From the NCBI GenBank assembly GCA_003218945.1, contig QHPE01000167.1, positions 1 through 42,854 of the forward strand: 42,854 nucleotides of DNA, written 5' to 3'. Origin of the DNA: Verrucomicrobiota bacterium. Its GTDB lineage: Bacteria; Verrucomicrobiota; Verrucomicrobiia; Chthoniobacterales; UBA10450. This document shows positions 1 to 42,854 of the stretch, one piece after another. Numbering within the stretch: the stretch's first letter is position 1; each line of letters opens with the position of its first letter. The position numbers were made by a program, and so were the translations under genes. The notes under the pieces are model-generated. The model did no database searches. It was not told where the DNA came from and worked only from the letters and a program-made list of their open reading frames with translations.

Positions 1-1
1 C

Positions 2-667
2 GTGACGATTGCACCCGAACTGCCGGGAGCGCTGGAGGCAATTGAAACTTTCCACCGGTGCGGCATCAATGTGAGCGGCGGACATAGCGATGCATGGGAC
101 GAGGACGCCCGGGCAGCATTCGATTGCGGTATGCGCAGTGTGACGCACACATTTAATTGCATGTCGAGCGCGCGCCGTCGGGGCGAATATCGCGTCGCGG
201 GTTTGCTCGAGTTTGCGCTGAGCACGCCAGAGATCAGTTGTGAACTGATTGCGGACGGTCACCATGTTTCCTCCACCTTGATGAACATGTTATATCGCGC
301 GAAACGCAGAGACGGAATCTGTCTCGTGACTGATGCAACCGCAGGCGCGGGATTGGCCGACGGTTCGGAGTTCTCGCTCTTTGGCAGGGATTGCATAGTT
401 GAAAACGGCGTCTGTCTGTTAGCTGATCGTTCAGCTCTCGCCGGTAGCGCCGCGCGCATGATCCAGCTCGTGCGCACCATGGTGCGCGAGGTGAACGTTC
501 CGTTGGGTGAGGCCGTCGCGATGGCAACGGAAAATCCCGCGCGCGCAATCGGTCTCGAAAGGAAAGGTCGTCTTGTGGTCGGAGCGGACGCCGATTTTGT
601 CGTGCTTTCACCCCAACTGGACGTGATGCAAACCTTTATCGGTGGCGAACGAGTCTGGTCCAATTGA
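2..667 (+). CDS. nagA: N-acetylglucosamine-6-phosphate deacetylase, C-terminal part (cut by window start)
   Basis: Removes the acetyl group from GlcNAc-6-phosphate to give glucosamine-6-phosphate in the cytoplasm, feeding amino sugars from chitin or recycled peptidoglycan into central metabolism. The visible 221 residues hold the C-terminal half of the amidohydrolase barrel. In order they show TIAPE, SGGHSDA and THTFNCM (the two metal-binding His motifs), ELIADGHHV (substrate His), LVTDA (catalytic Asp) and a conserved LAGS. The usual family length is about 380 residues, so roughly 160 N-terminal residues lie upstream of the window. The frame is open at base 2, and the GTG there is not the true start. 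The family call is firm. Its role in wall recycling is inferred from the amidase and the murU-amgK pair further along. Confidence 0.93.
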   Translation: MTIAPELPGALEAIETFHRCGINVSGGHSDAWDEDARAAFDCGMRSVTHTFNCMSSARRRGEYRVAGLLEFALSTPEISCELIADGHHVSSTLMNMLYRAKRRDGICLVTDATAGAGLADGSEFSLFGRDCIVENGVCLLADRSALAGSAARMIQLVRTMVREVNVPLGEAVAMATENPARAIGLERKGRLVVGADADFVVLSPQLDVMQTFIGGERVWSN

Positions 668-803
668 GACCGCGGCTTTGGCACGGTGTTTGCGGTCGCT
701 CTGACGCAAAGCCATTTCAACCGCTTCGGCTCACGCTAACTTAACGCTTTAGGCGATCGAGCCTGCTCGTTCACCCTGAGGAAACCACCAGTGCCCGACA
801 GGT

Positions 804-1892
804 TTATAGCGACATCAGAAATTCCGCGATATCGAGCGCTGCGCGCGGCCGGCTCAAGTTGCTGATGTTGACGGCCCACTCGCGCCATTGTTTTGCGCCG
901 TCATCGAAAGCGCGCTGCACCTGCGCCACCACTTCTCGAGGCGATTGGGCGATCACACCTGAATTGGTTTCAACGATTAAGCGGGCGTTTCCTTCCTCCT
1001 GACCTGCGACGACGTGGTTGATAATCATGGGACATTTGGCAGCAATCGTTTCCTGTACCGTTGCGCCACCGGCTTTGCCGATGAGCAAATGGTTCTCGTG
1101 CATCATGCGCGGAAGTTCGTTCGTCCAACCAACGATGTTCATGGGGTGGCCATTCGCGGCCGCTTCGATTTCAGACCGGAGCTCATCGGCGCGACCGATA
1201 GTCACGGTAAGATCTACGCCAAGTTTCGCGAGCAGACGCACCAGTTCCGGCGCGCCACGCTTGGCAGCATGAATCATGTACAAAACCCGCCGGCTGGAAT
1301 TGGTGGAAGGCAACGGCCGATCCTCAGCGAAGTCTGCAAACTTCGGACTGACCGGGAATCCAAATATCTTGATTTTTTCGGCGGCGACGCCGCTGCTCCG
1401 TAGCACGCCCGCGCTTTGCTCGTTTGCAACGACGAAATAATCGGCCGGACTCCGATACCAGGATGCGTTGATAGTGATCGAGTCCGTGACCACCACGACA
1501 CATTTGCAGACTCTTCCGGCTCCCAAAATCTCCTGGAGTACATTGGCGTAGGCCGGAAAAGAGCAGACGACGATGTTCGGCTGAAAACGGTCGAGCACAG
1601 GAGCAAACTGAGCCTTCAGCCGTGCCAATCGTCGAAATTCGGTGTTGTAATCTGTCTTGCGATCAAGCCAGCGATAAACGACTCCCCAGGCGCGTGGCGC
1701 AGAGTTCACCAGTGCCAGATAGCTGCGGCGCACCAGTTCGTTGATCGGTCCGTAGGCCTCGGCAAACAAATCCCGCAATTCCACTGTAGTCTGATCCGGA
1801 GCGATGCGAGCAAGCCCGTCGCGCACTCCTCTTGCTGCGCTGTTGTGGCCTTCTCCGAAACCCGCAGTCAGAATCAATACTCTCTTCTTCAT
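804..1892 (-). CDS. MGDG-synthase-like glycosyltransferase (GT28 family)
   Basis: A 362-residue GT-B fold glycosyltransferase. The N-terminal domain begins with ILTAGFGEGHNSAARGV, the signature of the monogalactosyldiacylglycerol synthase family, which includes bacterial processive diacylglycerol glucosyltransferases. The C-terminal half carries LLIGKAGGATVQETIAA, the sugar-nucleotide-binding motif of GT28 and MurG-like enzymes, followed by GQEEGNARL. It probably transfers a sugar from a UDP-sugar to a lipid acceptor at the cytoplasmic face of the inner membrane. The acceptor cannot be told from sequence; glycolipid synthesis is the family default. The gene is monocistronic and divergent from the YihY-like gene, whose start lies about 120 bp away. 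Confidence 0.85.
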   Translation of the reverse strand: MKKRVLILTAGFGEGHNSAARGVRDGLARIAPDQTTVELRDLFAEAYGPINELVRRSYLALVNSAPRAWGVVYRWLDRKTDYNTEFRRLARLKAQFAPVLDRFQPNIVVCSFPAYANVLQEILGAGRVCKCVVVVTDSITINASWYRSPADYFVVANEQSAGVLRSSGVAAEKIKIFGFPVSPKFADFAEDRPLPSTNSSRRVLYMIHAAKRGAPELVRLLAKLGVDLTVTIGRADELRSEIEAAANGHPMNIVGWTNELPRMMHENHLLIGKAGGATVQETIAAKCPMIINHVVAGQEEGNARLIVETNSGVIAQSPREVVAQVQRAFDDGAKQWREWAVNISNLSRPRAALDIAEFLMSL

Positions 1893-2015
1893 TGGTCGTT
1901 AGACGACACGGCCTGCGACAAGGTCAGAAGCAGATGCGGAGTCACAGGCGAAAGTCTTGCGACTGCGGGAGACTTTAATGGATATTTGTGCCCCGCAAAG
2001 TAAACTCCTGCCGAG

Positions 2016-2906
2016 ATGAAATATCTCAGATTCATTTGGTGCGTTGCCCGCCGGCTGGTTTGGGAAACCGCAACCGATAACACAACCGGCATGGCAGCGC
2101 AGATGGCGTATCTGCTGCTTTTCGCGCTTGCGCCCGGCACGCTTTTTTTCTGGCATCTGCTCGGGCTGTTTGGGACTGACCCGAGCAAGTTGCACCGGAT
2201 GTTTCTTCTCTTGAAGAGCTTCATGCCGCCGGACCCGAAAGTGCAGGATATTCTGGACTCTGCCATGGCCAGTGTGGTGGTGACAGGCACAAGCGGATTG
2301 CTCGCGAACGCCGGCATTATCCTGGGAATCTATTTCGGTACTATTTTCATTGCTACGGTTTCTCGCGCCTTGAGCCAAATGCATGGAGTCCGCGAAGATC
2401 GGCATTGGTGGTCGAAGTATATCATCTCGTTTTTTATGCTCTTCTGGTTTGGGATAGTGATCGTGTTTAGTTTTAACGCCGTCGTTTTCGGCGAGAAGCT
2501 CGCCGGCATTGCCGAAGTAAATTGGCAACTGGCGTTTCCGCTGCAGGCCTGGATTGCGAGATTGAATCTGCCGTTGACCGCGGTGGCGCTGGTGGGCCTC
2601 GCGCTTGCGCTTTATCTTTTCACCCCCGAGAACTATTTAACCGGCCGTCAAGCGTTGCCAGGCGCGATTTTCTTTGCCCTCGGCTGGATCATCGCTACAA
2701 AAGTTTTTCAACTGTACGTGGCGAGATACGATCGTTACAACCCGACTTATCTCGCGCTGGCATCGATTATCGTGCTGCTCACCTGGATGTATTTAACTTG
2801 TCTGCTCCTGTTGCTGGGAGGCAAATTGAACGCCATCATTCGGCGTGAATGCGAAAAAATGCGCGTTGACACGCCTCTCGCACCCGCGCCGGCGGCGACC
2901 AGTTGA
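2016..2906 (+). CDS. YihY/BrkB family inner-membrane protein
   Basis: A 296-residue polytopic protein. The N-terminal TDNTTGMAAQMAYLLLFALAPG matches the start of the YihY/virulence-factor-BrkB (formerly RNase BN) family. About six hydrophobic segments are visible, the last in ASIIVLLTWMYLTCLLLLLGG, followed by the family-typical GGKLNAIIRRE at the cytoplasmic end. The molecular function of this family is not settled; the old RNase BN assignment was withdrawn. The ATG at 2016 follows CTGCCGAG, a weak ribosome site. The C-terminal tail is a short Pro/Ala-rich stretch. An AT-rich inverted repeat lies directly downstream. Confidence 0.88.
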   Translation: MKYLRFIWCVARRLVWETATDNTTGMAAQMAYLLLFALAPGTLFFWHLLGLFGTDPSKLHRMFLLLKSFMPPDPKVQDILDSAMASVVVTGTSGLLANAGIILGIYFGTIFIATVSRALSQMHGVREDRHWWSKYIISFFMLFWFGIVIVFSFNAVVFGEKLAGIAEVNWQLAFPLQAWIARLNLPLTAVALVGLALALYLFTPENYLTGRQALPGAIFFALGWIIATKVFQLYVARYDRYNPTYLALASIIVLLTWMYLTCLLLLLGGKLNAIIRRECEKMRVDTPLAPAPAATS

Positions 2907-2912
2907 AGAGTC

Positions 2913-2964
2913 AAAAAGTTAAATAGAGAGAGAGTCATTGGCTCACCTGATTTTTTAACTTTTT
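2913..2964. repeat. AT-rich inverted repeat between genes
   Basis: AAAAAGTTAAA (2913-2923) pairs perfectly with TTTAACTTTTT (2954-2964) across a loop of about 30 nt. It lies just after the YihY stop codon. The T-rich right arm could act as a weak terminator, but the stem contains almost no GC pairs, so this is uncertain. Confidence 0.35.
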
Positions 2965-3022
2965 TAACAAATCACTCGCACAGGCGTTGATCGAGTCGCG
3001 CGCTCTGTTACTCTCCGTTGCA

Positions 3023-4108
3023 GTGGAGCGCTTTCGCATTTCGCTCGCAACGGCACTCGCGTCTGGCGCAATCCTCGCCGGTGTCCTCTGTGCGCAAGTC
3101 GGCGAACACAAACGGCGCGAGCCGTCCAGCGAAACCGAGACGTCTGCTACGCCGTCTCCAAAACCAAAGAAATCTCCGACCCCTGCAGCAAAAGCAAAGG
3201 CGGGAATTCACACACCGAGTGCTTCGCCAAAAACGAAGCGGCGTCATACGCCAACGCCCGAGCCGAAATCAGCGAAAAAGAAGTCGGTCAAAGAAGCATC
3301 CGGCAAATCTGCAAAATCAAAGTCCGATCAAAAAGAAGAGGAAACGCCAAAGCCGAAAAAAACACCGCAGCCGCAAGTAGAAAAAGAGCGCACCGCGGGA
3401 GAGATCGCAAGCCCGCCACCACGGGCGATTGCTGTACCAACACCAGCGCCCTCGCCACAACCTCAGCCTCCACGCGCCGTTTCAGCGACTGGGCAAGCGC
3501 AGGTCGTCATTGAAAAATCCGGCATCGAGGAGGACCAGGGATTGGAACCTCCGCCATCACCGCCGCCGCGCCGATTCGGTTTGTGGCCATGGAGTCGTCC
3601 AGTCACCTACCGTTACTTGACAAGCTCCGTAATTGAAGCAATCCGGCGCGCGCCGGTGAAGCGCCGTCGTTGGCAATTTATTGTCGTGCACAACAGCGGC
3701 ACGCGGCAGGGCAACGCACGGGTTTTCGATTATTACCATCGACATGTTCGCCGGATGCAGAACGGCCTTGCGTATCATTTCGTGATCGGCAACGGCACAT
3801 CAACCGGAAATGGGCAGATCGAAGTTGGGGATCGCTGGCGGCGTCAGATCAATGGCGGCCACGTGCACAGCGATTATCTCAACAATATCTCGCTCGGCAT
3901 TTGTCTGGTAGGCGATTTCAATCGGGATCAGCCAACACGCGCGCAGCTAGACGCTTGTGAGGAACTTATCCGCTATTTGCGACAGCGTTGCGGTGGCACC
4001 GGGAGAGGCGCCATTCCTGTAAAACCACACCGTGAAATCAATCCGCCGCGCTGGCCGACCGACTGCCCAGGCGACGATTTTCCCTATTCGTGGTTCCGCA
4101 GGTTTTAA
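3023..4108 (+). CDS. Exported PGRP-type N-acetylmuramoyl-L-alanine amidase with Lys/Pro-rich stalk
   Basis: A predicted zinc amidase that cleaves the bond between MurNAc and the stem peptide. The layout is an N-terminal signal or anchor (ERFRISLATALASGAILAGVL), about 170 residues of low-complexity Lys/Pro/Ser/Thr linker, then a C-terminal peptidoglycan-recognition domain of about 145 residues. Zinc ligands in the T7-lysozyme pattern are visible: His223 in IVVHNSGT, His336 in KPHREIN and Cys348 in PTDCPG. I chose the GTG at 3023 because it places a charged n-region directly before the hydrophobic core; a TTG at 2987 would add 12 residues. The basic, proline-rich linker suggests a stalk that lets the domain reach through the wall or bind anionic polymer (inference). 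It stands alone between repeats. Confidence 0.8.
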   Translation: MERFRISLATALASGAILAGVLCAQVGEHKRREPSSETETSATPSPKPKKSPTPAAKAKAGIHTPSASPKTKRRHTPTPEPKSAKKKSVKEASGKSAKSKSDQKEEETPKPKKTPQPQVEKERTAGEIASPPPRAIAVPTPAPSPQPQPPRAVSATGQAQVVIEKSGIEEDQGLEPPPSPPPRRFGLWPWSRPVTYRYLTSSVIEAIRRAPVKRRRWQFIVVHNSGTRQGNARVFDYYHRHVRRMQNGLAYHFVIGNGTSTGNGQIEVGDRWRRQINGGHVHSDYLNNISLGICLVGDFNRDQPTRAQLDACEELIRYLRQRCGGTGRGAIPVKPHREINPPRWPTDCPGDDFPYSWFRRF

Positions 4109-4115
4109 CGTCTCT

Positions 4116-4240
4116 GTCATTCCGAGTGAAGTCGAGGCTGCAATGCAGCCCCGAAAGCTTTCGGGGCGAGGCCAGGCTTTCAATCCCGTGGCATAAGAGT
4201 TGGTGATTTCGCGGGATCTCTCGACTTCGCTCGAGATCCC
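4116..4240 (+). repeat. Dispersed palindromic repeat, copy A
   Basis: Begins GTCATTCCGAGTGAAGTCGAG and contains a perfect 20-bp palindrome, GCCCCGAAAGCTTTCGGGGC (4148-4167), then GAGGCCAGGCTTTCAATCCCG. It ends in a TCGACTTCGCTCGAGATCCC arm that is complementary to the left end but has lost the terminal ATGAC. The same modules recur at 30011-30141 (reverse orientation) and 31183-31313. It fills the gap between two convergent genes. Confidence 0.75.
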
Positions 4241-4244
4241 AGGA

Positions 4245-5372
4245 TTACTTGTGCGTCGCCACGGTTAGATTCGCTTCCTTGTAATTCCATCGGTAACCGA
4301 ATCCAAACTCGAGTGGTGGCGGATTGGTTCGGTCGAACAATTCGCGTAGCCGGGGTTGATAATGTTGTTTGAATATATCAATAGGTCCGAGATAGACGCC
4401 AAAGAAACGCAGGTTCCACTTGTTAGGGTCGAAGTAATCGAGCGGAATTCCTGAGTCGTCCTGCACGATGATGTTGCTATGATCGAGGATGAAATTGCGG
4501 ATCGTGGCGAAACCATTTTCGAATAACAAATACGATGACGACTTGAGAAAACTCGCGCCGGTGCCGAGACGCTGGCAAAACTTCAAAAAACCCGGAGTCG
4601 CCTTGACGCCGCCGTCGGAAATGTCTGTGGTGAAATAAAACAACGTCTGTGCATTGCCTGATTGATTGTCGGTGTACCGGATCCGAACACCCTGAATGCT
4701 GCCGCCCCGTTTGCCCGGCGCAGCTTCGTCAAATACGCCACTGCTGCCCAGCGAGCCGAAGGCAACGTTCGTGATCGATTTATCGGCACGAGCCAGGTAA
4801 GCGTAGAGAATCGGCAGCACGCCGTTCAGGTTCTGTTCGTGTAGATCGACTTTCATATCCTTGGTGATGAAGTACGTCGTGCTGAGCGAAGACTTCATTG
4901 CGTTCTCCAGATTGCCGAGCGCACTCGACAAGTTCGCGATGCGCAACGGATCCGGCGCCGGACCGAGAGCTTCTTTTCCGCAAAGCACATACACGCCAGC
5001 TTTTGGAAAAAACTGATCCACGTACAAAAAATCGGGTCCGCTGAACATATAAAACACCACTGGAATTGGCTGAAGTGATTCAGGAAGAGCCGTCTGTTGC
5101 CAGGCGTGCAGCTTCTGGAGTTGCCGAAGATTTAGTTTTGAGAATTGCTCTTCGAAAAACGCGGCGTGCGTCTGCCACGCCGGATCGCGCATCAGCGGCG
5201 CGAGCGGCGACTCCTCCGGCACAGGCATCCCGGCAAGAAAGCGCGCCACATCATTGGGTCCGGAATTTACGGGGATTGCACGAGGCGCAATTTCCGGATT
5301 CTCCTGCGCACACACCATAATGGCGGTGAGCAGACCCAGAATCACCGACAAAGCCGTCCAATTTGTTTTCAT
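4245..5372 (-). CDS. Secreted protein of unknown function, coupled to permease
   Basis: A 375-residue protein starting MKTNWTALSVILGLLTAIMV, a clear Sec signal peptide with probable cleavage after VCA. I do not recognise a domain. The mature part is soluble, lacks Cys-rich or repeat sections, and has aromatic-rich blocks such as IPVVFYMFSGPDFLYVDQFF and FGFGYRWNYKEANLTV at the C-terminus. The reading frame is open for a further 150 codons upstream, but that part lies antisense-free inside the permease gene and reads as nonsense. The ATG at 5372 overlaps the permease stop by 4 nt (ATGA), which argues for translational coupling and a shared mRNA. A periplasmic role connected with the permease substrate is possible but unproven. 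Confidence 0.75.
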   Translation of the reverse strand: MKTNWTALSVILGLLTAIMVCAQENPEIAPRAIPVNSGPNDVARFLAGMPVPEESPLAPLMRDPAWQTHAAFFEEQFSKLNLRQLQKLHAWQQTALPESLQPIPVVFYMFSGPDFLYVDQFFPKAGVYVLCGKEALGPAPDPLRIANLSSALGNLENAMKSSLSTTYFITKDMKVDLHEQNLNGVLPILYAYLARADKSITNVAFGSLGSSGVFDEAAPGKRGGSIQGVRIRYTDNQSGNAQTLFYFTTDISDGGVKATPGFLKFCQRLGTGASFLKSSSYLLFENGFATIRNFILDHSNIIVQDDSGIPLDYFDPNKWNLRFFGVYLGPIDIFKQHYQPRLRELFDRTNPPPLEFGFGYRWNYKEANLTVATHK

Positions 5373-6709
5373 GGCGAGCGATCGAGGCGTTTTCCTGCGC
5401 AGCAATAGAGCAGCAGGCCCAATAGTGCCGTGGCCAAACCAGCCAGGGATTCGGCCGCATGTGAACGCAAGAGATAAAACATCATCCAAATTGTGATCAG
5501 CGAAAATACAATCGGTGGAACGGGGTAAATCCAAACGCGATACGGTCGCGCGAGTTCGGGACGCGTAAAACGAAGCACCATTACCCCTAGGACGGCCAGC
5601 AACGAGCAAAGCAACAGACTGAATTGAGTGTAGCGCACCACTTCCCCGAAGCTTTGGGTAAGTAAAAGCAAGTTCACCATGAGCAGTTGCAGGAGGACGG
5701 CGTTTGTCGGGATTCCGTGTTTGTTCTTGCGGCCAAGCAGTCGCAGCAGCCAGTGATCTTCGCCCATCGACATCGTAACGCGCGGACCGATCCACATCAT
5801 CGAACTGATTGCGGCAACCAGCCCAAGACAAATAACTCCACCCGCGAATCGTCCACCGTTTTCGCCAAAAATATGCTTCCCGGCAATCAATGCGACTTGA
5901 AGCTGTCCTTTCAATTCATCCGCAGGTGTGGTCGCCAGGAAAACGGCATTTATCAGCACATAAATCACAATCACGACGCTTGTGCCCGCGAGCAGTGAAC
6001 GCGGCACGTTTTTCTCAGGGCGTTCAATCTCGCTCGTGATGTACGCCGCGGCATTCCAGCCGGAGTACGAATACATGACATAAACGAGCGCGATCGCGAA
6101 TGCGCCGCTCAGGATCGAGGATTTGTCCCCAGCCGCGGGCAAAAAACTGATCGGCTGCTTCGGTGTTACAAAGAAGCCCGCCCCGATCAGTGCACCGATC
6201 AAGAGCAATTTTACCAGCGTAGAAACGTTCTGGAACGCGCTGCCGATCTGCAGATTCCCAAGGTGAAACACCGTGACCAGCCAAACAACGACGAATGACA
6301 GCATCACGGGGGAACCTACGCCGAAAACTCCGTTAAAATATGTCCCAAACGCCATCGCTGCGAGTGCCACGGGCGCTGCGAATCCCACCGTGGCGGACAC
6401 AAATCCGGCCATAAATCCGACCGCCGGATGATAAATTTCCGAGAGAAAATTGTATTCGCCTCCGGAGCGCGGCAGTGCGGCGGCGAGCTCTCCGTAGCAG
6501 AGCGCGCCGCATAGCGCCGCGATTCCACCGACAACCCAGAGCATCAGGAGCGGGAACCCTGCGTGAATGTCCGTCACTTGAAAACCAAGACTCGTGAAGA
6601 TCCCGGTGCCGATGATATTGGCAATGACAATCGAGCATGCGGTTACGAACCCGATCGTGCGCTTCAGCGGTGCAGATTTAACAGCGACAGGCTGCGCAAG
6701 TGTAGTCAT
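5369..6709 (-). CDS. APC superfamily amino-acid permease
   Basis: A 446-residue inner-membrane transporter with about 12 hydrophobic segments. The TM1 region reads SIVIANIIGTGIFTSLGFQV, the GxG-I-F helix break typical of amino acid-polyamine-organocation transporters, and SGGEYNFLSEIYHPAVGFM follows TM2. It probably imports or exchanges an amino acid using ion coupling; the substrate is not readable. Its start overlaps the stop of a possible 56-residue ORF (6706-6876) and its stop overlaps the start of the secreted protein downstream, both as ATGA. This gives a tightly packed possible three-gene unit. Two other APC permeases lie at 18.4-21.4 kb. Confidence 0.9.
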   Translation of the reverse strand: MTTLAQPVAVKSAPLKRTIGFVTACSIVIANIIGTGIFTSLGFQVTDIHAGFPLLMLWVVGGIAALCGALCYGELAAALPRSGGEYNFLSEIYHPAVGFMAGFVSATVGFAAPVALAAMAFGTYFNGVFGVGSPVMLSFVVVWLVTVFHLGNLQIGSAFQNVSTLVKLLLIGALIGAGFFVTPKQPISFLPAAGDKSSILSGAFAIALVYVMYSYSGWNAAAYITSEIERPEKNVPRSLLAGTSVVIVIYVLINAVFLATTPADELKGQLQVALIAGKHIFGENGGRFAGGVICLGLVAAISSMMWIGPRVTMSMGEDHWLLRLLGRKNKHGIPTNAVLLQLLMVNLLLLTQSFGEVVRYTQFSLLLCSLLAVLGVMVLRFTRPELARPYRVWIYPVPPIVFSLITIWMMFYLLRSHAAESLAGLATALLGLLLYCCAGKRLDRSP

Positions 6710-6876
6710 CGCACGATAAAATTCGATTCAGTTTCTTTCGCCAGAATGCCGAAGACCCAATAGTCGACATTGAACGCAAATGCACCGAGTCCGTTGATTT
6801 GATGTTCGAGGATGTTCAGCCGTTCGATGTTTCGGCGTTTACGAGATTTTCCTAAGTTGTCAGAACCGCTTCCCAA
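6706..6876 (-). CDS. Possible small coupled ORF upstream of the permease
   Basis: A 56-codon frame starting at TTG 6876 and ending TGA at 6706-6708. The TGA overlaps the permease ATG (ATGA). The peptide is ordinary-looking: basic N-terminal part with SRKRRNIERL, then GAFAFNVDYWVFGILAKE. Codon use resembles neighbouring genes. The start is a weak TTG without a clear ribosome site, and I recognise no family. It is divergent from the tandem-ACT gene, whose ATG is 18 nt away. It might instead be only leader sequence; the 4-nt overlap and aromatic content are the main support. Confidence 0.35.
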   Translation of the reverse strand: MGSGSDNLGKSRKRRNIERLNILEHQINGLGAFAFNVDYWVFGILAKETESNFIVR

Positions 6877-6894
6877 CGTCAGTTTGCAAGCAGC

Positions 6895-7314
6895 ATGAAT
6901 GCACATCCCAAGCTCTCCGTCGAAACCGCCACTCAACTGGCAGTTTTCCTTGCAAATCGTCCCGGCGCACTTGCGCGCGTGTGTGAGGCGCTGGCCAACG
7001 CCGGAATCAATATCTACGCGCTGGCTACCTCCGATACCGTCGATCACACCGTTGTACGCATGGTTGTGAGCAATCCGACCAAGGCGCTCATGCTTCTGGG
7101 CGAAGCCGGCGTGCTCGCTCTGGAGACGGACGTGCTGACGATCGAGACAGCAAGCGAGCCAGGTGTTCTGGCTGAAATCGCCGAGACCCTCGCCGAAGCC
7201 GAGGTGAATATTGATTATACCTATCTTGCCGCTGGCCGGGAAGCAGAAAGAGGTCTGATCATCCTGAGACCTTCGGATATCGAAAAAGCGCGGCGCGTGC
7301 TCGAGGAGCTTTAG
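6895..7314 (+). CDS. Tandem ACT-domain protein
   Basis: A 139-residue cytoplasmic protein made of two ACT repeats and nothing else. Repeat one (about residues 13-75) has the typical FLANRPGALARVCEALANAG turn; repeat two (about 78-139) has ETASEPGVLAEIAETLAEAE, then NIDYTYLA. ACT domains bind amino acids and regulate enzymes or transporters. Stand-alone pairs like this are known, usually with unclear partners. It sits divergently from the amino-acid permease unit (start-to-start about 19-190 bp), so sensing an amino acid for that transporter is a reasonable guess but only a guess. The ATG at 6895 follows GCAAGCAGC with no strong ribosome site. Confidence 0.85.
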   Translation: MNAHPKLSVETATQLAVFLANRPGALARVCEALANAGINIYALATSDTVDHTVVRMVVSNPTKALMLLGEAGVLALETDVLTIETASEPGVLAEIAETLAEAEVNIDYTYLAAGREAERGLIILRPSDIEKARRVLEEL

Positions 7315-7494
7315 GAAAATCTTTGGCCGCTCCGATCCCTCAGGGCGAATCGCGATGACCTTATCGTCCGCTGTAACTCGCCAGGGTTCCTCGATCGCGC
7401 CGCTTAAGCGAAAGCGACTTCGTCACGATTTGTCCGATCCGCCGTTCGTCGTTGCCAGTGTCGCGTCAATGCCTGATAAATGCGCGGCGCGTTT

Positions 7495-9726
7495 ATGACT
7501 CCGGTAAAAACCTTTCGCGGTTATTCGTATCCTCTGGGCGCGACATGGACGGGCGACGGCGTCAACTTCGCAATTTTTTCCCAGCACGCTACCGGCGTTG
7601 AGCTATGCCTGTTCGATAGCGTCAACAATACAGAAGACAATGTTCGGATTCCGCTCAAGGAGCGTACCGGTCATGTCTGGCATGTCTTTTTGCCCGATGC
7701 GCGACCGGGCCAGTTGTACGGGTTTCGCGTCTCCGGTCCGTACGATCCGGAGCGCGGACTGCGTTTCAATAATTCGAAGCTCCTCCTTGATCCATACGCG
7801 AAAGCAATCGCTGGAGCAGTGAGCTGGGCAGATGAAATGTTCGGTTATGTCATAGGCGACGAAAAGCAAGATTTGACTCAGGACTTTCGCGATAATGCAT
7901 GGGGTGTTCCGAAATCCATCGTGATCGATACCGGATTCGATTGGCAGGGGGATAAAAGGCCGGCCATTCCGCTGCACGAGTCGGTGATCTACGAAGTACA
8001 CGTGAAAGGTTTCAGCAAGCTTTGGCGCGAGATGCCGGAGCAATTGCGCGGTACGTACGCGGGCCTGGGTAGCCAGCTCGCCATCGACTACTTCAAGAAA
8101 CTTGGCGTGACCGCTTTGGAGTTACTCCCTGTGCACGCGCATAGCGACGACAAATTTTTGGCTGATCATGGCCTAACGAACTACTGGGGCTACAACACAA
8201 TCGGATTTTTCGCTCCGCATGAGGAATACTCCGGCAGTGGGCAATTGGGCCAACAGGTCGCGGAGTTCAAGGCCATGGTGCGCAGCCTGCATGCGGCGGG
8301 CATCGAAGTAATTCTCGATGTGGTTTACAATCACACCGGAGAAGGAAATCATCTCGGGCCCACGCTGTGTTTCCGCGGAATTGACAATCTTGCATACTAC
8401 TGGCTGCATCCGGAGAACCCTCGCTTCTATCTCGATTTCACCGGCACCGGCAACACCTTCAATCTGCTTCATCCGCGAACGCTGCAATTGGTGACCGACA
8501 GTTTGCGTTATTGGGTGCTGGAGATGCATGTTGATGGATTTCGATTCGATCTCGCGTCCGCGCTGGCACGCGATCATTCAGGATTCAACACGCTGCATCC
8601 ATTTTTCCAAGTGATCCAGCAGGACCCTGTGCTCTCGCAAGTGAAGTTAATTGCAGAACCGTGGGATATCGGTGAAGGAGGTTATCAGGTTGGGAATTTT
8701 CCCGTTTCCTGGTCGGAATGGAATGGTAAATATCGCGACTCCGTTCGCAGTTTTTGGAAAGGTGACGAAGGCCGAATTGGCGAAATGGCCTATCGACTGA
8801 CGGGGAGCCCCGATTTGTATGAACACGATGACCGGCGCCCTTATGCCAGCATCAACTTCGTCATCGCCCATGACGGATTCACGCTAAGTGATTTGGTCAG
8901 CTACAACGAAAAACACAACGAGCTGAACGGCGACGATAATCGCGACGGCGACAACAATAATCTGTCGTGGAATTGCGGGGTGGACGGACCAACCGAAGAT
9001 CCGCAGATCAACGCTTTGCGCGATCGCCAGCGCCGGAATTTCCTGACGACTTTGTTTCTGTCGCAAGGGGTGCCGATGCTTTGCGGCGGAGACGAGCTGG
9101 GGCGAACCCAGAGCGGAAATAACAATGGTTATTGCCAGGACAACGAGATTAGTTGGTTCAACTGGCATCGTGACGACAAGCAGAATCAGTTTCTTGAGTT
9201 CACGCGAAAATTGATCCAATTGCGAAAGGAGCATCCGGTTTTTCTCCGGCCGAAGTTTTTGAAAGGTCGCCGCGTTCCGGGCTCCGAGATTCGGGATGTG
9301 ATGTGGTTCACTCCGGGCGGTAACCAGATGACTGAAGAAGAATGGACATCCCCGTTCGTGCGCTGTCTCGGCATGCTGCTGAGCGGCGATGCGACCGATG
9401 CGGTCAATTCCAAAGATGAACCAGTTCGTGATGAGACCTTTCTGCTGCTGATAAATGCGCATTACGAGCCGATCCCATTTGTCCTGCCGGGTCAGGAAAA
9501 TCTGGAATGGCAGTTGATTCTCGACACAAGCGATCCAGAGGGTTTTTTGACCGAGCCAAAAACATTCGCCTCCGGGGATGATATCAATCTTGGCGGACGC
9601 GCCTGTTGTCTCCTTCAACTGGCCAGGGGTACGCAAGCGCAGGCGCGCGAGGAATCCTGGAAAAAGCGGCCCGTGGAATTTCCCCGCGTCACCGCGGAGG
9701 AAGAACGCGCGGCGCGCAAAAGCTAG
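7495..9726 (+). CDS. glgX: Glycogen debranching enzyme GlgX (GH13 isoamylase type)
   Basis: Hydrolyses alpha-1,6 branch points of phosphorylase-trimmed glycogen in the cytoplasm. From ATG 7495 the protein has 743 residues, within the normal GlgX/TreX range. It has an N-terminal CBM48 domain (KTFRGYSYPLGATWTGDGVN), then the GH13 barrel. Catalytic residues are in place: nucleophile Asp352 in GFRFDLASAL, acid Glu388 in LIAEPWDIGEGG and Asp460 in AHDGFTLSDL. VVYNHTGEGN and CGGDELGRTQ are also conserved. Homologues start near MTPVKTFRGY, so I prefer 7495 over the in-frame ATG at 7480. The C-terminus ends in a charged tail. No other glycogen gene is nearby. Confidence 0.95.
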   Translation: MTPVKTFRGYSYPLGATWTGDGVNFAIFSQHATGVELCLFDSVNNTEDNVRIPLKERTGHVWHVFLPDARPGQLYGFRVSGPYDPERGLRFNNSKLLLDPYAKAIAGAVSWADEMFGYVIGDEKQDLTQDFRDNAWGVPKSIVIDTGFDWQGDKRPAIPLHESVIYEVHVKGFSKLWREMPEQLRGTYAGLGSQLAIDYFKKLGVTALELLPVHAHSDDKFLADHGLTNYWGYNTIGFFAPHEEYSGSGQLGQQVAEFKAMVRSLHAAGIEVILDVVYNHTGEGNHLGPTLCFRGIDNLAYYWLHPENPRFYLDFTGTGNTFNLLHPRTLQLVTDSLRYWVLEMHVDGFRFDLASALARDHSGFNTLHPFFQVIQQDPVLSQVKLIAEPWDIGEGGYQVGNFPVSWSEWNGKYRDSVRSFWKGDEGRIGEMAYRLTGSPDLYEHDDRRPYASINFVIAHDGFTLSDLVSYNEKHNELNGDDNRDGDNNNLSWNCGVDGPTEDPQINALRDRQRRNFLTTLFLSQGVPMLCGGDELGRTQSGNNNGYCQDNEISWFNWHRDDKQNQFLEFTRKLIQLRKEHPVFLRPKFLKGRRVPGSEIRDVMWFTPGGNQMTEEEWTSPFVRCLGMLLSGDATDAVNSKDEPVRDETFLLLINAHYEPIPFVLPGQENLEWQLILDTSDPEGFLTEPKTFASGDDINLGGRACCLLQLARGTQAQAREESWKKRPVEFPRVTAEEERAARKS

Positions 9727-9846
9727 CGTATAGCGTTTCTCCTTGCCGCGGGCAATTTTGGGCAAGCACGAAGTTGCAACGCCGACCGATTTCTTTTATA
9801 GAGATAGTAGAGATGTGCGCAGTCGCGCGCCGCCAGTGATTTGCCA

Positions 9847-10314
9847 ATGACACCGACTTCTCTTGTGATCGTCACTGATCGCGGCAGCTTGAAAGCGTAT
9901 CGAGTGACTGAGACGCCAACGCGAGGACCGAGCCTTCAACTCGTGCAGGCCTTTAACATCACTGACGCGCACGGCAGACTCGTCGATAAACTGAGCGATG
10001 CGGCGGGGCGTTTTCCTGTGACCGAGGGGGCGGGCGCGCACCGTGGACCTGCGTCCATTGCCGAACGAACGCAACTCATTAGCGAAATCGATCGGCGAAT
10101 TCAAAAGGAGTTGGCCGATCAAATCACGCAAATTGTTTTGCGAAACGGAAAAGAAGGCTGGTCGTTTGCCGCTCCTGCGGAAATACACGCGGCAATCGTG
10201 GATTCCTTACCTTCTGCTGTGCGGCAACGAATCGTCGAACATGTGAAATCGGATCTGGTGAAAGTGGAACCTGCAAGATTGATCAGCCACTTCCGTTCAC
10301 TGCAGCAGATTTGA
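9847..10314 (+). CDS. Host-attachment family protein (PF10116-like)
   Basis: A 155-residue soluble protein. It starts TSLVIVTDRGSLKAYRV and has a central FPVTEGAGAHRGPASIAERT and a C-terminal helical part. This matches my memory of the family named protein required for attachment to host cells, which is widespread in soil and plant-associated bacteria. The biochemical function is unknown; the fold resembles archaeal/eukaryotic release-factor eRF1-like domains. It probably starts at ATG 9847; a TTG two codons earlier is possible. It is followed 66 bp later by hpf on the same strand, which hints at a shared stress or stationary-phase context. Confidence 0.75.
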   Translation: MTPTSLVIVTDRGSLKAYRVTETPTRGPSLQLVQAFNITDAHGRLVDKLSDAAGRFPVTEGAGAHRGPASIAERTQLISEIDRRIQKELADQITQIVLRNGKEGWSFAAPAEIHAAIVDSLPSAVRQRIVEHVKSDLVKVEPARLISHFRSLQQI

Positions 10315-10380
10315 ACACTGGCGTGGAATCGAGATTTTTGTTCCCCCAACAGTCAACAGAGCCGTAGTATATAAGGAATT

Positions 10381-10746
10381 ATGCAATTGCCTGTTAAGAT
10401 ATCGTATCGGGGTTTGGAGAAATCTGACCAGATTGACAAAGTCGTTTTGGATTATGCAGCACGACTCGAAAGGTTTTGCGACCACATCAACCGCTGCGAT
10501 GTCGCTATTGAGCAGACCAATCACACTCATCAAAAGGGAAATCCTTATCGGTGCCGTATCGACGTGACCGTGGCACCACGGCACGAACTCGTGGCCGATG
10601 AAAAGCAGATGAATAACGGCACTCATGCACCATTAATAAAGGTAATCCACGATGCGTTCAAAACGATGGAGCGCGAGCTGCGTCGTGTCGTGGAAAAGCA
10701 AAGGCGCGAAATCAAAACCCACGCCGACATGCGTTCGCCCAAGTAA
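10381..10746 (+). CDS. hpf: Ribosome hibernation promoting factor / RaiA-like (S30AE domain)
   Basis: A 121-residue short-form hibernation factor that binds the 30S decoding site and silences ribosomes in stationary phase. It shows the S30AE beta-alpha-beta-beta-beta-alpha pattern: VKISYRGLEKSD, LDYAARLERFCDHINRCDVAIE, YRCRIDVTVAP, then a basic helix MERELRRVVEKQRREIK. There is no C-terminal dimerisation domain, so it is the short type. The start is well marked: TAAGGAATT directly precedes ATG 10381. It may be transcribed together with the upstream attachment-family gene. Confidence 0.9.
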   Translation: MQLPVKISYRGLEKSDQIDKVVLDYAARLERFCDHINRCDVAIEQTNHTHQKGNPYRCRIDVTVAPRHELVADEKQMNNGTHAPLIKVIHDAFKTMERELRRVVEKQRREIKTHADMRSPK

Positions 10747-10808
10747 TCGCAGGGTAATCGAAGCTCGGAAGCGTTGCGGCAAACGCGCTACCGCGCTGGC
10801 ACGCGAAC

Positions 10809-10975
10809 TCAGTCGCCGTCCTCTTGCCATTTGGGTCCTTTTTCGTGCCAGTAGATCCGTCCGCCGCCCGATTCGCTCTTTTGGATCAGTAAAGCCTGTT
10901 CCATGGGTCGGCTTCGACGCTCAGATCGTGCCGAACGAGCCAGGTGAATCGGAATTGACGGTCTAAACTTTTCAC
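10809..10975 (-). pseudogene. Small (~54 aa) hypothetical gene, apparently frameshifted
   Basis: Two short frames on the minus strand read like halves of one protein. The first starts at GTG 10975 and runs to a TGA at 10886, giving KSLDRQFRFTWLVRHDLSVE then ADP. The second is open from ATG 10904 to TGA 10809, giving MEQALLIQKSESGGGRIYWH then EKGPKWQEDGD. Joining them at the CCC/ATG near 10904 needs one extra base and yields a smooth 54-residue sequence rich in Trp, Tyr and charged residues. No family is recognised. Alternatively only the 31-residue second frame is real. It lies in the 290-bp gap between hpf and metF, antisense to both. Confidence 0.35.
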
Positions 10976-11037
10976 GCCGAAAACGGCTTCATCGTTTGAC
11001 GGAAAGTCGCCACAGAAACGATGCTAGCCGCTGAGTC

Positions 11038-11961
11038 ATGCATATCACTGACATTATGCGAGGGCAGTGTCCGACGTTTTCGTTTGAATTTTTTCCCCCG
11101 AAAACGCCTGAAGCGGCCGAGACGCTCTACCGGACGATTCGCGATCTGGAATCGTACGCACCGGATTTTGTCAGCGTCACTTATGGAGCCGGCGGCTCGA
11201 CGCGTGAGCTCACGCACGATCTTGTCGAGCGCATTCAAAACACAACAAAACTGGATCCGATCCCGCATCTGACGTGTATCTGCCACAAAGAAGAGGAGAT
11301 CGAAGCGATTCTGCTCCGATATGCCAGGTCAGCCATTGGAAATATTCTCGCCCTCGGCGGGGACAGGCCGCCTGAAATGGCTTACGACAAATCCCGCGAT
11401 TCATTCCAGCACGCGATTGATTTGATAAAATTCGTTCGCCGCTTCAACGAGTCCGGCGTGCATCCGGACCGTCGCGGTTTCGGAATCGGAGTGGCTGGCT
11501 TTCCCGAGGGACATCCCGCCACGCCGAATCGATTGATCGAGATGGAACATTTTAAGGCGAAAGTGGATGCCGGGGCGGATTATGTGATCACGCAGCTATT
11601 TTTCGAGAATAGCGATTTCATCGATTTCCGGGAGCGCTGTGCACTGGCGGGTATCCACATCCCGATTATTGCCGGGATCATGCCGATTACATCCATGAGT
11701 GGACTCAAGCGCATGGCCGAGCTGGCTGGCGGTGCGCGATTTCCCGCGAAGCTTCTACGCGCACTACAGCCTTGGCAAGATGATGCCGCAATGGTCAGGC
11801 GCGTCGGTATCCAGTACGCTTTGGAGCAATGTCGGGATCTTCTTGAAAATGATGTTGCGGGTATTCATTTCTACACGCTCAACCGCTCGGACGCTACGCG
11901 CATAATCTTCGATAGCCTCGGCATTTCCCGGCATCGGAACGCGCACGCTTCGAGTCTCTAG
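11038..11961 (+). CDS. metF: 5,10-methylenetetrahydrofolate reductase
   Basis: Reduces 5,10-methylene-THF to 5-methyl-THF using FAD and NAD(P)H, supplying methyl groups for methionine synthesis. The 307 residues cover the whole TIM barrel, with FSFEFFPPKTPEA at the N-terminus (catalytic Glu in this motif), SVTYGAGGSTRE, LALGGDRP, GADYVITQLFF and a PIIAGIMPI strand. Length matches the bacterial enzyme of about 300 residues. ATG 11038 gives an N-terminus MHITDIMRG that aligns with homologues; an internal ATG at 11056 would trim the first helix. I see no SAM or cobalamin riboswitch in the 62 bp before it. Confidence 0.93.
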   Translation: MHITDIMRGQCPTFSFEFFPPKTPEAAETLYRTIRDLESYAPDFVSVTYGAGGSTRELTHDLVERIQNTTKLDPIPHLTCICHKEEEIEAILLRYARSAIGNILALGGDRPPEMAYDKSRDSFQHAIDLIKFVRRFNESGVHPDRRGFGIGVAGFPEGHPATPNRLIEMEHFKAKVDAGADYVITQLFFENSDFIDFRERCALAGIHIPIIAGIMPITSMSGLKRMAELAGGARFPAKLLRALQPWQDDAAMVRRVGIQYALEQCRDLLENDVAGIHFYTLNRSDATRIIFDSLGISRHRNAHASSL

Positions 11962-12051
11962 CCGGAGCAAGACGATCCGCAGTTTTCCAAGCATTTACCC
12001 AAACGGCTGGCGAGATTTGCGCAGACTGCACGACGCGCGCACAATTTCAAG

Positions 12052-12807
12052 ATGCTGAGCGTCCGCCGCGTGATTTCCTGGCAGGCTGCAGCGGTCGTGT
12101 GTGCGATTGCGCTTGCGGTGGGGCTCTCCCGTTTTTTTCCGGTTGTCAGTTTTATCGAAGCCTTACAAACGCGTGTCATGAGCTGGGGCGCCTGGGCTGG
12201 GATCTGCTATCCCTTGCTTTTTGCAGCCTGCAACATTCTTGTCTTGCCGGGCGGTATTCTGGCTGTAGGGGGCGGCTTCTTCTTTGGTTTGTGGTGGGGC
12301 TTTTTAGTCGTGCTCGCAGGCAACATCGTCGCCACAGCGATTTCGTTTGCGCTCAGTCGGTTCGTTGCAAGACGCTGGTTTAAGCGCACGCTATCGCGTA
12401 ACGCGACTTTGAGGAGTCTAGGGCCTGCGGTGGAACGCGAGAGCTGGAAGATTATTTTGCTAAGTCAGTTGCATCCGCTTTTTCCTACCAGCCTGCTGAA
12501 CTACTTTTACGGAGTGACGCCAATTCGGTTCAGCACGTACATGTTTTGGGCAACGGTTGGGCGAGTGCCAGGTCTTTTTTTGTACTGCTACATCGGTACG
12601 CTGGGTCAACTCGCGGTACGAGTGATGCGAGGTCGAAGTTACCCCCGCATGGTTGAATATTGGATCTGGGGTGGCGCATTCGTCACAACCGTGTTGCTTT
12701 TGGCGGTATTGGTCCGCGTGGCCTATCGCGTTATTCAAGCGTCGTCGGCAGGACCCCCTGGCGCAGCCTCAAATGAGGCTGTAGAGCGTCCGATATTATC
12801 AAGATAA
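12052..12807 (+). CDS. TVP38/TMEM64 (DedA-like, VTT-domain) membrane protein
   Basis: A 251-residue inner-membrane protein of the VTT/SNARE-associated family, some of whose members move lipids across membranes. About six hydrophobic segments are present. The family core is GGGFFFGLWWGFLVVLAG, a re-entrant-loop motif, then ATAISFALSRFVARRWFKR and LHPLFPTSLLNYFYG. No start codon other than ATG 12052 exists after the in-frame metF stop; the 29 sense codons between them continue in the same frame as metF. Cotranscription with metF is likely from spacing, but there is no functional link known to me. Confidence 0.87.
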   Translation: MLSVRRVISWQAAAVVCAIALAVGLSRFFPVVSFIEALQTRVMSWGAWAGICYPLLFAACNILVLPGGILAVGGGFFFGLWWGFLVVLAGNIVATAISFALSRFVARRWFKRTLSRNATLRSLGPAVERESWKIILLSQLHPLFPTSLLNYFYGVTPIRFSTYMFWATVGRVPGLFLYCYIGTLGQLAVRVMRGRSYPRMVEYWIWGGAFVTTVLLLAVLVRVAYRVIQASSAGPPGAASNEAVERPILSR

Positions 12808-12828
12808 ATACCTCAGGAATAAATTGTT

Positions 12829-14697
12829 ATGGCATATTTCATAAGTGACTACGATGTTGTCATCGTGGGGAGCGGTCATGCCGGGATCGAAGCGGCTTTG
12901 GCCGCCGCTCGAATTGGAGTGCGCACGCTGATCTTGACCCAGAATTTGGATACGATTGGTCAAATGTCGTGTAACCCGGCAATCGGCGGCCTGGCAAAAG
13001 GGCATATTGTTCGCGAAATCGACGCGATCGGAGGAGCAATGGGACTGAATGCCGACGCGACGGGGATTCAATTTCGAATGCTGAATCAAAGCAAGGGACC
13101 GTCGGTGCGCGCTCCGCGAGTTCAATGCGACAAAAAGGCGTATCAGTTTCGGATGAAGGCGATTCTCGAGCAGGCACCGAATCTTGACGTCAAACAGGCC
13201 ACGGTATCACGTGTGCTTGTCGATTCTGGAGCGATAGTTGGGGTTGAGACCGACTTGGGCGTGGCAATTGGTGCTCGGACCGTGGTCATCACGTCCGGGA
13301 CATTTCTGCGAGGGCTCTTGCACGTTGGCGAGACAAGCAAGCCCGGGGGACGAATGGGCGACGCCACCTCCGGCCTGAGTACAACCCTGCAGCAGCTAGG
13401 CTTCGAGATAGGACGTTTCAAGACCGGGACGCCCTGTCGCTTAAATGCGCGATCCATCGATTTTTCACGTTGCTCAATCCAGCTTGGGGATGAACCGCCT
13501 TGCGGATTTGCTTTCCATCCGGAGGAGATCAGCACCGACGCAAACGAAATTTTCACGTTAAATTATGTCGAGGACGCAAAGTTCCACGTGGAACAATTTC
13601 CCTGCTGGATCACGCACACGACTGAAACGACGCATCAGATCATCCGTGCCAATCTGCACAGATCACCGCTCTATTCCGGTCGAATTCAAGGGATCGGGCC
13701 GCGATATTGTCCCTCCATCGAAGATAAAGTAGTGAAATTCGCGGAGAAGCCGGCGCATCAGCTGTTTCTGGAACCCGAAGGGCGGCACACTGGCGAATAC
13801 TACGTCAACGGAATTTCAACGAGTCTGCCGTACGAAGTTCAGCTGCAATTTCTCCATTCAATTCCAGGACTCGAAAAAGCCGAGATCATGCGGCCTGGGT
13901 ATGCTGTGGAATACGATTACTTTCCCCCAACCCAACTTCATCCAACATTGGAAACAAGGCTCCTCAGCGGACTCTTCTTTGCCGGGCAAATTAATGGCAC
14001 TTCCGGGTACGAAGAGGCGGCAGCTCAAGGGTTGATCGCTGGAGCTAATGCTGCTTTAAAGGTTCAAAATCGTGCGCCATTCGTATTAAGCAGGAAGGAC
14101 GCGTACGTCGGCGTTCTCATTGATGATCTCGTCACGAAGGGGACAGAAGAGCCGTATCGCATGTTCACTAGCCGCGCTGAGGCTCGATTATCGTTGCGAC
14201 ACGACAACGCGGATCAAAGATTAACGGCGGCAGCATTTCGGTCCGGCTTAGTCACCGAAGCTCGATACGGTCGTTTTCAAGAAAAAATGCACCTATTGCA
14301 GCAAGCTCGCATGGTAGCTGCTAGAACGAAGTTGCATGGCATTTCTATTTCTCAACTTCTTAAGCGACAGGAGTTTACTATAGAGCAGCTGCCTCCTGAT
14401 ATACGGTCGGCCGTCCCGATTCCGGTCTGGGAACTGCTTGAGACGGAGTTCAAATGCGAGGGATATGCGGTGCGCCAATCCGAGCAGAATCGACAGCTCG
14501 AGCATAGCCTGAAACAGAGGATCCCAAATGGACTCGATTTTGACAAAGTCCTCGGCTTGCGCTCCGAGACAAAACAGAAGTTATCGAGTTTGCGCCCCAC
14601 GTCGCTTGGCCAGGCTGCACGTATCAGCGGAATCACTCCAGCCGATATCGCTATTATGTCTATCTGGCTAAAGAAAAATGACTTACGCAAGGCATAA
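12829..14697 (+). CDS. mnmG: tRNA uridine-5-carboxymethylaminomethyl modification enzyme MnmG
   Basis: With MnmE it installs the cmnm5 group on U34 of several tRNAs, using FAD and methylene-THF. The 622 residues are full length. The FAD-binding start is [39 protein letters not shown] follows, then [22 protein letters not shown]-type motif in [17 protein letters not shown], and the MnmG C-terminal helical domain ending [18 protein letters not shown]. The ribosome site CAGGAATAAA precedes ATG 12829. Downstream plsY starts 33 bp later on the same strand, so mnmG-plsY-gpsA is a probable operon. No mnmE is present in the window. Confidence 0.96.
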
Positions 14698-14729
14698 GGA
14701 TGTTGCGAAGTGAATGACAGAAACTCCAC

Positions 14730-15353
14730 ATGATCATGTTCATCGTGGTCTTAGCCGGCAGCTATCTGCTGGGATCGATCCCTTTCGGCTATCTCATCGG
14801 TCGAATCGCGGGAATCGACATCCGCAAGGTTGGTAGTTGCAACATCGGTGCGACCAACGTCGTGCGTGTTCTGGGTAAAAGATACGGTTACGCGGTATTT
14901 CTGCTCGACTTCTTTAAGGGCTTCGGCGCGGTAAAGCTGTCGATGCTTTTGGCAATGCGATCGCCGCCAGACTGGAACTCGCCGGAACTATTCGGGAGCA
15001 TCGCGGCAGTATCCAGCATCGTCGGTCACTCCTATCCGCCATGGCTGAAGTTCAAGGGCGGAAAAGGCGTTGCCACTTCCGCCGGAGCACTTCTCGCCTT
15101 AACCGCCGTAGGTGGGTTAATCTGGTTTGGTATCTGGATCGTAATCTTCTGGCTGACCCGCTATGTTTCAGTGGCTTCAATCACAGCGGCCCTGCTGCTG
15201 CCTGTTGTGATTTTGGTGATTAGCTGGCGGAATCAAAGCGCAAAAGTAATCTTTTATTTTTCCGTTTGCGCCGCGGCAGTTGTGATTTGGCGCCATCGTT
15301 CAAATCTGTCCCGGCTTATGCACGGCACCGAACCGCGCTTTACTCGAAAGTGA
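14730..15353 (+). CDS. plsY: Acyl-phosphate:glycerol-3-phosphate acyltransferase PlsY
   Basis: Makes lysophosphatidate from acyl-phosphate and glycerol-3-phosphate in the inner membrane, the first step of phospholipid synthesis. The 207 residues include the three cytoplasmic-loop motifs: LLGSIPFGYLIGR, the acyl-phosphate loop VGSCNIGATNVVR, and FKGGKGVATSAG. Several hydrophobic helices separate them. Position 37 is Cys where most PlsY sequences have Gly (GSGNIGATN), a small departure that probably does not abolish activity. The stop overlaps the gpsA GTG start by 4 nt, placing the enzyme that makes glycerol-3-phosphate directly behind the one that uses it. Confidence 0.95.
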   Translation: MIMFIVVLAGSYLLGSIPFGYLIGRIAGIDIRKVGSCNIGATNVVRVLGKRYGYAVFLLDFFKGFGAVKLSMLLAMRSPPDWNSPELFGSIAAVSSIVGHSYPPWLKFKGGKGVATSAGALLALTAVGGLIWFGIWIVIFWLTRYVSVASITAALLLPVVILVISWRNQSAKVIFYFSVCAAAVVIWRHRSNLSRLMHGTEPRFTRK

Positions 15354-16345
15354 AAATTGCAAAAATAGTAATCATCGGTGCTGGCGGTTGGGGAACTGCA
15401 TTGGCTTGTCTGTGCGCGGACGATGGGCGCCCGGTGTTCCTTTGGGGCCATAACGCAGATCGGATCGCACGCATGGGAAAGATTCGGCAAAACAGCGATT
15501 ATTTGCCTGGAATCGAAATTCCTCGCTCAGTCTGCATTACGTCCGAGCTAGGCGACTGCGCGGGCGCCGATCTTGTGGTCCTCGCGACACCGTCAACGGC
15601 TTTCCGCGAGATCGCAACACGGCTGCGGAAAGTGATTGGCGACACGCATGCTGTGTTGTTGAGTTGCACCAAAGGAATCGAACATCGCACCGGCATGCGG
15701 ATGAGCGAAATTTTGTGCGAGCTGTTTCGTGGCAATGCAATCGCTGTGTTATCCGGCCCGAATCTCGCGGCCGAAGTCGCTAAACGCTTTCCTACGGCGA
15801 CTGTCATTGGTTGCGACGATCGCGGTTGCGCTGCGAGTCTGCAGCGCCTGCTGGGGCATGCCCGATTTCGCATTTACACCAGCCAGGACGTCGTCTCCAT
15901 CGAACTGGGCGGCGCTCTGAAAAATGTGTTCGCCATCGCCGCTGGAATTAGCGATGGACTTGGACTGGGCGACAATTCCAAGGCGGCGCTGGTGACTCGA
16001 TCGTTAGCGGAACTCGTTAGGCTCGGCCAGGCAATGGGCGGTAAACCAGGTTCTTTCTATGGATTGAGCGGCGCGGGTGACCTGATTTTGACCTGTTACA
16101 GCGAACGAAGCCGAAATCATACTGTCGGGCAACGGCTTGGGCACGGCGAACCGCTGGCGGAAATCACTGCGTCTATGAAAACCGTCACGGAGGGCATTCC
16201 GACCACGCGAAGCGCGTGGGAATGCGCGCGCCGATTAGACGTTGCCACTCCTATTCTCGATCAGGTGTACGCGGTTCTATACGAGCAGAAAAAAACAACC
16301 ATTGCATTGGAAGAACTACTGAAGCGGGAGCCGAAGGCTGAATAG
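15350..16345 (+). CDS. gpsA: NAD(P)+-dependent glycerol-3-phosphate dehydrogenase
   Basis: Reduces dihydroxyacetone phosphate to sn-glycerol-3-phosphate for phospholipids. The GTG start at 15350 overlaps the plsY stop (GTGA) and gives a 331-residue protein beginning KIAKIVIIGAGGWGTALA, the Rossmann dinucleotide motif; a longer in-frame extension upstream runs inside plsY and is not real. SCTKGIEHRTG, VLSGPNLAAEVAK, the catalytic Lys in ELGGALKNVFAIAAG and GLGDNSKAALVTR are all present. The C-terminal LSGAGDLILTCYS is also typical. A short stem (AAGGCT/AGCCTT) overlaps the stop codon. Confidence 0.96.
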   Translation: MKIAKIVIIGAGGWGTALACLCADDGRPVFLWGHNADRIARMGKIRQNSDYLPGIEIPRSVCITSELGDCAGADLVVLATPSTAFREIATRLRKVIGDTHAVLLSCTKGIEHRTGMRMSEILCELFRGNAIAVLSGPNLAAEVAKRFPTATVIGCDDRGCAASLQRLLGHARFRIYTSQDVVSIELGGALKNVFAIAAGISDGLGLGDNSKAALVTRSLAELVRLGQAMGGKPGSFYGLSGAGDLILTCYSERSRNHTVGQRLGHGEPLAEITASMKTVTEGIPTTRSAWECARRLDVATPILDQVYAVLYEQKKTTIALEELLKREPKAE

Positions 16346-16390
16346 CCTTTGTGACGCGGTTAGCCGGCCTGACGCATCCGGCGATGGAAG

Positions 16391-16987
16391 TTACAAATTT
16401 GCTTCACGATATCTTTCGCAGAGTTCGGCAATTACCGCCGGATACAGCTCGTGTTCAAGGATCTGAATCCGAGAATGCAAGCTTTCGGGTGTATCGTTCG
16501 GCAGGATTGTCGCCTCTCGCTGTGCAACGATGCGTCCATGATCGATTTTTTCATCGACGTAGTGCACGGTACAGCCAGTCACTTTTTCGCCCGCCGCCAG
16601 AGCTTGCTTCCACGCTTCCAGCCCAGGAAACTTGGGCAAAAGCGATGGGTGAATGTTGATGACGCGGCGGGGAAACGCGTTGAGCATCGGCTCGTGCAGG
16701 ACACGCATGAAACCGGCAAGAGCAACAAGTTCGACACCGGCACCACGCAACATTTTGACGAGCTGGTCTTCTGCTTCAGGTTCCAGACGGGTGCGAAATC
16801 TCCCCGGCGGCAGAAAAGCGTTCGGGACGCCAAACTCTCGTGCGATATCAAGAATCGGCGCATCCAGCACATCGGATACCACGAGGCGCGCGTCCGCAGC
16901 GAGTTTGCCTGACCGGATGCCCTCGAGAATCGCCCGCGCGTTGCTTCCTTTGCCGGATCCGAGAATGCCAATTGGCAGCCGTTTCAT
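16391..16987 (-). CDS. purN: Phosphoribosylglycinamide formyltransferase (PurN)
   Basis: Transfers a formyl group from 10-formyl-THF to GAR in purine synthesis. The 198-residue protein begins PIGILGSGKGSNARAIL, the phosphate loop, and has the active-site HPSLLPKFPGLEAW and VHYVDEKIDHGRIVAQ motifs with the catalytic Asn-His-Asp set. Length fits the family (about 190-215). Its ATG overlaps the stop of the upstream rfaE2 gene by 4 nt, so the two are translationally coupled even though they serve different pathways. Confidence 0.94.
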   Translation of the reverse strand: MKRLPIGILGSGKGSNARAILEGIRSGKLAADARLVVSDVLDAPILDIAREFGVPNAFLPPGRFRTRLEPEAEDQLVKMLRGAGVELVALAGFMRVLHEPMLNAFPRRVINIHPSLLPKFPGLEAWKQALAAGEKVTGCTVHYVDEKIDHGRIVAQREATILPNDTPESLHSRIQILEHELYPAVIAELCERYREANL

Positions 16988-17490
16988 CTAACTTTTCGTG
17001 TTTGTGAACTCCTGGTCTTGCAGATTTCTTCGATCAATCGCGAAGTCGAATAACCTGCCTCAAAAGGAATCAGGCGAATCTCTGCACCCGTCTTAGTCAA
17101 AATTGAGCGCTCTTCTTCATTCAGCGTCTCAGGCGTGTAATCGGCTCCTTTAGCATACACAGCCGGTCTGACCGCAGCGAGAAACTGCGTGGCCCGAATT
17201 TGTGGAAAGACCGTGACCAAGTCCACGCACTGCAAAGCTGCAAGGATCTCCGCGCGATCGTTCTCGGTCCTGAGTGGACGTCCGGTTCCTTTTAATTCGC
17301 GGACTGAACGATCGCCATTGAGACCAACCGCGAGGACATCACCTAACGCTCGCGCAGCTTGTAAGTACCGAACGTGTCCCACGTGAAGCAGATCAAAACA
17401 TCCGTTTGTGGCTACAATCTTTTTTCCAGCAGCCCGCAATTTTTCGGAGCGATCGGAAAGTTCCTCAAGCTCCACGATTTTTGGATTCAT
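16984..17490 (-). CDS. rfaE2: D-glycero-beta-D-manno-heptose-1-phosphate adenylyltransferase (RfaE2)
   Basis: Joins ATP to heptose-1-phosphate to form ADP-heptose for the LPS inner core. This is the stand-alone adenylyltransferase domain; in enterobacteria it is fused to the kinase as HldE. The nucleotidyltransferase motif VATNGCFDLLHVGHVRYLQ is clear, with VGLNGDRSVRELKG and the C-terminal GYSTSRLIEEI. I placed the start at ATG 17490 (MNPKIVELEEL); the frame remains open 11 codons further. Presence of this gene supports a Gram-negative envelope with heptose-containing LPS or glycoprotein. The partner kinase is not in the window. Confidence 0.9.
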   Translation of the reverse strand: MNPKIVELEELSDRSEKLRAAGKKIVATNGCFDLLHVGHVRYLQAARALGDVLAVGLNGDRSVRELKGTGRPLRTENDRAEILAALQCVDLVTVFPQIRATQFLAAVRPAVYAKGADYTPETLNEEERSILTKTGAEIRLIPFEAGYSTSRLIEEICKTRSSQTRKVR

Positions 17491-17564
17491 ACGTTGGTAT
17501 CCAAATTTGGAATTGTGCGCCAATTCGCAGTTGGTTTAACTAATTTGCGCGAGGTACGCTCAAA

Positions 17565-18353
17565 ATGGCGAAAAGAAAAGCAAAACGCAACGTGGGAACA
17601 TCGAAGCTCCATGGCCGTTTCAAAATCTGCCGCGAGCCGGTTGTGCACCTTGGCGCAGCTGTTCAGTCATCTGATGCCGCCGAGAGCGCGAGCATGCCAC
17701 GGATTTGTGAAGAGCCCCTGCTCTTCGCCATCGCACGCGATGAGCAGACTATTTTTGTCAGCTGGGATATCGATTGGCCGTCTGTTTTCGACAAGGCGAT
17801 GCCTGTGGATCGACAAGTCCATCTTCGATTACTTACAGGCGATGGTTTCGAACAGGCAAGAGTCGCGGTCGAGCCGATGCTTGGAAGGTTCTACGTCTCG
17901 GTGTCGAAGCCGCGCGCGATGTACCGCGTCGAACTCGGTTATTACGCGCCGGATCGCGGCTGGAGATCTGTCGCGATTTCCGACGCAGTCGCGATGCCGG
18001 CCGATGCGCCATCCGAAAACATGCAGGTCGATCTCGCAACGGTTCCGTTCCACATCAGCTTCCAAAAATTAGTCGATCAGTTGGGCCTAACGAACGGTGA
18101 TCCGCTCGTCACCGCTTTGTCGCGCTTGGAAGACCGCATTGTGGCATTCGCAGAGCGCGATCTCGATCCTGCGCCGGCGGATCGCGAAATTCTCCGCGCG
18201 TTGGACATGTCGATTGAGGATCTGCGCAGCGGCCGCGTCAGTTTCGCCAAAAGGCCTAACGAGTCGCGACTGCATAAACGCCTCGAAGCCGTTCTCGGCT
18301 TCGGTGGACCGAGTCCAACGAGCGGCTCCGGCGCCGGTAGCTGGAGTCAGTGA
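17565..18353 (+). CDS. DUF4912 domain protein
   Basis: A 262-residue soluble protein. A basic N-terminus (MAKRKAKRNVG) is followed by the DUF4912 region, with LFAIARDEQTIFVSWDIDW, a mid strand GRFYVSVSKPRAMYRVELGY and YAPDRGWRSVAISDAV. Aromatic-rich beta strands of this sort recall carbohydrate-binding or sandwich folds, but I know no demonstrated function. The C-terminal 80 residues are helical and acidic, ending in a Gly/Ser-rich tail. It starts 75 bp from the divergent rfaE2 start and converges on an APC permease. A stray pair of phase-shifted frames lies inside it and is not coding. Confidence 0.75.
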   Translation: MAKRKAKRNVGTSKLHGRFKICREPVVHLGAAVQSSDAAESASMPRICEEPLLFAIARDEQTIFVSWDIDWPSVFDKAMPVDRQVHLRLLTGDGFEQARVAVEPMLGRFYVSVSKPRAMYRVELGYYAPDRGWRSVAISDAVAMPADAPSENMQVDLATVPFHISFQKLVDQLGLTNGDPLVTALSRLEDRIVAFAERDLDPAPADREILRALDMSIEDLRSGRVSFAKRPNESRLHKRLEAVLGFGGPSPTSGSGAGSWSQ

Positions 18354-18362
18354 CGAACTCAG

Positions 18363-19883
18363 TTACAGCAGCCCGTCACGCGTCATCTTGATTCCTTCCG
18401 GCATATCCGTCGGCCGTGGGGCGTCGATGTGGCTGTGGCTCTTGCCGTAGCCGAAGTAGAAAATGAAGCCGATGAGCAGCCAGACGATGAGTCGCATCCA
18501 GTTCGTCCAGCCTAGTCCGTATATCATGGCGCTGCAGGTGATGATGCCGAGCGTGGCGACCAGCGGCGCGGCGGGAACGCGGAATCCGCGTTCTAGCTCA
18601 GGATGCTTCACGCGCATGATCCACACCCCGGCGCAGACGAGAATGAATGCGAACAATGTGCCGATGCTGGTCATTTCTCCGGTCACATCGGCGGGCACAA
18701 GCGCGGCTAGCGCGCCGGTGAAAACGAAGAACAGCATGTTCGATTTCCATGGCGTGCGATACCGCGGATGCACTTCCGAGAAGATTGACGGAACCAGTCC
18801 GTCGCGGCTCATCGAAAAGAACACGCGCGATTGGCCTAACAACATTACGAGAATGACGGACGAAAAACCGGCGAGGATCGCGACTGTGACCGCGCGCGAA
18901 AGCCATTCGTAACCGTGCATGTATTTGCTGATCGCGAACGCGACCGAGGCTTCACGGCCAGCGGCGCGAAAATCTTCGACCGTGGCGACGCCGCTGAGCA
19001 CGTACGAGAAGAGCACATAGAGAACCGTGCAGAATACCAGAGAACCAAGAATGCCGATCGGCATGTCACGTCTTGGATTGCGCGCTTCCTGTGCTGCGGT
19101 CGAGACGGCATCGAATCCGATGTAAGCGAAGAACACGACACCGGCCGCCCCGAGAATTCCAAGAATACCGCCGTAATGATGCGTGATTCCCTGCGCTGTG
19201 ACGTGCGTCGTCGCCGACGGAATGAATGGCGTGTGATGCGCCGGGTTGATGAATTGCCAGCCGATACCGATGAAGAGCAGTACGATGGACACTTTCAAAA
19301 TTACGATGAGCCCGTTCACAAAAGCGGATTCTTTCGTGCCACGAATGAGCAGCATCGTCAGGAGAAGCAAAATGAAAAGCGCGGGCACGTTCATGATGCC
19401 GTACGTGCCGCCGGGGTCGTGTTCGAATGGCGAATGCGTCCACTGATAGGGGATCGCCATGTTGAACCAGCCGAGCACGCGGTTCGCGTATTCGCTCCAT
19501 GCGTCGGACACGGTCGCCGCGGCGACGGCGTATTCAAGAATCAAATCCCAACCGATGATCCATGCGACGAATTCGCCCATGGTGGCGTACGAGTACGTGT
19601 AAGCGCTGCCCGCGACGGGAATCATCGACGCGAACTCGGCGTAGCACAGACCGGCGAACGCGCAACCGATGCCAGCCACGACAAACGCCAGCACAACCGA
19701 CGGACCCGCGCGATCCGCGATGGCAGCGGCGGTTCGCACAAACAGACCGGCACCGATGATTCCACCGATGCCGAGCGCAACGAGGTTGACCCAGCCTAAC
19801 GAACGCTTGAGAGTATGCTCGCCAACTTGCGCGGCCTCGTACATGAGAAGGTCCAGCGGTTTTTTCTTGAATAGTTTTCCCAT
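18363..19883 (-). CDS. APC family (cationic amino-acid-type) permease
   Basis: A 506-residue transporter resembling YfnA/CAT-type amino-acid permeases. It starts LFKKKPLDLLMYEAAQVGEH, then LGWVNLVALGIGGIIGAGLF (TM1 with the GIGGIIGAG break), CYAEFASMIPVAGSAYTYSY and FFAYIGFDAVSTAAQEARNP, all hallmark stretches of this group. About 12 hydrophobic segments, with the last two followed by a short charged tail. The start lies 4 bp after the stop of the next permease gene, so the two are one transcript. Substrate unknown; a broad-specificity or cationic amino acid is the family default. Confidence 0.9.
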   Translation of the reverse strand: MGKLFKKKPLDLLMYEAAQVGEHTLKRSLGWVNLVALGIGGIIGAGLFVRTAAAIADRAGPSVVLAFVVAGIGCAFAGLCYAEFASMIPVAGSAYTYSYATMGEFVAWIIGWDLILEYAVAAATVSDAWSEYANRVLGWFNMAIPYQWTHSPFEHDPGGTYGIMNVPALFILLLLTMLLIRGTKESAFVNGLIVILKVSIVLLFIGIGWQFINPAHHTPFIPSATTHVTAQGITHHYGGILGILGAAGVVFFAYIGFDAVSTAAQEARNPRRDMPIGILGSLVFCTVLYVLFSYVLSGVATVEDFRAAGREASVAFAISKYMHGYEWLSRAVTVAILAGFSSVILVMLLGQSRVFFSMSRDGLVPSIFSEVHPRYRTPWKSNMLFFVFTGALAALVPADVTGEMTSIGTLFAFILVCAGVWIMRVKHPELERGFRVPAAPLVATLGIITCSAMIYGLGWTNWMRLIVWLLIGFIFYFGYGKSHSHIDAPRPTDMPEGIKMTRDGLL

Positions 19884-19887
19884 GACT

Positions 19888-21435
19888 TCAGATGTTGGTG
19901 CCAGTCCGGCTCGGACTGTCGATGTTATCCAGGCCGATCTTGCGATCGCGTGACTTGTTCCAGAAGAAATAAACCGGCACGCCGGTCAACACGATGATTA
20001 GTCCCGGCCACGTGGTCGCAGTTTGGTAAATGAAGAGCACGACAAGGATGACGGTCGCGCCAAGGATGTACAAAATGGGAACGACTGGATAGCCGAATGC
20101 TTTATATGGCCGTTCCGCATGCGGATCTTTTCGGCGCAGGAGGAAGATGCCAATGATTGTTAATACATAGAAAATCAGCGCGGCTGAAATGACGTAGTCG
20201 AGCAAATTGCCGTAGAGATTGCCATACCCGGTCACGCTGCCAGCTGCATCTGTTTTGACTGTGCGTGGCAAAACGAGTGCGCCGGCCCAAATGCCTTGGA
20301 AAACGAGCGCCCACGCCGGGACGTGGCTTTTGTTGAGCTCGCCGACTCGTCGAAAGAACAGACCGTCTTTCGCCATGGCATAATAGGCGCGGGCACCGGC
20401 AAGAATCAGCCCGTTATTGCAACCGAACGTCGAGACCATGATCGCAACCGCCATGATTGTCGCGCCAGCGCCTGGAAAAATTACGTTGGCTGTTTCAGAG
20501 GCGACACGATCGCTGGGCGCATTCTGGATTGCGTTGAACGGCAGCGTCGCGAGATAAGCGACATTTGCGAGCAAATAAAGTCCGATCACCAGGAACGTGC
20601 CCAATGCGAGGGAAAGCGGCACGTTGCGCCGCGGGTTCACTACCTCTCCGGCAGTGAAAGTGATGTTGTTCCACGCGTCGGCAGAGAACAAGGAATTCGT
20701 CTGTGCCACGCAGATTCCGACGAAGAGTCCGAATACCGTCGCAGCTGTTAAACCTGTGCCAACTTCCTGCAGATTACCGCGCACAGTCCAGAAGTCCCTG
20801 AAGTTTTCCGCACCTGCACCGGATTTCAGCCCGATAACGATTCCGAGGACGATCAACGCGAGCAGCGCGCCAGTTTTTGCGGTCGTGAAAACGTTTTGGA
20901 TAAGCTTGCCGACTTCCAAGCCACGCGTGTTCGTAAATGTCAAAAATCCAATGAGCGCCAGGCCGACGAGCTGTGCCGTCGAAAGCGATAGTGCGTATCC
21001 GCCAAACCGAATCGGCGAAATAATGTAATTGCTTTCGGAAATCCATGGGAGAAGCACGCCGCTGTAGCGTGCGAATCCGACTGCGACGGCCGCAATGGTG
21101 CCGGTCTGAATCACAAGGAAAAGCGTCCAGCCGTAAAGAAATCCCCATAGCGGCGAAAATGCTTCGCGCAGATACACGTATTGCCCACCGGCTTTGGGCA
21201 TCATCGCCGCGAGTTCACCGTACGAGAGCGCGGCTGTCAGTGTCAGTAATCCCGTAACGATCCAGACAATGAGCAACCACCCCGGCGATCCAACCTGGCG
21301 AGCAATGATCGATGAGACTATGAAAATCCCCGAGCCGATCATTGACCCGGCCACAAGCATGGTGGAGTCCAATAAGCCAAGCCCCCTAACAAGTTTTTCT
21401 TCGGCTACAGGTGCTTCGGTGACTGCGCTTGGCAT
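19888..21435 (-). CDS. APC superfamily amino-acid permease (second of tandem pair)
   Basis: A 515-residue membrane transporter, first gene of a two-permease unit. TM1 reads LLDSTMLVAGSMIGSGIFIV; SYGELAAMMPKAGGQYVYLR follows TM2, a near-identical layout to LAT-type exchangers. About 12 hydrophobic stretches; the C-terminus ends NKSRDRKIGL then a polar tail. The upstream leader forms a 7-bp hairpin whose loop and 3' arm carry the AAAGGA ribosome site (see separate entry), so translation of this gene may be held down by RNA structure. Two permeases in tandem with no enzyme next to them suggests uptake or exchange of amino acids as general nutrients. Confidence 0.9.
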   Translation of the reverse strand: MPSAVTEAPVAEEKLVRGLGLLDSTMLVAGSMIGSGIFIVSSIIARQVGSPGWLLIVWIVTGLLTLTAALSYGELAAMMPKAGGQYVYLREAFSPLWGFLYGWTLFLVIQTGTIAAVAVGFARYSGVLLPWISESNYIISPIRFGGYALSLSTAQLVGLALIGFLTFTNTRGLEVGKLIQNVFTTAKTGALLALIVLGIVIGLKSGAGAENFRDFWTVRGNLQEVGTGLTAATVFGLFVGICVAQTNSLFSADAWNNITFTAGEVVNPRRNVPLSLALGTFLVIGLYLLANVAYLATLPFNAIQNAPSDRVASETANVIFPGAGATIMAVAIMVSTFGCNNGLILAGARAYYAMAKDGLFFRRVGELNKSHVPAWALVFQGIWAGALVLPRTVKTDAAGSVTGYGNLYGNLLDYVISAALIFYVLTIIGIFLLRRKDPHAERPYKAFGYPVVPILYILGATVILVVLFIYQTATTWPGLIIVLTGVPVYFFWNKSRDRKIGLDNIDSPSRTGTNI

Positions 21436-21437
21436 AT

Positions 21438-21454
21438 CGAATCCTTTGGATTCG
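21438..21454 (-). promoter_or_regulatory. Leader hairpin covering the ribosome site of the permease gene
   Basis: On the transcript the sequence is CGAATCC-AAA-GGATTCG, a perfect 7-bp stem with a 3-nt loop, ending 2 nt before the ATG at 21435. The only Shine-Dalgarno-like run (AAAGGA) is in the loop and 3' arm, so a folded leader would hide it. Structure is seen directly; a regulatory effect is inference. Confidence 0.45.
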
Positions 21455-21552
21455 CGGAGAGTTAATCATCAGTCACGCCTGCCATGCAACGCCAAAAAAC
21501 TGCCGCAAAGTTGTTTACGGCAAAAAAGTAAGCGTGTAGTCTCCCCGCCACC

Positions 21553-22527
21553 GTGATGACCGCGAATCATCTGCTCCGGGCGCGACGGTTTCTGTGGGGG
21601 AGCTGCGCTGCTCTGGTGTTGGTCATCCAGTTGGGTGGCGCGTCGCAGGCCGCTTTGACGCGGGCAAACACTCAGTTCGAGGCGCTGCCGCTGGTACGCT
21701 CCCGACAAAATCACCTGCTGGTCCATGCCTTCATCAACGGCAGACCCGCATGGCTGACGGTCGATAGCGGGGCGCCCGTGAGCGCGATTGCCCTGAATCG
21801 TCGTGAATATTTTCGGCTCAAGCCGATCACGGCGAAATCAAGTTTGCCTGCGCGCGTTCAAATCAACGGCGCATTCAATAATGTCGCGATCGCCCGTGAA
21901 CTGCGGATTGGCGGGTTAATTCTCGCTGATGAACCGGTGGTTACGGTCGATCTCGGCGGTTCCGCGCGCGCAGCCCGAATGGCGCACGAGCCGCAGATCG
22001 ACGGAATCATTGGAGCAGATATCCTTTTCCCGACGCAAGCCGTGCTCGATTGTGAAAGGCAATTACTGGTTCTCAAGATCGACCCGAATGTTGTGGGCAG
22101 TTTCCCGGGCTTCAGTCGCCGCGGGTTACGCGCTGTTCCGATTCAAGTCAGCGACGGTTACAACTTGTATGTGAACGGTTCCGTGAACGGCAGAGCGGCA
22201 AAACTCATGGTCGATACCGGTTCTTTCACCACTTTGTTACATCGGTCCTTTGTCCGGAGCATGCGAATTGCCACTCGTGAGACGCCATATAGTTCCTCGG
22301 CTGTCAACCTGAAAGAGCGCGGGGTGCGTGTGGCGCATATTCGCAAGCTGTCCGTCGGCTCCGTGGACATCGTCGGCAAAGAAGTGGGTGTCATTGATCT
22401 GGAAGGACTCATCCATGACGGGCTGTTGGAAGGTTCACCACCCGTTGCCGGCCTGCTCGGCGCGGAAACATTGCGACGTCACCACGGCATCATCGACTTC
22501 GGCACCCGCACGCTGTATCTACGGTAG
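21553..22527 (+). CDS. Two-lobed retropepsin-like aspartic protease, exported
   Basis: A 324-residue protein with an N-terminal signal segment (RFLWGSCAALVLVIQLGGA). It then has two copies of the clan AA half-site: Asp71 in LTVDSGAPVSAIAL and Asp221 in LMVDTGSFTTLLH. Each is followed by a hydrophobic-hydrophobic-Gly element (GIIGADILFP and GLLGAETLRR). Most bacterial retropepsin-like proteins have one such half and must dimerise; here both halves sit on one chain, as in eukaryotic pepsins. It probably acts in the periplasm. Start is GTG 21553 or the next codon ATG 21556. The substrate is unknown. The retroviral-type call is from motif order, not from a search. Confidence 0.75.
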   Translation: MMTANHLLRARRFLWGSCAALVLVIQLGGASQAALTRANTQFEALPLVRSRQNHLLVHAFINGRPAWLTVDSGAPVSAIALNRREYFRLKPITAKSSLPARVQINGAFNNVAIARELRIGGLILADEPVVTVDLGGSARAARMAHEPQIDGIIGADILFPTQAVLDCERQLLVLKIDPNVVGSFPGFSRRGLRAVPIQVSDGYNLYVNGSVNGRAAKLMVDTGSFTTLLHRSFVRSMRIATRETPYSSSAVNLKERGVRVAHIRKLSVGSVDIVGKEVGVIDLEGLIHDGLLEGSPPVAGLLGAETLRRHHGIIDFGTRTLYLR

Positions 22528-22549
22528 CGAACGCTCCAACAGTCCGTTT

Positions 22550-22584
22550 GTCATTCCGAGCGAAGTTGAAGAATCTCTCGATTT
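22550..22584 (+). repeat. Dispersed repeat, partial copy D
   Basis: GTCATTCCGAGCGAAGTTGA then AGAATCTCTCGAT matches the left end of copies A-C. Only the left arm is present; it runs almost into the murU start at 22592, so it lies in that gene's leader. Confidence 0.6.
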
Positions 22585-22591
22585 TCTGCTC

Positions 22592-23542
22592 GTGAATCAC
22601 ATTACACAGGCATTCGTTCTGGCTGCGGGACTTGGCACGCGGTTGCGTCCATTGACCGAGGAAGTGCCGAAACCGCTTATCCCGATTTTTCAAAAACCGC
22701 TCGTGACGTTTGCCCTCGATCACTTGATAAACGCGGGAGTGAACAGATTCGTCGTCAATACGCACCGGCATCCAGAGCTATTTCAAACTTTTTTCGCCCG
22801 TCACGAGTATGCTGGCTTTCCGGTTACGCTTGTTCACGAGCCAGAGCTGCTCGAAACCGGCGGCGGTATCAAAAATGTCGAAGGCATTCTTGGGAAAGAA
22901 CCATTCATCGTTTACAGCGGCGATATTTTGACCGACGTCGCGCTCGAACCGCTGATTGCCGAACATTTCCGCGCCGGTAATGAGGTGACGCTTGGCCTTC
23001 GGCGGAATACCGGCCTGGGGGCGGGCGTGGTCGTGCGAGCTGGCCGAATCGTCGAGATTTCAAAAGAATACAATCCCAAGGAAAACTTCGATTACGCCAA
23101 CATTTCGATTTGGAACCAGGAAATCTTCAACCGCATCCCCGCCAGGCAGAAAATTTCATTTATTCCTGTTTTGATAGATTGGATCCAGAATGGCGGAAGG
23201 ATAGGCGGCGTGGCGCTCGATGACGGGAATTGGTTCAACATCGGATCGCGCAAGGAGTATCTCGATGTCCATCGCGCGATCTTGAACAAAGACTGGCGAC
23301 CGGCGTACTTGAAGACGCGCGATTGGGCCGAGCCGGTTGCGAAAAGCGCATACGTCGATCCAACTGCGCAGTTACACGGCTGCACAGTCGTGGGACCAAA
23401 CTGTCGCATCGGTGCCGAAGCGATTCTGGAAGACACAATCTTATGGCCGGATGCGGAAATTGCTTCCCAAACGCGGCTGGAGGCTTGTATTGTCCGCTCC
23501 CGAAAAAAGGTCAGCGGCGTCCATCGCAATATCGACATCTGA
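22592..23542 (+). CDS. murU: Nucleotidyltransferase, MurU-like (MurNAc-1-phosphate uridylyltransferase) with C-terminal beta-helix
   Basis: Predicted to join UTP to an amino-sugar-1-phosphate. The N-terminal 230 residues are a sugar-nucleotidyltransferase domain: VLAAGLGTRLRPLTEEVPKP (signature loop), LLETGGGIKNVEGIL (very close to LETGGGI in Pseudomonas MurU) and the metal-site YSGDILTD. About 65 further residues form hexapeptide-like repeats (SAYVDPTAQLHGCTVVGPN, then CRIGAEAILEDTILWPDAEI), a left-handed helix that the roughly 225-residue Pseudomonas enzyme lacks but GDP-mannose pyrophosphorylases have. I chose GTG 22592; the frame is open upstream only through the preceding gene. The next gene, an AmgK-like kinase, starts 3 bp after the stop, which is the main reason for the MurU call. 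A generic NDP-sugar pyrophosphorylase is the alternative. Confidence 0.75.
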   Translation: MNHITQAFVLAAGLGTRLRPLTEEVPKPLIPIFQKPLVTFALDHLINAGVNRFVVNTHRHPELFQTFFARHEYAGFPVTLVHEPELLETGGGIKNVEGILGKEPFIVYSGDILTDVALEPLIAEHFRAGNEVTLGLRRNTGLGAGVVVRAGRIVEISKEYNPKENFDYANISIWNQEIFNRIPARQKISFIPVLIDWIQNGGRIGGVALDDGNWFNIGSRKEYLDVHRAILNKDWRPAYLKTRDWAEPVAKSAYVDPTAQLHGCTVVGPNCRIGAEAILEDTILWPDAEIASQTRLEACIVRSRKKVSGVHRNIDI

Positions 23543-23545
23543 TTT

Positions 23546-24535
23546 ATGAGAACCGACCTCCTTGTCCGACGAACGCGGAAGCATTTCCCACGATTGGATG
23601 TCGCCGAGATAAAGATCAGCCCGATCCAAAAAGGAGGATCAGACCGAAAATTCTATCGCGTCCAATGCTCGGCGGAGCAGGCGCTCATTTTGGTGAAGTA
23701 CAATTTGGAACGGGAAGAAAACCGGCATTACGTGACCATCGCCAATTTTCTCAGCGAGCACAGAATCCGCGTTCCACAGATTTATTTTCACGACGCAGCC
23801 GAAGGTTTAATCTGGCTGGAAGACCTTGGCGAGCGCGATCTTTACAATTATCGGGGAGAAACCTGGCTGGTACGCCGCGCCTTTTACGAATCGGCTCTTG
23901 AGCAAATCGCGATCCTGCATGCTTTGCCAGAATCGGTTTGCGTCGAGATGAAGCAGCTTTTGCCCGCCGAATTCAATTCAGAGCTTTATCTTTGGGAGCA
24001 AAACTATTTCTTCGAAAATTGCCTGGGCCGTTATTTCAAAATCGACAAGGGAAAGCTCGCACCGCTCGCCGCGTTGCCTGCGCTACAGAAGATTGCCGAG
24101 CACCTTGCGTCGTTCCCGAGAGTTTTGGTGCACCGCGATTTTCAGTCGCAAAACATCATCATCCGAAACAGCTACGCGTACCTGATTGATTTTCAGGGGA
24201 TGCGGCCCGGTCTGGCCGAATACGACCTTGCGTCGTTACTCTACGATCCGTATGTCGATCTTCCGGAAGTGGAACGCTCAGAGCTGGCCGGATACTATCG
24301 GCAGCTGCAGATCGAAAGAGGAATCGCGATCAACGGCGATTTCGATCTCAAGTTGCGGCTCTGTGCCATGCAACGCCTGATGCAAGCGCTGGGCGCGTAC
24401 GGTTTTCTCGGGTTGGTTAAAGGCCATAAACACTTTCTTAAGCACGTCCCTGCCGCGTTGAAATCATTGCAGCGGATTGTAACGGAAACCGACGGCTTGA
24501 CCCAGTTAGCGAAAACGTTGCGGGAATTGGCGTAA
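23546..24535 (+). CDS. amgK: AmgK-like anomeric MurNAc/GlcNAc kinase (APH fold)
   Basis: A 329-residue aminoglycoside-phosphotransferase-fold kinase. It has an N-lobe KGGSDRKFYRV loop, the catalytic loop VLVHRDFQSQNIII with Asp198 and a downstream Asn, and the metal-binding LIDFQGMRPGLAEYDLASLL. These features match AmgK, which phosphorylates the anomeric carbon of MurNAc or GlcNAc, giving MurU its substrate and bypassing de novo UDP-MurNAc synthesis (the fosfomycin-insensitive recycling route). Spacing of 3 bp from the murU-like gene supports the pair, though the order is reversed relative to Pseudomonas amgK-murU. APH-fold kinases are diverse, so substrate is inferred from context. MupP, the usual upstream phosphatase, is not in the window. 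Confidence 0.75.
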   Translation: MRTDLLVRRTRKHFPRLDVAEIKISPIQKGGSDRKFYRVQCSAEQALILVKYNLEREENRHYVTIANFLSEHRIRVPQIYFHDAAEGLIWLEDLGERDLYNYRGETWLVRRAFYESALEQIAILHALPESVCVEMKQLLPAEFNSELYLWEQNYFFENCLGRYFKIDKGKLAPLAALPALQKIAEHLASFPRVLVHRDFQSQNIIIRNSYAYLIDFQGMRPGLAEYDLASLLYDPYVDLPEVERSELAGYYRQLQIERGIAINGDFDLKLRLCAMQRLMQALGAYGFLGLVKGHKHFLKHVPAALKSLQRIVTETDGLTQLAKTLRELA

Positions 24536-24700
24536 GAGACGAGAAACAGCGCGTCGCTGCAGCCGGCCGCTAGCCGAGGCAGACCCAGGTCCGCGGCGAG
24601 TTGCAAATTCGAAGTGGGTACGGGATGCAAGCGCCGGCTGGGGTCGCTCGTTTTGCATTGCCAATTTGTTCATGGTAACTTTTCCTACGTAAATTGGTTT

Positions 24701-26661
24701 ATGCCTCAACTCGATCGTAACTCTCAAAAAGAGAACAGACAGCGCGGGAGCGAACCGAATTTTAACTGGCGCGGCGTCGTTCTCATCGTGATCGCCTTCA
24801 GTCTAATCGCGATGGCCATGCTTTTCTACCGGGGAGGGATGCAACCGGTCGAAGACGTGCCGTATAACCGTTTTCTCGAGCTGTTGGAAAACAAACAGAT
24901 CGTTAACGACAAGAACTACCCGCTTCAGCTGGTCGTCGAGGATGGTCGGCCAACCCAAACCTTGCGCGGTGCGTACGTCCGCCAGGGCGCAGGCGCAGCG
25001 CCGTCACAGCCCGTCCCGTTTCACACCACGGTCTATCTGAATTTCACAAATGATCTTCAGAAGAAACTCGCCGACGCTGGGATGCAGCCCGCGATCAAAA
25101 CAGAATCCAACATGCTGGCGCAGACAGTGGTCGGTTTCCTGCCGATCGCGCTTTTCCTCCTGGTCCTGTATTTCCTGTTTCGCCAGCAAATCCGGATGGC
25201 TGGCAAAGGCGCGCTCAACTTCGGTAAATCCAAGGCGCGCATGCTCGCCCGTGACAAGAACAAGATCACTTTTCGCGACGTCGCCGGCGTAGAGGAAGCC
25301 AAGGACGAAGTACAGGAACTGGTTGAGTTTCTGCGTGATCCGAAAAAGTTTCAGAAACTCGGTGGCCGTATTCCCAAGGGCGTTCTGATGGTCGGGCCGC
25401 CTGGCACCGGCAAGACCCTGTTGGCGCGCGCGATCGCTGGCGAAGCGGATGTGCCGTTCTTCTCCATCAGCGGTTCGGATTTCGTGGAGATGTTCGTCGG
25501 CGTGGGCGCCTCGCGCGTCCGCGACATGTTCGAGCAGGGCAAGAAATCCGCCCCTTGCATCATTTTCATCGACGAAATTGACGCGGTCGGCCGTCACCGC
25601 GGCCACGGCGTGGGCGGCGGACACGACGAACGCGAGCAGACATTGAACGCCTTGCTAGTAGAGATGGACGGATTCGACACACAAGAGGGCGTGATCATCA
25701 TCGCGGCGACGAACCGGCCGGACGTTCTTGACCCGGCATTGCTGCGACCGGGACGCTTCGATCGCCAGATCACCGTGAATCTACCGGATGTGAAAGGCCG
25801 CGAAGAAATCCTGCGTGTCCACGCAAAGAAAGTGAAGCTCGCTGAGGGCGTCGACCTTGCCGTGATCGCACGCGGAACACCCGGTTATTCCGGCGCGGAA
25901 CTGGCGAATGTCATCAACGAGGCGGCGTTACTCGCTGCGCGCCGCGGATTGAAAGGAATCACACTGGCCGAGTTGGAGGAAGCACGCGACAAAGTTCGCT
26001 GGGGCAAAGAACGCCGGAGCCTCGCGCTGAGCGAGAAAGAAAAACAAAATACCGCGTATCACGAAGCTGGCCACGCGCTTTTGCTGGTGCTTCTCCCGCA
26101 CACTGAGCCCTTGCACAAGGTCACCATCATCCCGCGGGGGCGCGCCCTCGGCGTGACGATGCAATTGCCGGAGGCCGACCGGCACACCTACACGCGCGAG
26201 TTCCTCGACGCGCAGATCGCGATCCTGATGGGCGGCCGTGTGGCAGAGGAGCTCTTCCTGCGCCAGATGACGAGCGGCGCGGCATGGTCGAATACGGCGA
26301 ACACGAAGATTACGTTTTCCTCGGACGCGACATCTCTCGAGCGCGCGACTACAGTGAAGCGACCGCTGAACAAATCGACCAGGAAGTGCGCAGGCTGATC
26401 GACGACGCCTATCAACTGGCCAAGCACACGCTCGTTACCAATCGCGACACACTCGAAACCATCGCAAAAGCCTTGCTCGAGTACGAGACCCTGGACGGTT
26501 CACAGATCAAAGAGATCATCGATCACGGCCGCCTGATCAATCCGCCGCCCGGCATTAGCTCGACGCCCACCAAGAAACTGCCCGATAAACCGCCCAAGCA
26601 AGTCGTTGCACCCGACGTTGCCCCGCCGCTCCCCGGCGCTCTCGGCGGCGCGCCGGCGTAA
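24701..26661 (+). pseudogene. ftsH: FtsH AAA+ zinc metalloprotease, frameshifted by an internal deletion
   Basis: FtsH degrades misfolded and short-lived membrane and cytosolic proteins. From ATG 24701 ([13 protein letters not shown]) come TM1, a periplasmic domain, TM2, then the AAA module with GPPGTGKT (near residue 232), [12 protein letters not shown] and [20 protein letters not shown], and the protease HEAGH (His near 454). After [10 protein letters not shown] (26267-26281) the frame is lost. It is open to 26398 with a nonsense tail, while the true C-terminus continues in another frame from ATG 26284 ([20 protein letters not shown]). About 25 residues expected between (the NDI-to-MSE-LG helix) are missing; that segment normally holds the Asp third zinc ligand (D495 in E. 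coli). Either the gene is dead with another ftsH elsewhere, or this is an assembly error. Confidence 0.85.
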
Positions 26662-26694
26662 TCCGAGCCGGACTCGCGGTATTCAGAATTGTAG

Positions 26695-26713
26695 GGCAAG
26701 CGCTCCGCTTGCC
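26695..26713. repeat. Hairpin repeat, GGCAAGCG-CTC-CGCTTGCC
   Basis: Perfect 8-bp stem with 3-nt loop, preceded by TTGTAG. A sister element (TGTAGTGGCAGGCGTGTCGCCTGC on the minus strand) lies at 33107-33123. It sits between ftsH and intI and may work as a terminator of ftsH. Confidence 0.55.
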
Positions 26714-27247
26714 AAGGCACAACAATTTTGACACCATCTGCGGTGTGTCGCCCTCCATCGCCGTGGCTTCCTCGCCCAAGCTGCTCGATCGCGTTCGCTG
26801 GCATTTGAGGGTGAGACATTACTCTATCCGCACCGAGCAAGCGTACGTCGATTGGATTCGCCGGTATATTCTCTATCATCGTAAACGCCATCCAAACCAA
26901 ATGGGCGAGAAAGAAATCACCGAATTTCTCACTCATCTCGCGGTTGAAAAACATGTCGCAGCCTCCACTCAGAATCAGGCCTTCAGCGCGCTTTTGTTTC
27001 TGTACCAGCAAATACTCGAGCGAAAACTCGACTTCATCGATAATGTCCAGCGCGTCACGCGCCCGGCCAAACTGCCCGTCGTGTTCACGCCGGCGAAGGC
27101 GCGAGCTGTCTTAGCGCATTTGAAAGGTGATTACCGACTAATGGCAGAACTTCTTTACGGAGCAGGCCTGCGGCTCATGGAATGCGTTCGGTTGCGCGTC
27201 AAAGATGTCGATTTTGGTTATGGGCATGTCACGGTGAGGGATGGTTC

Positions 27248-27261
27248 ACCCCGTGAGATAA
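27248..27261 (+). repeat. Left inverted repeat of the GIY-YIG insertion
   Basis: ACCCCGTGAGATAA, exact reverse complement of 27509-27522. It lies 4 nt before the GIY-YIG start codon, so it is also the leader of that gene. Confidence 0.8.
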
Positions 27262-27265
27262 GAAC

Positions 27266-27524
27266 ATGAGTTCCTACTTCTACGTTTTTACGCTCATTAA
27301 ATGACCAAAGGTTCTATGTCGGATTCACGAAAAACCTACGCAAGAGAGTCCAGGATCACACAAAGGGCTTGGTTCCTTCAACTAAACAACGCAATCCATT
27401 CGAGCTTGTCTATTGGGAGGGCTGCCTCGACCAAACTGATGCCACGCGACGCGAAAAGTATTTGAAGTCGAGCTGGGGAAAACGATACATCAAAAGCCGC
27501 CTACGAAGTTATCTCACGGGGTAA
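27266..27524 (+). pseudogene. Small GIY-YIG endonuclease, one frameshift
   Basis: A single-domain GIY-YIG nuclease of the UPF0213/YhbQ type, about 85 residues. From ATG 27266 the frame gives MSSYFYVFTL, then shifts; the next frame (from 27297) gives LNDQRFYVGFTKNLRKRVQD, an intact second half-motif (YVG), the catalytic Arg region, and KYLKSSWGKRYIKSRLRSYL with LTG at the end. Homologues have one residue between L and LND, so loss of 2 nt explains the shift. The C-terminal SYLTG and the TAA stop are encoded by the right inverted repeat and first bases of intI. Whether it is active elsewhere cannot be told; here it would need frame correction. Confidence 0.75.
27509..27522 (+). repeat. Right inverted repeat of the GIY-YIG insertion
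   Basis: TTATCTCACGGGGT, exact reverse complement of 27248-27261. It encodes the last residues of the GIY-YIG protein, so sequence conservation at this end could be partly a coding constraint. Confidence 0.8.
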
Positions 27525-28082
27525 AAGGCTTGCGCGATCGAGTAACGATGTTGCCAGAGAAATTGCGCCGGTCCCTTCAACTTCATTTGGAGCGCGTGCG
27601 ACAAATTCATCAGCATGATTTGGCGCGAAATGGCGGCAGGTTTTATTTGCCATTCGCGCTGGAGCAAAAATACCGAAACGCGAATCGTTCCTGGCCATGG
27701 CAATATGTTTTCCCCGCTGCAAAAGTGTCAACCGATCCTCGATCCGGCGAGCGGCGGCGACATCATGTGGCGGAGAACAATCTGCAAAAAGCGGTGAAAG
27801 CGGCAATCGAACGGGCTGGCATCAGAAAAGCGGCGAGTTGTCACACGTTCCAGCACAGCTTCGCGACCCATTTCTTGGACAACGAGCAGGACATTCGTAC
27901 GGTTTCAGGAGTTACTCGGCCACAAGGACGTATCCACCACGATGATTTACACCCATGTTTTAAACAAACCTGGCCTGGCCGTGCGCAGCCCATTAGACCT
28001 CGAACCGCTGGCGAGGAGCCGGCGCCCGAATTAGACGGAAAATTTTCCTCCTAATTCTCGTTAGATGTAGAAACAGCTTTCT

Positions 28083-28271
28083 ATGAGCCGCGTCAATATT
28101 CTGCTGTTTGCTTTCCCTGCTGTAGTTCTGCTGTTGTTGCCTTTGCTCTGTTGGCTGGTGGGGTATTGGTTTCAGGAACATGACTTCAGCCTGTATCTGC
28201 TGTGTGTGGGAGCGCAACGCAGCGCAAGCATCCGTGCTTCCGCGCTGACGCCGGCGGCTTCGCCGCGTTGA
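28083..28271 (+). CDS. Possible small hydrophobic protein
   Basis: A 62-codon frame in the 290-bp gap behind intI. The N-terminal part is a clear membrane segment (ILLFAFPAVVLLLLPLLCWL) then VGYWFQEHDFSLYLLCVG; the last 20 residues are Ala/Ser/Arg-rich and come from a GC-rich palindromic stretch, so the true gene may be shorter or broken. No good ribosome site precedes ATG 28083. No family recognised. The rest of the gap holds short palindromes (GCGGC-TTC-GCCGC) and nothing else I can name. Confidence 0.25.
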   Translation: MSRVNILLFAFPAVVLLLLPLLCWLVGYWFQEHDFSLYLLCVGAQRSASIRASALTPAASPR

Positions 28272-28324
28272 AACGTTGAACCCCCGGAGGCTTTGGGATT
28301 GAAGCACGGGTTCCTGTTGCCGCT

Positions 28325-29179
28325 TTAACGCTTTAACGAATTACGAATCACGCGGGCTCGTCGCGCCTCTTCTTCTTTCGCGATTGCGGTTGTCCAACCA
28401 GCAATGTCCTTTGCATTCATATGGACTCGTTCGTCCAAACGGGCGTCCCGAAATTCCCATTCCAGGATGTCCACCAAATATTGCTTTCGCGACAGCAGCG
28501 TGCCGCGACACACGCGATCAGGCGCGGCGGCGGTGGATTCGCTCCGGAGTCGCGCGATCAAATCTTCCGTAATGGCGGCTGGGATATGCGCGCGTTCACC
28601 AGGGTAAATGTAGCCGAATAAGATTAAATGGCTGAGTAAGACTCGCCAATCAGGGCCAAATCGGTCAACCAGATGCAGCCAATCGAGTTCGGCTGCGACG
28701 CATCGAAGAATGTGCGCGATGTCCGCGCCGTCGAAGCGTTCCCTTTCCATGATGAATGCCTTCATCCAAATCATTTCCTCGGGCGCGCAAAGTTTCACAG
28801 GCATATCCAGCAGTTCGTCATGTCGCGCGCGCTCAAACCATGAATCATCGACTTCGCACAATCCGTTTCCGGCCCGAAAAATTAGATCAAGGACGTCTTT
28901 TCCATATTTTGCTTTGGCTAACCAGTGCGGGAATGTCAGTTCGGTTTCGTATCCCGCGCGGGCTAACGCGTCGAGCGCGCCGTTCAAATCATTTGGCCGG
29001 ATATACAGATCGAAATCTTTCGTGCTACGCGACACACCTGCATACACTTCCACCACATACGCGCCGCCGATCAGGAATGGAATCTCCGCAGCCCGCAACA
29101 CAGCCACTGATCTGCAATGAAACCCGTTAGGGCTGCCTCCAGGCTGGATCCCCCGGATTGCCATCGCTGCAGTCATCAC
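28325..29179 (-). CDS. Nucleotidyltransferase-fold protein (AbiEii/MNT-like)
   Basis: A 284-residue protein with the minimal nucleotidyltransferase core: AEIPFLIGGAYVVEVYAGVS, then RSTKDFDLYIRP with the Asp-x-Asp metal pair, and a third acidic strand in GKDVLDLIFRAGN. A helical C-terminal half follows (MKAFIMERERFDGADIAHIL). Such proteins transfer NMPs to proteins, RNA or small molecules; some are toxin halves of type IV systems, others have unknown roles. No antitoxin-like partner is adjacent; the neighbour is a divergent metallophosphoesterase about 100 bp away. The N-terminal 20 residues (PGGSPNGFHCRS) look unusual, so the true start may be the ATG at 29164 or later. Confidence 0.75.
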   Translation of the reverse strand: MMTAAMAIRGIQPGGSPNGFHCRSVAVLRAAEIPFLIGGAYVVEVYAGVSRSTKDFDLYIRPNDLNGALDALARAGYETELTFPHWLAKAKYGKDVLDLIFRAGNGLCEVDDSWFERARHDELLDMPVKLCAPEEMIWMKAFIMERERFDGADIAHILRCVAAELDWLHLVDRFGPDWRVLLSHLILFGYIYPGERAHIPAAITEDLIARLRSESTAAAPDRVCRGTLLSRKQYLVDILEWEFRDARLDERVHMNAKDIAGWTTAIAKEEEARRARVIRNSLKR

Positions 29180-29276
29180 TAGTCATAACGCATGAAAACC
29201 GCGTCACGCGTGCATGGCTGGATAGTGCGCTCGGATGAAACGTCCATGCATGATGCCCGTTTCGTTTCTTAAAGCA

Positions 29277-29996
29277 ATGGCAAAACGAGCATTGCGTATC
29301 GCTGCGACAGCGGATCTTCATTATGCGAAGCATTCGCGTGGAAAGATGCAGGAGGCATTTGCCGAGATATCACAGAGCGCAGATGTGCTGCTGCTTTGCG
29401 GCGATCTCACTGAATACGGGCTTGCCGAGGAAGCGGTGGAACTCGCCGCTGATATTCGCAGCTCGATGAGAATTCCATGCATCGGCGTTATTGGGAATCA
29501 CGACTATGAATCCGGACAGCCGGACGCAGTCGCGAAGATTCTCGATGAAACTGGCGTGACTATGCTCAATGGTGAAGCCGTGGAAATCGCGGGCGTCGGG
29601 TTTGCCGGAATCTGCGGATTTGGCGGCGGATTCGGCCGGCGAATGCTAAACGCCTGGGGTGAGCCGCTGATTAAAGAGTTCGTGCAAGAATCGATCAGCC
29701 ACGCCATTCGTCTCGAGCAGGCGTTGGTCAAGCTGCAGACGGAGCGGCGGATCGTGGTCCTGCATTACTCCCCGATTCGCGCCACGTTGCAGGGCGAAGA
29801 TCCGGAAATTTATCCGTTTCTCGGCTCCAGTCGATTGGAAGAACCGATCAATCGGTTCAAAGTGACGACCGTTTTCCACGGTCATGCGCACAATGGCGCC
29901 CTCGATGGGACGACTTCAACCGGTATTCCCGTTTACAACGTCTCCGCGCCGGCACTGCATAAGAGCGGAAAACCGTACCGAATCGTTGAGCTGTAG
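29277..29996 (+). CDS. Metallophosphoesterase
   Basis: A 239-residue calcineurin-like phosphoesterase with all five metal motifs in order: DLHY (in AATADLHYAKHS), GDLTEYG, GNHDYESG, the His in IVVLHYSP and GHAHNG. The substrate could be a nucleotide, nucleic acid or phosphoprotein and cannot be read. ATG 29277 places the first strand (ALRIAATADLH) at the usual distance; an upstream ATG at 29235 adds 14 unsupported residues. It is divergent from the nucleotidyltransferase gene and may share its promoter region with it. Confidence 0.88.
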   Translation: MAKRALRIAATADLHYAKHSRGKMQEAFAEISQSADVLLLCGDLTEYGLAEEAVELAADIRSSMRIPCIGVIGNHDYESGQPDAVAKILDETGVTMLNGEAVEIAGVGFAGICGFGGGFGRRMLNAWGEPLIKEFVQESISHAIRLEQALVKLQTERRIVVLHYSPIRATLQGEDPEIYPFLGSSRLEEPINRFKVTTVFHGHAHNGALDGTTSTGIPVYNVSAPALHKSGKPYRIVEL

Positions 29997-30010
29997 AGCG
30001 CAAAATTTTG

Positions 30011-30141
30011 GTCATCCCGAGCGAAGTCGAGGGATCCCGGTGCAAAACGCTCAGGTATTTTCCCGGGATTGAAAGCCTGGCCTCGCGGACTTCGTCCACT
30101 GCGTTGCAGCATCGACTCCGCTATGCTCCGCTCGGAATGAC
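30011..30141 (-). repeat. Dispersed palindromic repeat, copy B (131 bp)
   Basis: Bounded by GTCATCCCGAGCGAAGTCGA on the left and the matching GCTCCGCTCGGAATGAC on the right, so the whole unit is a large imperfect inverted repeat. On the minus strand it carries GCTGCAACGCAGTGGACGAA, then GAGGCCAGGCTTTCAATCCC, the same core as copies A and C but without the GAAAGCTTTC palindrome. Confidence 0.75.
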
Positions 30142-30151
30142 GAAAGTACTG

Positions 30152-30664
30152 TTACGTAATAACCCGCCAACTCTCAACATCCGCGCGGGAGTGCGTAGGT
30201 GAAACGCAGCGCACCGCTTTAATTCTGTCAAAAGTGATCTGGGAGAACGGTACAACAATCGATGCGGCGAGCTCGCGCCGGACCGCAGGTTCCAACTTGT
30301 TGTAGAGCAAGCTCAAGTGCGGTTTCAGGTCGTACTGTGAAGAATCCTGCGCAGCGTCGCGAATGATCCCCTTCACGTGGCATAGTTCTGCGGTCAACGC
30401 GAATTGCACAAAAAGCGTTTTGACGAATTCGGCGGATTCCTGAATCCCAAGTGGCTTGAGCTTGATCGGTGTGTATTCACGCTCGGCCTCCGCGAGGGTT
30501 GCCTGGGCCGAATCAGCGCGATCTGCTCCCACATGAAGTGTCACATGCGGCTCGAAGACAGGCGCATCGAATCGGCGCGCAAGATCGTCGATGACTCTGT
30601 GGAAAAACGTGTGCGCCGGCTCCGCAGGTATTAGCCAATAGGCGATGACGGCTCGCCGGGTCAC
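30152..30664 (-). CDS. 2H phosphoesterase (2'-5' RNA ligase / cyclic phosphodiesterase family)
   Basis: A 170-residue protein with two HxTx-type motifs, EPHVTLHVG (about residues 39-47) and KPHLSLLYN (about 115-123; Ser replaces Thr), spaced as in the 2H superfamily. Members hydrolyse or form 2'-5' bonds, or open cyclic nucleotide phosphates such as ADP-ribose cyclic phosphate; this one is most like the plant/yeast CPDase branch in length. Start is GTG 30664. It is 22 bp downstream of the VOC-family gene on the same strand, a likely pair with unknown functional link. Confidence 0.8.
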   Translation of the reverse strand: MTRRAVIAYWLIPAEPAHTFFHRVIDDLARRFDAPVFEPHVTLHVGADRADSAQATLAEAEREYTPIKLKPLGIQESAEFVKTLFVQFALTAELCHVKGIIRDAAQDSSQYDLKPHLSLLYNKLEPAVRRELAASIVVPFSQITFDRIKAVRCVSPTHSRADVESWRVIT

Positions 30665-30686
30665 AAACAGACTAACTCGCCGCGGT

Positions 30687-31142
30687 TCAACTCCACCTCT
30701 GCAACTCTACGATGTTGCCTTCAGGATCGCGCGCATAAACCACACGAAGCAGACCGACACCTTTTACTTCGGCCTCGGCAGTTTCTCCCACTGCCCCGCC
30801 GCCAGCGGCGATCACTCTCTGCAATGCCTGATCGACGTCGTCCACTGCGAAGGCGATGTGTGCGAACCCGCACTGGTTAGACTTCGGCAGTTCGCCTTCG
30901 ATCACCTGATCGTAGCTGAAGATCTCCAGAGTTGGCCCATCCTCCCCATACCCGGGCAAGCGCAGATGAACGCCGCGAAGATGCGCATTTGGAACCGCGT
31001 TCACTTTATCGAGCCACTCGGCACACAGGTCGCGCTCGGGACCTTTGCGTTCGCATCCAAAAACGTCGCAATAGAATCGGACGAGTCTCTTCCAATCTCT
31101 GGCAATCAGATTTGTATGCACGTACTTTGCGCGGATTGGCAT
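30687..31142 (-). CDS. VOC (glyoxalase/bleomycin-resistance) family protein
   Basis: A 151-residue protein of the vicinal-oxygen-chelate fold: KYVHTNLIARDWKRLVRFY (first beta-alpha unit with a metal His), GVHLRLPGY, GFAHIAFAVDDVDQAL (second metal His) and ARDPEGNIVELQRW (metal Glu). It probably binds a divalent metal and acts on a small molecule; the reaction is unknown. The start is fixed by a strong GAGGAGG ribosome site 6 nt before ATG 31142; an in-frame TTG 18 bp upstream lies in that site and is not the start. Confidence 0.85.
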   Translation of the reverse strand: MPIRAKYVHTNLIARDWKRLVRFYCDVFGCERKGPERDLCAEWLDKVNAVPNAHLRGVHLRLPGYGEDGPTLEIFSYDQVIEGELPKSNQCGFAHIAFAVDDVDQALQRVIAAGGGAVGETAEAEVKGVGLLRVVYARDPEGNIVELQRWS

Positions 31143-31182
31143 TCGGTCCTCCTCTAACAAATATCACATTTCATCTGCCGGT

Positions 31183-31313
31183 GTCATTCTGAGCGGAGCG
31201 AAGCTGCAACACGGCCCCGAAAGCTTTCGGGGCGAGGCCAGGGTTTCAATCTCTGATTTTTTTGGATCACTCGATTACAACAACCTGAGATGTTTCGCTT
31301 CGCTCGACATGAC
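31183..31313 (+). repeat. Dispersed palindromic repeat, copy C (131 bp)
   Basis: Starts GTCATTCTGAGCGGAGCGAA, contains the 20-bp palindrome GCCCCGAAAGCTTTCGGGGC at 31214-31233 (identical to copy A), then GAGGCCAGGGTTTCAATC, and ends CGCTTCGCTCGACATGAC, complementary to the start. Same overall length as copy B. It lies between divergent genes. Confidence 0.75.
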
Positions 31314-31343
31314 AGCAGGAGTTACACTTGGCTAAAGGTGATT

Positions 31344-31703
31344 ATGCCGACGAATGTTTTGGGAACAGAATTGAAATGTTGTTGTCGCGACCCAATGACC
31401 GGCTTTTATCGTGACGGTTTCTGTCGCACAGGGCCGGAGGATGTGGGTCAGCACACGGTTTGCGTGAAAGTCACGCAGGAATTTTTGGATTTCTCCGTGC
31501 TGGACGGCAATGACCTCATCACGCCACGCCCGGAGTGGGGTTTTCCCGGATTGAAGCCCGGCGACACGTGGTGCGTGTGTGTTACGCGCTGGAAAAGCGC
31601 GCTTGACCACAATCGCGCCGCGCCGGTCGATCTCGAAGCAACCCATGCTTCCGCGCTCGAATTCATCACGCTCGAAGAGCTAAAGGCGCATGCCCTGAAG
31701 TAA
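31344..31703 (+). CDS. DUF2237 family protein
   Basis: A 119-residue soluble protein with the family's near-fixed motifs: NVLGTELKCCCRDPMTGFYR, DGFCRTGPEDVGQHTVC, then DLITPRPEWGFPGLKPGDTW and CVCVTRW. Conserved Cys clusters suggest metal or redox chemistry, but I know of no demonstrated function. ATG 31344 is chosen because homologues begin a few residues before NVLG; upstream sequence in the same frame is repeat copy C, not protein. Confidence 0.85.
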   Translation: MPTNVLGTELKCCCRDPMTGFYRDGFCRTGPEDVGQHTVCVKVTQEFLDFSVLDGNDLITPRPEWGFPGLKPGDTWCVCVTRWKSALDHNRAAPVDLEATHASALEFITLEELKAHALK

Positions 31704-31775
31704 TAGATTTCAAATAGCTCCCGGGAACCAGCCGCGGTTGAATTCAAGTGAGTTTGCCGCCACGCTTAGTGCGAA

Positions 31776-33068
31776 TTGAAACTGCCGTTTAGTCTTTTCC
31801 TGGCGTTCCGGTACTTGAAGCCGAAGCGCACATTTCTGTCGATCATCACATTGATCTCGATCATTGGCGTAATGCTCGGCGTGATGGTGCTTATCCTCGT
31901 GATTTCGGTTATGACCGGGTTTGATCGGGAGCTGCGGCAGAAAGTAATCGATTTTGACGCCCACATTCTCGTCACTTCGGAGGATGTCATGCGCGATTGG
32001 CGAGCGCTCAAGACGAAAATCGACAAGACTCCCGGCGTGGTTGCCACCGCTCCGTATGTGCAAGGCCCCGTGATTGTCGAATTTCACAACCGGCGGCTCG
32101 CACCGGTGATTCGGGGTGTCGATCCCCAGCAGGAAGAGAAAGTGATTCCCCTGCAAAAGTTCATCAAAATCGGCAAGCTCGATCTCGAAGGCGAATCGAC
32201 AGTGCTCGGGATCGAGCTGGCGCGAAAACTCGGCGTCAGCGTAGGCGACAAAGTGACAATTTATTCGCCCGGCAATCTCGGCCAGGTCCTCGACACCGTT
32301 AAGAAACTTGAGAATGCGAAGGGCGACGAAGAAAAGAAAGCGATCGACGAATTGCGCGACGTGATTCTCCCGAAAGAGCTGACTGTTACCGGGATTTTCG
32401 AGACCGGCCATTATCTGCACGATTCCGAATTCCTGCTCGTGCCGGTTTATGTCGGGCAGGAGTTATATGGTCTGGAAGACGCTTTGCACGGCATCACCGT
32501 GAAGACTGACAACCCGTATGGGGCCGAGCGCGTGAAACAAGAGATCCAGCAATTTCTCGAGCCGCCAGAATACGCGCAAACGTGGATCGACATGAACCGC
32601 CAGTATTTCGAAGCGGTTCGGCTCGAGCGCACGGTGATGTTTTTCCTGTTGTTCTTTATCGTCATCGTGGCGGCGTTTGGGATCATGAGCACGCTGATCA
32701 CCGTGACGGTCCAGAAGCGGCGTGAAATTGGAATTGTGAAGGCCCTCGGGGCCAATATCGGCCAAATCATTTGGGTTTTCCTTGGCCAGGGGACAATTGT
32801 CGGGCTTTTCGGAACGCTGACAGGGCTGGGCTTGGGAATGACGTTGATCCGTTACCGGAACGAATTCAGTCATTGGCTGGCATCGACGTTGCACATCGAG
32901 ATTTTCCCACGCGAAGTCTATCAATTTTCGTCCATTCCGGCCGAAGTCGTTCCGCACGATGTTACCATCATCTGCATCAGCGCCTTTTTAATCTGTTCGT
33001 TGGCGGCGCTGATCCCTGCGTACTTCGCCGCGCGGCTCGATCCGGTCGAATCCCTGCGTTACGAATAA
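31776..33068 (+). CDS. LolC/LolE-like ABC transporter permease (FtsX family)
   Basis: A 430-residue inner-membrane permease of the lipoprotein-releasing type, which moves mature lipoproteins from the inner membrane to the LolA carrier. The N-terminus is KLPFSLFLAFRYLKPKRTFL with TM1 (ISIIGVMLGVMVLILVISVM), a MacB-like periplasmic domain of about 220 residues, then three C-terminal helices with TVQKRREIGIVKALGA, the FtsX/LolE coupling signature. It starts at TTG 31776. The ATPase LolD is not adjacent: the next gene converges from the other strand, so lolD must be elsewhere. Confidence 0.9.
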   Translation: MKLPFSLFLAFRYLKPKRTFLSIITLISIIGVMLGVMVLILVISVMTGFDRELRQKVIDFDAHILVTSEDVMRDWRALKTKIDKTPGVVATAPYVQGPVIVEFHNRRLAPVIRGVDPQQEEKVIPLQKFIKIGKLDLEGESTVLGIELARKLGVSVGDKVTIYSPGNLGQVLDTVKKLENAKGDEEKKAIDELRDVILPKELTVTGIFETGHYLHDSEFLLVPVYVGQELYGLEDALHGITVKTDNPYGAERVKQEIQQFLEPPEYAQTWIDMNRQYFEAVRLERTVMFFLLFFIVIVAAFGIMSTLITVTVQKRREIGIVKALGANIGQIIWVFLGQGTIVGLFGTLTGLGLGMTLIRYRNEFSHWLASTLHIEIFPREVYQFSSIPAEVVPHDVTIICISAFLICSLAALIPAYFAARLDPVESLRYE

Positions 33069-33106
33069 TATTGTGAGGCGGCCGTGTCTGCTGCGCGATC
33101 ACGATT

Positions 33107-33123
33107 GCAGGCGACACGCCTGC
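33107..33123. terminator. Hairpin between convergent genes (second repeat family)
   Basis: GCAGGCG-ACA-CGCCTGC, a perfect 7-bp GC-rich stem, followed on the plus strand by CACTACAGTTTTT. It lies 38 bp after the Lol permease stop and 3 bp after the end of the convergent gene, where a two-way terminator is expected. It belongs to the same repeat type as 26695-26713. Confidence 0.6.
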
Positions 33124-33125
33124 CA

Positions 33126-33599
33126 CTACAGTTTTTGGCTTCCTATAAAAGTCTCGAGAGCGCGCAACGCGTACTCGTATCCTTCAGGCCACTCGCTCGC
33201 GCGCGGACCGGCAACATTCAGGATCTTGATCTTCTTCGCGCGAACGAAATCGGCGATCAGGCTCGCCGCGTCTTGGGCGCGAATTTTTGACGCGTCAATC
33301 AATTCGTGCGGCCGTTGTAGGTCAACGCAAAGCCTAACTGTTTGCTCAGTTCCGCCGCCGATTTGCCTACTGTAAATCACGACAGTTCCATCAGAATCTT
33401 TCACGTTCTGCATGGTGCGTTCTGTAAAACCGCCGGCTTGCAGTTCATGAACCGGATAGCGATCCGGAATCCTGCCGAATTCGTCGAGCCGTCCGGCGGG
33501 ACACCACCCACCGCAAGCGATTCCGTGTTTGAGCGAAACATCGAGAGCGGCGCGATCAACGCCCGTCTGCCCGCCCGAAATAATCTTTGGTGCTTTCAC
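33126..33599 (-). CDS. Putative molybdenum-carrier-type Rossmann protein
   Basis: A 157-residue protein with KIISGGQTGVDRAALDVSLK at the N-terminus and GGWCPAGRLDEFGRIPDRYP after it, the signature of the putative molybdenum carrier family (related to the YpsA/LOG Rossmann group). It may bind a nucleotide or molybdenum cofactor; no activity is established for the family to my knowledge. Start is GTG 33599. The 3' end meets a hairpin at 33107-33123. The neighbour on the same strand, a cupin, starts 43 bp upstream of it. Confidence 0.8.
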   Translation of the reverse strand: MKAPKIISGGQTGVDRAALDVSLKHGIACGGWCPAGRLDEFGRIPDRYPVHELQAGGFTERTMQNVKDSDGTVVIYSRQIGGGTEQTVRLCVDLQRPHELIDASKIRAQDAASLIADFVRAKKIKILNVAGPRASEWPEGYEYALRALETFIGSQKL

Positions 33600-33641
33600 T
33601 GTAGCGACGGGCTTTCACCGCCGACGAGCCGCCATCGGACT

Positions 33642-34028
33642 TCAATCGCCGGTCGGAATGATGTCCGCGCGCTCGACCATCAGGATGACCGTCCGTTGAG
33701 GCGCGCGCGTTCGGTGACGCACACCTCTGGGAACAACAAATCCCTGCCGCGGCACAAGCTCAATTACGCGATCTTCGAGATCGATGAGGAACCGCCCATC
33801 AAGCACGAAGAAGAATTCGTCGATTTCGTTGTGTTCATGCCAGTGATAATCACCCTGCACCACGGCCATTCTGATAACCGAATCGTTCACCTTACAAAGC
33901 GTCTGGTTGTACCATTCGTCGGTGCAAGCGTCAGTCAGTTTCTGCACATCGATAATTTCGAGCGGTCCATGCAGAATGTTGAGGTAAGTTTTGTAAGGAA
34001 AATCCTGCGGCGATCTGTCGGAATTCAT
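33642..34028 (-). CDS. Cupin-domain protein
   Basis: A 128-residue single cupin barrel. The first motif is GDYHWHEHNEIDEFFFVLDG with the metal-binding His-His-Glu set, the second PRQGFVVPRGVRHRTRAPQ with the last His. Probably a metal-dependent binding protein or enzyme with unknown ligand. I use ATG 34028 (MNSDRSPQD); 29 open codons upstream are hydrophobic, not conserved-looking, and overlap the leader of the divergent oxidoreductase. Confidence 0.82.
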   Translation of the reverse strand: MNSDRSPQDFPYKTYLNILHGPLEIIDVQKLTDACTDEWYNQTLCKVNDSVIRMAVVQGDYHWHEHNEIDEFFFVLDGRFLIDLEDRVIELVPRQGFVVPRGVRHRTRAPQRTVILMVERADIIPTGD

Positions 34029-34105
34029 GATCGTAATTTGATTACAGAACAGCCACAGACAAACAATCTCCTTCGGATAGAGAAGTAATGAGAGAACTAA
34101 AAACA

Positions 34106-35086
34106 ATGAAGGCAATCAGGGTGCATCAATTTGGAGGTCCGGAAGTTCTTCAGTTGGAACAAGTGCCGACGCCGCAGCCGGGTCCGGGTGAAGTGCTCGT
34201 TCGGATGCACGCTATTGGCGTGAACCCGGTGGAGACTTATATCCGCGCGGGAAAGTACGCGCGACTGCCAGACCTGCCTTACACGCCGGGCAACGACGGC
34301 GCAGGCGTAATTGAGCATGTCGGCTCTAATGTGAATGAATTCAAACGAGACCACTGCGTTTACACCGCTGGCTCAATAAGCGGCACGTATGCAGAGCGTG
34401 CGTTGTGTAAAGCGGCGCAAGTGCATCGCCTGCCGCCAAATGTCTCCTTCGCCCAAGGCGCAGCCATGGGCACGCCGTACGCGACCGCATATCGCGGGTT
34501 GTTCCAGCGCGGACACGCGAAACCCGATGAGACGGTACTCGTGCACGGTGCGAGCGGCGGTGTCGGAACAGCGGCGGTGCAACTGGCGCGCGCTCGCGGT
34601 CTGCGCGTGTTCGGAACCGCGGGCAGTGACGAAGGTCTCAAGCTCGCGCGCGAAGAGGGCGCGCACGAAGTGTTCGATCATCGTGCGGATGATCACTTCG
34701 CCGAAATTATGAAGGCGACAGGCGGACGCGGCGTTGACGTGATTGTGGAATTGCTGGCGAACGTGAATCTCGGGAACGATCTGACCATTCTGGCGAAAGG
34801 CGGGCGCGTGGTGGTCATCGGGAGCCGCGGCCGCGTAGAGATCGATCCCCGAGACACGATGCAGCGCGATGCAGATGTTCGCGGAATGGTTTTGCCAAAT
34901 ACGCCGCCAGAAGAGTTGGCCAGCATTCACGCCGCGCTTGTGGCCGGTTTGGAAAACGGGACGTTGCGTCCAGCGATCGGTAAAGAACTTCCCCTGGCCG
35001 AGGCCGGCGAGGCACATCGCATTGTAATGGAATCAGGCGCGTTTGGAAAGATCGTCCTACGGACAAGTGAGAAGGAAAAAGTATGA
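34106..35086 (+). CDS. NADPH:quinone oxidoreductase, zinc-free MDR family
   Basis: A 326-residue medium-chain dehydrogenase/reductase of the quinone oxidoreductase (zeta-crystallin) type. It shows MKAIRVHQFGGPEVLQLEQV, IGVNPVETYIRAGKY, then PGNDGAGVIEHVG and the NADPH loop VLVHGASGGVGTAAVQLAR. The zinc-binding Cys set of alcohol dehydrogenases is absent, as expected. Length is standard (about 325). ATG 34106 aligns with homologues; ATG 34088, six codons earlier, is possible. A role in quinone or aldehyde detoxification is the usual guess. Confidence 0.9.
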   Translation: MKAIRVHQFGGPEVLQLEQVPTPQPGPGEVLVRMHAIGVNPVETYIRAGKYARLPDLPYTPGNDGAGVIEHVGSNVNEFKRDHCVYTAGSISGTYAERALCKAAQVHRLPPNVSFAQGAAMGTPYATAYRGLFQRGHAKPDETVLVHGASGGVGTAAVQLARARGLRVFGTAGSDEGLKLAREEGAHEVFDHRADDHFAEIMKATGGRGVDVIVELLANVNLGNDLTILAKGGRVVVIGSRGRVEIDPRDTMQRDADVRGMVLPNTPPEELASIHAALVAGLENGTLRPAIGKELPLAEAGEAHRIVMESGAFGKIVLRTSEKEKV

Positions 35087-35101
35087 ATCAAGAATCGGGA
35101 C

Positions 35102-35459
35102 GTGCATAACGAACCAAGAGATTTGCAGGACAGAACGAAACGTTTTGCGTTACAGGTCATCAGAACGTTTTCGACAATACCGAAGACAACACCGGCTCAG
35201 GTGGTGCAAAACAATTGCTTCGTTCAGGCACATCAGTCGGAGCAAATTATCGCGAGGCATATCGGGGGCGCAGTAAGGTGGAGTTCATCGCGAAATGTGG
35301 CGACTCGCTGCGCGAGCTTGAAGAGACCGCTTATTGGCTTGAACTGCTCGTTGAAGGAAAAATCGTCCCTGCAGAACACTCGCAGTTATCCGGCAGGAAT
35401 GTGCCGAGTTGATTGCTATTTTCGTAACAATCTTAAGACGATCCAAAGACACTTCTTAA
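35102..35459 (+). pseudogene. Four-helix-bundle protein (23S rRNA IVS-type), two frameshifts
   Basis: The small four-helix-bundle family found in 23S rRNA intervening sequences and as scattered chromosomal copies. Three frames together give the whole protein: GTG 35102 gives HNEPRDLQDRTKRFALQVIR; from about 35202 a second frame gives LLRSGTSVGANYREAYRGRS, then KVEFIAKCGDSLRELEETAY; from about 35382 a third gives RQECAELIAIFVTILRRSKD and a stop at 35459. Each shift needs one added base (near 35202 and 35380). Function of the family is unknown. Either a decayed gene or sequence error; two lesions in 360 bp favour decay or poor local coverage. Confidence 0.7.
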
Positions 35460-35469
35460 TTCTTCCTTG

Positions 35470-36195
35470 TTACTTCTTACTTTCCGTTGCTTTGCGCCAA
35501 ATAACATCTTCGTTGTTACGGCGATCAATCAGCGTGTCGACTTTGCCCGTGGAAGCATAACGAAAGAGAATTCGGCCTTCGATACCTTTGCGGAAGAAAA
35601 TCTCTGACGTTTCCGGGAGCAGCTGCTCTTTTTTACCGTTGCGTTCAACAAACAACCTGTCGCCTTCGGCAATGATGGATCTGGTTTGCCCGGGCGCGAG
35701 TTCATACGTGCCGATATAGTCAGCAAATTTTTTGGGGTCGGCTGTTCCGATGGCAGGATCTTCATAGTAGCGATGTGCCTGGCTGGCGATGATTTTCCAA
35801 TTGTCGTTGCGCCGAAGCCACGTGTCAGTGACGTGATACCGCGCTTTCAGCTTTTGGCCGAAGATTGTCTCAGTCTCGTCCGCGTCATAACTCAGTATTG
35901 CTGTGTTCCCAATGATCCGGCTCTGGGCGTTCTCAATCTTGATCGTCCCGGAATATCCCACGGGAAGCGGTGTGATGTCGGCAACCAGCTTTGATTTGTC
36001 GAAAACGCGACCTTTCTCGTCCGCGAAGATGCAGTCGTCAGCGAAATATTTTTTCCACGGCGCTTGGTTAGCGAACGCGACCGCATCGTAAAGCTCCTGA
36101 GTGCGACGGACTAGCTCTTCCTGCGTAAGCGGAATATTCACCGCGCAGGCGAATGTTGCGGCGGACGTAAATGCAATGAGTGCGAGCAGTTTCAT
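35470..36195 (-). CDS. Secreted NTF2-like (DUF4440-type) protein
   Basis: A 241-residue exported protein. The signal peptide is KLLALIAFTSAATFACAV. Residues about 25-145 form a cone-shaped NTF2/SnoaL-like fold: QEELVRRTQELYDAVAFANQ, then FADDCIFADEKGRVFDKSKL and RYHVTDTWLRRNDNWKIIAS, the DUF4440 closing strand. The last 90 residues (IGTYELAPGQTRSIIAEGDR, then LFVERNGKKEQLLPETSEIF) are a beta-rich tail like those seen on beta-lactamase-type serine hydrolases (DUF3471). No catalytic role can be assigned. Confidence 0.75.
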   Translation of the reverse strand: MKLLALIAFTSAATFACAVNIPLTQEELVRRTQELYDAVAFANQAPWKKYFADDCIFADEKGRVFDKSKLVADITPLPVGYSGTIKIENAQSRIIGNTAILSYDADETETIFGQKLKARYHVTDTWLRRNDNWKIIASQAHRYYEDPAIGTADPKKFADYIGTYELAPGQTRSIIAEGDRLFVERNGKKEQLLPETSEIFFRKGIEGRILFRYASTGKVDTLIDRRNNEDVIWRKATESKK

Positions 36196-36260
36196 AAAGA
36201 TGAACTAGGAAGTATTAGTTAAAGAAAAAGGAACTGTCAGGAAGCAAAAGGATACATGAC

Positions 36261-36791
36261 ATGACGGCAGAAGAACGTTCGCGGCTTGAATTGCTCGATG
36301 CGGCGTTGCAATCGGGCAGCGTGCGCGACCACATTCGCTCCGTGGTGGTACGCGTGAGCGAGGCGCTGGCTCAAAAAAAAGATGCGCTCATGAGTTGGGA
36401 GCCGATTCCGTTAGACATTTTTGTAACGACGCTACCGGCTGAGATCCGATCTGCATGGGTCTTTGTTCTGCGCGCGGGCGCGGACACAGGCGCCGAAAGA
36501 CATCCAAACAGTCACCAACGGATGATGTCGTTCGAAGGCAGCGGTGATTTCCAAACCGGTGAGCCGGGAAAGTGGCAGTCGAATGTTTTGGTTAGCGATC
36601 CTGACGCGCCGTTGGAACGGCGGTGGATTTCAATCCCCATGAATGTTTGGCATCGCCCGGTAATCAATAACGCGGCGGATTGGGCAGTCGTTTCCTTTCA
36701 CACTGTGCCCGCTGAGGAATTGATTGAAGAGCGGCCGGATGACAGCCGCGAAGCTGGTACGAGGCAAATGAAGTATCTGAAGTCGGAGTAA
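36261..36791 (+). CDS. Cupin-like protein of unknown function
   Basis: A 176-residue soluble protein. An N-terminal helical part (RSRLELLDAALQSGSVRDHI) precedes a beta-rich half with RHPNSHQRMMSFEGSGDFQT, WISIPMNVWHRPVINNAADW and AVVSFHTVPAEELIEE. The His-rich start, the Pro-x-x-x-W-H segment and the length fit a double-stranded beta-helix, so a cupin-type barrel is likely, but motif spacing is loose and I do not recognise the family. The leader carries no clear ribosome site apart from an AGGATAC run. Confidence 0.6.
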   Translation: MTAEERSRLELLDAALQSGSVRDHIRSVVVRVSEALAQKKDALMSWEPIPLDIFVTTLPAEIRSAWVFVLRAGADTGAERHPNSHQRMMSFEGSGDFQTGEPGKWQSNVLVSDPDAPLERRWISIPMNVWHRPVINNAADWAVVSFHTVPAEELIEERPDDSREAGTRQMKYLKSE

Positions 36792-36915
36792 TAAGTAAAA
36801 ACGAGTTCTAGCTTTCTAAGCCTGAGCATTGCAAAGATTCGACGGATTTAGTACGAACGGCAGATTACGATCTATGAAATCCGGAATATGCAGTACACGG
36901 CCGCGGAAAAGCTGA

Positions 36916-37626
36916 ATGAAGGAAACGACGCTTCCAAGACATTCATCGAAACAGATGATGCGCCGATTCGGAATGGATCGCTTCTCCATGGTGCAGCTTC
37001 TTATTGCACTAGCCGTTCTTCTGATCTGTGCGCCTTTCATCGAAGAACTCGAAGGCGGCCATCTTATTCTGTCCGTTTCGTTTTCGTTGGTCCTGGTGGC
37101 TGCTGTGATCGCTGTCGCCAACCGAAGGCGCACGCTCGCCATTGCACTCGCGCTTGCGGTTCCAGCTCTCACGGCCAGATGGATTAATCATTTTTGGCCG
37201 GACCTAGTTCATCCTTCGGTTTTCCTCATCTGCGCGCTCCTGCTGCTGGCGTTTGTGATCGCACATCTGTTGCACTTCATTCTGCAAGCGCCTGTTGTAA
37301 CGGTTGAAGTGTTATGCGCGAGCGTCTCGGTTTATCTCATGCTGGGATTGATGTGGACTGTCGCATACTGGCTTGTCGATCAGTTAACCCCTGGCGGTGC
37401 GTTTTCTTTCAACACCAGCCGTGGCGCGCAATCCATGAACGGATTCACCGGGTTTTACTTTAGCTTCATCACGCTGAGCACTGTCGGTTATGGTGACATC
37501 ACTCCGGTTTCAAGAGCTGCGCGCTGGCTTGCGGCAATGGAAGCAATGACCGGTCTGCTTTACGTGGCAGTCCTGATCGCCCGGCTGGTTTCACTTTATT
37601 CGAGCACGAAACAGGACAACTCTTGA
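36916..37626 (+). CDS. Potassium channel-family membrane protein
   Basis: A 236-residue inner-membrane protein with about six hydrophobic segments and one pore domain at the C-terminus. The selectivity filter TVGYGD is at residues 189-194, inside FSFITLSTVGYGDITPVSR, and is followed by the inner helix AMEAMTGLLYVAVLIARLVS. No C-terminal RCK/TrkA domain follows, so gating is not by that route. The N-terminal four helices resemble the low-similarity part of 6TM bacterial channels, without an obvious S4 arginine ladder. The ATG at 36916 or the one at 36955 could start it. Confidence 0.85.
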   Translation: MKETTLPRHSSKQMMRRFGMDRFSMVQLLIALAVLLICAPFIEELEGGHLILSVSFSLVLVAAVIAVANRRRTLAIALALAVPALTARWINHFWPDLVHPSVFLICALLLLAFVIAHLLHFILQAPVVTVEVLCASVSVYLMLGLMWTVAYWLVDQLTPGGAFSFNTSRGAQSMNGFTGFYFSFITLSTVGYGDITPVSRAARWLAAMEAMTGLLYVAVLIARLVSLYSSTKQDNS

Positions 37627-37782
37627 GCGAACGCGGGTGATCAGTTCAAACACCATGTTTTTTTCAGTACAGGCGCGAATTTCTCGAGTTGTATCGCAAG
37701 AAAATGATCGCCTGCACAGGCCTAAAGTCCTATACGAAAGTTCGTCCACGTCCCGGATAATACTCGTCAAACTGCAAAGCTT

Positions 37783-39432
37783 ATGAAGCCTGGCCACACA
37801 ATAGGCTCCATTCGCCTGATCGCCGCCGTAACGTGTATCGCCTTTCTTGCCGGCTGTGCGACAGCGCCGCAAACGTCGCACGGTCCTGAATATGCGCCGA
37901 CCGCGAGCATCATGCGTGAGGCGCGCTCTTTGAGCGTGCCAGTTGAAAAACGGGCGGCCGACTATTTGCAGGCAGCGGCTGTGACTGCCTCCATGCTGGG
38001 CAGCGGCATTGGGACACCCGCCTGTGAGACCTACAATGCGGCGTGCGGTGAACTTACCGTTCTGCTGCGCGCCAGTGAAGGCGGCAAACTGTGGAACCAT
38101 CCGCTGACTCTCACTGGTAACAACAACAGTTATCGTCTACGGCTTGAACCGGCCGGTTCTGCAGTCTGGGCGCCGAACTACTTCACAACGTTTGAGCGCC
38201 CGGATCAGGTAAAAGAAAAACTGATCAGGAAGAAAATCATTCAGGAGGGTGTTGGTGGCGCGCTCGTCGGCGTGCGAATCGTCAATCCACCCGAAAAGTT
38301 CATGCCGGCCAAGGGAATCACTGCACCGGTCACAGCAACGCTCGATTTTGATGCAACCGATGCCACACTCGCACTTCGGCGTCCCGCGAAGCAACCGATG
38401 ACGAGTGTTGAAGGGAAGACCTGTCCGGTGGCGGCCAATTTCTCAGCGCCAATCGGTTATTACCAGCCGCCGCCTAATCTCCTGCTCGTGTCGTTGATGG
38501 CAATGCTTCGATCCGGTCATTATATGGAAAAGACTGGCTTGTATTTCCTGCAGCCCTACGATCCTGATAGAACCCCGCTTGTTTTCGTGCACGGCCTTTT
38601 CTCAACGCCGTTCGACTGGGTGCAAACGATCAATGGACTTCAAGCCGATCCTGAAATCCGTAAACATTATCAATTCTGGGTGTTTGCCTACCCGACCGGC
38701 AACCCCATCCTCTATTCGGCTCTTCGACTGCGCGAAGAACTGGCCAGGGCCGATAAACTTTATCCAAATCATCGGCCGTACGTGGTGGTCGGTCACAGCA
38801 TGGGCGGGATGCTCGCTCACATGCAGGTGGTTACGGCCACTCAGGCGATGTGGGAGAAAACGCTGGGGCAAACCGCGAAAAGCATTTTCCGCCAAAAGTC
38901 CAGAGATAGCTTGATTGTCCGCGCCACAATTTTTCAGGCAAATCCCAGGATTAAACGAGTTGTCTTCATTTGTACTCCGCATCGCGGGAGCGAGATGGCC
39001 AGCAGCGGTTTGGGTAGATTTGGCATTAGCTTGATCAGTCTTCCACTTAACATTGCCACAAAGATGAAGGACGCGCTTACCAGCGCTGACCTCGTGCAAT
39101 TGACCGGAAGTTCCAAACGTCTCCCAAACAGCATCACAGGCTTGAAACCGTCGAACCCAGGGTTGCCGGTTATCAACAGTGCGCCGATCAGCGTACCTTA
39201 TCATTCGATCATTGGTGATCGCGGGAAAGGCGACTCGCCAAACAGCACCGACGGCGTTGTGCCCTATTGGAGCTCGCATCTCGACGGTGCGCAATCAGAG
39301 TGCATTGTTCCCGGCCCCCATGGTTCGTGCGAGCTCCCGCAAACGATCGCTGAGCTTGACCGAATTCTACGTTTGAATCTCGGGCTCCCTGGCGTCTCAA
39401 AAACGACCGTCGCTCAGACAGCGCCTCGATAG
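37783..39432 (+). CDS. Lipoprotein alpha/beta hydrolase (lipase-like)
   Basis: A 549-residue envelope lipoprotein. The signal peptide ends in the lipobox LAGC (Cys25), so the protein is lipid-anchored. Residues about 30-260 form an unrecognised beta-rich domain. The hydrolase domain starts at TPLVFVHGLFSTPFDWVQ and has the nucleophile elbow VVGHSMGGMLAHMQ (Ser339) and a late His in GPHGSCELPQT that may be catalytic. ERV-like FICTPHRGSEMASSGLGRF is typical of lipases/esterases such as those acting on acylglycerols. The position next to a K+ channel gives no clue to substrate. A sorting signal to the inner or outer membrane is not certain. Confidence 0.85.
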   Translation: MKPGHTIGSIRLIAAVTCIAFLAGCATAPQTSHGPEYAPTASIMREARSLSVPVEKRAADYLQAAAVTASMLGSGIGTPACETYNAACGELTVLLRASEGGKLWNHPLTLTGNNNSYRLRLEPAGSAVWAPNYFTTFERPDQVKEKLIRKKIIQEGVGGALVGVRIVNPPEKFMPAKGITAPVTATLDFDATDATLALRRPAKQPMTSVEGKTCPVAANFSAPIGYYQPPPNLLLVSLMAMLRSGHYMEKTGLYFLQPYDPDRTPLVFVHGLFSTPFDWVQTINGLQADPEIRKHYQFWVFAYPTGNPILYSALRLREELARADKLYPNHRPYVVVGHSMGGMLAHMQVVTATQAMWEKTLGQTAKSIFRQKSRDSLIVRATIFQANPRIKRVVFICTPHRGSEMASSGLGRFGISLISLPLNIATKMKDALTSADLVQLTGSSKRLPNSITGLKPSNPGLPVINSAPISVPYHSIIGDRGKGDSPNSTDGVVPYWSSHLDGAQSECIVPGPHGSCELPQTIAELDRILRLNLGLPGVSKTTVAQTAPR

Positions 39433-39474
39433 CCGCTGATAGCCTCGGTGGCGCTTCTGTGCGTTGCGCAGCGA

Positions 39475-39921
39475 CTACAACGCCACAGGTTGGCGGAGCT
39501 GGAACTGCAGCAAGGTTTTCGGATTAACGACTGTCGTGCCGGCAGTATGCCCATACTGCGCCTGGCGCGCAGTTTGCGGCGGACCATGCGGTTCGACGCT
39601 GTTCGTCTTCACCGGAACTCTGCGGCCATTCACCTCGACGAATGTCAGCTCCACAGAAAGTGCCTCGGACTTGCGCGGATTACGACGAGAAGAGTGAATC
39701 TTCCCGAATGCTTTTGTTCCGGCTTTCAACATAACGCTACCCTTCACCGAAACGTCCTGGGCAATCTTCGCCTCGAAGCTGCTGCCCACGGCATCTTGCG
39801 AGGTAATAAGGCTGACGGTCGTTACCGCCAGAGTCGTTCCAGCGGGAATCGTAGCTGCGTTTGTAAGTGACGCGACAGCACAAACTATGACGATAACTGC
39901 AATGATTTTGGTTTGATTCAT
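39475..39921 (-). CDS. Small secreted protein of unknown function
   Basis: A 148-residue exported protein. The signal peptide is TKIIAVIVIVCAVASLTNA; the mature part begins TIPAGTTLAVTTVSLITSQD and contains VKGSVMLKAGTKAFGKIHSS. The Gly-Thr-x-Leu start and GSVxLKAGTxAFGKI run resemble beta-barrel domains of secretion or wall-binding proteins, but I recognise no family. The start is ATG 39921 (MNQTKII); the frame is open for 11 further codons. It ends 42 bp from the convergent lipoprotein gene. Confidence 0.6.
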   Translation of the reverse strand: MNQTKIIAVIVIVCAVASLTNAATIPAGTTLAVTTVSLITSQDAVGSSFEAKIAQDVSVKGSVMLKAGTKAFGKIHSSRRNPRKSEALSVELTFVEVNGRRVPVKTNSVEPHGPPQTARQAQYGHTAGTTVVNPKTLLQFQLRQPVAL

Positions 39922-39950
39922 ATTTTTCTCCAGAGTTGTTGGCTGAGTTT

Positions 39951-40628
<678 letters not shown>

Positions 40629-40742
40629 TTAGTTTTTTACCCAACACAGCTTCGGAAAAGCAAGACACAATAGTAATTAACTATGGTCTTACGATGGAAC
40701 ACCGAACGTAGAACGGGGAACGCCCTTATGCGAGTGCCGTCG

Positions 40743-40997
40743 TCAGGCCACCAATTTTATCCAGATAAATAGCAGGATAATCGCGCCGATGATCGACATG
40801 ATGAAACCGGCCGGATGAAAGGCTGAGCCCGGCTCCGGTTTGGAAAACAAACGCCCGATTAATCCTCCTACAATGGAGCCACCGATACCAAGCAGCGTAG
40901 TCAAGATGAAACCGAGCTGCTGCGCACCGGGCATGACGGCGCGTGCAATCAAACCGACGATGAAACCGACGATGATGTACCAGATGATGTGTAGCAT
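40743..40997 (-). CDS. GlsB/YeaQ/YmgE family stress membrane protein
   Basis: An 84-residue protein of the transglycosylase-associated family, with three hydrophobic segments: WYIIVGFIVGLIARAVMPGA, LTTLLGIGGSIVGGLIGRLF and GFIMSIIGAIILLFIWIKLV. The Gly-rich first helix followed by ARAVMPG is a family signature. Usually induced by stress; molecular function unknown. Length is exactly typical (about 82-90). Confidence 0.9.
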   Translation of the reverse strand: MLHIIWYIIVGFIVGLIARAVMPGAQQLGFILTTLLGIGGSIVGGLIGRLFSKPEPGSAFHPAGFIMSIIGAIILLFIWIKLVA

Positions 40998-41084
40998 AGA
41001 TTATTTTGGTTTAGCCGCCCAGGCTAACATGTCGGTCAAAGCAGTGTCGATTCTTTTCACGGAAAAATCCGCAGGCCAACTGAA

Positions 41085-41111
41085 GCCAGCATTCTTCCTC
41101 AGAATGCTGGC
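41085..41111 (-). terminator. Stem-loop overlapping the stop of the 41.1 kb membrane gene
   Basis: GCCAGCATTC (41085-41094) pairs perfectly with GAATGCTGGC (41102-41111) across a 7-nt loop that contains the stop codon of the gene at 41099. The 10-bp GC-containing stem could terminate or stabilise the transcript. No U-run follows, so intrinsic termination is doubtful. Confidence 0.4.
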
Positions 41112-41611
41112 AGCGGCGCAGGCCCAAAGAACAATCGCAGCATCTTTTCCTTGCCGATCACGCGCACCAGTTCGTGCGCCGTGCAATACATCAGGATCAG
41201 CACAAACAAGATGATCTGAACCGCCCAGAAATGCGGCCATACCATGTCCGCGAGCATCTTCTCATTGCCAGGGACGATGCCGCCTGCCTGCCGGGAGAAA
41301 TCGATAAGTCGCTCCAAATAGTGAATGACGCCAGCGACTACAAGGTAGATCGTCGTCTTCCAGGCAACATTGTAAGCAAGCGGCTTATCCGGATACCGAT
41401 TGATCGGTGGCAACAGGTCCGCGATCAATACTGCCTTGCCGAGGATCAGCGACGCGACCGCAATCGAGACGGTGGAAAGAGGTTCGAAATGCGAGCCCTT
41501 GGTCATCAACATGCGGATAAACGTGACGATGTGCAGCGCTACGAAGAAAAAGATCGTTGGCGGCAGGATCGCGAAAAATTCTTCCTTAAGCTTCTCGAAT
41601 ATTTTGTGCAT
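41099..41611 (-). CDS. Membrane protein of unknown function
   Basis: A 170-residue protein with about four hydrophobic segments (FFAILPPTIFFFVALHIVTF, then LSTVSIAVASLILGKAVLIA, WKTTIYLVVAGVIHYLERLI and FWAVQIILFVLILMYCTAHE). It begins with a short polar helix MHKIFEKLKEE and ends GKEKMLRLFFGPAPLPAF. I recognise no family. Spacing and strand give no partner: a stem-loop closes its 3' end, and the aquaporin/GlsB pair lies beyond. Charged residues inside the loops (HELVRVIGKEK) are on the expected cytoplasmic side by the positive-inside rule. Confidence 0.65.
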   Translation of the reverse strand: MHKIFEKLKEEFFAILPPTIFFFVALHIVTFIRMLMTKGSHFEPLSTVSIAVASLILGKAVLIADLLPPINRYPDKPLAYNVAWKTTIYLVVAGVIHYLERLIDFSRQAGGIVPGNEKMLADMVWPHFWAVQIILFVLILMYCTAHELVRVIGKEKMLRLFFGPAPLPAF

Positions 41612-41936
41612 GGCATCCCTTTGTTCCTGCTGAATGGCTCATCATGAAATCGACTCAGCGCTACGTACGACAAGGAGCCGTGTCCTACTAAAAATTCACT
41701 CCCCCTTGAATAAACGAGATTCCACAACTTGTCAGTCAGCCGCTCATTCACGACGTTGTCCCTTCATTTGATTCGGGCCTGCAGCACTCGCGTGATACGT
41801 TCTGTTTTGAGCCCGAAAGGATTTTCCACGTCAACTAAAACTAACAACGAAAGGATGGGAGCATGCGATTCGACACTCGGCACAGTCAGTCGAAAAGGTG
41901 ATGCATCTTATTAAGCGCGGCCCCCCTCTCCCTGAG
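41612..41936. other. Intergenic stretch without a recognisable gene
   Basis: About 325 bp between two minus-strand genes. A plus-strand ribosome-site-like AAGGATGGGAGC at about 41850 precedes a frame of only 12 codons, MRFDTRHSQSKR, which I do not call a gene. No tRNA, clear terminator or repeat family of this window is seen. Longer plus-strand frames run into the next gene antisense and are not convincing. Confidence 0.5.
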
Positions 41937-42482
41937 CTAGTTGCTTGCTTTGTCTCCCTCTTTGATCGCGTCAGCTTCGCTGACATACTTACCCTTCTTG
42001 GTCTTGCCGTAAAAACGCGATCCTTCCTTATGGTAGACGTGCGATTCGGTGTTAACCCACACAAGGCCGTGCCCTCCTCCCGGAGCCGGTGTGGGGTTCC
42101 TCGCGCCCCCGGTTTTGGTGGCTTTCGCAGGCGCTGCATTCGCAGGTGCAGGACCGGCTGACGCAGAAGTTTTAGGCTTGAACAAATCTCCGAGATTGAA
42201 CTTTGCTGGAGATGCCGAGGCAGCCGCACTTGCCGCAGGACTTGCGGCGGCGCCCGTCTTGACGTTCCGAGTACGCTTCGCTTTCGGCGAAGCTGCCGGC
42301 GATTCCGCAGCTGAAGCCGTTGTGGGGCTTTGAACGGGCGAAGCTGCCACCTCAGACTTCTTATGCGTGCGGTGCTTCTTTTCCGTCGAAGGAGACTCGG
42401 CGGGGGTGGGCGATTGCGCTTGCAAGAGCGAAATCGCCGCAAAGCTGAGGACCGAAACGATGAGGAGAGATTTGGTACTCAT
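41937..42482 (-). CDS. Exported Ala/Ser/Pro-rich protein with a short C-terminal module
   Basis: A 181-residue protein. The signal peptide is TKSLLIVSVLSFAAISLLQA. Next comes about 110 residues of low complexity, rich in Ala, Ser, Pro and Lys (for example TTASAAESPAASPKAKRTRN). The C-terminal 45 residues are a compact module: GLVWVNTESHVYHKEGSRFY, then GKTKKGKYVSEADAIKEGDK. The same module, with fixed VWVNTxSxVYH and YGxTKxGxY positions, is one I have seen at the ends of exported proteins in several soil bacteria, without a known function. ATG 42482 rather than 42488 is chosen to give a clean charged start. Confidence 0.7.
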   Translation of the reverse strand: MSTKSLLIVSVLSFAAISLLQAQSPTPAESPSTEKKHRTHKKSEVAASPVQSPTTASAAESPAASPKAKRTRNVKTGAAASPAASAAASASPAKFNLGDLFKPKTSASAGPAPANAAPAKATKTGGARNPTPAPGGGHGLVWVNTESHVYHKEGSRFYGKTKKGKYVSEADAIKEGDKASN

Positions 42483-42633
42483 GAACACGAGCGTAGGGAA
42501 CAGATAGAATGGCCGTCAAGATATTTGCCGCCACATTATGGCCGTTCTGGCTAGCTTCGGTTTACCGAGTTTCGACTGCAGCATTACGTTGGGAACCGGC
42601 TAACCGCCTTACTGTTCCGCAAACGATCGGAAG

Positions 42634-42854
42634 TTAACTTCGCGCCACCAGTCGTTCGATCGGCACGTTGAGCCATTCGGCCGTTTCTTGTCGATCTTTG
42701 AAAACGCGAACATTGATGGGAGAACCTTGAGTCAATAGAGCATGCAACCGTGCGTAATGAATAATCGTCGAATCGGTAGCAAGAATCGCTGACTTAACCG
42801 GCGGATGGCCCGCATAGGAAAGACGTCGGCACAAAGAGACTTGAATGACGTATT
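42634..42854 (-). CDS. Conserved hypothetical protein, C-terminal fragment (cut by window end)
   Basis: The frame is open from the window edge to a TAA at 42634, 72 residues. Visible parts are SAILATDSTIIHYARLHALL and INVRVFKDRQETAEWLNVPI. The order (a strand with an ALATDS-like turn, a helix, then VRVFKDRxExxEWL) resembles small STAS/SpoIIAA-like proteins whose C-terminus reads I-x-V-x-V-F-x-D-x-x-x-A-x-x-W-L. The family assignment is from memory and weak. The start lies outside the window; a TTG at 42834 is not taken as the start because the frame is open above it. Confidence 0.5.
   Translation of the reverse strand, partial: YVIQVSLCRRLSYAGHPPVKSAILATDSTIIHYARLHALLTQGSPINVRVFKDRQETAEWLNVPIERLVARS

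Follow-up and report, generated by a model that had tools for sequence, protein, structure and literature searches.

A retropepsin-like gene that was duplicated and fused is the proposed ancestor of pepsin, whose two lobes have lost nearly all their sequence similarity. A stretch of 42,854 nucleotides of Verrucomicrobiota DNA (contig QHPE01000167.1), referred to here as the window, contains an open reading frame whose product carries two D-[ST]-G sites in a single chain, and the question raised by this locus is whether a bacterium has come by a two-lobed aspartic protease in a comparable manner and, if so, how long ago, how often, and to what use. A sequence-only reading of the frame had already proposed that an internal duplication gave rise to a bilobal periplasmic protease. 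Based on the results reported here, the protein is probably a single-chain, two-lobed clan AA aspartic endopeptidase made of two retropepsin-like units fused head to tail, which would be exported and catalytically active.

Open reading frame and N-terminus

The frame is complete (21553..22527, plus strand) and encodes 324 amino acids when read from a GTG at position 21553. This codon, in fact, directly abuts an ATG at 21556, and because of this arrangement, and because the alignments of several close relatives begin only at residue 2, the ATG is the likelier start. Approximately residues 2-34 (21556..21654, plus strand) resemble a signal peptide, in that basic residues, Arg included, precede a hydrophobic core at residues 13-27, where hydrophobicity peaks (Kyte-Doolittle 2.09), and ASQA/A follows it; export of the protease is predicted on the basis of these features. 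In comparisons with six relatives, whole-gene dN/dS ranged between 0.064 and 0.076, with values of 0.44-0.78 for residues 1-40 versus 0.016-0.060 in the lobes (one saturated N-lobe value was left out). Such figures point to purifying selection on both lobes and to a fast-evolving N-terminal segment. In the AlphaFold2 model discussed below, pLDDT values under 50 are found in much of residues 1-38, and are confined to them.

Two homologous lobes

Past the N-terminus, two retropepsin-like lobes follow one another on the plus strand. The N-lobe (residues 42-185; 21676..22107) was delimited by a Pfam Asp_protease_2 match at 21727-22020, by model strands at residues 42-175, and by its homology to the C-lobe (residues 192-324; 22126..22524), which holds the best Pfam stretch (residues 207-304) and whose own model fits APRc and Ddi1. 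Just as the sequence-only reading had it, each lobe carries its own D-[ST]-G site and its own hydrophobic-hydrophobic-Gly element. In lobe 1, these are the predicted catalytic DSG (Asp71, within VDSGA; 21763..21771, plus strand) and the GIIG psi-loop element (residues 151-154, within DGIIGAD; 22003..22014, plus strand), and in lobe 2 the predicted catalytic DTG (Asp221, within VDTGS; 22213..22221, plus strand) and the GLLG psi-loop element (residues 300-303, within AGLLGAE; 22450..22461, plus strand). Asp_protease_2 (PF13650) was matched in two stretches with 67.3 bits against a cut-off of 24.3, and the same family was matched at E 0.001 by all 48 aligned proteins, the window's included. The scores obtained with NCBIfam TIGR02281 (clan_AA_DTGA; 31.3 bits) and with PE-PGRS_C (13.7 bits) were under the respective cut-offs of 57.95 and 33.

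When the two lobes of the window protein were aligned to each other, 36 of 134 residues were identical (27%), with a local score of 114 (z 16.8) against a mean of 28 and a maximum of 49 in 200 shuffles. Comparison of the N-lobe and C-lobe profiles with hhalign gave a probability of 99.8% (E 6.7e-30; score 169.7 over 132 columns), while the best score among 30 column-shuffled profiles was 22.5. Because the lobes are homologous along their whole length, a true internal duplication is the explanation for the two sites, and this part of the earlier proposal is borne out.

Conservation and distribution

The nearest records are Verrucomicrobiota metagenome-assembled genomes (MAGs), several of which are titled Candidatus Udaeobacter or Chthoniobacterales. 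A protease match at E 1e-60 or better was present in 30 of 34 genomes of the same genus, the four without a match being 62-81% complete, as well as in both of two further genomes of the same family and then in both of two more. Other families of the order yielded weaker matches, with no more than 31% identity, in 7 of 21 genomes, and a tblastn search for plasmid-borne relatives found none.

For the 48-row alignment, proteins were picked by hand, with the window's own among them. Near-duplicates and partial or weak matches were dropped, as were L043, whose match length is not divisible by three, L044, which has unread bases, and L042 and L045, both truncated at an end. Down to 18% identity, the residues D71, G151, G154, D221, G223, T227, G300, G303, and D315 are invariant in these proteins. 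The possibility that this is a pseudo-protease or a binding protein that retains the fold has a precedent in PE_PGRS16, for which a similar fold and similar sites but no activity are described in PMC6819658. That both aspartates and the four psi-loop glycines are invariant in 48 hand-picked proteins is, however, what would be expected of an enzyme, and we consider such a loss of function improbable. Another residue worth mentioning is Cys167 (22051..22053, plus strand), the sole cysteine of the mature chain, which is conserved in 44 of the 48 proteins; among the 29 closest alignment rows, 25 have no other cysteine in the mature chain. A lone conserved cysteine is odd in an exported protein, and this one may be buried or may link chains.

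Homologues lacking one of the two sites, which the sequence-only reading counted as evidence against itself, were absent among close frames (E <1e-90, >250 aa), as all 46 distinct ones, counting the window's own, carry both. When all 83 distinct matching frames were considered, a count that takes in rows dropped from the 48-row alignment, D[ST]G was found at both places in 71. Of the remaining 12, four run off the end of a contig (L002, L003, L042, L045), a further two belong to a single gene split by unread bases (L044), and in six distant proteins one site is altered, absent, or unaligned (L101, L105, L108, L110, L113, L114). Site loss is therefore limited to a few remote homologues, with the close frames all intact.

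Across the phylum, Asp_protease_2 was found in 76 of 194 sampled Verrucomicrobiota genomes. Among 20 loci chosen from these by hand for spread, rather than randomly, nine carry a strict D[ST]G twice in one frame and four are two-lobed by profile with one strict motif, for a total of 13 two-lobed loci; in six a single lobe was detected, and one gave no frame. Given these loci, the solved structure 9iy9, and the active protease PecA, the two-lobed build is not new, and the rarity that the earlier reading ascribed to two-site bacterial proteases was overstated. In another family of the order, one 8.5 kb stretch (L099:1-8451, minus strand) contains three frames of 322-374 aa that resemble proteases and carry two D[ST]G sites apiece, and two of these frames adjoin each other.

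Predicted structure

The AlphaFold2 model, built from the 48-row alignment, had a mean pLDDT of 82.5 and a pTM of 0.79, with several blocks beyond the N-terminus at pLDDT 72-79 and with long hairpin strands in both lobes. A Foldseek search of the PDB ranked 9iy9 first (E 8.0e-15), followed by plasmepsins and pepsins, and placed the single-chain HIV-1 protease 4eqj at rank 32 (TM 0.69 by target length). These superpositions are loose, as TM by query, a value that includes the disordered N-terminus, was 0.60 with 9iy9 and 0.45-0.55 in the remaining rows listed, with rmsd of 5.9-10.3 A. With VIA-align, 9iy9 reached a Z of 20.7 over 256 residues (3.5 A; model residues 40-324), and the pepsin-type chains, renin and pepsin, reached Z of 16.2-17.0 over 236-251 residues (3.5-4.4 A), with both lobes covered. 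This match of the whole predicted chain to 9iy9 and to pepsin and renin backs the bilobal arrangement put forward in the sequence-only reading.

Matches to the PDB at the sequence level require the family profile, since the search with the single sequence found no PDB chain below E 0.018. With the profile, Ddi1 (3e-11), 9iy9 (5e-8), and APRc (1e-7) were recovered, and the best matches belonging to pepsin family A1 were polyporopepsin (E 0.0015) and plasmepsin II (0.095). In a single hmmsearch alignment, the DSG of lobe 1 and the DTG of lobe 2 are each placed opposite a DTG of 9iy9. The C-lobe folded alone gave a pLDDT of 87.8, and its model is closest to the single-lobe retropepsins APRc (Z 12.8) and Ddi1 (Z 12.6), with the two-lobed 4ehc only slightly lower (11.8). 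As modelled, then, the overall layout is pepsin-like, and the C-lobe itself is retropepsin-like.

In the mechanism that we favour, once the chain is exported and its N-terminal signal removed, the two lobes would pair with each other, like two retropepsin subunits, so that Asp71 and Asp221 would meet at one active site. A water molecule activated by this pair of aspartates would then cut a peptide held in the cleft beneath the beta-hairpin flaps of the lobes.

A different arrangement would see the chain dimerise, with active sites formed between chains (N-lobe to N-lobe, C-lobe to C-lobe), or the lobes act separately. The single-lobe RloA proteases are described as dimeric (PMC12239564), and Cys167 could join chains, but the single-chain model, with the pTM given above, matches two-lobed enzymes end to end, and we regard this arrangement as very improbable. 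A genuine MEROPS A1 pepsin, perhaps of eukaryotic origin, is more improbable still, although both lobes of the whole model superpose on renin, pepsin, and plasmepsins: no pepsin family was matched in Pfam up to E 1, the profile finds Ddi1, 9iy9, and APRc well ahead of polyporopepsin, over a quarter of aligned lobe residues are shared whereas pepsin lobes share motifs only according to PMC2761423, and relatives are widespread in Verrucomicrobiota, with gene order conserved around the orthologues. The acquisition of a pepsin from a eukaryote by horizontal transfer was rejected on the basis of the profile scores and the lobe similarity.

Age and number of the duplications

In a tree of the lobes of 28 two-lobed proteins, N-lobes and C-lobes are nearly fully separate: two label changes are needed, compared with 19 on average after shuffling. 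Support for the deepest fork is weak (44/35), and the N-lobes of two proteins (L097, L098) are placed with the C-lobes. The 27% lobe identity and this mostly lobe-wise grouping agree with the earlier claim that the halves are more diverged than a recent tandem duplication would leave them, and on the same grounds a recent tandem duplication was rejected.

The same bacterial family also harbours a second family of two-lobed aspartic proteases, whose history appears to be different. This protease family is represented by L117 (947-1825), which shows no obvious signal peptide, and L118, with 293 and 290 aa, respectively. Their lobes are identical to each other at 51 of 117 and 49 of 116 residues (44% and 42%), the lobe-lobe scores exceed those with lobes from every other family in the comparison, and the four lobes form one clade (100/99). 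Forcing all N-lobes together in the smaller set was 14.7 log units worse (p-AU 0.047), a test in which the L117/L118 grouping had been named after seeing the wider tree. In that wider tree there are six (N) and five (C) label changes and the deep forks are unresolved; the lobes of L131 also pair (98/84), and those of L116, L123, L125, L126, and L128 do not. Long-branch warnings accompany both trees and, in the smaller one, concern the place where L117/L118 join. An own, younger duplication at the origin of the L117/L118 family is thus suggestive only.

If that is so, retropepsins would have given rise to two-lobed pepsin-like proteases at least twice within Verrucomicrobiota, the putatively exported family with its old duplication and the L117/L118 family being independent fusions of different age. 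We hold this to be a real, if tentative, prospect, and because of the post hoc grouping, the poorly resolved wider tree, and the long-branch warnings, repeated fusion is suggested only. Gene conversion from lobe to lobe is a possible alternative to repeated fusion.

Neighbouring genes and possible role

Upstream of the protease lie two divergent genes for APC amino-acid permeases (18363-19883 and 19888-21435, minus strand; Pfam AA_permease_2), and downstream, on the plus strand, an NTP_transferase gene (22592, a guessed start, to 23542) and an APH-type kinase gene (23546-24535). All of these are conserved neighbours. The transferase is MurU-like and the kinase AmgK-like, in both cases below the NCBIfam cut-off; a mannose-1-phosphate guanylyltransferase model gives the transferase a higher score, likewise under its cut-off. 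These two genes might belong to a cell-wall sugar recycling route in Chthoniobacterales. Synteny was counted over 44 loci (L004-L047), using those with enough flanking sequence: of 37 loci flanked by 900 bases or more, 33 have the nearer permease gene in divergent orientation no farther than 1 kb away, and of 40 loci flanked by 2 kb or more, 36 have the transferase gene downstream at a distance of up to 2.5 kb. Gene order alone is no proof of function.

One possibility, which we put forward with reserve, is that an envelope or extracellular protease supplies peptides or amino acids to the neighbouring permeases, in a lineage for which dependence on amino-acid uptake has been described. Nutrient scavenging of this sort is plausible because a Udaeobacter paper (PMC7343977) cites an earlier genome as rich in protease and amino-acid transporter genes and as having many auxotrophies, even though the same source warns against equating the absence of pathway enzymes with auxotrophy. 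The permease order, moreover, is also conserved outside Udaeobacter, and is therefore no special trait of auxotrophs.

Alternatively, the protease might take part in cell-envelope protein processing or in peptidoglycan homeostasis rather than in feeding. The MurU/AmgK-like pair nearby, with the transferase following in most loci, and the effects on cell shape and on tolerance to cell-wall drugs described for RloA, a secreted retropepsin-like protease (PMC12239564), render an envelope role about as plausible as scavenging, and PecA is likewise described as processing surface proteins (PMC6819658). What weakens this option is that the MurU and AmgK matches are under the NCBIfam cut-offs, with the guanylyltransferase model scoring higher, and that 0.5-1.7 kb separate the protease from the transferase in the six loci examined. 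An envelope role is held with the same reserve.

Of possible relevance to pH is the residue that follows the lobe-2 D-[ST]-G, which is Ser in same-genus loci (L048-L075), Ala in the four loci that come from the family but not from the genus (L076, L100, L102, L103), and Ser or Ala in distant paralogues. As Ala at the matching place of pepsin-type enzymes is linked to neutral activity in PMC2761423, this difference may offer, by analogy, a lead on pH, and is no evidence for an acid optimum.

Farther downstream, two genes appear interrupted. An ftsH frame (24614-26398) ends inside the M41 peptidase domain (profile positions 3-88 of 191), and FtsH-like C-terminal coding seems, by eye, to resume downstream in another frame, which would reflect either a broken gene or an assembly fault; at the matching place in two relatives (L004, L006), the FtsH stretches are 93-94% identical. 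Directly after it, a tyrosine recombinase of the phage-integrase type is found in two frames (26709-28054), with a SAM-like N-terminal part at 26709-27269 and a catalytic piece at 27530-28054, and is possibly a decayed gene.

Discussion

The family described here is a conserved bacterial one whose lobes have kept a recognisable likeness, and the same phylum also holds further two-lobed families as well as single-lobe relatives. If the independent fusions suggested above are true, they would be natural replays of the origin proposed for pepsin, and, once confirmed, would open the step from a dimer to a bilobal monomer to study at several ages and by engineering in soil bacteria that are harmless. 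To Udaeobacter, described as a soil lineage of global abundance (PMC7343977), the sequence also contributes a candidate exported protease.

Among the literature matches listed for two-lobed bacterial retropepsins, which cover bacterial pepsins, single-lobe retropepsins, and PecA, none concerned this Verrucomicrobiota family. Single-lobe prokaryotic enzymes, pepsins, and a structure of APRc that lacks the usual dimer have been described (PMC2642776, PMC11313796, PMC4140852), and PerP is listed in a review on site-2 proteases (PMC10202637).

RloA, RimB, and APRc, single-lobe bacterial retropepsins, resemble the window protein in lobe fold, as the fit of its C-lobe to APRc indicates, and differ from it in having one lobe per chain instead of two. 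RloA is also described as secreted and as carrying a DTGA motif (PMC12239564); it is, however, a homodimer with a conserved disulfide, whereas the mature chain of the window protein has one cysteine. The same contrast in number applies to the homodimeric A2-like retropepsins, with one lobe and one Asp per chain against two and two here. Engineered single-chain dimers of HIV-1 protease (4eqj) do place two retropepsin units in one chain, but they are man-made from copies of one unit, while the window fusion is natural and its halves have diverged.

In pepsin family A1, the N-lobe has a flap with Tyr75. As in the window protein, A1 enzymes have two lobes per chain, each with one D-[ST]-G and one hydrophobic-hydrophobic-Gly, but A1 lobes share almost no sequence beyond the active-site and psi-loop motifs, and bacterial A1 homologues, such as those of Shewanella, are predicted to be without signal peptides, according to PMC2761423.

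Closer in build are PecA and PE_PGRS16 of mycobacteria, secreted chains with one DTG and one DSG, as described in PMC6819658, the former a surface protease of demonstrated activity and the latter solved as 4EHC. The C-lobe of the window protein fits this structure, as reported above. These are nonetheless PE-family proteins of type VII secretion, and the window protein scores under the PE-PGRS_C cut-off.

The closest known system is 9iy9 from Bacteroides fragilis, titled a putative endopeptidase, for which a literature search combining several terms found no paper. Its second site is DTGN, roughly 150 extra residues precede its lobes, and identity over the fold alignment is 14%. Like the protein studied here, in which export is predicted, it is an exported bacterial single chain with two lobes and two D-[ST]-G sites (both DTG in 9iy9), and it is the best fold match to the window protein, which, with both catalytic sites aligned to those of 9iy9, fits an informal 9iy9-like group of two-lobed bacterial clan AA proteins.
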